From: Marivirga tractuosa DSM 4126
Lineage (GTDB): Bacteria > Bacteroidota > Bacteroidia > Cytophagales > Cyclobacteriaceae
DNA: 64,000 nucleotides
Direction: 5' to 3'
NCBI RefSeq assembly: GCF_000183425.1
Contig: NC_014759.1
Coordinates: forward strand, 4,447,575 to 4,511,574
Within the stretch, counting starts at the first letter, position 1; the number at the start of each line of letters is the position of its first letter. Below are positions 1 to 64,000 of the stretch, piece by piece. A program made the translations under genes and the position numbers. The notes under the pieces were generated by a model. That model was given only the letters and a program-made list of their open reading frames with translations. It was not told where the DNA came from and made no database searches.

Positions 1-466
1 CCAATGCAAAGTATTCACACTGAACTGGAATAATAACTGAGTCTGCTGCAGTTAAGGCATTAATGGTAATTAAACCTAAAGATGGAGAACAGTCAATGAT
101 TATGAAATCATATTTCTTACGCACCTTTTTTAGTGCGTCACGCATTCTTTCTTCTCTATTCTTAATATTTACCATTTCAACTTCCGCACCTACCAAGTTG
201 ATATGAGAAGGCAAAATATGCAAGTAATCTAAGTCAGTTTCCACAATGATGTCTTGAGCATCAACCTCATCTACCATGCATTCATAAATACTGCTTTCTA
301 TCTCTTTAGGGTTATAACCTATTCCTGAAGTTGAATTGGCTTGTGGATCGGCATCAACAATCAGTGTTTTATATTCTAAAGCAGCCAAACTTGCCGCAAG
401 ATTAATAGCTGATGTGGTTTTACCTACTCCTCCTTTTTGATTAGCAATTGCAATTACTTTACCCAT
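1..466 (-). CDS. parA: ParA/Soj family chromosome-partitioning ATPase (partial, 3' end outside window)
   Basis: The first 155 residues are visible; the C-terminus runs off the left edge. The protein starts at an ATG at 464-466 and opens with [20 protein letters not shown], the deviant Walker A P-loop (residues 11-18) of ParA/Soj/MinD ATPases. It is followed by a VDADPQANS motif (Walker A', about residues 38-46) and by [10 protein letters not shown] (Walker B). In this family the ATPase works with ParB on parS sites to segregate chromosomes or plasmids. A parB gene would be expected further left. The intact motifs and the chromosomal housekeeping genes alongside suggest the chromosomal copy, but the window cannot prove this. 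A TAnnTTTG promoter-like box lies about 125 bases upstream. Confidence 0.95.
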
Positions 467-590
467 ATTTATTTAAATTTTAGCTTTAAAAAGTTCGTTG
501 GTAAGCTGAGTTTGATTTGAATTGGCTTGTTCAAAATATTGAAGAATCGAGCAAGTGTCTATTTCAGTTACCAAATTTTTTAGCGAACCA

Positions 591-598
591 CAAAGATA
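591..598 (-). promoter_or_regulatory. Candidate -7 promoter box upstream of parA
   Basis: On the minus strand this reads TATCTTTG, matching the Bacteroidota TAnnTTTG -7 consensus. It lies in the gap between gpsA and parA and points towards parA, implying a leader of roughly 115 bases. I see no clear -33 TTG/TTTG at the usual distance, so this rests on a single box. Confidence 0.35.
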
Positions 599-647
599 AA
601 ATTTTATATGAGAAATAGAATGGATTTTTAATTTGCTTTAGCAGGAA

Positions 648-1703
648 TTAGATAAAATCCACATCCACATTAAGTGGATATTTCATTAAGTATTGAACTG
701 CTTCTTCCATAGTAAGTCCTTCAAATAGCACTCTATGTAGAATTTCAGTAATTGGAGCCCGAACTTTAAAACTTTCTGCAATTTTTTTCGCAATCATAAT
801 TGTGTTCACTCCTTCTGCCACTTCATGCATATCAGCTAAAATATTTTCCAGACTTTCGCCCTCTGCCAATCTTCTTCCCACTGTGAAGTTTCTACTTAAG
901 GTAGAGTGGGAGGTAGCCATTAAATCACCAATTCCGGCCAGTCCAATAAAAGATCGAACCTCTCCGCCTAAAGCTTTCCCTAAGTAAATCATTTCGGCCA
1001 TGCCACGACTGATAAGCAACGAGCGTGCGTTTTCTCCCAAGCCTAAGCCAGATAGCGCTCCAGAAGCTATGGCAATGATGTTTTTCAAGACACCGCAAAG
1101 TTCAATTCCTATTAAGTCAGGATTTCCATACACCTGAAACCTATCGCTGCGGAGCAATTGCTGCCCTATTTGAATTACTTCATTGAAAGGACTAGCTACC
1201 ACAGTGGCTGCTGGAAGTCCTTGAGAAATCTCTTTTGCTAAATTAGGGCCTGCCAAACATCCCACTCTAACGACAACACTTTCGTCCATAATGAGCTCAC
1301 TCATAGTTTTGATATGATGTCGTTCTAAAACTGGCATATCGGAGAGTGTTTTCCCTTCAGGTAAATTGAGATTTAAACCTTTAGTACCATGAATTAAAAT
1401 ATGGTAGGGATGTAAAAATGGGGATATGCTTTGCATCATTTCCCTAAAATTAGCTGAGGGAACAACCGGGAAGATGATATCGCAACTATTAGCTAATTGC
1501 TCTAAATCGTCAATCGCCTTGATATTTTGATGAATTGGATAGCTGTTCCATTCTCTCTTTTTGTTGATGCTTTCTAAAGCCTCTGGGTTTCTTGCATAAA
1601 GAAGTACCTCGGAATTTTCGGCTAAAAGATTAGCAACGGAAAGTCCAAAACTTCCTGCACCAACAACACCTATAGGTTTATCAAATGTGTTTTTCAAGCC
1701 CAT
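648..1703 (-). CDS. gpsA: NAD(P)+-dependent glycerol-3-phosphate dehydrogenase
   Basis: This 351-residue protein has the family's usual length. It should reduce dihydroxyacetone phosphate to sn-glycerol-3-phosphate in the cytoplasm for phospholipid synthesis. Visible features are the Rossmann motif GVVGAGSFG (residues 12-20), HGTKGL with the active-site lysine around 108, and GVLKNIIAIASG with the conserved catalytic lysine around 207, followed by GLGLGENARSLLI and the ISRGMAEM segment. The start lies 23 bases inside the end of the upstream PlsB-like acyltransferase gene. The two are therefore probably one translationally coupled unit that makes glycerol-3-phosphate and acylates it. The membrane enzyme GlpD at 9.9-11.5 kb runs the opposite, catabolic reaction; the two should not be confused. 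Confidence 0.95.
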   Translation of the reverse strand: MGLKNTFDKPIGVVGAGSFGLSVANLLAENSEVLLYARNPEALESINKKREWNSYPIHQNIKAIDDLEQLANSCDIIFPVVPSANFREMMQSISPFLHPYHILIHGTKGLNLNLPEGKTLSDMPVLERHHIKTMSELIMDESVVVRVGCLAGPNLAKEISQGLPAATVVASPFNEVIQIGQQLLRSDRFQVYGNPDLIGIELCGVLKNIIAIASGALSGLGLGENARSLLISRGMAEMIYLGKALGGEVRSFIGLAGIGDLMATSHSTLSRNFTVGRRLAEGESLENILADMHEVAEGVNTIMIAKKIAESFKVRAPITEILHRVLFEGLTMEEAVQYLMKYPLNVDVDFI

Positions 1704-3366
1704 ATCCGTCTAATCTGTTTCTGTAAAAATATAGAAGATTCATATCCATGGTAGTAATATCCCCTTCTTTTGTTTTAATTAAAGGCCTTTTGGAATGGTA
1801 CATTCCTAAATTCAACAAGCCATGTTCGATGATGTTATCAATATTGTCATCCATGTGTTCTGCTTGAGACATTCTCCCTTCTTGAACCCTTTCGTCAATT
1901 TTATTTTTTATCCGCTGACAAGTGCTTCTAAATTCATTGAAGTTAATCACAAGATCTTCTTCAGGTAATCGTAGCAGTGAAAATAGATCAAGTTTTTTAT
2001 TATGCTTATTGATAATCTCGAAAGCAACAAAAGCTATTAAATGGCTAGAAAATACACGAGCAATTTTGCTGTATTGCTCCACAATTTTTTTAGAGAGCAT
2101 ACGGGTGTATTCAGCCTCTCTTTGCTTATTGATCGTAATTTTATCTTGGAATTTAAAATATTCTTCGGGTTGAATTTCCCTGCCTTTTGGATCAAAGCTT
2201 CTTCCTTCCTCATCTACTTTATTACCTAAAATATCCATGGCCTCGCCAATAGAAACTGAAATATCTGATCCTTTAGTGAAGAATTTAAAAAGAAAAGTTA
2301 TGATTTTGTAAGAGGAGGAAAACTCATCATTTTCAACATAATAACGTTCTTGGCCTCTTTTTTCCAAATACTGACGAATCAAACTTGGAGCTTCCAATAC
2401 GAAGTGGTAGTTCAAGCTAGCTGGAACTATAAATATTTTTTCAGCCTTATTTCCATGTTCTTGGTAATTGGCTCTTTGGGCTTCAATAGCAGTCCCTAAT
2501 AGTCCTAATTTCAGTTCTCTTTCCACTCTTCCGTCTCTAGAACGCGTTCCTCCAGGGAAAAACAAACTTTGACATCCTTTTTTCAATGCTAAGGCAGAAT
2601 AGGCTTTCAAGGTTTCCAGGTAAATCATATTCTTTTTTCGCCTGTCTACCTTATAAGCTCCTAAACTATTCATGAAATAGGAAATGATGCTTATATTAAA
2701 AAGATTAAGTCCTGCGCCATAAATTACAGGGGGAAGACCTAAAGTATAAATCACCCAACCAATTAAGATAGAATCCAAGTTACTGGAATGCGTAGGAACA
2801 ATCACTACTGTGCCTTTTTTGGCTAATGTACGCAGTTTTTCAACCTCGCCATTAATTTGGATTTTGTCATTCATGGTAAGTTCATTACTCCAGAACCCAC
2901 CTAACTTTTTTATTCTAGCGGCATTTAATAATCTGTTAAAACCAAAAGTTGCCACTCCTCTGGCAAATCGATAGTGACTTGTGTTAAAATTGCCTGCAAT
3001 TTCCTCTGCATATCGTTCAATTATACTAAGCAGGATTTTATTGGCTTTTTCTTCATCCTTTGCTTTCTGTTGAGAAATTTCAAGGAGTTCGTCTTTAACC
3101 TTTCCCCAAAATTGATGTTCGTCATCAGGATCAACTTTCCAGGGTGTTTGTCTTATTCTTGCTTTTTCTTTGTATAAGGTGGTTTCCAGTTCTTCAATGA
3201 GAGCTGTTTTATTCCTCGTATTGTTTTTAATGCGCTTGAAGGCTTCTTCAACCACTTCCTTAAGAAATTCTTTTTTATTACGACTCAATTGCACCACGGG
3301 CCATTCGCGTGGACCGGGTAAAATAGGTTCGTATTTTCTTTTGCTTCTGTAGCGCTTCAGCTTCAT
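1681..3366 (-). CDS. PlsB-like glycerol-3-phosphate 1-O-acyltransferase
   Basis: This 561-residue protein belongs to the PlsC/PlsB acyltransferase superfamily. It has the HX4D catalytic motif as HSSNLD (residues 193-198) and the substrate-binding motif FFPGGTRSRDGR (about 269-280). A long N-terminal helical region precedes the catalytic domain and a roughly 250-residue C-terminal extension follows it. It is shorter than enterobacterial PlsB (about 800 residues) but longer than PlsC (about 240). It probably transfers an acyl chain to the sn-1 position of glycerol-3-phosphate at the inner membrane. It lies 6 bases after the cystathionine gamma-synthase gene and overlaps gpsA, which makes its substrate; this neighbour is the best argument for glycerol-3-phosphate acylation rather than lysophosphatidate acylation. 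The exact acyl donor cannot be read from the sequence. Confidence 0.85.
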   Translation of the reverse strand: MKLKRYRSKRKYEPILPGPREWPVVQLSRNKKEFLKEVVEEAFKRIKNNTRNKTALIEELETTLYKEKARIRQTPWKVDPDDEHQFWGKVKDELLEISQQKAKDEEKANKILLSIIERYAEEIAGNFNTSHYRFARGVATFGFNRLLNAARIKKLGGFWSNELTMNDKIQINGEVEKLRTLAKKGTVVIVPTHSSNLDSILIGWVIYTLGLPPVIYGAGLNLFNISIISYFMNSLGAYKVDRRKKNMIYLETLKAYSALALKKGCQSLFFPGGTRSRDGRVERELKLGLLGTAIEAQRANYQEHGNKAEKIFIVPASLNYHFVLEAPSLIRQYLEKRGQERYYVENDEFSSSYKIITFLFKFFTKGSDISVSIGEAMDILGNKVDEEGRSFDPKGREIQPEEYFKFQDKITINKQREAEYTRMLSKKIVEQYSKIARVFSSHLIAFVAFEIINKHNKKLDLFSLLRLPEEDLVINFNEFRSTCQRIKNKIDERVQEGRMSQAEHMDDNIDNIIEHGLLNLGMYHSKRPLIKTKEGDITTMDMNLLYFYRNRLDGYGLEKHI

Positions 3367-3372
3367 ATCAAC

Positions 3373-4530
3373 TTAGGATAATGCTTGTTTTAAATCTTGA
3401 ATCAAATCCTCTATGTCTTCAACTCCTACACTCAATCGAATTAAAGAATCAGAAAGGCCCACTTTATCGCGCTCTGCTTTTGGAATGCTGGCATGAGTCA
3501 TGGTCGCTGGATGTCCACTTAATGATTCAACCCCACCTAATGATTCCGCCAAAGTAAATAATTTAAATTTCTTCAAGATTTCCGTAGCTGCGGATTTTGT
3601 ATTTTCTTTTAATGAAAACGATATCATTCCTCCAAAATCATGCATTTGTTTGCATGCAATTTCATGATTAGGGTGTGATTTAAAACCTGGCCAAAATACC
3701 TTGTCCACTTTTGGGTGTGATTTTAAAAAGTTTGCAATACCTGCGCCATTTTCACAATGTCTTTGCATTCTTAGATGCAATGTTTTGATTCCTCTTAAAA
3801 CTAAAAAACAATCTTGTGGACCTGGCACGGCACCACTTGCATTCTGAATAAAGGTTAATTTTTCAGACAATTCTTTATTGCTTGTAGCTAATGCGCCCAT
3901 CACTACATCGGAATGTCCAGCTATGTATTTTGTAACCGAATGCATTACCAAATCTGCACCCAAATCTAAAGGATTTTGTAAATAAGGGGTTGAAAAAGTG
4001 TTATCCACCGCTAAGGTAACAGCATGTTTTTTGGCAATATCAGCAATCGCTCTAATATCAATGATATTCATCATCGGATTAGTAGGGGTTTCTACCCATA
4101 TCAATTTTGTTTTTTCTGTAATATGTTTTTCAACATCAGCAGCATTTGACATGTTAACAAAATGGAAATGAATGCCGAAATCTTGAAAGATTTTTGTGAA
4201 TATTCTATAAGTACCTCCGTAGAGATCGTTGGTGCTAATTACCTCATCACCTGGTTTCAAGGTTTTGATAATGGCATCAATCGCAGCAAGTCCAGAAGCA
4301 AAACAATGTCCGAAATCGGCATTTTCCAAAGCTGCAATGCTTTTCTCCAATGCTTCACGGGTTGGGTTTTGAGAACGGCTGTATTCATAGCCTTTGTGTT
4401 CACCTGGGGCTGACTGAACATAAGTTGAGGTTTGGTAAATAGGAGTCATGATAGCGCCAGTTGCTGAATCAGGCTCAACTCCAGAATGTATTGCTTTGGT
4501 ACCAAATCTGTATTTGCTAGACTTGCTCAT
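3373..4530 (-). CDS. Cystathionine gamma-synthase/lyase family PLP enzyme
   Basis: This 385-residue cytosolic enzyme is of the Cys/Met metabolism PLP-dependent family. Visible family marks are GAIMTPIYQTSTY (25-37), YEYSRSQNPTRE with the phosphate-binding Tyr50 and Arg52, FASGLAAI (77-84), ETPTNP (147-152), AVDNTFSTPY with Asp176, and HSVTKYIAGHSD with the PLP lysine at 201. The family includes cystathionine gamma-synthase (MetB), gamma-lyase and beta-lyase, which cannot be separated reliably by eye, so no gene symbol is given. It is probably involved in transsulfuration between cysteine and methionine. It sits 36 bases after the MscS gene and 6 before the acyltransferase gene, all on the minus strand, without an obvious functional link. 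Confidence 0.9.
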   Translation of the reverse strand: MSKSSKYRFGTKAIHSGVEPDSATGAIMTPIYQTSTYVQSAPGEHKGYEYSRSQNPTREALEKSIAALENADFGHCFASGLAAIDAIIKTLKPGDEVISTNDLYGGTYRIFTKIFQDFGIHFHFVNMSNAADVEKHITEKTKLIWVETPTNPMMNIIDIRAIADIAKKHAVTLAVDNTFSTPYLQNPLDLGADLVMHSVTKYIAGHSDVVMGALATSNKELSEKLTFIQNASGAVPGPQDCFLVLRGIKTLHLRMQRHCENGAGIANFLKSHPKVDKVFWPGFKSHPNHEIACKQMHDFGGMISFSLKENTKSAATEILKKFKLFTLAESLGGVESLSGHPATMTHASIPKAERDKVGLSDSLIRLSVGVEDIEDLIQDLKQALS

Positions 4531-4566
4531 GAATGCCTATTTTAAGCGTTTATCTAAAATTAGAAT

Positions 4567-6183
4567 CTATTTCGGATTTGACGTTTGAAAGAAGTCTTTC
4601 AATTTTTCCGAAACTTGATTTTTTTCTACGTATTTTGGAGATAACGAGGCTTGTCCAGGGAAGTTTTCCATGTGCAAAGTTTGCGTAGGGAAAGCAAAAT
4701 TGATTCCGAGTTGCTTAGCTAATTTCATTATGCTCAGTAAAATTTCTTCTTTATATTTCAATTCCTCTCCCCAGGTAGGGACATCTAAGAACACATAAAA
4801 CATAATGTCCAATGAATAAGCAGACATATTGTTGAAATAGATGTTATAGAATTCTTTCCAGGTTTTAGGGTGTTCTTCAACTATTTTTTTTAATCCATCA
4901 GTGAAAGCCTCAATTAAATGAGTAGGAGTATCATAGGTGACGGTGATGGTGGTGTAAAATCTTCTGTATTTTCTCAAGCCGTGGTTATCAACCGCCATAT
5001 CGGCTAATTTACCATTAGGTACTGTAATTAATGAATTTCTGAAGGTTCTCACTCTTGTTGAACGGAAACCTACTTCTTCAACAGTGCCATCAATGTCTCC
5101 AGCTGTCACCCAATCACCTATTTGAAAAGGCTTATCAAAAAGAATCATTAAGGAGCCAAAGAAATTTTTAATGGTGTCTTGAGCGGCTAATGCAAAAGCT
5201 AAACCACCAATCGAAATACCGGCAAGGAGAGCGGTAATGTCAAACCTTAAATTGTTGAGGATATAAAGAAAACCAATGATGACCACAAAAATTTTCAATA
5301 CCCTTTTCAGAATGGGTACAATCTGGTCGTCCATTGTAGTTTCAGTTTGGGCTGCTTTTTTCAGCATGTACTCGCCTAAAATATCTACAATTTTGTACAC
5401 CATCATCGTACCGAAAAGTGGTAGCAGTGCCCTAAGCAACAAAATGAAATAATGATTGAAGGTAATAGGTAGTTGCAGAACTGGAATCAGAATAATTAAA
5501 ATTCCGACAATGATTAAAAGACTAAAAGGCCTAGCAACAGGCATGATATAGTCGTGGGCAATATTCCCATAGCCTTTGTTTTTTAGCAATTGATAAATAA
5601 GCCAATCAAAAAACCAGCTTAGTAATTTGTGAATTAACACGCAGATGATAACTAAAATTAAAATGCTAATGTACTGCCAGGCATGAAGTCCTAGGATTTT
5701 TTGCATTCCCATTTTTGGTAAAATGTTCATCAATTTGTCTGTCCCGAAAGGATAAACTTCTTGATGCAATGCTGGTATTTTCTCAATGGTTTTTTTACTA
5801 AAATACCATTTCCCGTTACTTCTCTCTAAGTAGATTTGAGGAAACTCAATTTCAGATAAATAATATCTTTTCCGATCCGATGAATCTGAATAATTAGGGT
5901 TTTCAGGAATTTCATCTAAATCAATTAATACACCAGCACCGTCCAGCACTTGTTTTAGTTGAGTAATGATTAATTCAGCATCTTTTCCTTTGATATGTTT
6001 CGGATTGAGCGTTTTTGCTGCAATTTCAGGGTGAAATTCTTCTTCCTGAAGATTTTGAAGAAAAGTGTTGACCGTTGCTTTTGGTGTAGCTAAGCTATTT
6101 TTGGGTAAGGTTTTTGTTTCCTCATTTTGGCCAAAAGTGGTGTATGTAAAAAGTAGAAATAGTATTAAAAAATATCTCATCAT
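4567..6183 (-). CDS. MscS-family mechanosensitive ion channel with signal peptide and periplasmic N-domain
   Basis: About 538 residues. I place the start at one of the two adjacent ATGs at 6178-6183. The first shares a base with the stop of the upstream gene (TAATG) and gives a clean signal peptide (MMRYFLILFLLFTYTTFG), whereas a longer frame would put residues in front of it. A periplasmic domain of about 140 residues follows, then several membrane helices, then the MscS core: GISIGGLAFALAAQDTIKNF (pore helix TM3), IGDWV, and the beta domain with the VEEVGFRSTRVRTF segment and the NSLITVPNGKL motif. Such channels release solutes on hypo-osmotic shock. It is probably co-transcribed and translationally coupled with the large membrane-anchored protein upstream. 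Confidence 0.9.
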   Translation of the reverse strand: MMRYFLILFLLFTYTTFGQNEETKTLPKNSLATPKATVNTFLQNLQEEEFHPEIAAKTLNPKHIKGKDAELIITQLKQVLDGAGVLIDLDEIPENPNYSDSSDRKRYYLSEIEFPQIYLERSNGKWYFSKKTIEKIPALHQEVYPFGTDKLMNILPKMGMQKILGLHAWQYISILILVIICVLIHKLLSWFFDWLIYQLLKNKGYGNIAHDYIMPVARPFSLLIIVGILIILIPVLQLPITFNHYFILLLRALLPLFGTMMVYKIVDILGEYMLKKAAQTETTMDDQIVPILKRVLKIFVVIIGFLYILNNLRFDITALLAGISIGGLAFALAAQDTIKNFFGSLMILFDKPFQIGDWVTAGDIDGTVEEVGFRSTRVRTFRNSLITVPNGKLADMAVDNHGLRKYRRFYTTITVTYDTPTHLIEAFTDGLKKIVEEHPKTWKEFYNIYFNNMSAYSLDIMFYVFLDVPTWGEELKYKEEILLSIMKLAKQLGINFAFPTQTLHMENFPGQASLSPKYVEKNQVSEKLKDFFQTSNPK

Positions 6184-8924
6184 TAAATTTTGAATTTTAG
6201 AATACTGAATTTGTTTCCATGGCATTTATACACATGAACTTCATTATCTTTATTGTAATAGATCAAGGCAATTTCGTCTATGCTCTCAATAGGTTGTTGG
6301 TTTATTAATTGCCCTTCACTTGTATAAAGATAAGTAAATGCTTGTTTTTTATCAGTTACAGCAATAATTTCTTTGTTTGGAGCTAGTTCATAATATTGAA
6401 TTTCCATTTCCTCTTGATTGATATAATCTTTTTCGAACATCATTTCTCCAGAGGGCTGCAATAAACTCACTCTGCTCAAATCTTGTCTTGCAAGAATGTA
6501 GCTTCTGTTAGAGGTGTTTTTGACTATTTTAAATAAGGTTTCTTTATTCGGCATATAAAGTTGTTCCTTCTCCTTTATCTTTCCTGTAAAGCTGATTTTT
6601 GCTAAAGCACCTCCATTTGTAATAGTGACCAAATGACTACTTTCAAAGCTATTTCCAATTTCAAAGAATAGGTTGTTCGATAATCTATCATTTATATTGA
6701 CTGGAAAATTAGGTTTCATTTCGCCATTTCGACTCATGACTTTAACCAATCCATTTTCTTGAAGCACCACCATGAAATCCTTACTTCTGATCCTGATATG
6801 TTCTGGTTTAGCCGCAATTTTATCTTTCATTTTCAATGGATTCCAATCACCCAGCATATCTCCATATTTACTAGTCAGGTAGATATCTCCATTTTCTTTT
6901 GCGATTAGCAGTCTGTAGGTTCTGCTTTTATCATAATCAATTACATTAAAGTATTGATTTTCAATATTTGGTTCACCGTAAGATTTTGGGAAGTACTCTA
7001 ATGCGATACCATTTCGATCCAGAAGGAATACTTTTTCAGTAGTAGCGAAAGCATATTGCAGTTTATTATTTTGGTAATAATCAATTTGGAATACATCGCC
7101 TATGATAGGAGCACCCAATGGTTCTGTCCAAATGACATCTCCATTGGTTGATATTAAATGGAGGTTTAATGCGGAATCCTGCACTAAAGTTTCAAATAAG
7201 CCTGTGTTGTGGTTTTTGACTACATAAGGTTTACTGATTATAGGAGCATCTAATTCAACTTGCATCACTTCATCAAAATGTTTCATCTCATTGTTGACTT
7301 TATTGTCTGAGTGTGTAAGTTCAACATTGCTGTAATAGCGATCATTTTCATGGCTAAATTGAATTGCCAGCATATCAAAGTTTTTGATTGGAAATTCATT
7401 TTCTCTAAAGTTTTTTCTCCATTTATCGTTCAGGCTATTCAGTAATAATGACCAGGCTTGAGGTAAATTTATAAATACATTTAAGTTGGATTCTTGAAGA
7501 GTTGATTCTAAAAACTGATTTTCCTTAATCGATTTTCCCCATGTGTTTTCTGTTTCCATATCCAATATCAGTTCTTTTAAAGATTGGATATCATTGCTAA
7601 TAATCATTACATTATCAATGGATGTGAAAAATGTGTGCGAAAAGCCTTTAAAATTTTTACCCAATAAATAGTAAGGAAATTCTTCAATAACTAATTCCCT
7701 TATTTCATTTTCCGCATAAAATTCATAGTACAATGTATCTTGATTGAGCTGAGCAGCTTCTTCTGCCAACCTATTGAATTTGTTCAGTCCTTCATTTTTA
7801 TCATTCATCTTGATAAAAATCAATTTGTTGTTTTCTTCTAAGTTTTGGTTGCTGTTCAATATAGCTTGTGCATTTTCGCCAGCCATAAATTCATGGAAAC
7901 CCCTGAAATCAGTATCATATTGCTCAGCTAAAAGGTTTCTCTTTTGCCCAAACTTAGCATCGATTTTATTCCAGAATTTAAATTTTTCATCCTGAAAAGC
8001 CTTAGCATCACTAAATCTTTCATGCAGCACAACAGCTGTTTTGGAGGGTAAATAGTTTTCTAATGTTATGTCTCCGCCTTCTTGGTTTGTGTAGGTATTC
8101 AAATAGCTGATAGAGTCGTGCGGGAATGTGAATCCATTTAAATACAAATCATCGCCATCCAGAAATAAGTCAAGAAAGGCACCCTCTGAAAATTGGGCTA
8201 GGATATTAAATAAGATCGATTGATTCGATTTGGTAAAGGTTTTGACTATTTTATCTAACCTGTTGAAGTTAATGTAGAGGTTTCCTAAGTCGTCTTGAAA
8301 ATTGGCGATTTTGAATACTTCCTCTATACTTTCTTTAAAATTGTCCTCATCTTTTTCCAAGTTTCTGATCACATCCTCAACCAGTACTGGGGAAAAACTA
8401 CCCACGAAATTCCCCCTCAAAAGCACATAACTAAAGGTTTTTTCGCTTTTTTCACTTTTTAATTCATAGATGGTGTTTTTGTTATAAACTCTTTCTGATT
8501 TTTCAAACTCATCAAATTTTGATTCTATTTTTTTAATGACTTCAATCTGTTCTGTGTTTTTTAAAGTTTGGTAAAAAACAAAATCGAAATCGTCATTAGC
8601 TATTACAGACATTCCTATCAGCAGATGATTATTTCTGAAAACCTCATCAAGCATTCCGCTATTTCCAGATAAGCTATCTAATGCTTCAAAATTATTTTTA
8701 AGAGAGGAGAAGTATTCTATGTTTTGAAGATCTTTCCAGATTGGGTTTTCTTGAATGCTGTTCCAAGCACCCACTAGATTCTTGTTTTCGTAAACTAAAA
8801 AGGTGTTTTCGGGTACTAAGGACCAAGCATCTAAGCTTTTTTGTTTGTCCCAATAGTAATAGATTCCATATCCGCTTGCTAAAATTAAGATGAACAGAAA
8901 TAGTATGATGAAGATTCTTCTCAA
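6183..8924 (-). CDS. Large membrane-anchored periplasmic protein of unknown function
   Basis: This 913-residue protein has one N-terminal hydrophobic helix (about residues 4-22, followed by YYYWDKQKSL), which looks like an uncleaved anchor or signal. The rest appears extracytoplasmic. The first 560 or so residues recall DUF3352-like Bacteroidota proteins that begin with 'VPENTFLVYE'. From about residue 575 the sequence turns into repeated short beta-strand units (TTEKVFLLDRNG, AKENGDIYLTSKYGDMLG, LQENGLVKVMSRNGEM), which I read as a beta-propeller. I recognise no catalytic motif. The stop overlaps the start of the MscS channel, so the two are likely coupled and may act together in the envelope. 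The family name is my impression, not a match. Confidence 0.65.
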   Translation of the reverse strand: MRRIFIILFLFILILASGYGIYYYWDKQKSLDAWSLVPENTFLVYENKNLVGAWNSIQENPIWKDLQNIEYFSSLKNNFEALDSLSGNSGMLDEVFRNNHLLIGMSVIANDDFDFVFYQTLKNTEQIEVIKKIESKFDEFEKSERVYNKNTIYELKSEKSEKTFSYVLLRGNFVGSFSPVLVEDVIRNLEKDEDNFKESIEEVFKIANFQDDLGNLYINFNRLDKIVKTFTKSNQSILFNILAQFSEGAFLDLFLDGDDLYLNGFTFPHDSISYLNTYTNQEGGDITLENYLPSKTAVVLHERFSDAKAFQDEKFKFWNKIDAKFGQKRNLLAEQYDTDFRGFHEFMAGENAQAILNSNQNLEENNKLIFIKMNDKNEGLNKFNRLAEEAAQLNQDTLYYEFYAENEIRELVIEEFPYYLLGKNFKGFSHTFFTSIDNVMIISNDIQSLKELILDMETENTWGKSIKENQFLESTLQESNLNVFINLPQAWSLLLNSLNDKWRKNFRENEFPIKNFDMLAIQFSHENDRYYSNVELTHSDNKVNNEMKHFDEVMQVELDAPIISKPYVVKNHNTGLFETLVQDSALNLHLISTNGDVIWTEPLGAPIIGDVFQIDYYQNNKLQYAFATTEKVFLLDRNGIALEYFPKSYGEPNIENQYFNVIDYDKSRTYRLLIAKENGDIYLTSKYGDMLGDWNPLKMKDKIAAKPEHIRIRSKDFMVVLQENGLVKVMSRNGEMKPNFPVNINDRLSNNLFFEIGNSFESSHLVTITNGGALAKISFTGKIKEKEQLYMPNKETLFKIVKNTSNRSYILARQDLSRVSLLQPSGEMMFEKDYINQEEMEIQYYELAPNKEIIAVTDKKQAFTYLYTSEGQLINQQPIESIDEIALIYYNKDNEVHVYKCHGNKFSILKFKI

Positions 8925-8952
8925 AGGTGTTTTAAATTTTTATTTTGCTATG

Positions 8953-8960
8953 CAAATATA
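8953..8960 (-). promoter_or_regulatory. Candidate -7 promoter box for the 913-residue membrane protein operon
   Basis: On the minus strand this reads TATATTTG, an exact match to TAnnTTTG, 28 bases before the ATG at 8922-8924. This implies a short leader of about 20 bases. No convincing -33 element was seen. If real, it separates this operon from the glpR gene, which lies upstream on the same strand. Confidence 0.4.
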
Positions 8961-9001
8961 GGATTATTAATAACTATGGAGGTACGTTAGTCTAACAATA
9001 T

Positions 9002-9763
9002 TTACACTAAGACAACCTCAATCCCCTTTGCTTCCAATGTAGTAATAAATTGCTTGGAAGCGCTTTTATTCGTGATGATTTGGTCAACATCTTCTAAATC
9101 ACAAATTTTACCAAATCCTTTCTTTCCAAACTTGCTGGCATCTGCCAAGACAATGGTTTTCTGAACTGATTCAATCATTTTTGCATTCAAATGGGCTTCC
9201 ATCATATTGGAAGTAGTAAAGCCATGTTCTAAACTTATCCCGTCCACGCTTAAGTACAATTTACTGCAAGCGAAACTTTGCATCATTTCTTCTGCATAAT
9301 GCCCGACTACGGATGAGCTGCCTTTCCTGACAACGCCTCCTAATTGTACGATTTCAATATCCTTGCAGTCTAATAATGCCATGGTAACATTCATGGCGGA
9401 GGTTAGAACCGTTAGATTAGAATTTCGAGGGATAGCTTGGGCAAATGCTCCTACCGTGGTTCCCGACCCAATAATAATAGCTTCATGCATTTTTAGAGAT
9501 TCAACTGCTGCTTTTGCTATAGCTTGCTTTTCTTCAACATTCACCAATTCCTTTTCATCAACTGGCTTTTCATTTACATAAGGCGAAACCAAAGTAGCGC
9601 TCCCGTGAGAGCGATAAAGCAAGCCTTTATCTTCTAATAATTTTAAGTCTTTTCGGATGGTTACCTTGGTAACTTCCAGTGAATTGCTTAAATCACTTAC
9701 ACTTACAAAGCCTTCTTGCTGAAGCTGCGTTAATATGTATTTATGTCTTTCTGCAATGGTCAT
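9002..9763 (-). CDS. glpR: DeoR/GlpR-family transcriptional regulator of the glycerol locus
   Basis: About 253 residues from an ATG at 9761-9763. An upstream ATG at 9788-9790 is in frame but lies inside the candidate operator repeats, and the family normally begins at MTIAERHKYILTQLQ. The N-terminal DeoR winged helix shows VSVSDLSNSLEVTKVTIRKDLKLLEDKGLLYR. The effector domain shows the GSGTTVGAFAQ phosphate-binding loop, followed by LGGVVRKGSSSVVG, VDGIS and LADASKFGKKGF, typical of the DeoR sugar-phosphate sensor. GlpR-type repressors release DNA on binding glycerol-3-phosphate. Its divergent position next to glpD and the operator-like repeats between them support control of the glp genes; the ligand is inferred from this context. 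Confidence 0.88.
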   Translation of the reverse strand: MTIAERHKYILTQLQQEGFVSVSDLSNSLEVTKVTIRKDLKLLEDKGLLYRSHGSATLVSPYVNEKPVDEKELVNVEEKQAIAKAAVESLKMHEAIIIGSGTTVGAFAQAIPRNSNLTVLTSAMNVTMALLDCKDIEIVQLGGVVRKGSSSVVGHYAEEMMQSFACSKLYLSVDGISLEHGFTTSNMMEAHLNAKMIESVQKTIVLADASKFGKKGFGKICDLEDVDQIITNKSASKQFITTLEAKGIEVVLV

Positions 9764-9778
9764 AGACTCAAAAATATA

Positions 9779-9819
9779 ACTAAAAGTCATAAAAAGAAAC
9801 TAAAAGTAAATAAAAAGAA
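9779..9819. promoter_or_regulatory. Tandem direct repeats, candidate GlpR operator
   Basis: Two head-to-tail near-identical units, ACTAAAAGTCATAAAAAGAA (9779-9798) and ACTAAAAGT-A-AATAAAAAGAA (9799-9819), lie in the glpR/glpD gap. A related half-site in the opposite orientation, TTCTTTTAGT, lies at 9861-9870, and a weaker TTCTTTTGAT at 9847-9856. DeoR-family repressors commonly bind several short repeated sites around their own divergent promoter. The assignment to GlpR is by position. Confidence 0.55.
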
Positions 9820-9850
9820 AGGTAAAATAATCTAAATTGTTATTTATTCT

Positions 9851-9880
9851 TTTGATATCTTTCTTTTAGTGTTATATTTG
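9851..9880 (+). promoter_or_regulatory. Candidate glpD promoter (-33 TTTG, -7 TATATTTG) with an operator half-site in the spacer
   Basis: TTTG at 9851-9854 and TATATTTG at 9873-9880 are separated by 18 bases, close to the Bacteroidota TTTG-N(about 19)-TAnnTTTG arrangement. The operator-like TTCTTTTAGT lies in the spacer, so a bound repressor would block RNA polymerase. The glpD ATG is only 16 bases after the -7 box, implying a very short leader with no Shine-Dalgarno sequence. Confidence 0.5.
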
Positions 9881-9896
9881 AACCAAACGAAACAAA

Positions 9897-11462
9897 ATGA
9901 ATAGAAAAGAAAACATAAAGCAAATTTCAGATATAGATAAGGTCTGGGATATTGCGGTGATAGGAGGTGGTTCTTCTGGGCTTGGTGTTGCTTTAGATGC
10001 TGTTTCCAGAGGATTGAGTGTTGCTTTATTTGAAAAATCTGATTTTGCCAAAGGGACGAGCAGCAGAAGTACGAAGCTAGTGCATGGCGGAGTGCGATAT
10101 TTAGCGCAAGGTGATGTTTTCTTGGTTTTGGAAGCTTTAAAGGAAAGAGGGAGATTATTGAAAAATGCTCCTCATTTAGCCCATAACCAATCTTTTGTGA
10201 TCCCAATTTACACATTTTTTGACCGATTGAAATATACGGTTGGTTTAAAGATGTATGATTGGATGGCTGGGAAACTAAGCTTAGGTAAATCTACTTTCAT
10301 CTCAAAAGAAAAAACGATTGAGCGTTTGCCGACCATCAAGCAAGAAGGCTTGAAAGGTGGGGTTGTTTATCACGATGGGCAATTTGATGATGCACGTTTA
10401 GCACTGAATATAGCACAAACCTGCGATGATAAGGGAGTGGCTGTTTTAAACTATTTTAAAGTAAATCAACTCCATAAAAATGGTGAAGGCAAAATAACTG
10501 GACTTTCTGTAAAGGATCAGTTCTCAAAAAATAATTATGATATAAGAGCAAAAATGGTAGTGAATGCTACTGGGGTTTTTGCTGATAAGATATTGCAATT
10601 AGATAATCCTGAAGCAAAGAAAATGATCCGACCAAGCCAGGGTATTCATTTGGTTTTAGATCGTTCGTTTTTATCTGGAGAAGATGCCTTAATGATACCA
10701 GAAACCAGCGATGGTCGAGTTTTATTTGCGGTACCTTGGCATGATAAGATTGTTGTGGGTACTACTGATACTATGCGTAAAAAGCCAAAATTGGAGCCAG
10801 CGGCTTTAGAGAAAGAAATTGACTTTGTTTTAGCAACTGCTCAAGAGTACTTGACCAAAAAACCTCAAAGAAGCGATGTGCTATCTGTTTATGCAGGTCT
10901 AAGACCATTGGCAGCCCCAACTGATGAAAGTGAAAAGACAAAAGAGATTTCTCGAAGCCATAAAGTAATCGTATCGGATAGTAACTTAATTACGCTGACT
11001 GGAGGAAAATGGACTACTTTTCGTAAAATGGGAGAGGATACAGTGGAATATTTCTCCAAAATAACGGGTGACAAACTAAAGGACAGTACCTCTGCAGCTA
11101 TTAAAATTCATGGTTATTCTAATGAAAAGCCAATCGATTATATAGGCGTTTATGGTGCGGACAGAATAGCCATTAAAAAATTGCAGGATGAAAACTCAGA
11201 ATGGAATAAGCCCTTGCATCCAAAATATCCTTATACTCAAGCAGAAGTGATTTTTGCCTGCAGAAATGAAATGGCCATGAAAGTGGAGGATGTTTTAGCC
11301 AGAAGAATAAGAATTCTGTTTTTGGATGCTAAGGCAAGTATGGAAATGACACCTAAAGTAGCAGAGTTAATGGCGAAAGAATTAGGAAAAGAAGAAGCTT
11401 GGATTGAAAAGCAATTGAAAGATTTTAATAAATTGGCAATGCGATATTTAATTGAATCCTAA
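9897..11462 (+). CDS. glpD: Aerobic FAD-dependent glycerol-3-phosphate dehydrogenase
   Basis: This 521-residue enzyme of the GlpD/GlpA family should oxidise glycerol-3-phosphate to dihydroxyacetone phosphate at the inner membrane and pass electrons to menaquinone. Visible marks are the FAD dinucleotide fold DIAVIGGGSSGLGVALDA (residues 18-35), KGTSSRSTKLVHGGVRYLAQ, the HDGQFDDARL segment, the RPSQGIHLVLD stretch, VGTTDT, and TLTGGKWTTFRKMGEDT, followed by the C-terminal helical domain. It is the first gene of the plus-strand glp set, divergent from glpR, with operator-like repeats in between. About 405 bases separate it from glpK, so glpK may have its own promoter. Confidence 0.95.
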   Translation: MNRKENIKQISDIDKVWDIAVIGGGSSGLGVALDAVSRGLSVALFEKSDFAKGTSSRSTKLVHGGVRYLAQGDVFLVLEALKERGRLLKNAPHLAHNQSFVIPIYTFFDRLKYTVGLKMYDWMAGKLSLGKSTFISKEKTIERLPTIKQEGLKGGVVYHDGQFDDARLALNIAQTCDDKGVAVLNYFKVNQLHKNGEGKITGLSVKDQFSKNNYDIRAKMVVNATGVFADKILQLDNPEAKKMIRPSQGIHLVLDRSFLSGEDALMIPETSDGRVLFAVPWHDKIVVGTTDTMRKKPKLEPAALEKEIDFVLATAQEYLTKKPQRSDVLSVYAGLRPLAAPTDESEKTKEISRSHKVIVSDSNLITLTGGKWTTFRKMGEDTVEYFSKITGDKLKDSTSAAIKIHGYSNEKPIDYIGVYGADRIAIKKLQDENSEWNKPLHPKYPYTQAEVIFACRNEMAMKVEDVLARRIRILFLDAKASMEMTPKVAELMAKELGKEEAWIEKQLKDFNKLAMRYLIES

Positions 11463-13367
<1,905 letters not shown>

Positions 13368-13373
13368 AAACAG

Positions 13374-14105
13374 ATGAACTATTTTGTAGCAGAATTTTTA
13401 GGTACATTTTTATTAATATTAATGGGCTCTGGGGTTGTCGCCAATGTAGTTTTACCCAAAACTAAGGGTACACAATCAGGATGGATCGTAATAACTACTG
13501 CTTGGGCTTTTGGAGTTTTTATAGCGGTAGTAGTCGCAGGTCCTCATAGTGGAGCTCACATAAATCCTGCAGTAAGTTTAGCCTTGGCCATAACAGGTGA
13601 TTTCGCTTGGAATCTTTTGTGGATTTATATTCCAGCTCAGATTTTAGGAGCAGCATCTGGATCTTTTTGTGCATGGCTAATTTATCAAAGACATTTTGAA
13701 GCTACGGATGATAAAGGCTTGTTATTTGCACCTTTTGCCACTGCTCCAGCCATTCGAGATGTAAAGACTAATTTCATCTCTGAATTTATTGGAACATTTG
13801 TTTTAATTATAGTTATTCTTTTCTCAACTCCACCTCAATTAATGGACTCGAATAGTACTCCGATCGGTTTGGGTGATTTAGGAGCTTTACCTGTAGCAAT
13901 TTTAGTTTGGGTAATAGGATTAGCTTTAGGAGGTACAACAGGCTACGCTATAAACCCAGCTCGGGATTTAGGGCCGCGAATAATGCATCAAATCTTACCT
14001 ATTAAAGGAAAAGGAAGTAGTGATTGGGCTTATAGTTGGATTCCAATTATTGGTCCTTTAACAGGTGCAGCCTTTGCAGCATTTATTTACATAGTATTGA
14101 ATTAA
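13374..14105 (+). CDS. glpF: Glycerol uptake facilitator (aquaglyceroporin)
   Basis: This 243-residue inner-membrane protein has six predicted helices and two half-helices. Both MIP signature motifs are present: HINPAV (NPA at about 64-66) and AINPARDLGPR (NPA at about 194-196). The Asp after the second NPA-Arg is characteristic of glycerol-conducting members rather than water-only aquaporins. It lets glycerol diffuse into the cell for GlpK, whose gene ends 6 bases upstream. A lipase-like hydrolase starts 10 bases downstream, which fits an operon that releases, imports and activates glycerol. Confidence 0.95.
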   Translation: MNYFVAEFLGTFLLILMGSGVVANVVLPKTKGTQSGWIVITTAWAFGVFIAVVVAGPHSGAHINPAVSLALAITGDFAWNLLWIYIPAQILGAASGSFCAWLIYQRHFEATDDKGLLFAPFATAPAIRDVKTNFISEFIGTFVLIIVILFSTPPQLMDSNSTPIGLGDLGALPVAILVWVIGLALGGTTGYAINPARDLGPRIMHQILPIKGKGSSDWAYSWIPIIGPLTGAAFAAFIYIVLN

Positions 14106-14115
14106 TTTATATTCC

Positions 14116-14943
14116 ATGATGGATAAGAAAATCTCACATTTCAAAACTTCAGATAACTTATCGTTAGAAGTCCAAAAATATATTCAATCTGATAATCCTG
14201 AAAAGATAATATTGATTGTTCATGGTCATGGAGAGCATGCCGGAAGATTTCAAAAGGTAGCGGAACATTTCAATGGAAAAGGAATTTCTGTTATTGCCTT
14301 AACGTTAAGAGGTCACGGTAATTCTGAGGGCAAAAGAGGACATGCTCCTGGAATGGAGCAGCTTTTGACTGATATAGAATATTTCATTCGTTTTATCAGG
14401 GTTGATTATTTAAATGCTGATTTATATCTCTATGGTCACAGCATGGGAGGAAACATTGTATTGAATTATTTAGCCAAAGATCAATCCAATGAAATCACAG
14501 CGGGAATAGCGACTTCCCCATGGATTAAATTGGCTTTTGCACCACCAAAATGGAAAGTGAACTTAGGGAATTGGGTGGCAGATATAATTCCAAGTTTAAT
14601 ACAATCTACGGGACTAAAAGCAGAGGATATTTCCAGTATAAAAGAGGAGGTTGAGAAATATGAAAATGACGCCCTAGTTCATAGTAAAATATCAGCAAAA
14701 TTATTTAGCTCTATCATGAAAGGAGGGGAGTACCTTATTCATAATACACACAAATTTAAGCATCCTATATTTTTGGCTCATGGTCAGTTAGATAAGATCA
14801 TTTCCCACGATGCCACAGCTGAATTTGCCAAAGATAGCAATTTATTCACCTTCAAAAGCTATCCCAAATCCAAACACGAAATCCATCATGATGTGGATTT
14901 TGAAAATTTGATGGGGGATGTTTTGGGGTGGATGGAAAAATAA
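14116..14943 (+). CDS. Alpha/beta hydrolase, monoacylglycerol-lipase-like
   Basis: This 275-residue serine hydrolase resembles the monoacylglycerol lipase/lysophospholipase (Hydrolase_4) group. It has the HGHGEHAGRF oxyanion segment (36-45), LRGHGNSEGKRGH (64-76), and the nucleophile elbow GHSMGG with Ser109. Near the C-terminus are HGQLDKII, with the likely acid Asp, and SKHEIHHD, with the likely catalytic His. No signal peptide is seen, so it is probably cytoplasmic. It begins 10 bases after glpF, and a strong hairpin terminator follows it. By position it may release glycerol from monoacylglycerols or similar esters and feed the locus. The substrate is inferred. Confidence 0.82.
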   Translation: MMDKKISHFKTSDNLSLEVQKYIQSDNPEKIILIVHGHGEHAGRFQKVAEHFNGKGISVIALTLRGHGNSEGKRGHAPGMEQLLTDIEYFIRFIRVDYLNADLYLYGHSMGGNIVLNYLAKDQSNEITAGIATSPWIKLAFAPPKWKVNLGNWVADIIPSLIQSTGLKAEDISSIKEEVEKYENDALVHSKISAKLFSSIMKGGEYLIHNTHKFKHPIFLAHGQLDKIISHDATAEFAKDSNLFTFKSYPKSKHEIHHDVDFENLMGDVLGWMEK

Positions 14944-14980
14944 AAACCCTCACAATTTTTAATTATGAGGGTTTATAAAT
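14944..14980. terminator. Hairpin terminator between the lipase-like gene and ferritin gene
   Basis: AAACCCTCA (14944-14952) pairs perfectly with TGAGGGTTT (14966-14974). It lies between two convergent genes and could stop transcripts from both sides: on the minus strand the stem is followed by a short T run, on the plus strand by ATAAATAT. Confidence 0.75.
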
Positions 14981-14995
14981 ATAATAAAGTTAGAA

Positions 14996-15532
14996 TTACT
15001 CTTCTACTGTATCAATACCATGCAATTTTCCTAGCTCAATGTCGATATGCCATAATCCCATACCTTCTTCACCGATGATATCGAATATTTCCAAGGCTCT
15101 TCTTGAGATGGTTTCTTCCTCTCTTTGCTCGGTTACAAACCACTGCAAGAAATTGAAAGTAGTGAAATCTTTGGTACTGAAACAATGATCTACCAATTCG
15201 TGAATTGATTTGGTTACTTTGATTTCATGTTCTAAAATCAGTTCAAACACTTCTCTCAAACTGTTGAACTCATGTCTGATTTCACTAATAGCAGGTTGTC
15301 TAGCATGTCCGCCAGCTTCATTGATGTAGCTAAATAATTTGAGCATATGACCTCTTTCTTCATCTGAATGGTCGTATAAGAATTTAGCAGAGTTTACATA
15401 ACCCTTGGTCTCGCACCAAGAAGCCATGGACAAATAGTAGGCAGATGATTTGCCTTCCATTTCAATCTGCTGATTTAGTTTCTTTTCAGTTTCTTTAGCT
15501 AATGATCTATTAGGTGTTATTAAGTCTTTCAT
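14996..15532 (-). CDS. Non-haem ferritin
   Basis: This 178-residue four-helix-bundle protein has the usual bacterial ferritin length. Ferroxidase-type residues are visible in MEGKSSAYYLSMASWCETKG (Glu plus Tyr on helix A), in DHSDEERGHMLKLFSYINEAGG (the EExxH motif of helix B) and in FVTEQREEETISRRALE (helices C-D). It should oxidise ferrous iron and store it as a mineral in a cytoplasmic 24-mer. It starts with MKDLITPNRSL. It lies alone between a terminator and the aconitase terminator. An imperfect dyad at 15554-15576 just upstream could be a regulator site. Confidence 0.93.
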   Translation of the reverse strand: MKDLITPNRSLAKETEKKLNQQIEMEGKSSAYYLSMASWCETKGYVNSAKFLYDHSDEERGHMLKLFSYINEAGGHARQPAISEIRHEFNSLREVFELILEHEIKVTKSIHELVDHCFSTKDFTTFNFLQWFVTEQREEETISRRALEIFDIIGEEGMGLWHIDIELGKLHGIDTVEE

Positions 15533-15553
15533 GTTTGTATTTTATCTATTGTA

Positions 15554-15576
15554 TGCATTATACATAATATTATGCA
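15554..15576. promoter_or_regulatory. Imperfect dyad upstream of ferritin
   Basis: A 23-base stretch begins TGCATTATA and ends ATTATGCA, with symmetry at most positions apart from the centre and one inner pair. It starts 22 bases before the ferritin ATG. Metal-responsive regulators of the Fur superfamily bind AT-rich dyads of this size, but it is not a clear Fur box. Confidence 0.3.
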
Positions 15577-15650
15577 ATAAAGTTGAGTCAAATCTTAATC
15601 TTAAATTAGATTTCATCTAAATATGGATTGAGTATAAATAATTAGTAATA

Positions 15651-15685
15651 AAAAAAGGAGCTTTCAATTTGAAAACTCCTTTTAA
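15651..15685 (-). terminator. Rho-independent terminator after aconitase
   Basis: Read on the minus strand, AAAAGGAGTTTTC pairs with GAAAGCTCCTTTT across a short AAATT loop and is followed by a T run. It begins about 45 bases after the aconitase stop, and the orientation suits that gene. Confidence 0.75.
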
Positions 15686-15727
15686 TCTGACTCTTGAATC
15701 TAGACTCTTGATTCTAGTATCTAAATA

Positions 15728-18001
15728 TTATCCTCTAGCCTTCGCTTCCTCCTTGATCTTATTCAATGCAGAACCTGCTTTAAACCACTCAATCTGCGCA
15801 TCATTATAAGTATGTAAAGCTTTGATAACATCTTTACTACCATCCGCATGAACTGCTTCTATGGTAATTGGCTTTTCAGGAGCAAATTGGTTTAGATCAG
15901 TGAAGTTAAATGTATCATCTTCCTGAATTTTGTCGTAATCCGCTTCGTTTTCGAAAGTCAATGCTAGCATACCTTGCTTTTTTAAGTTGGTTTCGTGAAT
16001 ACGAGCAAAAGATTTTACCAATACAGCTTTAACACCTAAATGTCTTGGCTCCATGGCAGCATGCTCTCTTGAAGAACCCTCGCCATAATTATGGTCACCC
16101 ACAACGATAGTCGGAATTCCTTTTGCTTTGTACTCTCTCTGAGTTGCAGGAACAGCACCATATTCACCAGTTATCTGGCTTTTTACTTTATTGGTTTCTT
16201 CATTGTAAGCATTTACAGCTCCAATTAAGCAGTTATCAGAAATATTATCCAAATGACCTCTGAATCTCAACCAAGGACCCGCCATAGAGATATGGTCAGT
16301 TGTACATTTTCCTAAAGCTTTAATTAATAATTTAGCACCAGTTATATTTTGACCATCCCAAGCATCGAATCCTTCTAATAATTGTAATCTTTTAGAATCA
16401 GGAGCAACTTTTACTTCAACAGTGCTACCGTCTTTAGCTGGTTCTTGATATCCATTATCTTCAACTGCAAAACCAGCATCAGGCAATTCAGCTCCAAAAG
16501 GAGGATCTAATTTTACCTGCTCACCTTTTTCATTGGTTAAAGTATCCGTTAGTGGATTGAATCCTAAATCACCGCTAATAGCAATTGCTGCTACCATTTC
16601 TGGTGAAGTTACAAATGCGTGAGTGTTTGGATTTCCATCTGCTCTTTTCGAGAAGTTTCTGTTAAAAGAGTGTACAATAGTGTTTTTCTCACCTTTATCT
16701 GCACCAGTTCTTGACCATTGCCCGATGCAAGGACCGCAAGCGTTGGTGAAGATCGTAGCATCCAAATCTTCAAATATTTTCAAAAGACCATCACGGTCAG
16801 CAGTAAATCTTACTTGCTCAGAACCAGGGTTGATTCCAAATTCTGATTTTGTTTTCAAGCCTTTTTCAACAGCTTGTTTTGCAATTGAGGAGGCTCTTGA
16901 TAAATCTTCATAAGAAGAGTTGGTACAAGAACCAATCAATCCCCATTCTACTTTAGTTGGCCATCCGTTTTTCTCAGCTTCCGCTTTTAATTGAGAAATA
17001 GGAGTGGCTCTGTCTGGAGTGAAAGGACCATTAACATGTGGTTCTAAAGTTGATAAATCAATTTCAATTACTTGATCAAAATACTGCTCAGGATTAGCAT
17101 AAACCTCATCATCACCGGTTAGATGCTCACGAACTTCATTGGCAGCATCTGCAACATCATTTCTATCAGTTGATCTTAAATAACGCTCCATAGCATCATC
17201 ATAACCAAAAGTTGAGGTAGTAGCACCAATTTCAGCACCCATATTACAGATCGTTCCCTTTCCGGTTGCAGAAAGTGATTGTGCACCAGGGCCGAAATAT
17301 TCTACTATTGAACCTGTTCCACCTTTTACAGTTAAGATTCCGGCAACTTTTAATATAACATCTTTAGCGGAAGTCCAACCGTTTAATTTTCCAGTTAACT
17401 TCACACCAATTAATTTAGGGAATTTCAACTCCCAAGGCATTCCAGCCATAACATCTACTGCATCAGCTCCACCAACACCGATAGCAACCATTCCTAAACC
17501 ACCTGCATTAACAGTGTGAGAATCAGTTCCAATCATCATTCCACCAGGGAATGCATAATTTTCTAAAACTACTTGGTGAATAATACCAGCACCAGGCTTC
17601 CAGAAGCCAATTCCATATTTATTTGAAACGGATTCCAAGAAATTAAAAACCTCACCAGAAGCAGTTAAGGAACTTCTTAAATCTTCTTTAGCACCTTCTT
17701 TGGCCAAGATTAAGTGATCACAATGAACTGTGGAAGGAACAGCAGCCTGATCTCTTCCAGCTTGCATAAATTGCAAAAGCGCCATTTGAGCAGTTGCATC
17801 TTGCATAGCCACTCTGTCTGGAGCAAAATCTACGTAAGATTTACCTCTTTGAAATGCATTTTTTGCCTTGCCGTCCCATAAATGAGAATAAAGTATCTTT
17901 TCTGATAGGGTTAAAGGTTTGTTGACTACCTGTCTAGCTGCAGCGATTTTATCACTCATTTCAGCATAAACAGCTTTTATCATGTCTATATCAAAAGCCA
18001 T
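15728..18001 (-). CDS. Aconitate hydratase
   Basis: This 757-residue enzyme has the length and motifs of the mitochondrial-type aconitase found in Bacteroidota. It interconverts citrate and isocitrate in the TCA cycle using a 4Fe-4S cluster. Cluster ligands are visible as the Cys of [11 protein letters not shown] and the CxxC of [11 protein letters not shown]. Other marks are [31 protein letters not shown], and the swivel-domain motif [22 protein letters not shown] containing the active-site SSREH. It appears to be monocistronic: a -7 box lies 36 bases upstream and a terminator follows. The symbol acn or acnA is used variably for this type, so none is given. Confidence 0.96.
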
Positions 18002-18036
18002 ATTGTTATTTTTAATTAAAATTCTCTGATTTTGTG

Positions 18037-18044
18037 CAAAGATA
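18037..18044 (-). promoter_or_regulatory. Candidate aconitase -7 promoter box
   Basis: The minus strand reads TATCTTTG, an exact TAnnTTTG match, 36 bases before the aconitase ATG at 17999-18001. No clear -33 TTTG was seen at the expected distance. Confidence 0.4.
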
Positions 18045-18172
18045 CAAAATCAACACTTTTATCCTATGTGGAATTAAGGTTTATCCGTATTTGTAAAAAT
18101 TCTAATTATCGATATAAGATACTGTTTGATAGAAAGTTAAGTTGTTGTACTTAAAGTTTTACTTGTTTTTTA

Positions 18173-18202
18173 TTGTTTAGAAAACTGAATCACTTATATT
18201 TG
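18173..18202 (+). promoter_or_regulatory. Candidate promoter of the secreted protein/adhesin operon
   Basis: TTG at 18173-18175 and TATATTTG at 18195-18202 are 19 bases apart, matching the Bacteroidota layout. The first ATG follows at 18375, so the leader would be about 165 bases. A second -7-like TAGATTTG at 18306-18313 would give a shorter leader but has no -33 partner. Confidence 0.35.
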
Positions 18203-18374
18203 GATTGCTATAAAATCCGAAGACGAATTTGTTTCCGTATGTATGTAAATTCAAAGAATTATTGCTTTCTTTCGATTAATTTATGAGATATGTACCAAAA
18301 CACCTTAGATTTGTGGTTTAAAAAAGTTATTTAAGCTTATAATTGTATTTGATTAGTTGATTAATATATGTGAG

Positions 18375-18740
18375 ATGAGATATTTTCTATTTATTTTATT
18401 TGGTTTGTTTTTATTGAGTTATCCCAGCTTGTCACAAAATTGTGTAGAGGAAATCACTAATGTGAAATTTTCATCTCATGAAAGTAATTATGATTTGTCA
18501 TTTGACATTAATAATTCATTCGAGTATGAATTTAGTTTATATGATGAAAGTGAAAATAGATTTTTGATTGACAACTCAAATTTTAGACCAGCAAAGGGTT
18601 TAGAATCTTTGGCGATTGAATCTTCAGGGTCTACCATTTCGATCAAAGCAATCGATAATAAAAATAAAAGGGAAAATTTAGCAATAATTATATATCGGAA
18701 AGATAAGAGTTGTGAACCAGTAAAAGTTGACTTGCAATAA
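18375..18740 (+). CDS. Small secreted protein of unknown function, upstream of the giant repeat protein
   Basis: About 121 residues from the ATG at 18375; an in-frame TTG six codons earlier would only add residues before the signal peptide. MRYFLFILFGLFLLSYPSLSQ is a typical Bacteroidota signal peptide with a Q after the predicted cleavage. The mature part has two cysteines (NCVEE near the start and KSCEP near the end) and is rich in Ser, Asn, Asp and Glu, with predicted beta strands. It ends 2 bases before the start of the 2421-residue adhesin gene, so the two are almost certainly co-transcribed. A role in export, folding or anchoring of the adhesin is possible, but only by position. Confidence 0.7.
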   Translation: MRYFLFILFGLFLLSYPSLSQNCVEEITNVKFSSHESNYDLSFDINNSFEYEFSLYDESENRFLIDNSNFRPAKGLESLAIESSGSTISIKAIDNKNKRENLAIIIYRKDKSCEPVKVDLQ

Positions 18741-18742
18741 TT

Positions 18743-21700
18743 ATGAAATATATTTATACCATAATATTAGGATTTATTTTGAGTATTTCAATAGCAGATG
18801 CTCAATGTCCAAATGATTCAAATACCGAGGCAACTATCGTGGCCATAGATGCATTATGCTTTGGGGCTGAGGATGGAACTATTTCTTTTGAGTTGAAAGA
18901 TGCTTCTGATGTTAGCTTGGACCCATCTGATTTTAATTTCGGTCTTTACGATGGCGGTGAGAATGACTGGGTATATGACGATATTGGCGTTTCTCCGGGT
19001 GGTGATATTAATCCAGCTATTACATTAAGTGTTTCAGGCACTGTTATTACCTTTTCAAATGTTCCAACAACTAAAGATGGTATTGGTTACACAATAGGGT
19101 CGAGGGATACTGGTATTTGCGGTAATACTCTTCGTTCTTATTCCAGTGGTTTTTCAGGTATAATTATCAGTGAACCAACGGAGTTAGTTGCATCAATTAA
19201 TTCAATAACAGATGATTGTAGTAATTCTAACTCTGGTGCAATAGATATTGATGTAAGTGGAGGTACTCCAGATGGAGGCGGTAATTATATTTATGCTTGG
19301 AGTAATTCTGCCTCAACACAAGATATTTCAGGGCTTGATGATGGGACCTACTCTGTAACAGTTACTGATGATAATGGCTGTACTGCAGAAATAACTGGAA
19401 TTGTTGTTGAAGCTGGACCCGATGCGGGGACAGCAGGTGCAGCCGATGCGTGCAACAACGATGGAGCCTTTAATCTGTACAATGTTCTTGGTGGTAGCCC
19501 AGAGGTGAGTGGAAGTTTTACGGCAGCAGTTGGCAATCCAGAGGCGGTAACGATCAGTCAACCGGGTGACGGGACTACGTCAACGGCCAACTTCAGCGGA
19601 GTAGCGGCAGGTGTTTACACCTTTACCTACACGGTAGGTTCTACGGGCTGTCCAGATGCGACAGCAGATGTAACGATAACGGTAAGCGAAGCTCCGGATG
19701 CAGGAACGAATGCGACAGTTGAGGCTTGCGAGGACAATAATAATTTTGATTTGTATGCAGCCCTTGGCGGCACTCCAGATGTGGATGGGACATGGACGGA
19801 AGATGTAGGTAATCCAGCGACTGGTATATTGACCCAAAGTGGTGATGGCACGACCGGAAGAGCGGATTTAACTACCGCTACAGGAGAATATAACTTCACC
19901 TACGAAGTGACAGCGCCAGGTTGTAGCCCATCCACGGCCGTACTGACCATAAATGTGAATGCTCTGCCCGATGCGGGGACAGCAGGTGCAGCCGATGCGT
20001 GCAACAACGATGGAGCCTTTAATCTGTACAATGTTCTTGGTGGTAGCCCAGAGGTGAGTGGAAGTTTTACGGCAGCAGTTGGCAATCCAGAGGCGGTAAC
20101 GATCAGTCAACCGGGTGACGGGACTACGTCAACGGCCAACTTCAGCGGAGTAGCGGCAGGTGTTTACACCTTTACCTACACGGTAGGTTCTACGGGCTGT
20201 CCAGATGCGACAGCAGATGTAACGATAACGGTAAGTAGCTTAACGGTTTCTGAATCGATTACTAATACTACAGGATGTGGTGTTCCTGATGGGGAAATAG
20301 CTTTAAATGTGACAAGTTCTTTTGCAGGTGATAGCTTTACATTCACTTGGACAAGTCCCGATGGATTTAGTGCCACAACAGAAGATATAACTGGTTTAGA
20401 AGGCGGAGATTATACTGTTGTAGTAACTTCTGATAATACAGGATGTACTTTTACTGATACTTATACCGTTGTTGACCCAGTACCTTTTACAATTGCAACT
20501 ACATCAGTGGATCAATCTCAGTGTAATGTAGGCAATGGCGAAATTAGTGTCAGTGTCTCCGGTGGGGCTGGCCCATTCAATTATTATGTAGTAGATACAA
20601 ATACTACTTCAGAAGTAGATAGGTCGGATGCTGATGCTTCAACGAACTATAGCTTCACTAGTTTAGCCCCAGGCGATTATGAAGTATTTGTAGAAGAAGG
20701 AGCATGTACTCAGTCAGAGACATTTACTATTGATGCAGTAACAGAAATTGTAGCAACTGTTGACAGTGAAACTCCAGCAGATTGCGGTGGTGGTGCAAAC
20801 GGAACTATTACTTTAGCCATTACTGATGCTGGAAATGATTTTGATATTTTAGTGGATGGGGTTTCTGAAGGTGTTCAAACAGCAGGAACAAATACTTACA
20901 CTATCACAGGTTTAACACTAGGTTCTTACGATATAATTGTAAGAGATCAAGTGACAAACTGTGAAGTAAATATTACGGAAGATGTTAATGAAAATGCAAC
21001 ATTCACTATTGATACCGAAACAGTAAATGATATTACAACTTGTGGTGGAAGTGATGGTTCAATAGAATTGACTGTATCCGGTGGAACTCCTACTTTCACA
21101 TGGACGGGTCCTACAGGCTTTGCAGATCCAGGTAATACTAATTCAATTACTGGATTGGATATTTCAGGAACTTATACAGTAACATTAGAAGAAGCTGGTT
21201 GTACCGTTGTTAGAAATTATAATATCACTGCTCCAACTCCTCCAACATCTGTTGCAGGTGCTGATTCGACTATATGCTTACCAACGCTGGAGCTTTATGC
21301 TGATGCTTTAGCTGCAGATCAAGCAGGTGAATGGCAAATAGTTAGTCAACCAGCAGGTGCAGCTGCAAATATTATTGATCCTACTAGCCCTACAACTACT
21401 CTTGAAGATTTATTTGAGTTAGGAACGTATGAATTAGCCTGGATTTTAGAAAATACGATTACGAATTGCTCTGACAGCGATACGATTGTAATTACAAGAA
21501 AAGATATTACGGTTGCGGATGCAGGCACTGATCAACAAGTATGTGGCACAACGGCCACTTTAGCAGCTAATGCAGCCGATACAGATGAAACTGGTACATG
21601 GACTTTAATTAGCGGGTCAGGTGATTTTGCTCCGGGAGAGGAAAATAACCCTGCTGCAGAGGTTACAAATTTAACAATAGGAGATAATGTCTTCGAATGG

Positions 21701-24700
21701 ACTATTTCGGATGATAATGGAATTTGTGATCCGACTTCAAATCAGGTAACTATTACAGCTGAACCTTTACCAACTGCTTTTGCCGGAAATGACGAGTCAT
21801 TCTGTGATATTACTGAAATAGATTTAAGCACATTGGATGGAGGAAATACGCCACCAGTAGCTGAGAATGGAACCATAGAGTGGACCACCACTTCAACAGA
21901 TGGTACATTCAATGACAATACATTAGAAACACCTGTTTATACATTTGGAACAGATGATATAACAGCTGGTGCAGTTACTTTAACAATGACGGTAACTGGT
22001 ACGGGGGCTTGCTCTGCTGAAGTTGTTTCTGATGAAGTAGTGATAAGTATCAATAATAAACCAACTATTGAACCAATTGCTGATGCTGCTATTTGTTATG
22101 TGGATGGAAGTAGCACATTTGATGTGGCGGCAACAGTATCCAATGAAGCAAGTGTATTATGGTCTAGTAATGGTACTGGTACTTTTGATGATGACATTTC
22201 TCCTTCTACTTTCTATATTCCAAGTGAAGCTGATTCGACTGCAGGTACAGTTGATTTAACTATAACAGCAACAGGACAAGGAGCTTGTGCTGACAGTGTG
22301 CTTACATTTACTTTGGACATCAATAGTATTCGTATTGATGATGCAGTTATTACACAAACCTCTGGTTGTGGTGCTTCAGATGGTGCAATAGATATTACAG
22401 TGGCTAGTTCTGAAGTAGGGGATACATTCGATTTTCTATGGACAGATAGTGATGGAAATGTAGTTTCAAATACAGATGAAGACTTAACTGGTCTTGAAGC
22501 GGGTATTTATAATGTTCAAATCACTTCTGTAACTGGCTGTACTACTACAGCAACCTATGAAGTAACTGATCCCGTACCGTTTACTGTCACCTTAGGAACA
22601 CCAGTAGATCAAAGTACGTGTGGTACTGCTAATGGAGAAATTAGTGCTACGGTATCTGATAATACTGATAACCTTTCATATTATATATTAGATTCAAACG
22701 GTGATGAGGTAGCTGATAGTAGGGTAGATGATACTTCTGATGTAAGTTATAGCTTCACAGAGTTAGCCCCTGGTGACTATACCTTGGTAGTTGAGGAAAA
22801 TGCTTGTGTTGCAAACGAAACATTTACAATTAATCCTGCACCATCAATAGTAGCTTCTGTTGATCCTGCAAATGTAACACCTGCATCTTGTGGTGGTGGA
22901 AATGATGGTAGTATAACAATTGATGTTACTGATGTTGGCAATGCATATACTGCTACATTAACCGATGAAGATGGTAATGAGACACCGCAAAATTTAGCAG
23001 CTGGAACTACTACAGTATTATTTGATGCACTTTCTCAAGGAAGTTATTCTATAACTATTTCTGATGATGTAACTAATTGTGAAGTAGTAATCAATCAAGT
23101 TGTAACTGAAGATGCTGCATTCAGTATAGATAGTGAAAATGTTACTGATATAGTGAATTGCGGAGCAGCAGAAGGTGCTATTGATTTGGAAATTGTAGAT
23201 TTAGTAGGTCCAACTACATACAGCTGGACTGGTCCTGAAGGAAGTGGATTTACAGCGACTACCCTAGATATAAATAATCTGTCAGTTGCCGGAGATTATC
23301 AATTAACGATTGAGGATAATGGATGTGTTGTTGAGAGAACCTACACAATCTCCCAACCAGCAGAATGTGATTACGACTGCGAAGATTTCAGAGTTTCTCC
23401 TATCACTGAAGCTGCTACTTGCTTAGGTGTGGATGATGGCAAACTGTTCTTCTTGTTAAGAGATGTAAATGCTAGTTCGCCTGAATTGAATTTTGACATC
23501 AAGCAAGCTGGAGCTGATGATGCTACATACAACAGATTCATTGTCGATAATATAGGGCGAGGACTGATCATTGAAATTGACAGCTCATTTGCTACAGGTA
23601 CTTATACTGTTGTGGCCTCTGATCCGAATTTGGATTGTGTGTCCGATACATTCAATATTAATATCGGAACCAAAACCACTTTATCGGCTACAATTGATAT
23701 TGAGCAACCAACTTGTACTATAGCTACAGGTTCTATTTCGGCAAATATTGCGGGAACTAATGATGACTTTGAATACATACTGTATTTTGAGGGAGATTCA
23801 TTAACTACCAATATGACTGGTGTTTTTGCTGATTTGGAGGAAGGTGATTATGAATTAGAATTCAATAACCAAAACACCAGTGCTTGCGGTTTAGAAAATC
23901 GAACTTTCACCATCGAGAATACTGCAGTGGTAGATCAAAGTGCTGTTGATATCAATATCACTAATCCTGAGTGTGGTGAAGTCTTCGGATCTGTTTCGGC
24001 TAGTTTGAATAATTTACCTAGCAATTATGAATTCATTTTGGTAGATGGTAACGGGGATGAAGTGGCTCGGAATGCAACGGGTATATTTAATGAAGTACCA
24101 GAAGGAACTTATGTTATGCAGTTTGAAAATGTGGTGGATCCAGGTGCTTGTCCAATTGCAGATAGAGGTGGTTTATTAATCGAAAATAATGGTTCCTTTA
24201 CAGCTGTGGCAAGTGAAGTCGAAGACATTGTTTGTCATGGTGATTCCGATGGTTCAGCAGTTATTACTTTGCAAGGAATTTCAACCGGATACTATTCAGT
24301 TGATAATGGAGTGATATGGAATGAATTTACTTCTGGAAATAGAATAACAGGTCTGCCAGAAGTGAATAATATATTGGTTAGTGATCAAGCAGGTACATCT
24401 GATTGTGAATTATCAGTTGCTGTTGGAATTGAGTATTTAAGCGATCCAATAGAATTAGCTGGTGGCTCTCCGATTATTATTACCGAAGCTAGTTGTGATG
24501 AATCTGAAACGGATGGGGTCATTGAAATACCTGAAGTATCGGGAGGTGTTGAACCTTATACATTTGAAATTGATGGTAATACTGTAGAACTTGATGGTAA
24601 CAGACAAATATCAGGTTTGAATAAATTAACACAAACTTTAAGCATCATTGATAATACAGGGTGTAGTGTTGATTTTCCAATAAATAACATGTTAGCGCCA

Positions 24701-26008
24701 AATCAAATTAGCGCTAATGTTACGGAAATAAATGAGCAACAGGAGAATAGATGTATAGAACAACCTAAGGGTATTAGAGTAACTTTAAGTTCATTTACAG
24801 TGAATAATATCCCTGGTCCATTTACCCTTATCCTCAACAGAGCAGATGACGAGCAAGTGGTGGAACTGCCATTGAATTTGGATAGCAATAATGGTGAACC
24901 TGTCTTTTTTGTTGGTCCTGATTATGATTTAAATTTCACATTCGAAAAAGGAGAACAGTATAATTGGACCATTAGGACAAATAATAGTGAGCAGTCTTGT
25001 TCTACGGACGGAACCATTAGAATTGATGATGGGGCAATTATCCCAACTTTTGATCTCAATTTAGTTGATGTTGCTTGCTTTAATTCGAATGGATTTATTG
25101 AGTTAACCAATATCGTAGCGAATAATGATTTCCCTTTGTTCATTCAAATTTCTAAAAATGGTGAAATTAGAGAAACTATAACATACAATGACTTTGAATT
25201 AAATGATTCATTTACTGTTAGTACTAATGCTTTACTAAATCCAGATAATGCAAATGAACCTGATGGTGGTACATATGATGTAGTGATCTATCAATCACCC
25301 GAAATATGTAACGGTGCTATAATTCAATCTGAAAAGCAAAGTGGAATTATAGAAGAACCGACAAGTGAATTAACCGCAGAATTGATTCCAGAGCCTAATT
25401 TACCTCCAGGAGTAGAGCAAACTCGAAATGATATGAATCCTATTCCTGCAACTAGAGAAACTACCGCAGATGGATCTATTTCTATTCGCTTAGCAACTAC
25501 TTCGGGATCACCTAATGGAATATATTTTGCTGATCTTAATTTGATTGAACCAATAGGAAATAATAGCCGAAGTGACTATACGGGTATTACAGTAGATTCA
25601 GTTTTATTTGGTTCTGATGAAATTATAACCTTTGAAGGTCTCCTTCCTGGAATCTATGAAATTGTTTTCTATGATGAATTCGGTTGTGATCAAAACAATA
25701 AAATAATTGGTAAAGAAGGTGATTTTCAGATTACTGTTGATTTTGACAGAAGACCATTTATTCCAAATATTTTCACTCCAAATAATGACGGAAATAATGA
25801 TGAGTTTAGAATTCTAAATTTACCAGATAACGGTGCGAAACTAGTGGTTACTAATCGAAATGGAACCATTATCTATAGTGATAGTAATTACAGAGAATCT
25901 AACCTTTGGGATGGAGGAGACAATCCTGATGGCATATATTTCTACCAACTGACCGTAAATGGGACAGTTCAAACTGGTTGGGTCGAAATTATGAGAGGTC
26001 GAAGGTAA
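18743..26008 (+). CDS. Giant SprB-like repeat surface protein with type IX secretion type B sorting domain
   Basis: This 2421-residue protein has a signal peptide (MKYIYTIILGFILSISIADA) and then mostly tandem beta-sandwich modules rich in Gly, Thr, Asp and Ser. Many show the SprB-type pattern 'C-G-x-x-D-G-x-I ... G-x-Y-x-V-x-V-x-D ... C' (for example CGGGANGTITLAITDAG). Residues 226-315 and 409-498 are identical modules flanking a diverged one (316-408). A block of about 340 residues (about 495-834) recurs in diverged form at about 1194-1543. The C-terminus (about 2338-2421) is the gliding-motility-associated domain: PFIPNIFTPNNDGNNDEFRI, then NRNGTIIYS, LWDGGDN and PDGIYFYQL. Such proteins are exported by the type IX system and act as gliding adhesins or filaments at the surface. 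Sequence alone cannot tell whether it is the motility adhesin itself. Confidence 0.9.
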   Translation: MKYIYTIILGFILSISIADAQCPNDSNTEATIVAIDALCFGAEDGTISFELKDASDVSLDPSDFNFGLYDGGENDWVYDDIGVSPGGDINPAITLSVSGTVITFSNVPTTKDGIGYTIGSRDTGICGNTLRSYSSGFSGIIISEPTELVASINSITDDCSNSNSGAIDIDVSGGTPDGGGNYIYAWSNSASTQDISGLDDGTYSVTVTDDNGCTAEITGIVVEAGPDAGTAGAADACNNDGAFNLYNVLGGSPEVSGSFTAAVGNPEAVTISQPGDGTTSTANFSGVAAGVYTFTYTVGSTGCPDATADVTITVSEAPDAGTNATVEACEDNNNFDLYAALGGTPDVDGTWTEDVGNPATGILTQSGDGTTGRADLTTATGEYNFTYEVTAPGCSPSTAVLTINVNALPDAGTAGAADACNNDGAFNLYNVLGGSPEVSGSFTAAVGNPEAVTISQPGDGTTSTANFSGVAAGVYTFTYTVGSTGCPDATADVTITVSSLTVSESITNTTGCGVPDGEIALNVTSSFAGDSFTFTWTSPDGFSATTEDITGLEGGDYTVVVTSDNTGCTFTDTYTVVDPVPFTIATTSVDQSQCNVGNGEISVSVSGGAGPFNYYVVDTNTTSEVDRSDADASTNYSFTSLAPGDYEVFVEEGACTQSETFTIDAVTEIVATVDSETPADCGGGANGTITLAITDAGNDFDILVDGVSEGVQTAGTNTYTITGLTLGSYDIIVRDQVTNCEVNITEDVNENATFTIDTETVNDITTCGGSDGSIELTVSGGTPTFTWTGPTGFADPGNTNSITGLDISGTYTVTLEEAGCTVVRNYNITAPTPPTSVAGADSTICLPTLELYADALAADQAGEWQIVSQPAGAAANIIDPTSPTTTLEDLFELGTYELAWILENTITNCSDSDTIVITRKDITVADAGTDQQVCGTTATLAANAADTDETGTWTLISGSGDFAPGEENNPAAEVTNLTIGDNVFEWTISDDNGICDPTSNQVTITAEPLPTAFAGNDESFCDITEIDLSTLDGGNTPPVAENGTIEWTTTSTDGTFNDNTLETPVYTFGTDDITAGAVTLTMTVTGTGACSAEVVSDEVVISINNKPTIEPIADAAICYVDGSSTFDVAATVSNEASVLWSSNGTGTFDDDISPSTFYIPSEADSTAGTVDLTITATGQGACADSVLTFTLDINSIRIDDAVITQTSGCGASDGAIDITVASSEVGDTFDFLWTDSDGNVVSNTDEDLTGLEAGIYNVQITSVTGCTTTATYEVTDPVPFTVTLGTPVDQSTCGTANGEISATVSDNTDNLSYYILDSNGDEVADSRVDDTSDVSYSFTELAPGDYTLVVEENACVANETFTINPAPSIVASVDPANVTPASCGGGNDGSITIDVTDVGNAYTATLTDEDGNETPQNLAAGTTTVLFDALSQGSYSITISDDVTNCEVVINQVVTEDAAFSIDSENVTDIVNCGAAEGAIDLEIVDLVGPTTYSWTGPEGSGFTATTLDINNLSVAGDYQLTIEDNGCVVERTYTISQPAECDYDCEDFRVSPITEAATCLGVDDGKLFFLLRDVNASSPELNFDIKQAGADDATYNRFIVDNIGRGLIIEIDSSFATGTYTVVASDPNLDCVSDTFNINIGTKTTLSATIDIEQPTCTIATGSISANIAGTNDDFEYILYFEGDSLTTNMTGVFADLEEGDYELEFNNQNTSACGLENRTFTIENTAVVDQSAVDINITNPECGEVFGSVSASLNNLPSNYEFILVDGNGDEVARNATGIFNEVPEGTYVMQFENVVDPGACPIADRGGLLIENNGSFTAVASEVEDIVCHGDSDGSAVITLQGISTGYYSVDNGVIWNEFTSGNRITGLPEVNNILVSDQAGTSDCELSVAVGIEYLSDPIELAGGSPIIITEASCDESETDGVIEIPEVSGGVEPYTFEIDGNTVELDGNRQISGLNKLTQTLSIIDNTGCSVDFPINNMLAPNQISANVTEINEQQENRCIEQPKGIRVTLSSFTVNNIPGPFTLILNRADDEQVVELPLNLDSNNGEPVFFVGPDYDLNFTFEKGEQYNWTIRTNNSEQSCSTDGTIRIDDGAIIPTFDLNLVDVACFNSNGFIELTNIVANNDFPLFIQISKNGEIRETITYNDFELNDSFTVSTNALLNPDNANEPDGGTYDVVIYQSPEICNGAIIQSEKQSGIIEEPTSELTAELIPEPNLPPGVEQTRNDMNPIPATRETTADGSISIRLATTSGSPNGIYFADLNLIEPIGNNSRSDYTGITVDSVLFGSDEIITFEGLLPGIYEIVFYDEFGCDQNNKIIGKEGDFQITVDFDRRPFIPNIFTPNNDGNNDEFRILNLPDNGAKLVVTNRNGTIIYSDSNYRESNLWDGGDNPDGIYFYQLTVNGTVQTGWVEIMRGRR
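19418..19686 (+). repeat. Perfect 269-bp direct repeat, copy 1
   Basis: Identical base for base, by eye, to 19967-20235, at an offset of 549 bases (183 codons), so the frame is kept. It begins CCCGATGCGGGGACAGCAGG. It encodes one module of about 90 residues in the giant surface protein. Confidence 0.93.
19967..20235 (+). repeat. Perfect 269-bp direct repeat, copy 2
   Basis: Second copy of the repeat at 19418-19686. The module between the copies (19687-19966) has the same fold but diverged sequence. The lack of any silent difference points to recent duplication or gene conversion. Confidence 0.93.
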
Positions 26009-26036
26009 AAAAGTAACTGCTTTATTATTATTAATT

Positions 26037-26069
26037 AATACCAACTCAATCAGAGTTGGTATTTTTTTT
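26037..26069 (+). terminator. Rho-independent terminator after the giant surface protein
   Basis: AATACCAACTC (26037-26047) pairs perfectly with GAGTTGGTATT (26053-26063) and is followed by a run of T. It begins 29 bases after the stop codon. Confidence 0.88.
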
Positions 26070-26087
26070 GATCGAATTAATCTAAAC

Positions 26088-26118
26088 TTGTCAAAATGTA
26101 AATTATAGTTTACATTTG
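26088..26118 (+). promoter_or_regulatory. Promoter overlapped by a perfect palindrome, candidate Xre operator
   Basis: AAATGTAAA (26094-26102), six bases, TTTACATTT (26109-26117) form a perfect 9+9 inverted repeat. The -7 box TACATTTG (26111-26118) lies in the right arm, with TTG (26088-26090) 20 bases upstream as a possible -33. A regulator bound here would block the promoter of the membrane protein/Xre pair, which suggests autorepression by the Xre protein. Confidence 0.6.
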
Positions 26119-26141
26119 AGGTATAATAATTCATTTTGTTT

Positions 26142-26555
26142 ATGATTGCACGTTTTCAATTTTTACCATATTATTTTAAGTATATCGGCTTAACCTTTTT
26201 TATTGGTTATTTTATTATGGAATTTTATGCTGGATTTACTGATGGATATTCAGGAAAGCCACCAGGTAGCACAGATATTGATTTTCTTCCCAACTTTATC
26301 AGCCAAGAAGTCCTTGAGATTATAGCTTATTGTGGGCTTTTGATGTACGCCTTTGCGAGGGATAAAATTTTTGATGAATTTATTTATAAGATTCGGTTGG
26401 AAAGTGTTTATTTGGTGTTTTTCGGTTCACTTATTTTTATTTTAGGTAGAAAAGTTATTCAAGGTGATTGGGAAATGAGTGCTTCCTATCTTTTTGAGGC
26501 TCAGATTTTGCTCTATTTGTTGATCAATAAGATTAGAAAATCAGTCAATATCTGA
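26142..26555 (+). CDS. Small multi-pass membrane protein paired with an Xre regulator
   Basis: About 137 residues from the ATG at 26142 (MIARFQFLPYYFKYIGL); a TTG two codons earlier is less likely. Three to four hydrophobic segments are visible: FIGYFIMEFYAGF, VLEIIAYCGLLMYAF, VYLVFFGSLIFILG and LFEAQILLYLLINKI. I do not recognise the family. The gene ends 3 bases before a 69-residue helix-turn-helix protein and is preceded by a palindrome overlapping the promoter. Membrane protein plus small Xre regulator pairs are common in Bacteroidota and Firmicutes (for example the DUF2178-type pairs), but their role is mostly unknown. Confidence 0.7.
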   Translation: MIARFQFLPYYFKYIGLTFFIGYFIMEFYAGFTDGYSGKPPGSTDIDFLPNFISQEVLEIIAYCGLLMYAFARDKIFDEFIYKIRLESVYLVFFGSLIFILGRKVIQGDWEMSASYLFEAQILLYLLINKIRKSVNI

Positions 26556-26558
26556 TAA

Positions 26559-26768
26559 ATGAAAAATTTAATAAAGGTGGAAAGGGCCCGCCACAGTCTG
26601 TCTCAAACCGATTTAGCAGAAAAATGTGGAGTCACACGTCAAACTATTTACGCTATAGAAAAAGGTAAATTTACCCCCTCAGTAATTCTAGCATTTAAAA
26701 TCTCTAGAATATTAAGTATTAGTATTGAGGATCTTTTTATTATGGAAGACAAAGATTTTAGAATCTAA
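26559..26768 (+). CDS. Small Xre-family helix-turn-helix regulator
   Basis: This 69-residue protein is almost entirely one HTH_3 domain: ARHSLSQTDLAEKCGVTRQT (scaffold and first helices) followed by IYAIEKGKFTPSVILAFKIS (recognition helix and helix 4) and SISIEDLF. It resembles the YozG/cro-like solo HTH proteins that partner short membrane proteins. It lies 3 bases after the membrane protein gene and is probably expressed from the same promoter, whose -7 box is covered by a perfect 9+9 palindrome that this dimeric protein could bind. Target and signal are not readable from the sequence. Confidence 0.88.
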   Translation: MKNLIKVERARHSLSQTDLAEKCGVTRQTIYAIEKGKFTPSVILAFKISRILSISIEDLFIMEDKDFRI

Positions 26769-26840
26769 AATCTCTCTAACATATCAAATAGCCGTAGGTT
26801 ATATTTTATACTATTTCATCGGGGACTGCGTTTCCTACCC

Positions 26841-27398
26841 ATGAAATGGACACTCTCTTTTATGTTGATGTTGATATGCATTCAGTTATCGGCTCAAAAA
26901 TATGGTACAGCCGTTGGTTTGCGAATTGGCGAAGATAGATATGGAGTAAGTGTTAAGCAGAGGATTTCACCTCGCTTTAGTGCAGAAGCTATTTCGGATT
27001 TAGAACCTGATGCATTTCATTTTGCAGTTTTGCCGAAATATCATTTACCCATTACAGGAGAAGGTTTCAATTTGTTTTTTGGTGCAGGTATGCACGTTGG
27101 TGCTCTAAAAGAATACGGATCTACTTATGGCTATGACCTCATTGGTGGGATTGAATGGAAAATTCCAGCACTACCACTTGTAATCTCTGCAGATATAAAA
27201 CCCGCCTACCATATCAATCATGAAGACTGGTTTGAATTTCCAGCTAGCGTTTCCGTTCATTATGCCATTACGCGTGAATCAAAGGCAAAAAGGAAAAAAG
27301 ATAGAATAAAAAGAAAGAAGAGAAAGGAAAGAAGGGAGAGGAGAGAAGAGCGTAGAGAAAAACGACAAGAATGGTGGGATGAATTTAGAAATAATTAG
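26841..27398 (+). CDS. Exported barrel-like protein with a highly basic charged C-terminal tail
   Basis: This 185-residue protein has a signal peptide (MKWTLSFMLMLICIQLSAQ). Residues 20-145 alternate in a beta pattern with aromatic strand ends (FHFAVLPKYHLP, FNLFFGAGMHVGALKEYG, YDLIGGIEWKI, PLVISADIKPAYHI, SVSVHYAITRE), as in small outer-membrane barrel proteins of about 8 strands. Residues 146-176 are almost only Lys, Arg and Glu, forming a charged tail that ends WWDEFRNN. If the barrel is in the outer membrane the tail would face the periplasm and could touch peptidoglycan or nucleic acid; this is speculation. No regulator or obvious partner is adjacent. Confidence 0.65.
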   Translation: MKWTLSFMLMLICIQLSAQKYGTAVGLRIGEDRYGVSVKQRISPRFSAEAISDLEPDAFHFAVLPKYHLPITGEGFNLFFGAGMHVGALKEYGSTYGYDLIGGIEWKIPALPLVISADIKPAYHINHEDWFEFPASVSVHYAITRESKAKRKKDRIKRKKRKERRERREERREKRQEWWDEFRNN

Positions 27399-27451
27399 GC
27401 TGGTCAATAAAATTTAATTCATTTTTCTTGCAAATATTATTTATTTCATTG

Positions 27452-27470
27452 TACTTTGAATTACAAAGTA
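27452..27470 (+). promoter_or_regulatory. Palindrome TACTTTG-N5-CAAAGTA upstream of the CreD cassette
   Basis: TACTTTG (27452-27458), AATTA, CAAAGTA (27464-27470) is a perfect 7+7 inverted repeat ending 6 bases before the first ATG (27477). Its left arm resembles a -7 box, so a bound protein would block initiation. The same element, ACTTTG-N5-CAAAGT, recurs at 28398-28414 before creD. Confidence 0.65.
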
Positions 27471-27476
27471 AAAAGA

Positions 27477-28094
27477 ATGAATCAAGAAAAATATCTTCAA
27501 GACATACGAGAAATTAGAGAAATGATGGACCGCTCGGGTCGTTTCATTTCATTAAGTGGTATCTCAGGAGTAGTAGCTGGTATCATTGCCTTAGTATCTG
27601 CTTTTATTGCTTATCACTATATTTACTTAGATACCGACTACACTAGCTTTAAAGTTGTTTATTTATCAGCGGAAACTATAAGAGATATATTTCTTTTGGC
27701 TTTAGCTACACTAATACTGTCCATAGGTTCCGTCATCATTTTAACACACCGAACAAGTAAGAAGAAAGCACAGAAACTTTGGAATAAGCATGCCAAGTTA
27801 TTATTGATGAATTTGGCCATTCCGTTAGTATCTGGCGGATTGGTATGTCTTATATTGATTTTAAATGGGTATATGGGCGTAATTGCTCCTTTAACTTTGA
27901 TTTTTTATGGCTTAGCTTTGGTAAATGCCAGTAAATATACGCTGCATGATATTCAAAGTCTTGGAATAGCTCAGATCGTCTTAGGATTAATAGGCTTATA
28001 TTTTATCGGCTATGGCTTATTGCTATGGGCTGCGGGATTTGGGATTTTGCATATTATTTACGGAATTAGAATGCATTTGAAGTACGGATCGTGA
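27477..28094 (+). CDS. Multi-pass membrane protein, first gene of the CreD cassette
   Basis: About 205 residues from ATG 27477 (MNQEKYLQDIREIREMMDR); an in-frame TTG seven codons earlier sits inside the palindrome and is unlikely. The soluble N-terminal 25 or so residues are followed by about six hydrophobic segments (ISGVVAGIIALVSAFIAYHYI, IRDIFLLALATLILSIGSVI, LLLMNLAIPLVSGGLVCLIL, MGVIAPLTLIFYGLALVNA, LGIAQIVLGLIGLYFIGYG, LLWAAGFGILHIIYGI), each shorter than 22. I do not recognise the family. Its stop overlaps the GTG start of the winged-helix regulator gene (GTGA), so the two are translationally coupled. It may be the membrane partner or signal source for that regulator. Confidence 0.75.
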   Translation: MNQEKYLQDIREIREMMDRSGRFISLSGISGVVAGIIALVSAFIAYHYIYLDTDYTSFKVVYLSAETIRDIFLLALATLILSIGSVIILTHRTSKKKAQKLWNKHAKLLLMNLAIPLVSGGLVCLILILNGYMGVIAPLTLIFYGLALVNASKYTLHDIQSLGIAQIVLGLIGLYFIGYGLLLWAAGFGILHIIYGIRMHLKYGS

Positions 28095-28381
28095 AGAATA
28101 TACTGAACAATCTTGATAAAGCATTTGAAAACAAAGTGCGCTTGGGAATAATGTCTGTCTTGATGGTAAATGACAAGATTGATTTTATCTCTTTAAAGGA
28201 GTTATTAGGGGTTACGGATGGTAATTTGGCTAGCCACCTAAAAAATCTAGAAAAAAAGGAATATATCAGCTTTGAAAAGGACTTTGTAGATAGAAAACCA
28301 AACACAACTTATATGGCTACAGAATCGGGAAAACGAGCTTTTAAAGCTCATATTAATGCTATTGAAAGTCTATTAAAGTAA
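28091..28381 (+). CDS. Winged-helix transcriptional regulator (HTH_34/ArsR-like)
   Basis: This 96-residue protein starts at GTG (28091-28093), whose last two bases form the stop of the gene before it. No better start exists upstream, and the next ATG would remove the first helix. The fold reads: helix FENKVRLGIMSVLMVND, then IDFISLKELLGVTDGNLASHLKNLEKKEYISF (helix-turn-helix) and the wing FVDRKPNTTYMATESGKRAF. The pattern is typical of the small Bacteroidota regulators of the HTH_34 family, which are often next to creD. The perfect palindrome ACTTTG-N5-CAAAGT lies before both the first gene of this cassette and creD; it is the natural candidate target. Confidence 0.88.
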   Translation: MKNILNNLDKAFENKVRLGIMSVLMVNDKIDFISLKELLGVTDGNLASHLKNLEKKEYISFEKDFVDRKPNTTYMATESGKRAFKAHINAIESLLK

Positions 28382-28395
28382 AAAAATTTACATTT

Positions 28396-28414
28396 TAACT
28401 TTGAAATACAAAGT
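28396..28414 (+). promoter_or_regulatory. Second copy of the palindrome, before creD, overlapping a -7 box
   Basis: ACTTTG (28398-28403), AAATA, CAAAGT (28409-28414) is a perfect 6+6 repeat. The box TAACTTTG (28396-28403) matches TAnnTTTG, so the operator overlaps a promoter for creD. The ATG of creD follows at 28434. Confidence 0.65.
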
Positions 28415-28433
28415 ACTCTTAAATATAATTATC

Positions 28434-29795
28434 ATGGATAATGAAAACAATCTATTCGAAAAAGTAAGCACTTGGTTGAGGAATTCAGTCATGCTAAAAC
28501 TGTTAACCATCACAATTTTAATGTTGCTTTTGCTGATACCTTCAGCAATGATTAATGATGTGATTTCAGAAAGACAAAACCTACAACAAGAGGCAATAAC
28601 TGAAGTCAGCGGTAAGTGGGCAAATAGTCAGGAAATCAATGGGCCGATTTTAACCATACCGCTTTTATATGAGTATGAAAAGGAGGGGGAATTGATAGAA
28701 ACCATAGTTTATCAATACATTTTGCCACAAAAATTGAATATTGATGGAAAACTGAAGCCCCAAGTATTAAATAGGGGGATATACGATGTAGTGGTATATG
28801 ATTCTGATTTAATTGTGAATGGTACATTTAATATGGATTTTTCTTTCGATGAAAATCATTTAAAGGAAATTCAATATGATAAAGCTTTTCTCACTATTGG
28901 ATTCTCTGATTTAAGAGGGATTGGAAATAATATCAATTTTAAATGGGGAGAAGAAAGCCTAAAAGTAGAATCAGGTAGTAAAATAACTGATTTGATTAGT
29001 TCTGGCATTACCATTTATCCTCAGAATATTGCTGCTAAGAAGGATCAACAGATAGATTTTAATTTTACAGTGGCTTTGCAAGGAAGTCAGGATTTAATGT
29101 TTGTTCCAGTAGGAGGGACTACTCACGTGAATTTGAAATCGGAATGGTCTTCCCCCAGTTTTAAGGGAAGTTTTTTACCAAAGAACAGGGATATAAATGA
29201 AGCTGGTTTTATTGCAGACTGGAATGTATTGGAATTGAATAGAAACTATCCGCAAAGCTGGTCGGGAAGGAGCATGAAGGATAAGATGGATGCTTCTGCT
29301 TTTGGCGTTAATTTATTGAATGAAGTTGATGATTATAAGAAAGCTCAGCGCTCAGCCAAATATTCTGTGATGACCATTGCACTTACCTTTTTGGTTTTCT
29401 TTCTAGTAGAAGTAATCAATAAGAAACGGATTCACCCTTTTCAATATATATTGGTTGGACTTGCTTTAAGCTTATTCTATATTTTGTTGGTTTCCATTTC
29501 AGAGCATTCAAATTTTAATTTGGCTTATGCCATTTCCACTTTTGGTATAGTAGGGATGATTTCTTTGTACGCTCTTTATATAATCAAAGCCCGCAAGTTG
29601 GTTATCATACTAATTTTAACTTTGATTGGCATTTATGGATTTGTTTATGTTACCCTTCAATTAGCTGATTATTCTCTATTGATTGGAAGCATTGGATTAT
29701 CTGTAATTTTAGGATTGACCATGTATTTTACCAGAAAGATTGATTGGTATAATTTGCAAAGTGCGAAACAGGAAAAATTAGCTGACCATGAGTAA
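28434..29795 (+). CDS. creD: CreD-family inner membrane protein
   Basis: About 453 residues from ATG 28434; an earlier in-frame start would run through the palindrome and promoter. One N-terminal helix (LKLLTITILMLLLLIPSAMI) is followed by the CreD signature (ISERQNLQQEAITEVSGKW, then INGPILTIPLLYEYE) and a roughly 270-residue extracytoplasmic domain. Several C-terminal helices follow, including TIALTFLVFFLVEVIN with the RIHPFQYILVGLALSLFYIL motif. CreD proteins are linked to cell-envelope stress and beta-lactam or colicin tolerance in Proteobacteria; in Bacteroidota their role is undefined. It overlaps the DoxX-like gene by 8 bases and shares a palindromic operator with the cassette's first gene. 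Confidence 0.88.
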   Translation: MDNENNLFEKVSTWLRNSVMLKLLTITILMLLLLIPSAMINDVISERQNLQQEAITEVSGKWANSQEINGPILTIPLLYEYEKEGELIETIVYQYILPQKLNIDGKLKPQVLNRGIYDVVVYDSDLIVNGTFNMDFSFDENHLKEIQYDKAFLTIGFSDLRGIGNNINFKWGEESLKVESGSKITDLISSGITIYPQNIAAKKDQQIDFNFTVALQGSQDLMFVPVGGTTHVNLKSEWSSPSFKGSFLPKNRDINEAGFIADWNVLELNRNYPQSWSGRSMKDKMDASAFGVNLLNEVDDYKKAQRSAKYSVMTIALTFLVFFLVEVINKKRIHPFQYILVGLALSLFYILLVSISEHSNFNLAYAISTFGIVGMISLYALYIIKARKLVIILILTLIGIYGFVYVTLQLADYSLLIGSIGLSVILGLTMYFTRKIDWYNLQSAKQEKLADHE

Positions 29796-30501
29796 TTTAT
29801 CCAAATTTTACCAATACTATCTGAAAGCTAAGAGCAATAGATGGTATTGGCTGTTTTCAGTCTTCTGCAGAGTTTCTTTAGCATATGCCTTTATTGTAGC
29901 TGGAGGTGTTAAAATTGCGGGAGAACGTTTTGCAAGTGGGTTGTCTGTTTTGCATCCGATGGGAGCTTATCTGGAAGCGTTACATCACACGGGATATTAT
30001 TATACTTTTATAGGATACGCTCAAATCATAGCAGCTGTTCTACTATTGATTCCAAGAACAGTGGTTTTAGGAGCTATGATCTATTTTCCCATCATCCTAA
30101 ATATATGTATTCTTTCTATAGCAGTGAGATTTGAAGGTTCTTTTGTGACATCCCCCTTGATGGTGCTAGCAAATCTTTTTCTTTTGGTATGGCACTACGA
30201 TAAAGTGAGATTTATTCTCCCCTTTAAAAATCATCCTGAAGTACCGATAGTGAAAAAGCCGAAGAAGTATAGTAATAGATTTCCATTTGTTTTCGTCTTA
30301 GGAGTTTTAGCAACAGTATTGCTGACCTTAACAGTTTTCCTTTATGGTTTTAAGGCAATGCCTCGGAATTCAATTTTAGATTGTCAATCACAATTTGTCA
30401 ATACTGAATATGAAACGAAAGGGTTTACTTTTTGTGAGTGTATTCATATGGAAGGGAGAAGTTTGGATGAATGCTTAGAGGAATTTGAAAATGAAAGATG
30501 A
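29788..30501 (+). CDS. DoxX/MauE-like membrane protein
   Basis: This 237-residue protein has four main hydrophobic segments (VSLAYAFIVAGGVKIAGERF, TFIGYAQIIAAVLLLIPRT, VVLGAMIYFPIILNICILSI, PLMVLANLFLLVWHY), matching the four-helix DoxX core. A fifth helix (FPFVFVLGVLATVLLTLTVF) follows, and then a C-terminal domain with Cys pairs (ILDCQSQ, FTFCECIHM, LDECLE). DoxX-like proteins act in membrane redox or detoxification roles; substrate unknown. It begins 8 bases before the creD stop, so it is translationally coupled and completes the four-gene cassette. Confidence 0.75.
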   Translation: MSNLSKFYQYYLKAKSNRWYWLFSVFCRVSLAYAFIVAGGVKIAGERFASGLSVLHPMGAYLEALHHTGYYYTFIGYAQIIAAVLLLIPRTVVLGAMIYFPIILNICILSIAVRFEGSFVTSPLMVLANLFLLVWHYDKVRFILPFKNHPEVPIVKKPKKYSNRFPFVFVLGVLATVLLTLTVFLYGFKAMPRNSILDCQSQFVNTEYETKGFTFCECIHMEGRSLDECLEEFENER

Positions 30502-30645
30502 TGAGTGGATATCCAGCACATGCTACCTTATGAAAAAGTAGGAAATACTACCACCTCTGATGATTACTAGCTATGAAGTGCTGGGATATATTTTAAATTC
30601 AGGAGGAACACTGTGCCAAAGGCACAAGAAGCAGGCGACAGAAAA

Positions 30646-30676
30646 AAAGGTCTTGGCTACGGAGCCAAGACCTTTC
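30646..30676 (-). terminator. Strong hairpin terminator after menB
   Basis: AAAGGTCTTGGCT (30646-30658) pairs perfectly with AGCCAAGACCTTT (30663-30675) over a 4-base loop. On the minus strand it is followed by a T run, which suits menB. It lies 39 bases past the menB stop. Confidence 0.9.
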
Positions 30677-30714
30677 ATATCATAAGTCTAGATTCTAAAA
30701 TCAAGTATTTTTTC

Positions 30715-31560
30715 TCAATTACTCACCCTCTTAAATTGCTCAAAATCAGGTTTTCTTTTTTCTAGAAAAGCATTTCTACCTTCTTTCGCTTCTTCTGTCA
30801 TGTAGGCTAGTCTTGTGGCTTCTCCTGCAAATACCTGCTGTCCCACCATGCCGTCATCTGTGGCATTGAAAGCAAATTTCAGCATTCGGATAGATAAAGG
30901 AGATTTTCCTAATACTTCCTGCGCCCAGTCAAAAGCGGTATCTTCTAATTCTGAATGAGGTACTACCGCATTGACCATTCCCATATCAAAGGCTTCCTGT
31001 GCGGAATAATTTCTTCCTAAAAAGAAGATTTCACGAGCTCTTTTTTGTCCCACCATTTTAGCTAAATAAGCTGATCCATAGCCACCGTCAAAGCTGGTGA
31101 CATCGGCATCTGTTTGTTTGAAAATGGCATGCTCTTTACTGGCTAAAGTCATATCGCAAACTACATGCAAACTATGACCGCCACCTACAGCCCAACCTGG
31201 AACTACTGCGATAACTACTTTAGGCATGAAGCGGATTAATCTCTGTACTTCCAAAATATTTAGACGCGCAACGCCATCATCTCCAACGTAACCTTGTTCT
31301 CCTCTTGCTTTTTGATCTCCGCCACTACAAAAGGCATATTTTCCATCTTTAGGGGAGGGTCCTTCAGCAGAAAGTAATACAACGCCAATGTCATCATCTT
31401 CTCTCGCATGGAGAAGTGCATCGAAAAGCTCAGCAGTTGTTTTGGGTCTAAAGGCATTACGCACTTCTGGTCGGTTAAATGCAATTCGTGCCACGTGATT
31501 AGCCTTCTTATATGTAATATCGGTATATTCTTTTACCGTAGTCCAGTTAATTTTGCTCAT
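30715..31560 (-). CDS. menB: 1,4-dihydroxy-2-naphthoyl-CoA synthase
   Basis: This 281-residue crotonase-family enzyme closes the naphthoquinone ring, turning o-succinylbenzoyl-CoA into DHNA-CoA for menaquinone. Family marks are ITYKKANHVARIAFNRPEVR, RNAFRPKT, FCSGGDQKARG, WAVGGGHSLHVVCDMTLAS (oxyanion loop) and TDADVTSFDGGYGS, with the Asp and Tyr region typical of MenB rather than general enoyl-CoA hydratases. Its length fits. The start overlaps the end of menD by 4 bases (ATGA), so the two are coupled. Menaquinone is the expected electron acceptor of GlpD in this organism. Confidence 0.93.
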   Translation of the reverse strand: MSKINWTTVKEYTDITYKKANHVARIAFNRPEVRNAFRPKTTAELFDALLHAREDDDIGVVLLSAEGPSPKDGKYAFCSGGDQKARGEQGYVGDDGVARLNILEVQRLIRFMPKVVIAVVPGWAVGGGHSLHVVCDMTLASKEHAIFKQTDADVTSFDGGYGSAYLAKMVGQKRAREIFFLGRNYSAQEAFDMGMVNAVVPHSELEDTAFDWAQEVLGKSPLSIRMLKFAFNATDDGMVGQQVFAGEATRLAYMTEEAKEGRNAFLEKRKPDFEQFKRVSN

Positions 31561-33239
31561 GATATCAATTGTTTTTTAAAGTCTTCGAATATTTTTTGGT
31601 TGGTTGTGCTATCTGTTTTTACTTCAATTATGGCCGAATGAGGATACTGCATAAACTTGTCTTTTATCGTATTAAAGCTTTCTGAATTATGCGCTGAAAA
31701 ATGGGCTATCCCAAATTCCTGACATAAGCTTTTAGCTTCTAGCCGTTGTTCTGTTTCAAAAAATTCTTCTAGCTCTACTTGTTCTTTTGGTCCCTTGATC
31801 ATTCTGAAAATGGAACCCCCTTGATTATTAAGCAAAATGATTTTCAAATTGGGATATGGATATTTATGCCAAAAAGCATTGCGGTCGTAAAAGAAAGCTA
31901 CATCTCCTGTGATGAGCAAATGATTTTGGTCTGGATGTGCCAGTGCATGACCTACGGCCGTGCTAGTTGAGCCATCAATTCCACTGGTTCCTCTGTTTGC
32001 CCAAACTTGAATATCTTTATTCTTTATTCCAATGAAATTTGCATAGCGCACACTCAAGCTATTAGCTAAATGCAAGTGACTATTTTCTGGTAGATTTTGA
32101 ATCAAGTCATGTAAAGCGGAAAACTCACTGAAGGATTGCGTGTTTAAAAATTCTTCTGTTTTGTTTTGTGTGTTAGCATTTTTATCAAGCCATAATTCTA
32201 AAAATGAAGTAGAGGATTTTTTGTTTAAATGTTGTAAGAATAAAGTTGGTTCAGCTTCACTTTGCTTAGTCAATGACTGAAAAGGATCTGATACAAAGGC
32301 ATGATGATTTCGCACATGCCATTGTGCTTTCATATTCTTACGGAGAAATAATTTCAGGTTTTTAGAGATAATGCTTTTGCCAAAACTGATGATTAAATCT
32401 GGAGTTTCTTCAGCTTTAGAATCTTTTAGCATGGACATGCAAATACTGTCAGGCAAATTTATGCTATTTTTCAGAGAATGACCATTTGAAATAATGTCTG
32501 CAAAAATGGGTATATTCAGTTGCTGGGAAGTTTGATTTAGTACTTCTAAAAAGTCTTCAGTATAATCGTCTTGCCCCAAAACAAAAGCGATTTTTTCCTT
32601 CTCTTTTAATTCTGCTTGAAGTTGACTGATTTGATTTTCATTCAGTCTTTTTTCTCCAGCAATGCTTTTTATGATCTTGACATTCTGATCATAATTCCAG
32701 TTTTCATTCTTTTCAGGATAAAATGGCTCACGAAATGGGATATTGACATGGACTGGTCCTTTGATTCCTTGGGAGCTCTCTAAGACAGCTTCATTGATGA
32801 TTCTATAGGCTTGCCATTTCGCATCAGTATGTGATAAATCAACTGCAACATTGAAGCTTTTCTTAACATGCTTGCCATAAATATTATCCTGCCGAATGGT
32901 TTGTCCATCCCATTGATCAATCCATTCGGGCGGCCGATCAGCTGTGATGACTACCAAAGGAATTTCCTGAAAATAGGCTTCAGCTATAGCAGGCGCATAA
33001 TTGAGAGCTGCAGAACCTGAAGTGCAAATTAAAGCAACAGACTTAGCATTAGCTTGTGCCATTCCCATTCCAATAAAGGCAGCAGAGCGTTCATCGCTAA
33101 TGGAATAACATTGCATTTTGGGATGCCGGACAAAAGCTAAAGTCAGAGGAGCATTTCTACTACCAGGAGAAATAATAACTCTTTCAATTCCCTGCTGATA
33201 GCAAATCTCTGCTATATTGTTAATAATATCTTGTTGCAT
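31557..33239 (-). CDS. menD: SEPHCHC synthase (2-succinyl-5-enolpyruvyl-6-hydroxy-3-cyclohexene-1-carboxylate synthase)
   Basis: About 560 residues from ATG 33237-33239 (MQQDIINNIAEICYQQGIER). A longer frame would run back into the preceding gene and adds a Lys/Arg-rich stretch not seen in the family. This ThDP enzyme joins isochorismate and 2-oxoglutarate in menaquinone synthesis. Visible marks are VIISPGSRNAPLT, the conserved glutamate-bearing SDERSAAFIGMGMAQ, LICTSGSAALNYAPAIAEA, ITADRPPEWIDQWDGQTI, and, in the ThDP-binding half, NRGTSGIDGSTSTAVGHA, ITGDVAFFYDRNAF and LLNNQGGSIFRMI. It starts 14 bases after the DUF3108 gene and overlaps menB. Confidence 0.92.
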   Translation of the reverse strand: MQQDIINNIAEICYQQGIERVIISPGSRNAPLTLAFVRHPKMQCYSISDERSAAFIGMGMAQANAKSVALICTSGSAALNYAPAIAEAYFQEIPLVVITADRPPEWIDQWDGQTIRQDNIYGKHVKKSFNVAVDLSHTDAKWQAYRIINEAVLESSQGIKGPVHVNIPFREPFYPEKNENWNYDQNVKIIKSIAGEKRLNENQISQLQAELKEKEKIAFVLGQDDYTEDFLEVLNQTSQQLNIPIFADIISNGHSLKNSINLPDSICMSMLKDSKAEETPDLIISFGKSIISKNLKLFLRKNMKAQWHVRNHHAFVSDPFQSLTKQSEAEPTLFLQHLNKKSSTSFLELWLDKNANTQNKTEEFLNTQSFSEFSALHDLIQNLPENSHLHLANSLSVRYANFIGIKNKDIQVWANRGTSGIDGSTSTAVGHALAHPDQNHLLITGDVAFFYDRNAFWHKYPYPNLKIILLNNQGGSIFRMIKGPKEQVELEEFFETEQRLEAKSLCQEFGIAHFSAHNSESFNTIKDKFMQYPHSAIIEVKTDSTTNQKIFEDFKKQLIS

Positions 33240-33253
33240 AATTAGCCTGCAAT

Positions 33254-34066
33254 TTAGGGATTGAGCGGAGTAATTGCACCATATTTTAAGCCTTTTGTGC
33301 TTTTTAGAAATGCTTTTACCCAACCAACCTGAATTTTAGCCTGTACTTTTAATGGGATTTTATTTTTATCATCAGTTACCCAGACGGTCATGTCTTCTCC
33401 GCCATCGAAAATGGTGCCTTCTACTAATAAGGCACTGAATTTGATCGTATTGTAAACTTTTTCATCAGGCATTTCCAGTTTTTCTTTTCCTAAGTAGCGA
33501 ACATATAAATTGTGAACTTTACCATCTACAATCAAATTGAATGGAATTTTTTCTTCTGAACTATAACTTTTGAAATCTAGATTTCTAGCGTAATAAATTG
33601 CTGACAGCACATCCCAGATACAATCATTAAATGGTACGTTTTTCTTTATCTTTTCCTCATCATCAGAATTATATACCTCGGCTTTTATAGTTTCCTTTTC
33701 TTTATCAAACCAATATTTATTATTGACTTTATAACTTCCTTCGCTAGTATTTCTATGAAAATAAAGCGGTTTGAGTTGCTCTTGTGTACCGATTGCATCG
33801 AAGGTATCTCTTACTTTGTAAACCCAGTCCCATTTTGGCATGGAGCGACCGTAGCCTTTGAACCAATGCGCATCATAACCTTCCCACTTGGCATCTTCTA
33901 CAGCAAACATCACCTCACCGGCATCCACCCAGATTACCCCCCAATTGTATTTAACGTCATACCATATTTCTTCACCTGCTTGGTAGGCGGTTGATTGTTC
34001 AAGGCATTGTGCCCATGTATTGAATGAAAAGATAATACTTAAAATAAGAAATAGGAATGACTTCAT
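33254..34066 (-). CDS. DUF3108 domain exported protein
   Basis: This 270-residue protein has a signal peptide (MKSFLFLILSIIFSFNTWAQ). Its repeated beta-strand pattern (AGEEIWYDVKYNWGVIWVDAGE, KPLYFHRNTSEGSYKVNNKY, DDEEKIKKNVPFNDCIWDVLSAIYYARN, MPDEKVYNTIKFSALLVEGTIFDGGEDMTVWVTDDKN) fits the DUF3108 family of periplasmic proteins; each is read in pieces. No catalytic motif is recognised. It lies 14 bases before menD and presumably shares its transcript, though no link to menaquinone is known to me. Confidence 0.75.
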   Translation of the reverse strand: MKSFLFLILSIIFSFNTWAQCLEQSTAYQAGEEIWYDVKYNWGVIWVDAGEVMFAVEDAKWEGYDAHWFKGYGRSMPKWDWVYKVRDTFDAIGTQEQLKPLYFHRNTSEGSYKVNNKYWFDKEKETIKAEVYNSDDEEKIKKNVPFNDCIWDVLSAIYYARNLDFKSYSSEEKIPFNLIVDGKVHNLYVRYLGKEKLEMPDEKVYNTIKFSALLVEGTIFDGGEDMTVWVTDDKNKIPLKVQAKIQVGWVKAFLKSTKGLKYGAITPLNP

Positions 34067-34154
34067 ATCAGCAATAAACGCTTTGTGATTATTTTGTTAG
34101 AAGAATAGAAGAATATTTTTATATGGAGTGTTTGCAATTCGAGACGACAATAGA

Positions 34155-34445
34155 TTATTCTTTTATTTTTCCACTATATAAGTCTATAATTGGAAAGATT
34201 AGGTCGTAATCGTTCCAGTTTAAATTGCCATCCGTTAATGAAAAATCTGAGAATTTATTTTCATCTAAATATTTCTTAATAGAGGGATGGTTTGACTTTG
34301 ATAAAAAGGGTTTGAAATCAACAACCTTTTCAGTTCCATCATTAAATTTTATTCGGATTGCATAATCTGCTAAATATTTTGCTGAATGAATTTTTAATTC
34401 TTTTAGCTCAGATTTTGAATCATTATAATCAACAATTATTTTCAT
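34155..34445 (-). CDS. DUF2442 domain protein, possible antitoxin-like partner
   Basis: This 96-residue protein shows the DUF2442 pattern of a small beta-rich domain: YADYAIRI-type strands and FNDGTEKVVDFKPFL, followed by a region of about 40 residues with FSLTDGNLNWNDYDLIFP. In many genomes DUF2442 is encoded next to DUF4160, as here, where the two overlap by 4 bases (34442-34445). Such tight small-protein pairs often behave as toxin-antitoxin modules; whether this one does is inference. I see no DNA-binding helix-turn-helix. Confidence 0.7.
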   Translation of the reverse strand: MKIIVDYNDSKSELKELKIHSAKYLADYAIRIKFNDGTEKVVDFKPFLSKSNHPSIKKYLDENKFSDFSLTDGNLNWNDYDLIFPIIDLYSGKIKE

Positions 34446-34747
34446 TTTAATTTCTTTGTAATTTTTTCAAATTCAACGTCCTTGTGATAAACAAAATAAT
34501 TGACCCACTTCTCAACTATTTTCTCCGCATATTTTTCAAGAAAAATCTCGAAGTTTTTAAGTTCTTTTCCTTTTAATGGACTCGCACCTGAAATATTTTT
34601 AATCTTTATTTCAGTAATCTCACCATTTCTAATACCGAATTCCGCTTTGCTTTGAAACTCTCCTTTTTTGGCGTGAACATGAATTGGTTCATGTTCATTA
34701 GAGTAAAAGAAAATCACAATACCCAAATATTCGAATATCTTTGGCAT
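34442..34747 (-). CDS. DUF4160 domain protein, possible toxin-like partner
   Basis: This 101-residue protein has the DUF4160 hallmark of an N-terminal strand followed by a conserved His-rich turn: IFEYLGIVIFFYSNEHEPIH then VHAKKGEFQSKAEF, where EHEPIHVHA is the recognisable core. A helical C-terminal half (GKELKNFEIFLEKYAEKIVE) follows. The His cluster could suggest a nuclease-like active site, but no function is established to my knowledge. The gene precedes and overlaps the DUF2442 gene, so both are made together. Confidence 0.72.
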   Translation of the reverse strand: MPKIFEYLGIVIFFYSNEHEPIHVHAKKGEFQSKAEFGIRNGEITEIKIKNISGASPLKGKELKNFEIFLEKYAEKIVEKWVNYFVYHKDVEFEKITKKLK

Positions 34748-34823
34748 TTCTTAGTATTTAACGATTAATCAATACAAAGTTATTAAAATTGTACAATATC
34801 ATTTTAGAAAGTCAATGTAGGAC

Positions 34824-35522
34824 TTATTTTGCTTCGTGTATATTGCCCGGAATTTCATATCCAATTTTCCTACTAATCATTTGTTGGATGGGCTGTTCTT
34901 GTTTCCTTAACTTCAATGAATTCCCTAGTAATTCAATTTTTCCCTGTGCCATAAAGCTATCGTAAGGAGTTAATCGCAGGAATTTAATCTTATGCTGACG
35001 ACAATACAAATCTAAGCAGAAATTGGCAATGGCATGAAGTTTCCAACCTGGACTACCGTTGCCACCGAAATAGCCTTGTTCATCGGCTTTGCCTACTAAG
35101 TTCTCAGCTAACGGATTAGTCCATATTTCATTGGTTAAACCGCCTTTAAAAGCTTCCTTTTCTTTAGATCGACAATAAGTTCTCCATTTTTGTAAATCAA
35201 AGAAGGGGATATCTTGATAAAATTTGTTTCTTAATGTTTTGAGCCTATAGCGGTTGAAATGATATTCTGGCTCAAAGAACAAATGATATTCTGTAGGTTG
35301 AAGATGAAGTAAGTCAAATGAAAAACCTAAATCCGTTTCAAGGAAATCATCCCATTTCAATTCCATTTCCTCTGCTAGTTCATCGAAATGTGAAGTTTTT
35401 TGATGGTAGAGCTTTTTGAAGTCAATGTCTACTTTCAAAAAATCAGTTCTGAGGTCTATCTTTTCAAGATATTGCTGAAGTGGATTGATTAGCTTATTTT
35501 GGATAACTGATATTGTTGCCAT
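34824..35522 (-). CDS. Hypothetical protein, conserved-looking, no recognised domain
   Basis: This 232-residue soluble protein has no signal peptide. The N-terminal part is helical and charged (NKLINPLQQYLEKIDL). The middle is aromatic-rich (FEPEYHFNRYRLKTLRNKFY), and the rest includes GKADEQGYFGGNGSPGWKLH and CRQHKIKFLRLTPYDSF. It has the normal codon pattern of the region and a clear start (MATISVIQNKL). It follows the PepSY membrane gene region on the same strand with a gap of about 100 bases and is followed by the DUF4160/DUF2442 pair. I cannot name a family or function. Confidence 0.6.
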   Translation of the reverse strand: MATISVIQNKLINPLQQYLEKIDLRTDFLKVDIDFKKLYHQKTSHFDELAEEMELKWDDFLETDLGFSFDLLHLQPTEYHLFFEPEYHFNRYRLKTLRNKFYQDIPFFDLQKWRTYCRSKEKEAFKGGLTNEIWTNPLAENLVGKADEQGYFGGNGSPGWKLHAIANFCLDLYCRQHKIKFLRLTPYDSFMAQGKIELLGNSLKLRKQEQPIQQMISRKIGYEIPGNIHEAK

Positions 35523-35624
35523 GTGGCAAAAATATAAAAAGCAATGAAGGGGGCAGGCATAAAGGATTATTTTTATGCCCGGCCACCTTTAGGACTAGTA
35601 AAAAAGTTCTACCTAATTTTCCTA

Positions 35625-36776
35625 TCAGGCTTGAGCTAGTTCTCTGTTCTTAATTCTTTTTTTCTTTTTCTTCTTCTTTTTAAATTTTCTCCCATACCAC
35701 AGTAAAAAACCTGTTACTGGTAAAGAAGCAACCGTTAAACTAGCGAGAAATGCAATTATTTTTCCTGGTAAACCGGCAATTGCTCCTATATGGGTATCGT
35801 AATTCATTCGTATTAATTTATCTGGAATATTGGCTTGATCATACTTGCCGTAATAAGTGCCAGAAGGAATCTCTTTAAAGGTGTTTTGATCGAAAAATAC
35901 AAAGTCAGAATTATAAAATACTCCGTCTTCATTAGAAATCTCCACATAAATGGCGGATGAATCTGAGTGAGGAAGATGAATTTCATAGTCCATAGCAGAA
36001 GGATATTCTTTCTGTAATTTTCCCAATAGTTGGTCTATGGATTTAGACACATCAGTTGATTCATATTTGGAACCATCGGGAATTAGGAAGGTAGCTTCTT
36101 TCTGGCCGCCCATCGCCCGGTAAACGGCTTTATTTACGATGGGGAAAGCCATTATTAACCCAGTTAGAATAAAAATTAAGGCGAATATGCTCACATAGAA
36201 ACCAAAAATGCTGTGGAGATCAAAATTTTTTCGTTTCCATTTAGTGGTGGATTTCCAATCAAATTTGAATCTTTGCTTTTTATTCTTTTTATTTCTTGGC
36301 CACCAAAGGTAAATTCCGCTAATGACTAAAAGTAAAAAAAGAACCGTAGACCATTTTACGATTTGAGTTCCAATGGCTTCTGGCAGCCAAAGATGAATAT
36401 GACCATCCAATACAAAAGCAAAGAAGCCAGTTAAATGATTTTCAGTTTTAAGTATAGTGCCCTGAGTCGGGTGAATAAATACAGAGCTATAAAAAAGTGG
36501 TTCTGCTTGGTAAAATATGGCCTCAATGGGCTCTGATGTGTCATCATAGAGGATGCCATGTATTAACTTATCGGGATAAACAGTATGTGCAATTTTTTCT
36601 GCTTCAGTAATGCTGAGGAACTCATTATTCGAGTTTTCAATTATGAGTTCTTCTTGTGTTACGGCTTTTATTTCTTCTCTAAAAACCCACAGGCATCCCG
36701 TAATGGCAACTATAAATACAACCAGGCCTGATCCTAAGCCTAGAATGAGATGAATTTTATTAGTTATTTTCTTCAT
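35625..36776 (-). CDS. PepSY-associated membrane protein (siderophore-reductase-like)
   Basis: This 383-residue protein has four main transmembrane helices (IHLILGLGSGLVVFIVAITG, IVKWSTVLFLLLVISGIYLW, SIFGFYVSIFALIFILTGLI, IIAFLASLTVASLPVTGFLL) and periplasmic PepSY-like segments. Membrane histidines occur in HLILG, HIHLW and DLHSIFG, and the WWPRNK motif is typical of the PepSY_TM/PiuB family, which may bind haem and reduce ferric siderophores. The C-terminus is very Lys-rich (GRKFKKKKKKKKRIKN). It lies 97 bases after a TonB-dependent siderophore-type receptor gene on the same strand, so the two likely form an iron-uptake unit. Confidence 0.85.
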   Translation of the reverse strand: MKKITNKIHLILGLGSGLVVFIVAITGCLWVFREEIKAVTQEELIIENSNNEFLSITEAEKIAHTVYPDKLIHGILYDDTSEPIEAIFYQAEPLFYSSVFIHPTQGTILKTENHLTGFFAFVLDGHIHLWLPEAIGTQIVKWSTVLFLLLVISGIYLWWPRNKKNKKQRFKFDWKSTTKWKRKNFDLHSIFGFYVSIFALIFILTGLIMAFPIVNKAVYRAMGGQKEATFLIPDGSKYESTDVSKSIDQLLGKLQKEYPSAMDYEIHLPHSDSSAIYVEISNEDGVFYNSDFVFFDQNTFKEIPSGTYYGKYDQANIPDKLIRMNYDTHIGAIAGLPGKIIAFLASLTVASLPVTGFLLWYGRKFKKKKKKKKRIKNRELAQA

Positions 36777-36873
36777 TTATTTTCTTTCAATTGTGAAGAA
36801 ACCAGAACAGCCCAGGCTTAAGCCTGAGCTACTGGTTTAGAGTTACTGACTACTTTTAAGAGAGTGCAAGAAA

Positions 36874-38262
36874 TCAGAACTTGAAATTAAGACTTAGAGA
36901 AAGGTTTCTTAAATTCTGTGGAGTGACAGTTGACCAACCTGAGAAATATTTCTCGTTCATGATATTATTCATTTTCAATATGATGTCATACTGGAAATTA
37001 GAATAGGAAAGAGAAGCGTTGTACACCTGATAAGTAGGTAATACAAAAGTCCCAGTATTGGCTCTGTTTATAGTTTTATGCTCGCTGGCACCATTTCCTC
37101 CAAATCCAATTCCTAATCCTTTTAATTCTCCAGAAGGAACAACATAGCTCGCCCAGAAATTAAATAATTGAGCAGGACCATCTTCTTCCGGTCTCAATCC
37201 CAAATAGCCTGAAGCCTCATAATCTTCTGTTACTTCACTCTCATTATTGCTATATCCTGCTATCAGATTTAAACCATTAATTGGGTTTGCAGTAAGGCTG
37301 ACCTCATATCCTTGACTCACCACTTCTCCACCTTGAATGGAATTATTAATATTTTCTGGGTCAGTCATTAATCTATTGGCTACCGTAATATGGTAGTAGC
37401 TGGCAGTTACACTTATTCTATTATTAAAGAAGTTAGATTTAATCCCCCCTTCATACTGATTCGCATTTTCAGGATCAAAGCTTTTCAATCGAGGATTAGA
37501 ACCATCCGCATCAGCAACTTGTTGCGGAGCTTGATTGACAAATCCATTCATATAATTCCCAAAAACAGAAAGTTTTTCATCCAAAACTTGATACACCAAA
37601 CCTAATTTAGGAGAAATTGCATATTGTTCTTCTATTGGTTCTACAGCATAAATAGAGGGTTTACCTGAGAATCGATCAATTCTTACACTTGCCATAGCTG
37701 ATAGGGCAGGAGTGATATTGATTACATCAGAAATGTAGGCACTCATCACTTCATTGGTGGCTTCATTTATCCCAGCAAAATTTTCTTCCAGTAATGCATT
37801 TGTTCCTGCTGCCGTTAGTACACCATTATCCTCTTGTGTTTGGATATTAACTGTACCATTTTGCACGTATCCAGAACTGTTGTCTCTGAGAATAGAATTA
37901 TAGTAATCTAAACCTATCACAATTCTATTTCTTAATCCAGCTATTTTGAAATCCCCAAGGAAATTTTGCTGGATGTCGGTAGTATTTGTTTCACTATTTC
38001 TTTTTGAAATGTATCGGGCAAAATTTTCACCATCCGTTAAATCCCATAGATAGTGATAGAAGCCGTTTGCCTTTGTATTGCTTCTTGAAATAGCCGTTTG
38101 AGAAGTCCAGTTATCAGAAATCTCATATAAGGCCTGAGCTTGCAAGCCAAAAGAAGGATTCTTTATAGTTAAATCATTTGAGGTAAATGATCGACTATAC
38201 ACATCTTCAAACACATTGATGTTATCATAAGAAAGCTCAGCATTTCTATTCAAAAATAGCAT
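36874..38262 (-). pseudogene. TonB-dependent siderophore-type receptor, C-terminal (barrel) fragment after a frameshift
   Basis: This 462-codon open frame continues the receptor whose N-terminal part lies at 38270-39250. It contains beta-barrel strands of the siderophore receptor type (MNGFVNQAPQQVADADGSNP, FDPENANQYEGGIKSNFFNN, YEVSLTANPINGLNLIAGYS), and the last residues NLSLSLNFKF end in Phe, as outer-membrane barrels do. Its first ATG is internal and unlikely to be used. The frame is open further upstream to about 38298. It looks functional apart from the frame break, so a sequencing error, phase variation or a genuine recent mutation are all possible. Confidence 0.85.
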
Positions 38263-38269
38263 TGGAGCA

Positions 38270-39250
38270 TTAGCGCTTTCTGAAGATAGAAAATGCAGTA
38301 TTCACTAAGAATGTTAATTTATCAGAAGGCTTAAATTTAAATGAGGGTGCTATAAAAAGCGATTCACTAAAACCTGCATCTTGAAAAGAGTTTTGTTTGT
38401 TATAAGCCATGTTAACCCTAGCAAAAGATTGATCCGTTATTTTGGAATTCACATCTGCTGCAAATCTATTTAATCCATTACTTCCAGTTATGTAATTGAT
38501 TGATCCGCCAAATGATTCATACGGCTGTTTGGTCGTGATATTGATCATACCGCCATAAGATATTACAGGACTGCCAAATAATGTCCCAGAAGGACCTTTG
38601 ATAATATCAATGGATTCCACATTAGCAGGGTCAAGTCCTGCATTATTGATAGCGGGCATTCCATTGACTAAAGTAGGCTGCACTGAAAATCCTCTCATGG
38701 AATAGAATTCAGCACCATCTCCACCTCTTCCGGTAGATTCCCATAAACGGGTGACACCAGTGGCATTTTTCAATGCATCATTCATATTGGTAACTACCTG
38801 CTCTTTTAAAATAGTTTTAGGGATAGAATTATATACCTGTGGATTTTCAATGTCTTTTAAAGGAATTTTTGAAACAATAAAACTACTATCACGGTGAAAT
38901 TTATTCTTTTGAGTATAATTAACCGTGATTTCATCCAACTGAAGCGCATCGTCTTTTAAGGTGAAATTAATGTTCAAATTCTCATCTTCTTTAATTTGAA
39001 TTTTTCTCTCAGCTGATTGATAGCCCACAAAAGAGCAAACTAATGTATATCTACCGGGAGTAATATCGGAAATAATGTACTGTCCGTTTTGGTTAGTAAC
39101 TGCCCCAGTGTTTTTTTCTTTTAAGGCAACATTCACAAATTCAATGGGATTCCCATTAGTTTTTGTAACGGTTCCTGATATTTGGCTTTGTTGAGCAAAA
39201 GCAGACTGCATGCCGATAAGAAGAAGTATCGGGAGTAAGTATTTATTCAT
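38270..39250 (-). pseudogene. TonB-dependent siderophore-type receptor, N-terminal fragment (signal, carboxypeptidase-like and plug domains)
   Basis: The start is ATG 39248-39250: MNKYLLPILLLIGMQSAFAQ is a signal peptide, and an earlier in-frame ATG would put extra residues before it. Next come a CarboxypepD_reg-like domain (ISGTVTKTNGNPIEFVNVAL, ISDITPGRYTLVCSFVGYQS) and the plug (LDEITVNYTQ, GVTRLWESTG, FYSMRGFSVQPTLVNGMP, VESIDIIKGPSGTLFGSP). The barrel then starts and the frame ends in FSIFRKR at a stop at 38270. Removing one T from the TTTT run (plus-strand A run 38290-38293) gives a continuous 791-residue receptor down to 36874. Partner genes: the PepSY protein downstream. Confidence 0.85.
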
Positions 39251-39435
39251 TTTATAAATGTATTTAGATTGATTAAAAATAATAATGCAAACATATACAC
39301 TATTTATAATCAATCCAAATAAAAATAATTGATCGGCTTAAATAAATTTATAGATGATGATAATAATTGAAGAGTATTAACTGCTAATTGATTATACTTT
39401 TAGCATAATCGTTTAATGTTTAATAGAAATTGAGT

Positions 39436-39443
39436 TAATTTTG
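39436..39443 (+). promoter_or_regulatory. Candidate -7 promoter box before the DUF6660-like gene
   Basis: TAATTTTG matches TAnnTTTG and lies 30 bases before the TTG start at 39473. No -33 TTG is seen at the right distance. Confidence 0.35.
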
Positions 39444-39472
39444 TAATTACAACAAAAGGAAGGAAGTCTATT

Positions 39473-39793
39473 TTGAAGCGTTTTAGTTCAGTTGTTCTCA
39501 CCGTGGTCGTATTATTCAGCTCACTTTCGTTTTGCTGTGAGCAGGAAGATCTTTGTGCAGATGATGAATTAATTACTTGTAAAAATGAGAATTCCGAAAA
39601 TCACGATCAGGAATTTCCCTGTTCGCCTTTCTTTGAGTGTGGAAATTGCACTGGAAATATATTAATAGATATTCCTTTAGTATTTAAAAATACTAATTTA
39701 GAACCCCGATCTACATTGACTCCTTTTATTGAGAGAAACCGCAAGAAGGAGCTACATTTCAAACTTCTAAAGCCACCAATGCAGATATCATAA
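39473..39793 (+). CDS. Small Cys-rich exported protein (DUF6660-like)
   Basis: About 106 residues starting at TTG (39473-39475); no ATG is usable, since the only one is four codons from the end. A purine-rich AAGGAAGGAAG lies 7-15 bases upstream, a rare Shine-Dalgarno-like site here. The product has a signal-like hydrophobic stretch (SVVLTVVVLFSSLSFCC), a Cys-, Asp- and Glu-rich middle (CEQEDLCADDELITC, NHDQEFPCSPFFECGNCTG) and a basic C-terminus (NRKKELHFKLLKPPMQIS). I recall such short proteins (DUF6660) next to metal-linked TonB receptors in Bacteroidota. Metal binding through the cysteines is plausible. The TonB receptor gene follows after 73 bases. Confidence 0.6.
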   Translation: MKRFSSVVLTVVVLFSSLSFCCEQEDLCADDELITCKNENSENHDQEFPCSPFFECGNCTGNILIDIPLVFKNTNLEPRSTLTPFIERNRKKELHFKLLKPPMQIS

Positions 39794-39808
39794 ATAGAAT
39801 TCAAACAC

Positions 39809-39830
39809 CATTTTACTTCTAGGTAAAATG
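39809..39830 (+). other. Perfect 8-bp inverted repeat between the small Cys-rich gene and a TonB receptor gene
   Basis: CATTTTAC (39809-39816), TTCTAG, GTAAAATG (39823-39830). No T run follows, so it could be an operator or an attenuator hairpin rather than a terminator. Confidence 0.4.
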
Positions 39831-39866
39831 ATTTAACTTATTCATTTATTTTAATCTGTATTTATT

Positions 39867-42050
39867 ATGCTTAAAAAGATTATTTTTGCTAGTGCTCTGT
39901 TATTGACAATCAATAACATTGATTTACTAGCGCAATACCAAATTACGACTTTAATACTGGACGAAGAAAGCGAAGAACCAGTAATAGGAGCCACTGTTCA
40001 TAGCAAAGAATTGAATTTAGGAGCTGTGACCGATACTGATGGAAAAGCGGTTATAATTAATATTCCTGAAGGAAAACATCAGTTTCAAATTAGTTTTGTG
40101 GGCTACGAAACCATGACCTTCGAATTGGTATTTCCTTCTAAAGAAGCCACTGAATTATTAACTTTTAAACTTCATCATGGACATGATGAAATGGAAGAGG
40201 TCGTAGTGAGTTCTACAAGGTCAAGCCGAACCATTGATGATATTCCGACTAGAATAGAGATGATTGCTGGTGAAGAACTGGCAGAGAAAGGCAATATGAA
40301 GCCGGGTGACATCCGGATGTTATTAAATGAAAGTACCGGTATAAGAACTCAGCAAACATCAGCTACAAGTTATAATTCCAGTATTCGGATTCAAGGTCTG
40401 GATGGAAAATATACGCAACTCTTGCGTGATGGATTACCACTTTTTTCTGGTTATTCAGGTAGTTTGAGCTTAATGCAAATAGCCCCTTTGGATTTAAAGC
40501 AAGTTGAGGTTATTAAAGGTGCCAACTCTACCTTGTATGGTGGAGGTGCCATAGCTGGACTAGTCAATTTGATCTCTAAGGATCCTAAAACTGAACCTGA
40601 ATTAAGCATGATGTTTAACGGAACATCGGCTTTGGGATTGGATGTTAGCAGTTTTTATGCTAATAGAAATGATAAAATAGGAACTACAATTTTCGCATCT
40701 TATAATAAAGGAACTGCTTATGACCCGGCTGGTATAGGATTAACAGCAATCCCTGAATTTGATCGTTTTACACTCAACCCTGAACTTTTTATTTATCCCA
40801 GGGACGAAACTAAAATAGAGATTGGATTAAATATGGTGAAAGAAGAGCGTTTGGGTGGAAACATTGATTTTATTAATGGAGAGGTTGTCAATAACCCATA
40901 TTATGAATTAAATGAAACAGATCGTGTCTCAAGTCAAATTTTAATTGATCATTCTTTTGAAGATAATTTTAAAGCTTCCTTTAAAAATAGCATTAGTTAT
41001 TTTGATAGAAGAATAGAAATTCCAGATTACAGTTTTTCAGGACTGCAGTTTTCTTCCTTTAGTGAGTTGAACTTCAATTATGTAATGGAAAATTCAGAGT
41101 GGATTGGTGGATTAAACTTATGGACTGATAATTTTGATCAAAGCGAAGGTGGTAGTGGTTTTATCCATAATTTCCAAGAAAATACTACAGGTATATTTTT
41201 GCAAAACACTTATGATTTCTCTGAAAATATTGCAGTAGAGAGTGGCTTAAGATTGGATTACAACAATCAATATGGGTTTTTCCCTTTGCCAAGATTGTCG
41301 CTTATGTACACTCCAACAAACAGTCTTACATTTAGAATGGGGGGAGGTTTAGGGTATAAAACGCCAACGGTATTTTCTGAAGAAGCTGAGACTCTACAAT
41401 TTCAAAGTGTGAGACCATTGGATAGGTCTGAATTATTAGCAGAACGTTCTTATGGTGCTAATTTTGATATTAATTATAGCTATAGCTTTACAGAAAAGTT
41501 ATCATTAACCTCTAATGCTTTATTCTTCTACACCCAAATTGAGAATCCATTGAATTTGGTTCCGGTTCAAAATCAATTTGAATTTAGCCAATCCGCTGGC
41601 TTTATTGATTCTAAGGGAATAGAATTAAACTTGAAATGGGGTTATGAAGATTTTAAACTTTTCACAGGCTATACTTTTGCAGATGTTAATAGAACCCGTA
41701 ATAATACCACTGTTCAAATGCCTTTAGTAGCGAAGCATCGATTAAACAATGTGTTGATGTACGAAAAGCATGGAAATTTCTGGTTGGGATTAGAAGCTTA
41801 TTATTTCAGTCCGCAAAAACTCAATGATGGTGAAACAGGACAGTCCTATTGGATTTTTGGATTAATGTCTGAAAAGCGATTTAGCAAAATGTTTTCTGTG
41901 TTTCTAAACTTTGAGAATTTTACCGATACCAGGCAAACGGCTTTTGATACTGTGTATAGAGGAAATATAGAAAATCCACAATTTCGTGATATCTATGCTC
42001 CCGTTGATGGGTTTGTGATTAATGGAGGGATTAAATTGAATTTACTATAA
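39867..42050 (+). CDS. TonB-dependent outer-membrane receptor with carboxypeptidase-like N-domain
   Basis: This 727-residue protein has a signal peptide (MLKKIIFASALLLTINNIDLLA), here quoted in part, then a CarboxypepD_reg-like domain (LDEESEEPVIGATVHSKELN). A His-rich linker follows (KLHHGHDEMEEVVVSSTRSS, with TonB box-like EEVVVSST). The plug shows EEKGNMK-type helices, GIRTQQTSAT, IRIQGLDGKYTQLLRDGLPL and VEVIKGANSTLYGGGAIAGL. The 22-strand barrel ends in NGGIKLNLL. The HHGHDE stretch and the Cys-rich small protein before it make a metal or metal-chelate ligand plausible, but the substrate cannot be read. A strong terminator follows. Confidence 0.88.
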   Translation: MLKKIIFASALLLTINNIDLLAQYQITTLILDEESEEPVIGATVHSKELNLGAVTDTDGKAVIINIPEGKHQFQISFVGYETMTFELVFPSKEATELLTFKLHHGHDEMEEVVVSSTRSSRTIDDIPTRIEMIAGEELAEKGNMKPGDIRMLLNESTGIRTQQTSATSYNSSIRIQGLDGKYTQLLRDGLPLFSGYSGSLSLMQIAPLDLKQVEVIKGANSTLYGGGAIAGLVNLISKDPKTEPELSMMFNGTSALGLDVSSFYANRNDKIGTTIFASYNKGTAYDPAGIGLTAIPEFDRFTLNPELFIYPRDETKIEIGLNMVKEERLGGNIDFINGEVVNNPYYELNETDRVSSQILIDHSFEDNFKASFKNSISYFDRRIEIPDYSFSGLQFSSFSELNFNYVMENSEWIGGLNLWTDNFDQSEGGSGFIHNFQENTTGIFLQNTYDFSENIAVESGLRLDYNNQYGFFPLPRLSLMYTPTNSLTFRMGGGLGYKTPTVFSEEAETLQFQSVRPLDRSELLAERSYGANFDINYSYSFTEKLSLTSNALFFYTQIENPLNLVPVQNQFEFSQSAGFIDSKGIELNLKWGYEDFKLFTGYTFADVNRTRNNTTVQMPLVAKHRLNNVLMYEKHGNFWLGLEAYYFSPQKLNDGETGQSYWIFGLMSEKRFSKMFSVFLNFENFTDTRQTAFDTVYRGNIENPQFRDIYAPVDGFVINGGIKLNLL

Positions 42051-42109
42051 GTTAAGGAAGGAGCATTTACAGTTTAGAATGTTTTCGAACTTGATAAATA
42101 TTTAATTAG

Positions 42110-42148
42110 AAGCCTGCCGATATTTTTAATCGGCAGGCTTGTTTTTTT
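42110..42148 (+). terminator. Rho-independent terminator after the TonB receptor
   Basis: AAGCCTGCCGAT (42110-42121) pairs perfectly with ATCGGCAGGCTT (42129-42140) and is followed by GTTTTTTT. Its T run overlaps the stop of the convergent BNR-repeat gene (42147). Confidence 0.92.
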
Positions 42149-45100
42149 ATAAACTGCTATTCAAAAACTCTTCATAAGTCATTATTTCAGTAATTTGAAT
42201 ATTGTTTTCCTCCATAAACTGGTTTAACTTTTTCACTTCTTTGCTCTTAATATTCTCAAAATCATCTTTCGCCTTGTTAAACCTCTTTTCTAATAATTTT
42301 AGATTTTGGATTTCGGTTCCTGAAGGCTTATCAAATCCAGAAGCAAGTTTGCTATATAATTCTGACAGTTTTTCTCTTAATTGAGGTTCTGCTGCCCCCA
42401 CGTACATATCACCAGTTGTTACCACTAAGCTTTCTTTAAGTGCTTGTAATTCTTTGGTTACCGTTGTAGCTATTTTAGCTGCTTTTCTGTTTTCTTCGGG
42501 AAGACTTTCTGCGGCAGCAAGGTAAGTGTCTAACTCATAAACCATGTAGGCTAATTCTTGAGACAGATCATAAAGTTTTAAAACAGTTTTTTCTTTGAAT
42601 TTTCTTTCCTCCGCTGTCAGCAATGAAGTTGAATCATATTCAACTATCAAATCTGTGGAGTAAGTGTCTTTTCCCTTCTTCATGACAACTTTGTAGGTGC
42701 CAGCAGAGACTCTTGGCGCTGTAAAACCACCAAAAGTAATGGTCTTTCCCTTTGCCATTTTTGGAGCCTTGGAAGTATAATTCCAACTCACCACATTTAT
42801 ACCTTTTGATTTGCCAGGACTCAATTCAGAGATAAATTTACCTTCAGCGTCTTGTATTTCCATTGACATCTTACCAAATGTATGGCGTTTTTTCAGGTAG
42901 TATATTATTTGAGCATCCCGAGGAGGATTAGGACCAATAAATTGGGTTTCTGTGCTTCCACCACCAAAACCACTTTGCTCTACCATCATACTAGGTTTAG
43001 TCTTGAAGAAATGAACATCTTTAGCTAAAATCTCCTGATTGATTTCTCTTAAAGGACTAATATCATCTATAATAATGATTCCTCTACCATGTGTGGCCAT
43101 TACGAGATCATTTGTTTTAGGGTGAAGATCTATATGATGAACAGCTGCTGCTGGCATATTATTGGTGAATTTATTCCAATTTTTCCCACCATCTATTGTG
43201 ATGTATAATCCCAATTCAGTACCTAAGTAAAGCAGATCTTCCTTTTCATAATCTTCTTGTATACTTCTTGCAAAACCTTCAATATTTGGGGTCACAAGTG
43301 AAGTCCAGCTTTTTCCAAAATCTGTTGTTTTATAGATATAGGGCTTCATATCATTTAAGGTGTGCCTGTCAAATACTGCATAAGCAGTTCCTGCATTATG
43401 AACGCTAGCTTCAATGTGATATACCCAAGAGTTTTTTGGTAATCCGGTGATATTTCCAACCGTATTGGTCCAATTTTTACCTCCATCTTGAGTTACTTGA
43501 ACATTTCCATCATCAGTACCTACCCATATGATATTTTCATTAAGCGGAGATTCAGCAATAGTAAATATTGTTGTATGGTTTTCTGCTCCAGAGTTATCTA
43601 CAGACAAGCCACCTGATTCTTCTTGCTGTTGTTTTTTTGGATCATTTGTGGTAAGATCTGGAGATATTTTTACCCAGTTATCACCCATATCTTCAGATTT
43701 ATGCAAGAATTGGCTTCCTATATAAATTCTATCGTCATTATTTGGACTTAAAGCGATAGGTGCATTCCAATTAAACCTTAGTTTAGGATCACCCTCAGCA
43801 GGTAAAGGCTGAATGGTTTTAGTTTTATTTTTCTCAGTGTCATAACGCCAAACATTTTCGGCTCCTTGCATTTCAGAATAAATAATAGGCTTACTTCTAT
43901 GCTTTAATACTCTAAATCCATCTCCTGCGCCCACGCTATTCCAATCTCTAGCTTCAATTCCACCTGGTGATGATGAAGGGCCGTACCATGATCCATTGTC
44001 TTGTAGTCCGCCATAAATATTGTAAGGTTCCGCATTATCCAAGCTGATATGATAAAACTGAGAAACGGGTATGTTTTCTACAATTTCCATAGTTCGTGCT
44101 CCATCCCAAGAGCGGTAAACTCCTCCATCGGTACCAGCATATATTCGGTCTGAATCTTTATTGTCAAAAAGAATATCATGAATATCTGCATGCATTGCCC
44201 CCATATTTTTGAAGGTTTTACCTCCATCTCTGCTTATAGAGCCAAAAAGACCACCTTTAACAACTGTTTCGGGATCATTAGGGTCAACTACTATTCTTGA
44301 AAAGTAGAAGGGTCTTACTACCAGTCCGAAATCATCATTGAGTTTTTTCCAAGATTCTCCAGCGTTTTCAGATCTGTAAAGACCTTTGCCCTCTTCTTTT
44401 TCCGTTTCTAAAACTGCATATAATATATTAGGATCAGAAGGTGCTGCTGCAACTGCAATACGTCCTAATGTTCCTTCTGGAAACCCATTGTGTATTTTAT
44501 TCCAGCTTTTGCCTCCATCTGTTGATTTTAATAAAGCGCTATTCTGACCACCGGAGTTGAAAGACCAAGGTGTTCTACGAAATTCCCACATTGATGCGTA
44601 GAGGATATTAGGATTATTAGGATCCATAATTAAATCACTGCAGCCTGTGGTTTCATTACTATAGAGTATTTTAGACCAAGTTGCACCTCCATCGGTAGTT
44701 TTATAAACACCACGGTCTGCACTATCTCCCCATAAAGCCCCTAGCACGCCAACATATATTTCTTGGCTGTTTTCAGGGTTTATTTCAATACTACTGATTC
44801 GTTCGGAATTCTTAAATGCAGGAATTTCTTCCCAATTAACGCCTCCATCTTTTGAATAAAATAGTCCTTTCCCAATGGAAACACTGTTTCGTACCCAGGT
44901 TTCTCCTGTGCCTACCCATATGTTTTGATCAGGTGCATTCGGATCTAAACGGACAACACCGATCGATTGTGGTAAATCATCAGAAATTGAAGTAAACATT
45001 GCTCCACCATTAGTGGATTTCCACACACCGCCACCGGCCGTTCCAGCATATATTATTCTGCTATTGGTCGGATGTCCTTCCAAATCAGAAATTCTTCCAC

Positions 45101-45233
45101 TCATTAAAGCTGGTCCAATTTGTCTTGCGGAAAGGTCGCCAAATAGCTCTTTGCCCGATAGCACTATTTCTTGACTGTAACTACCAGTTCCCAACAGCGT
45201 TAGGATGGCAGAAATCATAAATATTTTTTTCAT
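42147..45233 (-). CDS. BNR/sortilin-like beta-propeller exported protein
   Basis: About 1028 residues from ATG 45231-45233 (MKKIFMISAILTLLGTGSYS, signal peptide); a start nine codons earlier is in frame but would sit before the signal. The body has many BNR/Asp-box units, for example GTAGGGVWKSTNGGAMF, YSKDGGVNWEEI, YKTTDGGATWSKI, LKSTDGGKSWNKI, YRSENAGESWKKL, SRDGGKTFKN, VTQDGGKNWTN and ITIDGGKNWNKF, which form one or two propellers like the VPS10/sortilin or glycoside hydrolase 74-type folds. The C-terminal 250 or so residues are helical and lack a type IX sorting domain. I see no catalytic residues typical of a glycosidase. Substrate unknown. Confidence 0.8.
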   Translation of the reverse strand: MKKIFMISAILTLLGTGSYSQEIVLSGKELFGDLSARQIGPALMSGRISDLEGHPTNSRIIYAGTAGGGVWKSTNGGAMFTSISDDLPQSIGVVRLDPNAPDQNIWVGTGETWVRNSVSIGKGLFYSKDGGVNWEEIPAFKNSERISSIEINPENSQEIYVGVLGALWGDSADRGVYKTTDGGATWSKILYSNETTGCSDLIMDPNNPNILYASMWEFRRTPWSFNSGGQNSALLKSTDGGKSWNKIHNGFPEGTLGRIAVAAAPSDPNILYAVLETEKEEGKGLYRSENAGESWKKLNDDFGLVVRPFYFSRIVVDPNDPETVVKGGLFGSISRDGGKTFKNMGAMHADIHDILFDNKDSDRIYAGTDGGVYRSWDGARTMEIVENIPVSQFYHISLDNAEPYNIYGGLQDNGSWYGPSSSPGGIEARDWNSVGAGDGFRVLKHRSKPIIYSEMQGAENVWRYDTEKNKTKTIQPLPAEGDPKLRFNWNAPIALSPNNDDRIYIGSQFLHKSEDMGDNWVKISPDLTTNDPKKQQQEESGGLSVDNSGAENHTTIFTIAESPLNENIIWVGTDDGNVQVTQDGGKNWTNTVGNITGLPKNSWVYHIEASVHNAGTAYAVFDRHTLNDMKPYIYKTTDFGKSWTSLVTPNIEGFARSIQEDYEKEDLLYLGTELGLYITIDGGKNWNKFTNNMPAAAVHHIDLHPKTNDLVMATHGRGIIIIDDISPLREINQEILAKDVHFFKTKPSMMVEQSGFGGGSTETQFIGPNPPRDAQIIYYLKKRHTFGKMSMEIQDAEGKFISELSPGKSKGINVVSWNYTSKAPKMAKGKTITFGGFTAPRVSAGTYKVVMKKGKDTYSTDLIVEYDSTSLLTAEERKFKEKTVLKLYDLSQELAYMVYELDTYLAAAESLPEENRKAAKIATTVTKELQALKESLVVTTGDMYVGAAEPQLREKLSELYSKLASGFDKPSGTEIQNLKLLEKRFNKAKDDFENIKSKEVKKLNQFMEENNIQITEIMTYEEFLNSSL

Positions 45234-45257
45234 TTTAGTAGAATTAAAGTTTTTGTA

Positions 45258-45319
45258 CAAAAAAAAAGCTGCTTAGGTAATTGATTGAGGTTATTTCAAT
45301 AAAAAAACTAAACAGCTTT
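45258..45319 (-). terminator. Terminator after the LolA-like gene
   Basis: On the minus strand AAAGCTGTTTAG pairs (11 of 12) with CTAAGCAGCTTT and is followed by a T run. It lies between the LolA-like gene and the propeller gene on the same strand, so the latter needs its own promoter. Confidence 0.6.
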
Positions 45320-45343
45320 AGATATTTTGATTGTTAAATGCTT

Positions 45344-46096
45344 TTATTCAGTTGGATACATAAATACCTCATCATCAATTTCAGGGTTCAATTCGATTGA
45401 TTCAATTTGAATGGCTTGAGACCCCATATCCTTAATACCTGAGCTTATGGAGAAAGGAAAATATAAGCCTTCAACCTCCTGATAATCACTCATTGTGGTT
45501 TGCTGAATTTTTCCAGCCATAGGGGCTTGTTTAATTTCGGTTTCTTGAAGAATTGGAACGAAATTCTCTGTCTCAAAATAGTAGAATGTTATGTTTTCTA
45601 CTTCTTTGCCATCTACTTTTTTAGGCTTTTTAGTTAATTTTACTTTATAAGTTTCTGCACCTTCTATGGTTTCTTTCCCCACCAATTCTGCTTGATAGCC
45701 TCTTTCTTTATAGTTAAATAATGCATCAGGAAAATCTTTTGTTTCTAATGCAGCATTATCAGTAGTTTCCTGATCGCTTTTCTCGGCTTTCATAGTTTGG
45801 AAATTAGTAGACCATAGCACTTCTCCATCAAAAACGTTTTGCATTAGTTCTTTTCCTTGCAAGGAAGCTTTAGTATACATTTTGCCCGTTTTTAGTTGGA
45901 CAATTTCTACAGGAATTTCCATACCACCCTGATTGATTTTGGCAGTCATTTTAATACCCTCTAAATTTCCCCAGGCTTCTTTTCCACCTGTGTTTTCAAA
46001 GTAATTGTTGATTATCTCATCTGCAGTAATATCCTGAGCATAAACTGCGGTTGAAAACAAGAGCGCAATCGTAGGTAATAGTAGTTTTAGTTTCAT
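45344..46096 (-). CDS. LolA-like outer-membrane lipoprotein-sorting protein family member
   Basis: This 250-residue protein has a signal peptide (MKLKLLLPTIALLFSTAVYA). It then shows the N-terminal helix ADEIINNYFENTGGKEAWGN seen in Bacteroidota LolA/DUF4292-like proteins and a half-barrel of strands (GIKMTAKINQGGMEIPVEIV, GEVLWSTNFQTMKAEK, AETYKVKLTKKPKKVDGKEV, QTTMSDYQEVEGLYFPFSIS). The family often binds lipids or lipoproteins in the periplasm, and this copy may not be the housekeeping LolA. It is followed by a terminator and lies divergent from the alanine symporter gene. Confidence 0.75.
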   Translation of the reverse strand: MKLKLLLPTIALLFSTAVYAQDITADEIINNYFENTGGKEAWGNLEGIKMTAKINQGGMEIPVEIVQLKTGKMYTKASLQGKELMQNVFDGEVLWSTNFQTMKAEKSDQETTDNAALETKDFPDALFNYKERGYQAELVGKETIEGAETYKVKLTKKPKKVDGKEVENITFYYFETENFVPILQETEIKQAPMAGKIQQTTMSDYQEVEGLYFPFSISSGIKDMGSQAIQIESIELNPEIDDEVFMYPTE

Positions 46097-46337
46097 AAGT
46101 ATAGTTTTAAGTTTATGGGATAAATATATTCATTTCTTTTAAAATTGTTATCGTATTTCTTCTGTAAATGATAAAATTTCAATTTTTAATAGTTTTTTTT
46201 AAATAGTTTTTTTGTGATTACAATGGTAAGCCTTTTGTATGAAGCAATATTTAGAATTTTATCCACTTAATTATTTGATTTTATCACGACAAATAATTTA
46301 TGTTTATTACTTTAGCAGCTTACGAATTTCAAAATAA

Positions 46338-47696
46338 ATGACATTAAAAGAAGTTTTAGTAGGTTTTGGTAATGCGATGTGGGGGACACCTCTTTTATTA
46401 TTATTAATGGGAGGCGGACTCTTTTTCCTTATTTACTCCCGTTTTCTTCCTTTTCGATATTTCAAGCATGCTGTACAAATATTAAGAGGTAAGTATGATG
46501 GTGAAAAAAGTGAAGGGGATATTAATCATTATCAGGCCCTTTCTACTGCTTTGGCGGCAACCGTTGGCATGGGAAACATCAGTGGTGTCGCAGTTGCAAT
46601 TACCATGGGTGGCCCAGGAGCCATATTTTGGATGTGGGTCAGTGCATTTGTGGGAATGGCCACTAAATTTTTCACCTGTACTCTTGCAGTGATGTACAGA
46701 GGTAAGGATTCACTCGGTCATTTGCAAGGTGGTACAATGTATGTAATTAGTGAAGGGCTAGGCAAAAAATGGCAGCCATTGGCCGTTTTGTTTTGTGTGG
46801 CAGGTATGTTTGGAACCATTCCCAGTTTCCAGTCCAATCAGCTGACAGCGGCAATAGGGGAAGGGCTTTTATTGCCCATGGGCATTGAACTCACTTTTGG
46901 AATAAAATTAACAATCGGAATTATTTTAGCCATCATTGTAGCTATGGTGATTTTAGGTGGTATCAAAAGAATCGGAAATGTAGCAGGTCGAATGGTTCCT
47001 TTGATGGTGGGTATTTATGTAATAGCAGTAATTGCCATACTTATATTGAATTATGAATTAGTCCCACAGTATTTAAAACTTATTTTTGTTGATGCATTTA
47101 CGGCTAACTCAGTATTGGGTGGGGCAGTAGGTGCGATTGTCGTTGCAGGGGCAAGAAGAGCGGCTTTCTCTAATGAAGCAGGAATTGGAACGGCTCCAAT
47201 GGCACATGGTGCTGCGAAAACAAATGAACCCGTTCGGGAAGGTTTAGTTGCCATGATGGGACCTGCAATAGATACTATTATTGTTTGTACAATGACGGCA
47301 CTGGCGATTTTGATCACTGGAATATGGCAAGATCATACAGAAGGCATTAGCGGAGTGACGCTCACCATTAAGGCTTTTGATGACTCCCTTTGGGGCGGTA
47401 GGTATTTATTGGTCTTAGCTTTATTTGTTTTTGCTATTACTTCTCTTTTCAGTTATTCCTATTACGGAGGAAAATGCTTTTCCTATTTGTTTGGAGCACA
47501 ACATGTTCGTTGGTATCTGTACTTTTATATTGGAATGGTAGTATGGGGATCAATTGCCTCCTTAGGAGCAGTGATCGGATTAATAGATGGAATGTATGCA
47601 TTAATGGCTTTTCCAACTATGATTTCAGCATTTATCTTGGCACCTAAAGTTATGAAGGCAGCGAAGGTTTATTTTGGGAAGAGTGATTTAAAATAA
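46338..47696 (+). CDS. AGCS-family sodium:alanine/glycine symporter
   Basis: This 452-residue inner-membrane protein has about eleven helices and the AGCS signature. Visible marks are LSTALAATVGMGNISGVAVA (helix with the sodium site), GGPGAIFWMWVSAFVGMATKF-type helices, VVAGARRAAFSNEAGIGTAP with the MAHGAAKTNEPVREG loop, and GGKCFSYLFG near the C-terminus. It would import alanine or glycine with sodium, which fits a marine organism. It is monocistronic between a divergent gap and a terminator. The precise substrate is not readable. Confidence 0.92.
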   Translation: MTLKEVLVGFGNAMWGTPLLLLLMGGGLFFLIYSRFLPFRYFKHAVQILRGKYDGEKSEGDINHYQALSTALAATVGMGNISGVAVAITMGGPGAIFWMWVSAFVGMATKFFTCTLAVMYRGKDSLGHLQGGTMYVISEGLGKKWQPLAVLFCVAGMFGTIPSFQSNQLTAAIGEGLLLPMGIELTFGIKLTIGIILAIIVAMVILGGIKRIGNVAGRMVPLMVGIYVIAVIAILILNYELVPQYLKLIFVDAFTANSVLGGAVGAIVVAGARRAAFSNEAGIGTAPMAHGAAKTNEPVREGLVAMMGPAIDTIIVCTMTALAILITGIWQDHTEGISGVTLTIKAFDDSLWGGRYLLVLALFVFAITSLFSYSYYGGKCFSYLFGAQHVRWYLYFYIGMVVWGSIASLGAVIGLIDGMYALMAFPTMISAFILAPKVMKAAKVYFGKSDLK

Positions 47697-47734
47697 AAGG
47701 GGAGAACTAATAAGTCTCCCCTTAATAATTTTTT
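47697..47734 (+). terminator. Rho-independent terminator after the AGCS symporter
   Basis: AAGGGGAGA (47697-47705) pairs perfectly with TCTCCCCTT (47715-47723), followed by AATAATTTTTT. Confidence 0.9.
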
Positions 47735-47749
47735 GACAATTCTGGGATT

Positions 47750-48481
47750 CTATTCTGGACAAGTAATGGAGCTAAATTGCGGGTTCCCACTATTGTCTAC
47801 TGTCATTCTCCAGCAGTTTCCGTCAGGTGAAGTCATAATAACGCCACTTAAAGCATTTTCGATGTATATATCTCCATCGGTTACTTGTAATTTCGATTTT
47901 GGGTCTGTTGTGCCAATACCCACATTTCCCTTTTCAGAAATTCTCATTCTTTCAGCTCTTTGAGTGGAACCAACACCAGTCGTCCCAAATTTAATATAGC
48001 TCGAAACTCCATTTGTTCCGGACAGTTCACCTGCAATAAGTTCAACGGCTGCATTCACGAAATAATTTCCATTTGCAAAACTCTTCCCGTAAACTCCAAC
48101 AATTCTTTGATTTTCTGTTATGTTAGATGGAGCATCTAATGTACCACCTGAACGATTTCCAACAAAGGCATTAGTTTCATCTAAGTTATTGCTTGCAACA
48201 ATTGAATTAATTCTACTAAAATTTTCATTTTTAATAGTTATTATGTCAACATTCTCACCATAACCATTTAAATCAATTGGATTATTTGAGTCATATGGTT
48301 CAAATAATTCTCCATTTATATATAATTCATTTGTGTTAAGACTACCATTTATATGCAAGAGGTAATTAGGATTTTCAGTTCGATTCCCCACACTATCAGA
48401 ATGTATGGATTGGGAATATCCAAAATTTATACAGATTATTGTAAAAATTAATACTAAGGGAGTTTTTGCAATAGATTTCAT
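47750..48481 (-). CDS. Exported protein with phage-tail-fibre-like surface motif
   Basis: This 243-residue protein has a signal peptide (MKSIAKTPLVLIFTIICINF, then GYSQ). The middle is Asn-, Gly- and Ser-rich. The last third shows RAERMRISEKGNVGIGTTDP followed by KLQVTDGDIYIENA, a pattern common in Bacteroidota secreted and tail-fibre-like proteins ('GNVGIGTT-P--KL-V-GD'). It ends SSITCPE with two cysteines in the last domain (DGNCWRM and ITCPE). It has no type IX sorting domain that I can see. It converges with the AGCS symporter and is divergent from the glycan genes by 57 bases. Confidence 0.65.
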   Translation of the reverse strand: MKSIAKTPLVLIFTIICINFGYSQSIHSDSVGNRTENPNYLLHINGSLNTNELYINGELFEPYDSNNPIDLNGYGENVDIITIKNENFSRINSIVASNNLDETNAFVGNRSGGTLDAPSNITENQRIVGVYGKSFANGNYFVNAAVELIAGELSGTNGVSSYIKFGTTGVGSTQRAERMRISEKGNVGIGTTDPKSKLQVTDGDIYIENALSGVIMTSPDGNCWRMTVDNSGNPQFSSITCPE

Positions 48482-48538
48482 TTTCTAGAAATTAAAATTC
48501 TCCAAAGTATAAAAAACTAAAATATTTGTTATTTACTG

Positions 48539-49486
48539 ATGAATAAAAAAGTAGACTTTCAAAATAAAATCATAGTAGTAACAGGTGGTGCCGGATTTAT
48601 AGGTCATCATTTAGTAAATGAGATTTTAAATTTACAGCCAAAACAGTTAATAGTAGTCGATGATTTATCCACGGGTAAAATTGAAAATCTTAATAGATTA
48701 AAAACGGAGTACTCTTTTATTCAGAAAGAGATATTAGATATAGGGTCAGATGACCTACCTCTTGAAATTGATTTTATATTTCATCTGGCTGCTTTAGTGA
48801 GTGTTCCCTTATCATTTGAGAAATCGGAACTAACTCATCAAATTAATGAGTCAGGATTTATTAGAATTTTAGAATTAGCGAAAGAAAAAAATGTTAAAAA
48901 GGTCATTTATGCTTCGTCCTCAGCTATTTATGGTGAAGTTGAAAAAATGCCAGTCACGGAAGACTTTCCCATGCAACCGCAATCACCTTATGCGGTTTCA
49001 AAACAAATGAATGAAATTCATGCTCGTTCCTATTTTGAATTTTATGGGATACAATCAATCGGATTTAGGTTTTTTAATGTGTATGGTGATGGGCAAGATC
49101 CTTCCTCACCTTATTCTGGTGTGATTTCCTTATTCACTGATAAGATGAATAGATCAATACCAATATCGATATATGGAGATGGTGAACAAATCCGAGATTT
49201 TGTCCATGTGAATGATGTGGTAAATGCTTTGATTAGAGGGGCGTTATCTGCTGTGCAAAATGATGTATTCAATGTAGGTAGTGGAAATCCCACCAGCATC
49301 AATGAATTATTTTCCATCCTTAAAGAGATATACGGATACGATAAAGACGCTAATTACCTTGAAAAAAGGAAAGGAGATATTCAAAAAAGCCTTTCATCCA
49401 TTTCTAAAATCCGAAATCAATTAGGCTATGAACCTTCAATTGATTTATTTAGCGGACTGAAAAAGTTGGCAGAGGGTTTAAAATAG
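48539..49486 (+). CDS. NAD-dependent sugar-nucleotide epimerase (extended SDR, GalE/UDP-GlcNAc 4-epimerase-like)
   Basis: This 315-residue protein has the NAD motif VVTGGAGFIGHHLV near residue 14, the VDDLSTGKIENL region, YASSSAIYGEVEKMPVTE with the catalytic Ser pair, YAVSKQMNE with Tyr-x3-Lys, and FFNVYGDGQDP. It lacks the Asp-Glu/Asp-Lys pair after the Ser/Thr that marks 4,6-dehydratases, so an epimerase is more likely than PseB or LegB. It begins the nonulosonate gene set, 8 bases before the cytidylyltransferase fusion. The substrate, perhaps a UDP-N-acetylhexosamine, is inferred. Confidence 0.82.
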   Translation: MNKKVDFQNKIIVVTGGAGFIGHHLVNEILNLQPKQLIVVDDLSTGKIENLNRLKTEYSFIQKEILDIGSDDLPLEIDFIFHLAALVSVPLSFEKSELTHQINESGFIRILELAKEKNVKKVIYASSSAIYGEVEKMPVTEDFPMQPQSPYAVSKQMNEIHARSYFEFYGIQSIGFRFFNVYGDGQDPSSPYSGVISLFTDKMNRSIPISIYGDGEQIRDFVHVNDVVNALIRGALSAVQNDVFNVGSGNPTSINELFSILKEIYGYDKDANYLEKRKGDIQKSLSSISKIRNQLGYEPSIDLFSGLKKLAEGLK

Positions 49487-49494
49487 ATAGTCGC

Positions 49495-51126
49495 ATGGAA
49501 ATATTGGTCATTATACCTGCTAGGGGAGGTTCAAAGGGGATTCCGAGGAAAAATTTACGTCCGCTAAATGGAAGGCCTTTAATTTCCTACAGCATTGCCA
49601 ATGCTTTATCCTCTCATTATAAGCCTGATGTATATGTGAGTACTGATGATGAGGAAATCGCTTTTGTAGCAGAAAAATATGGTGCAAAAATTCATCATCG
49701 GGATGCTTCCTTGGCAGTTGACGCTACTACATTAGACCCAGTGATATATGATGCTTTTCAGAAAATCAGTAGTCATGAAAGTAAGGATTATGACTTAATT
49801 GTCACACTTCAACCTACTTCTCCTTTACTTTCCAGAAAGTCCCTGGATTCAGCCATTGAAGGAATGATAGGAAAACCTGAAATTGAAACGACTATTTCAG
49901 TGGTTAATGACACACATCTGACTTGGAAAGAGAATGATGAAGGGGGATATTTACCAAATTACAAAGCGAGAGTTAATCGTCAACAGTTACCACAGATATT
50001 TAAAGAAACAGGAAGTTTTTTCATAAGTAGGAGAGATGTAGTCCAGCCTCATTCCAGAATTGGTGAAAAAGTTGATTTATTTGAATTGCCAGCAAATGAA
50101 GCTATCGATATTGATAATTTCGAGGATTGGTCAGTATCAGAATATTTATTGAGAAGGAAAACGATCCTATTCTGCATTTCAGGCTATTCTGAAATTGGTC
50201 TGGGGCATGTTTACAACTGTCTATTATTAGCGAGTGAAATTCTTGATCATAAGGTTGTTTTTCTAGTTGATAAAAAAAGTGATTTGGCTTATGAGAAGAT
50301 CAAATCCTACAATTACCCGGTATATATTCAGCAAGAAAATGAATCATTACTTGAGGCGATAAATGCACTTTCACCTGATGTGGTCATCAATGACCGGCTA
50401 GATACTGAACAGGCGTACGTGAAGTCTTTAAAGACCAACAATTATAAAGTCATAAATTTTGAGGATTTAGGAGCAGGTGCTCATGAAGCTGATTTGGTAA
50501 TAAATGCTATTTACCCTGAAAGTATACAGCTCAATAATCACTATTTTGGTGCTCAATACTTTTGTGCAAGAGAAGAATTTTTCCTGCATCCTGAGAAGGA
50601 AATATCCCAAGAAGTTAAAAATGTATTGATTTCTTTTGGTGGAACTGATCCAAATAATCTAACACAAAAAGTACTCGATTGCATATATGAATTTTGCCAA
50701 TCCAACTCTATTAAGATTGTGGTAGTATTAGGTTTGGGATATGGTCACAATTTAAATCAAGAAGATTATTCAGGAGTGGAGTTTTATCATAATGTAAAAA
50801 GCATTTCAGAATTTATGTTCTCGGCTGATATTGCATTTTCATCTGCAGGCAGAACAGTATATGAATTAGCCTTATTGGGAACTCCTTCCATAATTATGGG
50901 GCAGAATGAGAGAGAGATGACTCATTTCTTTGCAAGTAAAGAAAATGGCTTTTTACATTTAGGGCTGGGGGAAAATGTAGACAATGAATCTATTCAACAA
51001 TCTTTTGTAAAATTATATGATGATCAGCATTTAAGACAGGAAATGAACCAGAAAATGTTGAAAAATAATATTAAAGAAGGTAAAAAGAACGTACTAAAAT
51101 TAATTCGTGAATTAATTAATAATTGA
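49495..51126 (+). CDS. Fused CMP-nonulosonate cytidylyltransferase and PseG-like nucleotide-sugar hydrolase
   Basis: This 543-residue protein has two domains. Residues 1-225 are a NeuA/PseF-type cytidylyltransferase: VIIPARGGSKGIPRKNLRPL (CTP binding), VSTDDEEIAFVAEKYGA, LQPTSPLL, ETGSFFISRRD and EAIDIDNFEDW. From about 223 the sequence is PseG-like: TILFCISGYSEIGLGHVYN, keeping the family GxGH with its probable catalytic His, then INDRLDTEQAYVKSL, NVLISFGGTDPNNLTQKVLD, ISEFMFSADIAFSSAGRTVY and ELALLGTPSIIMGQNERE. PseG removes UDP from a 2,4-diacetamido sugar; the first domain activates the finished nine-carbon sugar to CMP form. Fusions of this type occur in some genomes. It lies 1 base before the NeuB gene. 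Confidence 0.9.
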   Translation: MEILVIIPARGGSKGIPRKNLRPLNGRPLISYSIANALSSHYKPDVYVSTDDEEIAFVAEKYGAKIHHRDASLAVDATTLDPVIYDAFQKISSHESKDYDLIVTLQPTSPLLSRKSLDSAIEGMIGKPEIETTISVVNDTHLTWKENDEGGYLPNYKARVNRQQLPQIFKETGSFFISRRDVVQPHSRIGEKVDLFELPANEAIDIDNFEDWSVSEYLLRRKTILFCISGYSEIGLGHVYNCLLLASEILDHKVVFLVDKKSDLAYEKIKSYNYPVYIQQENESLLEAINALSPDVVINDRLDTEQAYVKSLKTNNYKVINFEDLGAGAHEADLVINAIYPESIQLNNHYFGAQYFCAREEFFLHPEKEISQEVKNVLISFGGTDPNNLTQKVLDCIYEFCQSNSIKIVVVLGLGYGHNLNQEDYSGVEFYHNVKSISEFMFSADIAFSSAGRTVYELALLGTPSIIMGQNEREMTHFFASKENGFLHLGLGENVDNESIQQSFVKLYDDQHLRQEMNQKMLKNNIKEGKKNVLKLIRELINN

Positions 51127-51127
51127 A

Positions 51128-52189
51128 ATGAAATTTTTAGAATTTTTAAATAGTCAGAATCCATACGATTTTAAAATCCAACAACCTTATATGATAGCCG
51201 AAGCTGGCGTAAATCATGAAGGTAGCATGGAACTGGCCAAGAGATTAATTGAGGAGGCACAAGAAGGAGGAGCTGATGCCATCAAATTCCAAACGTATAA
51301 AGCGGATACAATTGCTTCCAAAAATTCGCCTTCCTACTGGGATTTAAATCAGGAATCTACCACCAGTCAACATGCATTGTTTCAAAAGTATGATAAATTC
51401 TGGAAGGGTGAATATGAGCAGTTAAAGAAAATTTGTGACCAAGAAGGAATAGAATTTTTAAGTACTCCTTTTGATGTCACTTCGGCTACATTTTTGAATG
51501 ATTTGATGCCGGCTTTTAAGGTTTCTTCATCGGATATCACCAATAAGCCTTTTATTGAATTTATGGCGGCATTTAAAAAGCCAATTATTTTATCCACTGG
51601 TGCAAGTGAATTACACGAAATTCAAGAAGCAGTTAGCTGGATAAATCCATTCGATATTCCTTTGGTCTTATTGCATTGCGTTTTGAATTATCCTACACCT
51701 GATGAAAATGCCAACCTTGGAATGATTAAAGGTTTGCAACATCATTTTCCTGATTATCTGATAGGATATTCTGATCATACTTTACCGAAAGAGATGGATA
51801 CTTTGATTGCTTCTACGCTCTTGGGTGCTAGAGTTATTGAAAAGCATTTCACGCACGATAAAAGCTTGCCAGGAAATGATCATTACCATGCTATGGATAA
51901 GGAGGATTTAAAGCATTTTTATAAGAAGTTAGAGCATCAAATTACTTTGCTAGGTGATTTTGAAGTAAAGAAGCTAGCTTCTGAAAGTATTTCTGCTGAA
52001 AATGCAAGGAGAAGCTTAATTGCGACCTCTGATATTCCTAAAGGAACTGTAATCACCAAAGATCATCTCACTTGGAAAAGACCAGCCTATGGTATTAGCC
52101 CTAAGTTTATAGATCAACTTATTGGAAAGAAGACCCTTTTTGATATTAAAGAAGATGATGTTTTAAAATGGAATTTATTTGAATTTTAA
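51128..52189 (+). CDS. NeuB-type nonulosonic acid synthase
   Basis: This 353-residue enzyme condenses phosphoenolpyruvate with a six-carbon amino sugar to make a sialic-acid-like sugar. Visible marks are MIAEAGVNHEGSMELAKRLI, GGADAIKFQTYKAD, LSTPFDVTSA, FKVSSSDITNKPFIEFMA, LSTGASELHEIQEA, LLHCVLNYPTPDENANLG, IGYSDHTL, VIEKHFTHDKSLPGNDH, and the C-terminal SAF antifreeze-like domain (ARRSLIATSDIPKGTVITKD). Whether it makes Neu5Ac, legionaminic or pseudaminic acid cannot be decided by eye; the fused PseG domain next door argues for a 2,4-diamino type. Its stop overlaps that of the convergent pyruvyl transferase gene by 4 bases. Confidence 0.9.
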   Translation: MKFLEFLNSQNPYDFKIQQPYMIAEAGVNHEGSMELAKRLIEEAQEGGADAIKFQTYKADTIASKNSPSYWDLNQESTTSQHALFQKYDKFWKGEYEQLKKICDQEGIEFLSTPFDVTSATFLNDLMPAFKVSSSDITNKPFIEFMAAFKKPIILSTGASELHEIQEAVSWINPFDIPLVLLHCVLNYPTPDENANLGMIKGLQHHFPDYLIGYSDHTLPKEMDTLIASTLLGARVIEKHFTHDKSLPGNDHYHAMDKEDLKHFYKKLEHQITLLGDFEVKKLASESISAENARRSLIATSDIPKGTVITKDHLTWKRPAYGISPKFIDQLIGKKTLFDIKEDDVLKWNLFEF

Positions 52190-53223
52190 AAAGGTAAGTT
52201 TTTTAAGTAATTCAAAAAGCCTTTCATTGTCTCAAAATGATTTTCGATGAGCTTAAATGTATCTTGAAATGACTTAAACTCCTCCTCTATATAGGAGAGG
52301 AGCTGTTTTTCTACTTTTTTGAGCACTTGTTTTTCATCATAATTAAAGACTGGAAGATGGAGGCTTTTCATCATGCCTAATCCTCTACCATCTTCATTAA
52401 TTAATAAAGAAGGTTTTTTTCGACTTAGAAAATCAAGGTGTGCGTGAACTCTATAACCTATATGTAAATCGCAATCTTCATAAAAGGCAATTTTGCCCAA
52501 ATCACTTGATACATCTCTTACTTCCATGCCCAAAACTTTAGCATAGCTGGCAATACTCGTGTAGGATAATCCCTTTCTCAATGGAGTGTTTTTTCCAGGA
52601 AAAATACCTCTGTGATAGGTAACAATAATTTTACTATCTGGAAAGAGCGATTTTACCATTCCCAGCAAAGAAATCGATTGAAATAGAAGTGATTGTTTCG
52701 CTCCAGTTGATATGACTATAGTTTTTGGGTTTTCTAATTTTTCAAATGTTTTTTCGAAAGAATCCAAATGATACCAAACTGGGCAGCCTGTCATTTTAAC
52801 ATTTTCAATCCCATTCTTCTTTAAGATTTCTTCTGTTAATACATCCCTGCAACTTGAAAATTCAATTGATTGATGGATTTGTTTAGCAAATTCTAAGGCA
52901 GTGGGAGTGAATTTGAAATTAAGATGTTCATGAAAAGGTTTTCCTGTCCATCCTAGTCCAAAAGGAATGATTGGTACTTTTATTTGATCAAGGATTTCGC
53001 TTAGATTATAGATGTTAGGATAGAAATCTGCGGTATAAGCAGGGCCACCACATAAAATGAGCGCTTTGGATTTATTTATTTGATCTAAATATGGAGCTAT
53101 TTCTCCAAAGCGATTAATTTCCAAAATATCTTCATCTACATAGGTTTTGAGTAAGTTTTTTGCCCTATCACCTATTAAAAAATCGCCTATGTTTTTTTTC
53201 GCACCTGTAAGAATTGAAATCAT
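52186..53223 (-). CDS. Polysaccharide pyruvyl transferase family protein
   Basis: This 345-residue cytoplasmic protein starts MISILTGAKKNIGDFLIGDR, the N-terminal 'GxxNxGD' pattern of the CsaB/PS_pyruv_trans family. It contains ALILCGGPAYTADFYPN, PIIPFGLGWTGKPFHEHL, SSCRDVLTEEILKKNG, MTGCPVWYH, TIVISTGAKQSLLFQ, VTYHRGIFPGK and CDLHIGYRVHAHLDFLSRKK. The family adds ketal-linked pyruvate to surface polysaccharide sugars. It belongs to a minus-strand glycan set with the next gene 37 bases upstream and faces the nonulosonate genes, so it may decorate the same glycan. Confidence 0.85.
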   Translation of the reverse strand: MISILTGAKKNIGDFLIGDRAKNLLKTYVDEDILEINRFGEIAPYLDQINKSKALILCGGPAYTADFYPNIYNLSEILDQIKVPIIPFGLGWTGKPFHEHLNFKFTPTALEFAKQIHQSIEFSSCRDVLTEEILKKNGIENVKMTGCPVWYHLDSFEKTFEKLENPKTIVISTGAKQSLLFQSISLLGMVKSLFPDSKIIVTYHRGIFPGKNTPLRKGLSYTSIASYAKVLGMEVRDVSSDLGKIAFYEDCDLHIGYRVHAHLDFLSRKKPSLLINEDGRGLGMMKSLHLPVFNYDEKQVLKKVEKQLLSYIEEEFKSFQDTFKLIENHFETMKGFLNYLKNLPF

Positions 53224-53260
53224 GGGGTAAAGTTAAGGATTAAGTGTGAATTGGAACTTT

Positions 53261-54145
53261 CTATTCGGATGGGATTTCCTTAATTCTTTCGAAGGCATCA
53301 ATATATGAACCTTCTGTAGCATTAATAATTTTTTGATTATGCTTTTGGGCTATTTTATTTAATGTAAAATAAGCAGAAAAGGCATAGGTGAATTTTTCCA
53401 ATATCTCTGGAAGACTTCTATTTCCCTTGCCTAATTTATCCATAGGTTTTGCTTTCGCTTTGCCCTCATCATAAAAATGTTTTTGGGTTAAGAATACATT
53501 ATTGGCTTCATCCACCCAAATTTCTGGTAACCAGGAATGATCTGCTCCAATTAAATAAATTTTTTCATAGCGCATTCTCATGCATAAAACTGTGGACGGT
53601 ATCAATACATTGTGGGGTCTAGGCATTCCCCAGCCTTTGTAAATTGATTTTGTCAAAAGTGAATCAAAACCTTCAATAGGAGTGGTATTGAAATAATTGA
53701 TGTGAATTTGAGGGTTTTGCTTCAAGATATTTTTCCAACGGCTATAGCCATTTGCACTTGCAGGAATAAATAGGTTAATATCCCATTTTGTATTTTCTCT
53801 AATGGCATTGAATAATTTCTCTCCTTTTTTAATAAATTCTGGCTCAACATCATCCATCCACATTTCAGGGGCATTTAGAATATAGTGAGTAGGCTTTAAA
53901 ATGGAATAAGCTTCAGTTTCGGCAAAATGATTAACACACATCAAATCATAATTCGATTTGATTTTAGAAATGGGCTCAATTGATTTTTTCAAAGAAGGGC
54001 CATTAGCTAAAATAATGCAATTTTTGTGTATCTTTTTATTATGGATGTTTTTGAAACCGCGTCTTTTTGATATCAAAAAAATCTTAGGTAAACTAAGAGT
54101 AGAAAAGAAAATATTTTCAAGAAGTATTTGAACCTTTGATTTCAT
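53261..54145 (-). CDS. DUF115/GT42-like protein, candidate nonulosonic acid transferase
   Basis: This 294-residue protein has the glycine-rich motif NCIILANGPSLKKSI near residue 42, then YDLMCVNHFAETEAYSILKP and PTHYILNAPEM. Further on are LIPSTVLCMRMRYEKIYLIGADHSWLPE (read in pieces) and a C-terminal His- and Tyr-containing part (QKHFYDEGKAKAKPMD). The layout 'NGPSL ... CN-F ... ALxxGYxxIYLxGxD' matches both the DUF115/Maf flagellin-nonulosonate transferases and CST-I type sialyltransferases (GT42). Since a CMP-nonulosonate set is adjacent, I infer that it transfers such a sugar to a surface glycan or protein. It is not a membrane protein: one weak N-terminal hydrophobic stretch only. Confidence 0.65.
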   Translation of the reverse strand: MKSKVQILLENIFFSTLSLPKIFLISKRRGFKNIHNKKIHKNCIILANGPSLKKSIEPISKIKSNYDLMCVNHFAETEAYSILKPTHYILNAPEMWMDDVEPEFIKKGEKLFNAIRENTKWDINLFIPASANGYSRWKNILKQNPQIHINYFNTTPIEGFDSLLTKSIYKGWGMPRPHNVLIPSTVLCMRMRYEKIYLIGADHSWLPEIWVDEANNVFLTQKHFYDEGKAKAKPMDKLGKGNRSLPEILEKFTYAFSAYFTLNKIAQKHNQKIINATEGSYIDAFERIKEIPSE

Positions 54146-54151
54146 CTTTCC

Positions 54152-55048
54152 TTATTTTAAATACCCCTGTAAAACCCAAAATCTAAACTTCACCAGCATA
54201 TTAGCCTGAGCAAATTTTCCCTGTGCAAAATAAATGAGGAAAAGTAGCAAAGTAGCTCCTGCTTTAATCACTTCACTAAATATTTTCTTAACGGTTTCTA
54301 CAAATCCCGTTTTAGTAACCCTTCTTTTTTCACTGCTGCCAACACCTATTCCAAGGCCTTTAATGTATTCCATAGTCAATCTTTTCTCAGGAATGATATG
54401 ATCAACCTTCACTTTTGGAACATAATGAATTGCTTCCTTTTCTCTTTTAAGTCTTAGAAATACTTCTTTTTCGTCTCCACCCTCTAATCCACTGCCTCTT
54501 CTTCCTAAATCAGTATTGAAATGGCCATATTTCTCAAATACCTCAGTTCTAAAAGCCATATTTGCACCAATTGGAAATTTACTTCCCTTAAATGTTTTTG
54601 GATTATTTCCCATATCTAGTGCGGAAACCAGGGTCAACAAATATTTAGACATCCATTTTGGATGCTTGCCTTCATAAACGGGCAATATTTTACCGCCTAT
54701 CGCGCTCACCTCAGCGTGTTGATTAAAATAGGAGTGAATTTCTTTTATGAAATGGGTATCTACAAATGCGTCATCATCTATAAAGCTGAGTATTTCACCT
54801 TTTGCTTCTTTTATGCCTCTATTTCTAGCAAAAGTATGGCCTTGATTCATCTCGCAAAAATAATGAACATTCAAATCGGGATGACTTTTAATAAAATCAC
54901 TCGCAATCTTTGCTGTATTATCAGTACTATTATTGTCAATGATCAATACTTCAAAATCTCTATTATCAGCTGATTGATTTGCTAAGTGCTTAAGGCAATC
55001 TGGTAAATATTCTTGCCTATTATAGGTGCAAACTATTACGGATATCAC
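54152..55048 (-). CDS. Family 2 glycosyltransferase
   Basis: This 298-residue protein has the GT-A fold. Visible marks are MISVIVCTYNRQEYLPDCLK (nucleotide-sugar binding), VLIIDNNSTDNTAKIA, GHTFARNRGIKEAKGEILSF and IDDDAFVDTHFI with the Asp-x-Asp catalytic/metal site, GANMAFRTEVFEKYG and GLEGGDEKEVFLRLKRE. The C-terminus has a hydrophobic segment (EVIKAGATLLLFLIYFAQG), suggesting membrane association. It starts 4 bases before the end of the upstream YfhO-like gene and lies 6 bases before the candidate transferase gene, so the minus-strand set is one operon. Confidence 0.92.
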   Translation of the reverse strand: MISVIVCTYNRQEYLPDCLKHLANQSADNRDFEVLIIDNNSTDNTAKIASDFIKSHPDLNVHYFCEMNQGHTFARNRGIKEAKGEILSFIDDDAFVDTHFIKEIHSYFNQHAEVSAIGGKILPVYEGKHPKWMSKYLLTLVSALDMGNNPKTFKGSKFPIGANMAFRTEVFEKYGHFNTDLGRRGSGLEGGDEKEVFLRLKREKEAIHYVPKVKVDHIIPEKRLTMEYIKGLGIGVGSSEKRRVTKTGFVETVKKIFSEVIKAGATLLLFLIYFAQGKFAQANMLVKFRFWVLQGYLK

Positions 55049-57486
55049 GCTTCTTCTTGTTTAGATCGTTTAGAAATAAAGGAATAAGCAATTCCTCCAA
55101 TTACGACTATGATCAAGATAACAGACCCAATCCACATAATAGTATTTCCAGTGTAATAAGCAGCCGGCTTAAACTCAAATCGGATTTGGTGCTGACCTGC
55201 TGGAATCTCTAATGCTCTAAGTACATAATTTGCTTGCAAAATATCGGCTTCTCTACCATCAATATAAGCTTTCCAGCCTTTTGGGTAATAGATTTCTGAA
55301 AATAATGCCAGGCCTGTTTGAGCATTATTGGATTGATAGACCAATTCATTTGGAGCATAGCTTTTTAAATCAATATTTCCTTTTGATAAAGTTCCTTGTG
55401 TAATATCAAATCGGCTTTGATTGATAACAGCTGTTTGATTTGGATCGATTTGCCCTAAAGTTTCAATTTCCTCATCCGGATTATTTACAGCTTCAATATT
55501 TTCTACAAACCATGCATTTCCATAGCTGCTATTATTTTGAATAACTTGTCCTGCTTGATTACCAAATTTGATATACTTAGTATTTAGCATATTGAGTACT
55601 CCAAATTCACTTAAATCAGTATCTCCACTTCTTAATTTTTCAATTAGGCCGTTCATTTCTTGTTGAATATGCATACTGATTAAATCTTGATAGCGTCTCA
55701 TTTTCGCACCATGATAGCCTCCAATACTAGAATGGTAATAAGAGGTTTTTGCTTCATTAAATGGATTCTGTAGGTTTAGAACTCGATAATGGTCATCATC
55801 TTGCAATATTTTTTGATCTGCCTCGGTTTTTTGGAAGAAACTTCCTTTTACGTCCTTTTGAAAATTCTCGTCATTTAAATAGCGTTTTCCTACTGGGATA
55901 AAATCAATCAATAAAGCAACTATAAATAATCCTATAGCCAGATTTTGTTTTAATTTTCCAGCTTTCCAGAAATACAAAACTCCACCTCCTAAAACAATGA
56001 AGAAAAATGAGCGGAATGCGTCAGTTCTAAACATGGAAGCTCTGTGTTCTCTTATTAACTCAACTAACCATGCTTGTTGATCACCTAATTGGGCATCTAC
56101 AGCTCCTCTAAATCGCATCATAAAGGATGCAACTACCATTAAAAGGCATAGCCCTGCTGAAATTGCTAAAGCTGTTAAAAATTTCTTTTTATTTTCTCTC
56201 CAATCAGATTCGATCAATTTTTTAACCCCTAAAAATCCTAATAGAGGCATGGTTAAGAAAGGAATGGCCACTGTCATGGAAACAGATCTGAATTTATTAT
56301 AGCCAGGGAAATAGTCGAACATAAAGTAATTGAAGGCTTCAAAGTTTTTCCCCCATGACAAAACTATTCCTAAAATGGAGGCTGTAATTAACCACCACTT
56401 TTCAGATCCTTTTACGAGAATAGTACCTAAAATGAATAGGAATATGACAATAGCACCCATATAGTATGGGCCGCTCGTGAATGGCTGATCACCCCAATAT
56501 GTTGGTACGTTCTTTACAAATGATCTCACTTGCCCACTTCCAGCTCCTCTTTGTTTCAAGCCTTCTGCTAAATCGGAGCTCATAGAAACTTCTTCCTGAC
56601 TCGCACCGCCATAAAAATTAGGGATTAAAAAAGTAAAAGGTTCCCAAATTCCATTACTCCAGGCAAAAGCGTAATCTCTATCCAGTCCTCCAGATGATTC
56701 TGTATTCGATGTTAATTCAGCTGGTCCCCTAATGGAGTATTTTCCATATTCATAGGCTGTCCATATTTTACCAATATTTGTACTGACACCTAATAAAACA
56801 GCCAAAATCAATACCCCAATTGCTTTAAAGAATTCAGGAAATGTCTTATTTCGAATAGCACTAATCAATTGGAAAAGTCCAAATACTAAAACAATCAACA
56901 GTAAATAGTAAGTCACTTGTAAGTGATTAGATCTAATTTCCAAAGCCATTGCAAGTGCAGTTAGGATAAAAGCCCAGAGGTATTGTTTTCTAAAAGCTAG
57001 AATGATTCCTCCCAAAACTGCAGGCATCCATGAGATGGCTGCTACTTTCCATATATGTCCTGCTTCAACAGATATGAGGAAAAAAGTATTTAAACCATAT
57101 ACTAAACCACCGCCAAGTGCGAGATAAGGATTTATTCTAAAGACTAATAGAAGAATATAAAAACTAAGCATGGCCACGAAAGTATGACTAGCGGGACTTG
57201 GCAGCCACAAGCTTACGGCCTTTTGAATGTAATAAGTTAATTCTCCAGACCACTGTACATTGATCAAATAGGCAGGCATTCCACTGAACATACTATTGGT
57301 CCAAAGAGCTTCTTCACCAGTTTCAGCTCTATAATCAACTATTTCTTGATTGGCACCCGCACCTTGCAAAATATCATTTTGATTGAGCCCTTTATTTTCC
57401 ATGAAAATCGGCCAATACATAATTAGGTTGATGATGATAAATATAACTACAGCAACAATATGGGGAATAGCACTTCTAAAATTCAT
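55045..57486 (-). CDS. YfhO-family multi-pass membrane protein (glycolipid/glycan modification)
   Basis: This 813-residue protein has about a dozen transmembrane helices, beginning IPHIVAVVIFIIINLIMYWP, and one C-terminal helix (MWIGSVILIIVVIGGIAYSF). A central cytoplasm- or periplasm-facing loop of about 250 residues contains the family's YRVLNLQNPFNE, SSIGGYHGAKMRRYQDLIS and MLNTKYIKF. Further marks are NLYWP-like motifs and LFSEIYYPKGWKAYIDG, typical of YfhO proteins. These help glycosylate lipoteichoic acid in Bacilli and are common beside glycosyltransferases in Bacteroidota. It is first in the minus-strand glycan operon, with its stop overlapping the GT2 start. Confidence 0.85.
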   Translation of the reverse strand: MNFRSAIPHIVAVVIFIIINLIMYWPIFMENKGLNQNDILQGAGANQEIVDYRAETGEEALWTNSMFSGMPAYLINVQWSGELTYYIQKAVSLWLPSPASHTFVAMLSFYILLLVFRINPYLALGGGLVYGLNTFFLISVEAGHIWKVAAISWMPAVLGGIILAFRKQYLWAFILTALAMALEIRSNHLQVTYYLLLIVLVFGLFQLISAIRNKTFPEFFKAIGVLILAVLLGVSTNIGKIWTAYEYGKYSIRGPAELTSNTESSGGLDRDYAFAWSNGIWEPFTFLIPNFYGGASQEEVSMSSDLAEGLKQRGAGSGQVRSFVKNVPTYWGDQPFTSGPYYMGAIVIFLFILGTILVKGSEKWWLITASILGIVLSWGKNFEAFNYFMFDYFPGYNKFRSVSMTVAIPFLTMPLLGFLGVKKLIESDWRENKKKFLTALAISAGLCLLMVVASFMMRFRGAVDAQLGDQQAWLVELIREHRASMFRTDAFRSFFFIVLGGGVLYFWKAGKLKQNLAIGLFIVALLIDFIPVGKRYLNDENFQKDVKGSFFQKTEADQKILQDDDHYRVLNLQNPFNEAKTSYYHSSIGGYHGAKMRRYQDLISMHIQQEMNGLIEKLRSGDTDLSEFGVLNMLNTKYIKFGNQAGQVIQNNSSYGNAWFVENIEAVNNPDEEIETLGQIDPNQTAVINQSRFDITQGTLSKGNIDLKSYAPNELVYQSNNAQTGLALFSEIYYPKGWKAYIDGREADILQANYVLRALEIPAGQHQIRFEFKPAAYYTGNTIMWIGSVILIIVVIGGIAYSFISKRSKQEEA

Positions 57487-57642
57487 GTTTCTATGGTTTT
57501 TGGAAATACAATAATAGTTATTTCTTATCCCTGTGCCAAGATGAAAGTATTGAAAGCTGTAAAATTACTGTCTATTATTATTGATTTAGAAAATAAAATC
57601 TAAATAACTAAATTGTAATCATAATCTAACAACGATAACAAT

Positions 57643-58227
57643 ATGAAACCACTTTTTCTAATTCCGATTTTTATTTTTAGCCTAATGTCATGTCAAGCTC
57701 AAATTCCTGATAAGGAAGGACAAATTGCAGCTGCTGTTCAAGCCGCACCACCCGAAAAGCAGGAGGGAGCCACTGTTTATGGTTTTGATGAAGATGGCAA
57801 TAAGGTTTTGTTGCGTGAAGGAACAAATGAACAAATCTGCATAGCTGACGATCCCAATAAAGAAGGTTTTAGCGTTGCCTGTTATCACAAAGATTTGCAA
57901 CCATTTATGAAGAGAGGAGATGAACTAAGAGCGGAAGGCAAAAGACCGGATGCTATTTTTCAAATTAGAGAGGAAGAAGCAAAATCAGGTAAACTGAAAA
58001 TGCCTGAAAATCCGACTACATTGCATGTTTTATCAGGAAAACAAGGAAAATACAATCCTGAAACCGGGAAAGTTGAAAATGCCAATTTAAGATATGTGGT
58101 TTATATTCCATTTGCCACAGCAGAATCTACAGGCCTGCCAATCAGACCTTTAGTGCCTGGAGGAGCATGGATTATGGATCCTGGAACGCACAGAGCTCAT
58201 ATTATGATTACACCACCGAAAGAATAG
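57643..58227 (+). CDS. Lipoprotein of unknown function
   Basis: This 194-residue protein has a lipoprotein signal peptide (MKPLFLIPIFIFSLMSCQAQ) with Leu-Met-Ser-Cys as the lipobox. The mature part is soluble and charged (EKQEGATVYGFDEDGNKVLL, CIADDPNKEGFSVACYHKDL, IFQIREEEAKSGK, LRYVVYIPFATAESTGLP) and ends GGAWIMDPGTHRAHIMITPP, a motif I do not recognise. It is likely anchored to the inner or outer membrane facing the periplasm. It is monocistronic and unconnected to its neighbours by position. No function can be proposed. Confidence 0.65.
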   Translation: MKPLFLIPIFIFSLMSCQAQIPDKEGQIAAAVQAAPPEKQEGATVYGFDEDGNKVLLREGTNEQICIADDPNKEGFSVACYHKDLQPFMKRGDELRAEGKRPDAIFQIREEEAKSGKLKMPENPTTLHVLSGKQGKYNPETGKVENANLRYVVYIPFATAESTGLPIRPLVPGGAWIMDPGTHRAHIMITPPKE

Positions 58228-58339
58228 TGTGTCATTTATAAAAATCTCTAGATTTGTAAACTTGATAAAGTTTGCTCGAAGTGAGCGGGAAGGAGGACAA
58301 AAAGGCGAGGAGGGTGCTGGATTGAAGCGTGGAAGCATC

Positions 58340-58380
58340 TTTTTGTCTTGACTTTTTGATTCTTTTTTGTCAAGAAAAAA
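58340..58380. repeat. Inverted-repeat element TTTTTGTCTTGAC ... GTCAAGAAAAAAG
   Basis: CTTGAC and GTCAAG arms at about 58347-58352 and 58368-58373 flank a T-rich loop, within TTTTTGTC and AAAAAAG. I recall similar TTTTTGTCTTGA...AAAAAG sequences between genes of many Bacteroidota; not searched. It lies in the 294-base gap after the lipoprotein gene. Confidence 0.4.
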
Positions 58381-58465
58381 GAATATAGAAGAAGATTTGG
58401 AAACGAAAAGCTGAAAATTTAAAAACAGAACCTTTTTAAACGAAAAACCTCATTAGAATTCACAA

Positions 58466-58499
58466 AAAAAGGTTGAGCTATTCAAAACTCAACCTTTTT
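58466..58499 (-). terminator. Terminator after the sorbosone dehydrogenase-like gene
   Basis: AAAAAGGTTGAG (58466-58477) pairs perfectly with CTCAACCTTTTT (58488-58499). On the minus strand the stem's A/T base extends into a T run. It is 23 bases past the minus-strand stop. Confidence 0.85.
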
Positions 58500-58521
58500 C
58501 AATTCTTTTAGAATAAAAATC

Positions 58522-59694
58522 TTAACCTTTAAAAGTCACTTTGTAAATCAAACCAGCTAAATCATCAGAGATTAGCATTTCACCTCTATCATTTAAAATA
58601 ACATCCACTGGCCTTCCCCAAGCATCTTGTTCGTCCTGATTTAACCAACCATCAATAAATGTGTCATAAGAAGGCTCTCCATCAGTTGTATTGCTCACCA
58701 TTTGTATTCTATAGCCAATCTTTTCCGAACGATTCCAACTTCCATGCTCAGCTATAAATATTTGGTTTTTATACTTTGCTGGGAATAAATCAGCAGTATA
58801 GAATTTGATACCTAAAGGTGCCACATGGGGACCAAGGTTTCTATAAGGCTTTTTAAATTCCTCACAATCTCTCTTATCACCAAATTCAGGGTCTTGAATA
58901 GTTCCACCGTGGCAAAAAGGATATCCAAAATGCTGCCCTTTTTCAGTAGCTACATTTAATTCACAAGGAGGAATATTATCCCCCATCATATCTCTTCCGT
59001 TATCAGTGAAGAATAAATCCTGAGTTTCTGGGTGCCATGTAAAGCCCACAGTATTTCTTACACCATGAGCATAGACTTCGATGCCAGTTCCATCAGGATT
59101 TATGCGAGTGATACTTGCATAAATTGGTTTGTCAGGATTATTGCAAATATTGCAAGGTGCACCAACGGGTACATATAATTTTCCATCAGGGCCAAAAGCA
59201 ATATATTTCCATCCATGGTGTTTATCGGTTGGGTATTGGTCAAAAATTACCTCATACTCTGGGTTCTCTAAATTATTTTCAATATCAGCAAATTTTAGGA
59301 TTCGATTTACTTCTGCCACATATAAGTCACCATCTTTAAAAGCTACTCCATTTGGCATATTTAAGCCTTCCGCTAAAATATAATTTTTATCAGCGGTACC
59401 ATCTCCATCAGTATCTTGAACAGCATACACTTTATCTTCACTTCTGTTACCAACAAATAAAGTCCCGTTTTCAGATAAAGCCATTGAGCGAGCATTTTCA
59501 ACCTCCGCATAAACAGAAATTTCAAATCCTTCAGGAAGGTTTAAAGTTGAAAGCAAACTGTCTCTAGCAATTTTAGTTGAATCAGAAGTTTGATTTTTTG
59601 CTGCTGTTTCAGTTTTCTTTTCCTCTGTACTACCTCCACATGCAATGATTATTGCTGTAGCGATAGTGGGAAATATTAGTTTTAGGTGTTTCAT
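58522..59694 (-). CDS. Sorbosone/aldose dehydrogenase-like (PQQ-type) lipoprotein
   Basis: About 390 residues from ATG 59692-59694 (MKHLKLIFPTIATAIIIACG), a lipoprotein signal with Cys in IIIACGG; an in-frame start 11 codons earlier gives a basic extension and is less likely. The body is a six-bladed beta-propeller: VENARSMALSENGTLFVGNR, VYAVQDTDGDGTADKNYILA, LNMPNGVAFKDGDLYVAEVN, HHGWKYIAFGPDGKLYVPVG, VYAHGVRNTVGFTWHPETQD and FTDNGRDMMGDNIPPCELN. Such soluble PQQ-dependent aldose or L-sorbosone dehydrogenases oxidise sugars in the periplasm. A GAPCNICNN pair of cysteines is present, but no haem motif. Cofactor use is inferred from the fold. Confidence 0.85.
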   Translation of the reverse strand: MKHLKLIFPTIATAIIIACGGSTEEKKTETAAKNQTSDSTKIARDSLLSTLNLPEGFEISVYAEVENARSMALSENGTLFVGNRSEDKVYAVQDTDGDGTADKNYILAEGLNMPNGVAFKDGDLYVAEVNRILKFADIENNLENPEYEVIFDQYPTDKHHGWKYIAFGPDGKLYVPVGAPCNICNNPDKPIYASITRINPDGTGIEVYAHGVRNTVGFTWHPETQDLFFTDNGRDMMGDNIPPCELNVATEKGQHFGYPFCHGGTIQDPEFGDKRDCEEFKKPYRNLGPHVAPLGIKFYTADLFPAKYKNQIFIAEHGSWNRSEKIGYRIQMVSNTTDGEPSYDTFIDGWLNQDEQDAWGRPVDVILNDRGEMLISDDLAGLIYKVTFKG

Positions 59695-59783
59695 ATATTT
59701 AGTTTTAGTAATCTTTTTAGTTTTCATAGAAATAGCGTTATTCTAAATCATCAACTTGTAATGTAATCGTTTGTTGAAGATAT

Positions 59784-61925
59784 TTAACCAACCTCTTCAT
59801 CCTCTCTCATCAATTTCTCCAAAATCTGTGTGGCTGCTTTAGCTATATTGGTTCCAGGACCAAATACAGCACTTACCCCAGCTTCATATAAGAAATCATA
59901 ATCTTTAGGTGGAATTACGCCACCTGCAATTACCATAATATCTTCTCTGCCAATCCTTTTTAATTCATTGATTAATTTCGGAATCAGCATTTTATGTCCG
60001 GCAGCTAAACTTGATGCGCCAACAATATGGACATCATTTTCCGCTGCCTGCATAGCAGATTCTTCAGGGGTTTGGAATAGTGGTCCGATGTCCACATCAA
60101 ATCCTAAATCCGCAAAACTGGTGGCAATTACTTTGGCGCCTCTGTCGTGACCATCCTGACCCATTTTGGCAATGAGGATTCTAGGTCTTCTGCCTTCCAA
60201 TTCTGCAAAATCATTAGTCAGTTTTTGTGCTTTTTTAAAGTCATCGCTATTGCCTGCTTCGCCTGAATAAACTCCCTGAATGGAGCGAATAGTGGCTTTA
60301 TGTCTTCCAAATGATTTTTCCATAGCATCTGAGATTTCACCTAAAGTAGCTCTTTTCCGAGCAGCTTCCACTGCAAATTCTAGTAAATTACCTTTTCCTG
60401 ATTTAGCGCATTCTGATAAATTATCTAAGGCAGTTTGTACTTCGGAATCATTTCTATCAGCTTTCAACTTTTCAAGTCGCTTAACTTGTGATTTTAGAAC
60501 TGCGGTATTATCAACCTCACGTAATTCGATATCACTTTCTTCATCAGTTCTATACCGGTTAATACCGACTATTACTTCCCTTCCTGAATCGATTCCAGCT
60601 TGTTTTCTGGCAGAAGCTTCTTCAATCCTCATTTTAGGTAGTCCTGATTCAATGGCTTTGGTCATACCGCCCAATTCTTCCACTTCCTCAATCAATTTCC
60701 AAGCTTTTTTTACTAGCTGGTCTGTCAAAAACTCTACATAATAAGAACCTCCCCAAGGATCCACAGTCTTGGTGATTTGTGTTTCATTCTGTAGGAATAA
60801 TTGTGTGTTTCGTGCTATTCGAGCCGAGAAATCTGTTGGTAGGGCAATGGCTTCATCCAATGCGTTAGTATGTAAAGATTGCGTATGTCCAAGGACTGCT
60901 GCTTTTGCTTCAATATAAGTTCTGGCCACATTGTTATAAGGGTCTTGCTCAGTTAAGCTATAGCCCGAAGTTTGGCTATGTGTTCTTAATGCTAAAGATT
61001 TTGGGTTTTCTGGGTTGAATTGTTTGACAATCTTAGCCCAAAGCAATCTTCCGGCTCTCATTTTAGCAATTTCCATAAAATGATTCATTCCGATTGCCCA
61101 GAAAAAGGATAGGCGAGGAGCAAACTTATCAATGGTCAAGCCTGATTTTAATCCAGCTCTAATGTATTCCAATCCATCTGCCAAGGTATAAGCTAATTCC
61201 AAATCTGCTGTGGCACCTGCTTCATGCATGTGATAACCACTGATACTAATGGAATTAAATTTTGGCATGTTTTTACTAGTGTATTCGAAAATATCAGAGA
61301 TAATGCGGACAGATGGGGCAGGAGGGTAGATATAAGTATTCCTCACCATAAACTCCTTCAAAATATCATTTTGAATGGTGCCTGATAATTGTTCAGGTTT
61401 CACTCCTTGTTCTTCTGCTGCTACTATATAAAATGCCATGATAGGAATTACAGCGCCATTCATAGTCATAGAAACAGACATTTTATCCAGTGGAATTTGG
61501 TCGAATAGCACTTTCATGTCTAAAATGCTATCAATAGCTACACCTGCTTTCCCAACATCTCCTTCAACTCTTGGATGGTCTGAATCATAGCCTCTATGTG
61601 TGGCTAAATCAAAAGCAACTGAAAGCCCTTTTTGACCTGCTGCCAAATTCTTTCTGTAAAATGCATTGGACTCCTCAGCCGTGGAAAAACCTGCATATTG
61701 GCGAATAGTCCAAGGTCTTTGCACATACATGGTGCTGTATGGACCTCTTAAATAAGGAGCTTTTCCTGCAATAAACCCAATATGTTCAGCGCCTTCAATA
61801 GAGGAAGCGTCAATTACAGGAGGAACTACAATGCTTTCAGCTGTTTTCCACTCTGATCTTGAATGTGCTTTACTTTCGGTTTTATCTAAATTTATATTCT
61901 TTATTTTTGAAAAATCAGGTTTCAT
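59784..61925 (-). CDS. Methylmalonyl-CoA mutase, large (catalytic) subunit
   Basis: This 713-residue enzyme interconverts succinyl-CoA and methylmalonyl-CoA with adenosylcobalamin. Visible marks are [45 protein letters not shown]-like [32 protein letters not shown], the [20 protein letters not shown] stretch, [11 protein letters not shown], and the C-terminal cobalamin domain with [15 protein letters not shown] (the DxHxxG His ligand) and [11 protein letters not shown]. Both subunits lie on the minus strand with the small subunit first, 116 bases upstream. It probably serves propionate or branched-chain amino-acid metabolism. The symbols mutB or scpA are both used, so none is given. Confidence 0.96.
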
Positions 61926-61987
61926 GTGTATTAGTTTATTTCAAAGGTCAAAACTTGTCCCGTATTCATCGGGATGGAATTCGCTAC

Positions 61988-62032
61988 AAATTTTATCCAT
62001 CATAACTTAATAAACTAAGATGGATAAAATTT
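61988..62032. promoter_or_regulatory. 14+14 perfect inverted repeat between the mutase subunit genes
   Basis: AAATTTTATCCATC (61988-62001) pairs with GATGGATAAAATTT (62019-62032) across 17 bases. It lies in the 116-base gap between the two subunit genes. A smaller CCCG-CGGG hairpin lies at about 61959-61973. Either could be a processing site, a partial terminator or a regulatory site. Confidence 0.5.
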
Positions 62033-62041
62033 ATGCTCATT

Positions 62042-63847
62042 TCATAGTAATTCTATTCCTAAGTCTTTTAATAATCGGTCTAAAAATCTTTTGGTATCCA
62101 CTTTTCTGTTGATACACCCATATAAGCCAGCTTTTTGCAATTCCGCTTCATTCGGTTCTTGTCCGGCTATCAATAGAATTCCTTTATGTTTAGCAATGTA
62201 CTTTTCTAAATTTTCAGGAGTTTCGGCATAACATAAAACAGTTATGGCTGCATTCTTATCTAGTTTAATATTCTCCTCTAACTTATCTGTAAATTCTTCA
62301 GAGGAGATACCAATTCCAGCTATTCCTAAAAAGCTGTAAGCAAAATCTGATTTAGCTTTGCTGACAGGATCAGTTCCTAATAAAATGATTTGAGCCAGTG
62401 GTCTGGCTTCTTCGCCTTTTTCCTCTACCAATTTCTCCACTCTATATCGCATATGCTCAATAGTGGCGGTCAATCTTTTAGATTCTAAGCTTTTTCCACT
62501 TTCTTCTGTATCCAAGTAAGCACTGATTTTTTCACCTATCAATTGATAAGTATTGGCGCCTATCATTAATTCTTTTCTAGCCCATAAATTTTGTTCGGCT
62601 TTGCCGGCATCGGTATCGATTATTTGATGAACATTTCCGTTTTCGTAATGATGATTATAAGAGCCATCTTCTTCGAATTCCGTAAATATCCTCCATGCGG
62701 AAGTTGAGATCTCATTAATTGTATTTTCAATATAGTAGCTACCTTTGGTGGGGTCAACTACTTTATCTAAATGAGATTCCTCTTTTAGTATATTGGAAAC
62801 ATTTAAAGCAATTCTTTGAAAGGTTTTACTTGTTAGCTTACCAGCAGCTTCATCATGTGGCTGTACCCATAAACTATTGCATCCACCTAAAACAGCAGCC
62901 ATGGCTTCATTGGTATTACGCAATAGGTTTACATTGAAATCAAGGGCTGATTTAGTTCTGATGCTTGTATTGCAATGAATAAATAGATCGTCTGGATTAG
63001 TCTTGCTGTCGTAAGCTTCTGCAATTTTCAACAGATTGAATTTTAGTGCTTTTAGCTTAGCAATTTCAAAAAAGAAATGGCTTCCTACTGCAACTGAAAA
63101 AACCGTGGATTTCAGAATTTGGTTAAGCTCCAGTTTTAAATCTGTTAATTTATCAAAAAACTCAACAGCTTTTGAAAGCAATAAAGCTGATTCATGGGTG
63201 ATATTGGCACCTGAATTATGAAATAGATTGCTACTGATACATAAAGGTTTGAAATCAGGATAATCATCTGCATGTCGGATTAATTCAGCTATACTTTCAA
63301 AATCATGATCATTTATCCCAATAATGCCTGCATCCCTACATTCAATTATATCACAATGATAAAAGCCGCTTATTTTATGACTATCAATACCGTGGGCACT
63401 AATGAAATTTAAATATTGGGATATTAAAGAATAGAAAGGTTCGCTGGATTCAAATGAAATCATGCAGTATTCAGGCTGAATATCATTTAATAGTGTCTCC
63501 AGATTTATATCTGCTTTATCAATTACAAAAATGATTCCTTCAGCACCACCGTTTAAAGCTTCCAAAGCAGATTGGTTAGCTCCTTTTTCACTATCCACAA
63601 CCACTTTGGCTTGGTTTGCCCAATAGCGAGGAGGTAAAGCCTCATTCATCTTTTGTATTGGGTTTTGGATATTCATTTCTGAATGCTCAGCAGTATCTTT
63701 ATGGTAAAAAGGCTTAATCGAAATTCCTTCAGGCGTTTTGCTTATCAGGTTTTCAAAAGGCTTGTCCTTTAATTCCTTTATGATTTGATTCTTCCAATCT
63801 ATGGCAGAACTTTTTTCAAAATCGTTAAATAATTTAGTTTCGCTCAT
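62042..63847 (-). CDS. Methylmalonyl-CoA mutase, small (non-catalytic) subunit
   Basis: About 601 residues from ATG 63845-63847 (MSETKLFNDFEKSSAIDWKN); an in-frame ATG 12 codons earlier is unlikely. It is a paralogue of the large subunit that has lost catalysis. Recognisable pieces are IDWKNQIIKELKDKPFENLI, EALPPRYWANQAKVVVD, CNTSIRTKSALDFNVNLLRN, NEAMAAVLGGCNSLWVQPHD, and VVDPTKGSYYIENTINEIST. The C-terminal domain has no DxHxxG cobalamin motif; the corresponding segment reads TVLCYAETPENLEKYIA. It should form the heterodimer with the large subunit. The symbols mutA or scpA vary between organisms and are not used here. Confidence 0.92.
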   Translation of the reverse strand: MSETKLFNDFEKSSAIDWKNQIIKELKDKPFENLISKTPEGISIKPFYHKDTAEHSEMNIQNPIQKMNEALPPRYWANQAKVVVDSEKGANQSALEALNGGAEGIIFVIDKADINLETLLNDIQPEYCMISFESSEPFYSLISQYLNFISAHGIDSHKISGFYHCDIIECRDAGIIGINDHDFESIAELIRHADDYPDFKPLCISSNLFHNSGANITHESALLLSKAVEFFDKLTDLKLELNQILKSTVFSVAVGSHFFFEIAKLKALKFNLLKIAEAYDSKTNPDDLFIHCNTSIRTKSALDFNVNLLRNTNEAMAAVLGGCNSLWVQPHDEAAGKLTSKTFQRIALNVSNILKEESHLDKVVDPTKGSYYIENTINEISTSAWRIFTEFEEDGSYNHHYENGNVHQIIDTDAGKAEQNLWARKELMIGANTYQLIGEKISAYLDTEESGKSLESKRLTATIEHMRYRVEKLVEEKGEEARPLAQIILLGTDPVSKAKSDFAYSFLGIAGIGISSEEFTDKLEENIKLDKNAAITVLCYAETPENLEKYIAKHKGILLIAGQEPNEAELQKAGLYGCINRKVDTKRFLDRLLKDLGIELL

Positions 63848-64000
63848 TTCCAATTTTGTCGTTTCAATGCTTAAAGTTAACACTTTTCCAGCTATCCTTA
63901 AATGTTATATTTATAAAAGGTAAAAGCATGATAATACTCAGTTATTTTGATTAATTTTAAAGACTTGATTGGGAAGATGTTAAATAAATAAATGTAATTT

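Follow-up and report, generated by a model that had tools for sequence, protein, structure and literature searches.

A gene for a giant surface protein of Marivirga tractuosa DSM 4126 contains a perfectly duplicated stretch within DNA richer in G and C than the remainder of the gene, which raises the question of whether this stretch arrived from elsewhere or acquired its composition in place. The first-pass annotation favored arrival, describing a module recently acquired and then duplicated. The window (the whole stretch of 64,000 nucleotides that was analyzed) reaches the contig end at base 4,511,574, the genome comprising 4,516,490 bases in two contigs. The relevant features, with silent composition expressed as GC at synonymous third positions (GC3s), are the following.

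18743..26008, plus strand: gene for P0001, a 2421-aa exported surface protein
18743..19414, plus strand: N-terminal region ahead of the array (aa 1-224), with one weak SprB repeat
about 19415..20236, unstranded: A-B-A', an island of deviating composition; probable remnant of a longer array, or that array in collapsed form
19418..19686, plus strand: domain A, copy 1; GC3s 0.444
19688..19963, plus strand: domain B, a diverged sibling between the A copies, with GC-rich silent sites like A; GC3s 0.385
19967..20235, plus strand: domain A, copy 2 (A'), identical to copy 1 and the final unit before the SprB part; GC3s 0.456
25760..25990, plus strand: CHU_C type IX sorting domain (aa 2340-2416), ambiguous between types A and B

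As the first-pass annotation had proposed, the duplication lies in a giant surface protein, the exported P0001, in which an N-terminal signal-like stretch (recognized by eye), SprB repeats, three Ig/PKD-like domains, and a C-terminal type IX sorting domain were identified. Profile searches detected SprB repeats in five stretches (PF13573; E 3.9e-15, 55.6 bits against a cut-off of 28), CHU_C (PF13585; E 5.5e-13, 49.3 bits against a cut-off of 27), and K319L-like_PKD (PF22352; E 9.5e-10). Among NCBIfam models, the sorting domain scored 24.4 bits with the type A model TIGR04183, above its cut-off of 23, and 25.8 bits with the type B model TIGR04131, below its cut-off of 35. The sole profile match within aa 1-224 was to SprB (24.6 bits, below the cut-off of 28), and this region is possibly the tip of a stalk. 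P0001 is secreted by the type IX route, and the A-B-A' array is probably part of its stalk. P0001 is one of many proteins of its kind, the M. tractuosa DSM 4126 genome having 14 CHU_C matches, and nothing about its array, its type of domain, or its route of export stands out within the phylum (2559 proteins at E 0.001 among 7995 candidates scored).

The two A copies are identical at 269/269 bases (19418-19686 and 19967-20235), as first noticed by hand, and the match is maximal, with no extension by a single base possible at either end. Their offset of 549 bases corresponds to exactly 183 codons and preserves the reading frame, and their identity is that of recently homogenized copies. The earlier hand counts of GC were reproduced by computation (67/120, or 0.558, for 19501-19620 and 21/60, or 0.35, for 22681-22740), and codon use along the gene proved not to be uniform, in agreement with the unusual codon choice reported for the repeat. 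GC3s jumps in the three-domain block, to 0.444 in A and 0.456 in A', versus 0.190 in the 224 codons ahead of the block and 0.178 in the 203 codons after it, with values of 0.177-0.329 for the 35 other genes in the window. The odd composition assigned to the duplicated piece is indeed present there but is not confined to it, as the single-copy B is odd too (GC3s 0.385). Since B is unduplicated yet nearly as odd as A, the object requiring explanation is an island of three sibling domains, A and B being 55.1% identical in DNA and 47.2% in protein. At four-fold sites, A and B together have 29% G and 17% C, as compared to 10% G and 9% C in the rest of the gene. Chance is an unlikely source of this deviation, because GC3s in the repeated stretches deviates by +0.216, as compared to a 99th percentile of 0.095 for random 200-codon segments drawn from 60 array-free genes (SD 0.043; 0.7% of segments above 0.1).

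The A-B-A' block, which amounts to one and a half units, is predicted to form three beta-sandwich domains in a row (mean pLDDT 84.9, pTM 0.69). Against K319L-like_PKD, the whole block scored 43.0 bits, above the cut-off of 27, and a single A scored 25.5 bits, below it; domain B alone gave no profile match near any cut-off. Comparison of the block with PDB sequences produced no match better than E 0.065. Foldseek returned mainly cadherins, with low TM-scores, and the VIA rows under 9fly were Ig chains of titin and NCAM with Z of 8.3-8.6, near the Z of 9fly itself. TRF did not report the array, as the program considers periods of up to 500 only.

An A-B pair occupies the same place in the orthologous gene of other Marivirga, contrary to the proposal that the module was recently acquired from elsewhere and then duplicated. 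The orthologs in G002, G005, G006, and G009 contain 9-12 units of 174-184 codons, with a mean best-match identity of units within a genome of 0.992-0.998. Copy number, for which the first-pass annotation suggested a comparison of strains, does vary, the variation seen here being between species only. By pattern count, the G006 ortholog (P0002, M. salinae; about 4,095 residues) contains 11 A and 10 B copies, as does P0003, and the G005 ortholog (P0004, M. arenosa) contains 9 A and 9 B copies. P0003 bears the name M. tractuosa and is too diverged to count as a same-species strain here. In G009 (P0005) and G002, two other subfamilies of the same domain fill the array place, and the G004 ortholog has an array of another domain type. 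The DNA identity of domain A between species is 0.723, both for DSM 4126 versus G006 and for DSM 4126 versus G005, as compared to 0.993 between the first and second A copies within G006. Residues 1-224 of P0001 are 87.5% identical to P0002 and 38.8% identical to P0003, while its C-terminal 851 residues are 69% identical to P0002; given this conservation of the N- and C-terminal parts with respect to P0002, the array sits at an old site. Because units are so nearly alike within each genome and domain A is only about 72% identical between species, the Ig-like stalk arrays of Marivirga are undergoing concerted evolution, in the course of which units are gained, lost, and replaced. Marivirga members of the window's domain family have GC3s of about 0.22-0.51 in uniform arrays and 0.11-0.25 when diverged or solitary, two ranges that overlap slightly.

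The direction of change was examined at silent sites of codons shared by DSM 4126, G006, and G005, although these sites are nearly saturated. Changes from A/T to G/C were more frequent in the array than in the flanks along the lineage of the window (26/63 versus 40/261, p 1.8e-5) and along that of G005 (17/54 versus 45/266, p 0.022), with no significant excess along that of G006 (9/46 versus 36/257, p 0.37). Loss of G/C-ending sites was not elevated in the array relative to the flanks in any of the three lineages (4/11 versus 5/9, 7/14 versus 8/12, and 8/15 versus 13/17). The method is crude and biased towards inferring changes to G/C, which outnumbered the reverse both in the flanks (121 to 26) and in the array (52 to 19); therefore, only the contrast between array and flanks counts. 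Codons that are G/C-ending in all three species number 7/115 in the array and 4/372 in the flanks, which, together with the enrichment of A/T to G/C changes, argues against a GC-rich ancestral block in the course of decay.

The same observations bear on the proposal that a GC-rich module was acquired horizontally and afterwards duplicated. Such an event would account for a block with silent-site composition unlike that of the rest of the gene, yet a recent acquisition is highly improbable given that sister species have an orthologous module in that position, that few array codons are G/C-ending in all three, and that A/T to G/C changes are more frequent than in the flanks. A search for the module across genomes, as had been suggested, recovered the orthologous arrays of other Marivirga and no second copy in the DSM 4126 genome by either DNA or protein search, and the lack of a second locus likewise speaks against acquisition. 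Two further points against acquisition come from the survey described below, in which uniform arrays of other domain types exhibit the same excess and GC-rich hosts exhibit it as well, where average donors should lower GC. A foreign origin of the block was accordingly disfavored on the combined basis of the orthologous arrays, the three-species comparison, and the absence of another copy in its own genome.

The repeat is more probably the short form, either truly contracted or collapsed in assembly, of a longer tandem array. Domain B has the same GC footprint as A, suggesting that it once belonged, or still belongs, to such an array. The idea that an assembler folded many A-B units into the printed A-B-A', an artefact of the kind that the first-pass annotation had named as a refutation, has, in our estimation, somewhat less than an even chance of being correct. 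DSM 4126 was sequenced with 454 Titanium and Illumina technology and assembled with Newbler, Velvet, and phrap (PMC3111994); the reported 201.9 Mb of 454 data in 589,653 reads correspond to about 342 bases per read, as compared to a unit of 549 bases (PMC3111994). Collapse is also consistent with the intact genes of about 9-12 units in the one- or two-contig genomes G004, G005, G006, and G009 (units of another domain type in G004), with the orthologs of the many-contig genomes G003, G007, and G008, and possibly that of G001, running into a contig end, and with the single B copy having the GC of a multi-copy array. Similarly, among six other giant genes fetched from the DSM 4126 genome, the three with arrays (L044, L049, and L054) have only diverged ones (identity 0.90-0.94). 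On the other hand, finishing of the genome drew on a 10-kb paired library and 336 additional reactions (PMC3111994), and the exact repeat of 269 bases is shorter than the mean 454 read, such that the printed A-B-A' could be read through. In addition, G002 is in about 40 contigs yet retains an intact array, and given how array type and length vary across Marivirga, there would be nothing unusual about a real contraction. For a gliding marine bacterium, this points to a stalk of variable length and a deposited sequence that is perhaps too short. The composition result is unaffected by array collapse.

The relation between copy uniformity and silent GC was surveyed in giant open frames, with candidates picked mostly by frame length from lists sorted by CHU_C score. 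From one list, every frame of 2,000 aa or longer among the matches listed was included (36 frames, two of them already in the set), and the other lists were sampled partly; 16 of the first 116 genes were picked as relatives of the window's protein or array, and the short records L035, L040, and L041 were left out of the first survey. Excess was defined as GC3s inside in-gene repeats minus the value expected if the same residues were encoded with the codon use found elsewhere in that gene. For copy identity, each 45-codon stretch was scored by its best match in any other copy, rather than by the mean of all pairs. In the first survey of 116 genes, 66 had arrays and 50 had no usable array, and identity correlated with excess (Spearman 0.52, p 8e-6), as it did among the 45 arrays outside Marivirga (Spearman 0.45, p 0.0017). 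A second survey covered 40 genes of one family, picked to test GC-rich hosts, and yielded 24 arrays (16/40 genes having no usable one) with a Spearman coefficient of 0.69 (p 1.7e-4); every array at identity 0.95 or above (9/9) had a positive excess (+0.09-0.23, at outside GC3s of 0.32-0.65). The combined 90 arrays were reduced to 88 by removal of L036, which has few degenerate codons, and L117, the same array as L064. Across these 88 arrays from 30 genera, the Spearman coefficient was 0.55 (p 3e-8), rising to 0.70 for the 30 genus means (p 1.5e-5), where genus labels were assigned by hand when a genus had several genomes and every other genome was treated as its own genus. The slope did not change under an altered detection setting (82 arrays, 0.55), and in rank regression on 90 arrays, t was 5.55 for identity, 2.56 for host GC, and 0.49 for array length.

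Silent-site GC tends to rise with copy uniformity in the arrays surveyed, in low- and high-GC hosts. Mean excess was 0.000 at identity 0.80-0.90 (12/23 arrays positive), +0.023 at 0.90-0.95 (18/27), +0.075 at 0.95-0.98 (19/22), and +0.116 at 0.98 or above (15/16). At identity of at least 0.95, positive values were obtained for 34/38 arrays and for 14/16 genera (p 0.001 for genera), 22/38 arrays lay past the 99th percentile of random segments, and in GC-rich hosts (outside GC3s at least 0.4) 9/10 arrays were positive. The relation was also detectable within genes, where stretches of identity at least 0.97 exceeded stretches of 0.80-0.90 in 25/30 genes (p 5e-5) and stretches of 0.90-0.97 exceeded those of 0.80-0.90 in 31/46 (p 0.0027); stretches of at least 0.97 were not above those of 0.90-0.97 (24/42, p 0.26). 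Among the 38 arrays at or above identity 0.95, ten had an excess below +0.03. Six of these were positive (G004 L028, +0.029; G008 L030, +0.016; G345 L087, +0.003; G008 L060, +0.006; G398 L109, +0.021; G326 L114, +0.023) and four negative (G111 L116, -0.089; G345 L098, -0.092; G004 L052, -0.069; G266 L111, -0.024), which rules out that arrays of any type raise GC without exception. Outside Bacteroidota, ten loci contained five arrays, too few to extend the relation beyond the phylum, with excesses of +0.109, +0.081, +0.021, -0.009, and -0.051; this set was reached via plasmids and took 10 of 27 matching records, 11 of the 27 being Sphingobium, of which one was taken.

A correlation between identity and GC is, on its own, also compatible with GC-rich repeats recombining more readily. 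Causation would then be reversed, with GC-rich repeats recombining and homogenizing more, and uniform arrays representing a GC-rich subset. Although it fits the correlation, we consider this explanation quite unlikely. An excess above +0.095 was observed in 1/23 arrays at identity 0.80-0.90 versus 22/38 at 0.95 or above, leaving little GC-rich stock from which to select. In addition, some of the excess was gained within the lineage of the window itself, and between paralogs of M. tuberculosis GC content was reported to be no predictor of conversion frequency (PMC13061034).

The bases involved were resolved in 39 arrays (L036 included), among which C increased in pyrimidine boxes in 28/39 and G increased in purine boxes in 26/39 and in four-fold boxes in 34/39. 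Overall, two-fold and four-fold boxes are enriched in G and C, T declines, and A is level in four-fold boxes. In GC-poor hosts, A-ending four-fold codons were up in 17/20 arrays and T-ending ones down in 19/20, the G gain in purine boxes was not significant (12/20, p 0.23), and loss of the preferred T may add to the shift. Silent singletons among copies showed no clear bias (82 G/C to A/T changes over 516 G/C sites and 110 A/T to G/C changes over 1116 A/T sites), in a count from which 9 of 24 arrays were excluded on account of lost register. Synonymous selection is a further candidate, in the form of either weaker selection for preferred codons in arrays or slow codons that counteract co-misfolding of identical neighbors. 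The exchange of T-ending for A-ending four-fold codons in GC-poor hosts is consistent with such selection, as is the slightly flatter codon use of their arrays (mean +0.033, 15/19, p 0.066). In GC-rich hosts, however, array codon use is if anything more biased (-0.068, 7/10, p 0.064, not significant) and arrays move further up in GC, which neither relaxation nor a need for rare codons predicts, and diverged arrays lack a mean shift. Synonymous selection is thus an unlikely explanation of the excess, and relaxed codon selection or rare codons as its sole cause were disfavored by the GC-rich hosts.

We therefore favor, with confidence somewhat above even, a short or collapsed Ig-like stalk array in the window, in which recombination homogenizes the units and favors G/C, most simply through GC-biased gene conversion. 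Units would be added, removed, and overwritten through recombination among them, whether by unequal crossing-over, by gene conversion, or by slippage of sister copies, and stalk length could change while copies stay alike. The homogenizing process would itself favor G and C, most simply by GC-biased conversion, and the GC-rich stretch would represent a footprint of repeated recombination rather than of foreign origin. GC-biased gene conversion is the leading, though not proven, cause of the excess. It is the best supported because GC-poor and GC-rich hosts both shift upward, both G and C gain, and diverged arrays have no mean shift; the rise of A-ending four-fold codons in GC-poor hosts is not predicted by plain GC-biased conversion and argues against it. 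The ten uniform arrays with an excess below +0.03, the non-significant G gain in purine boxes of GC-poor hosts, and the lack of a clear bias among singletons also count against it or are left unexplained by it. The GC excess of uniform arrays is a hint that bacterial DNA is driven towards G and C by the act of recombination. That bacterial recombination is GC-biased enough to lift the silent GC of uniform in-gene arrays above that of the rest of the gene by ~8-12 percentage points on average, and by more than 20 in single cases, in GC-poor and GC-rich hosts alike, is a bolder statement on which we are nearly evenly divided, leaning slightly towards doubt. GC and codon anomalies, often taken as foreign DNA, could on this account arise at home where repeats recombine.

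Long tandem arrays of near-identical folded domains in a surface protein are reminiscent of the Periscope Proteins (Whelan et al. 2021; PMC8201768), in which copy number varies and copy identity is thought to be tied to intragenic recombination (PMC8201768; review PMC9704523). Repeats of more than 50 residues at 80% identity or above in a surface protein, by which Periscope Proteins are recognized, are present in P0001 (A copies 100% identical, separated by B), and the same identity is exceeded by the 9-12 units of G002, G005, G006, and G009 (0.992-0.998). With regard to two further Periscope features, an elongated rod of folded repeats and an N-terminal ligand-binding domain combined with a surface anchor, what was observed in P0001 is the predicted row of three beta-sandwich domains, the CHU_C export signal at the C-terminus, and the sub-threshold SprB match in aa 1-224. 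Unlike Periscope Proteins, P0001 is type IX-secreted with a C-terminal CHU_C signal and has alternating A-B pairs, and its length differences are seen between species. The main texts of PMC8201768 and PMC9704523 do not contain the word 'Bacteroid', and a search of the latter for type IX, for GC content, for gene conversion, and for codon likewise gave no match. P0001 also resembles, by its sequence, the SprB-type gliding adhesins, with which it shares SprB repeats (PF13573) and the CHU_C sorting domain, and M. tractuosa glides (PMC3111994). The grappling hook protein GhpA of Aureispira (PDB 9flp, 9fly) is much larger than P0001, and the best of six sequence stretches matching it lies outside the repeat; nothing in P0001 pointed to predation or a hook.

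As a hypothesis for bacteria, GC-biased gene conversion is contested. It is a known one (PMC4450053), and Lassalle et al. 2015 related bacterial GC, third positions included, to detected recombination, naming exceptions (PMC4450053). The GC preference of bacterial conversion has so far been argued from between-gene comparisons (PMC4450053), and genes differ in many other ways; Lassalle et al. compared recombinant with other core genes (PMC4450053), whereas here uniform and diverged copies are compared inside single genes. The main text of that study contains none of 'paralog', 'multigene', and 'Bacteroid', and one unrelated 'repeat'. Among the matches listed in searches of open-licence PubMed Central, none linked the uniformity of copies to GC within individual bacterial genes, and none described a bacterial counterpart, in in-gene arrays, to the GC-biased conversion of X palindromes. 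Uniform arrays allow a within-gene comparison, with diverged copies of the same domain kind as the control, and arrays can be built in the laboratory. If the proposed bias is real, uniform type IX stalk arrays would constitute a natural within-gene test of biased gene conversion with very many independent replicates. A precedent is provided by mammalian X palindromes, whose arms, more than 99% identical through conversion, show GC-biased conversion (PMC8981503), the same logic as that proposed here for uniform arrays but in animals.

The window contains three short stretches in which a 14-base period is repeated in tandem:

15684-15717, short tandem repeat with a 14-base period, between the long frames listed
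27309-27350, AG-rich 14-base unit in three copies, within the 185-aa frame 26841-27398
46183-46213, short tandem repeat with a 14-base period, between the long frames listed

The repeat at 27309-27350 lies close to the highly charged C terminus encoded by its frame and could be a small phase-variation site, because gain or loss of one unit would shift the reading frame. The period that it shares with the other two repeats may be due to chance.

Beyond the gene for the exported surface protein P0001, three further giant genes of the DSM 4126 genome with a CHU_C sorting domain (L044, L049, and L054) contain in-gene arrays. These arrays comprise ∼5–11 diverged copies (identity 0.90–0.94), with a period near 100 codons in two of the three and of 116 codons in the other. 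In other Marivirga genomes, L028 (the ortholog of the P0001 gene in G004) and L030 (another giant gene, in G008) each carry a uniform array of a domain type other than that of P0001, with nearly normal GC, and are exceptions to the GC rise.

P0003, a protein labelled M. tractuosa, has the A-B array in common with P0001. Over the N-terminal 224 residues, identity to P0001 is 38.8% for P0003 and 87.5% for the relative's protein P0002. This pattern of identities suggests that, between P0003 and P0001, the putative N-terminal tip may have been exchanged and the stalk kept.
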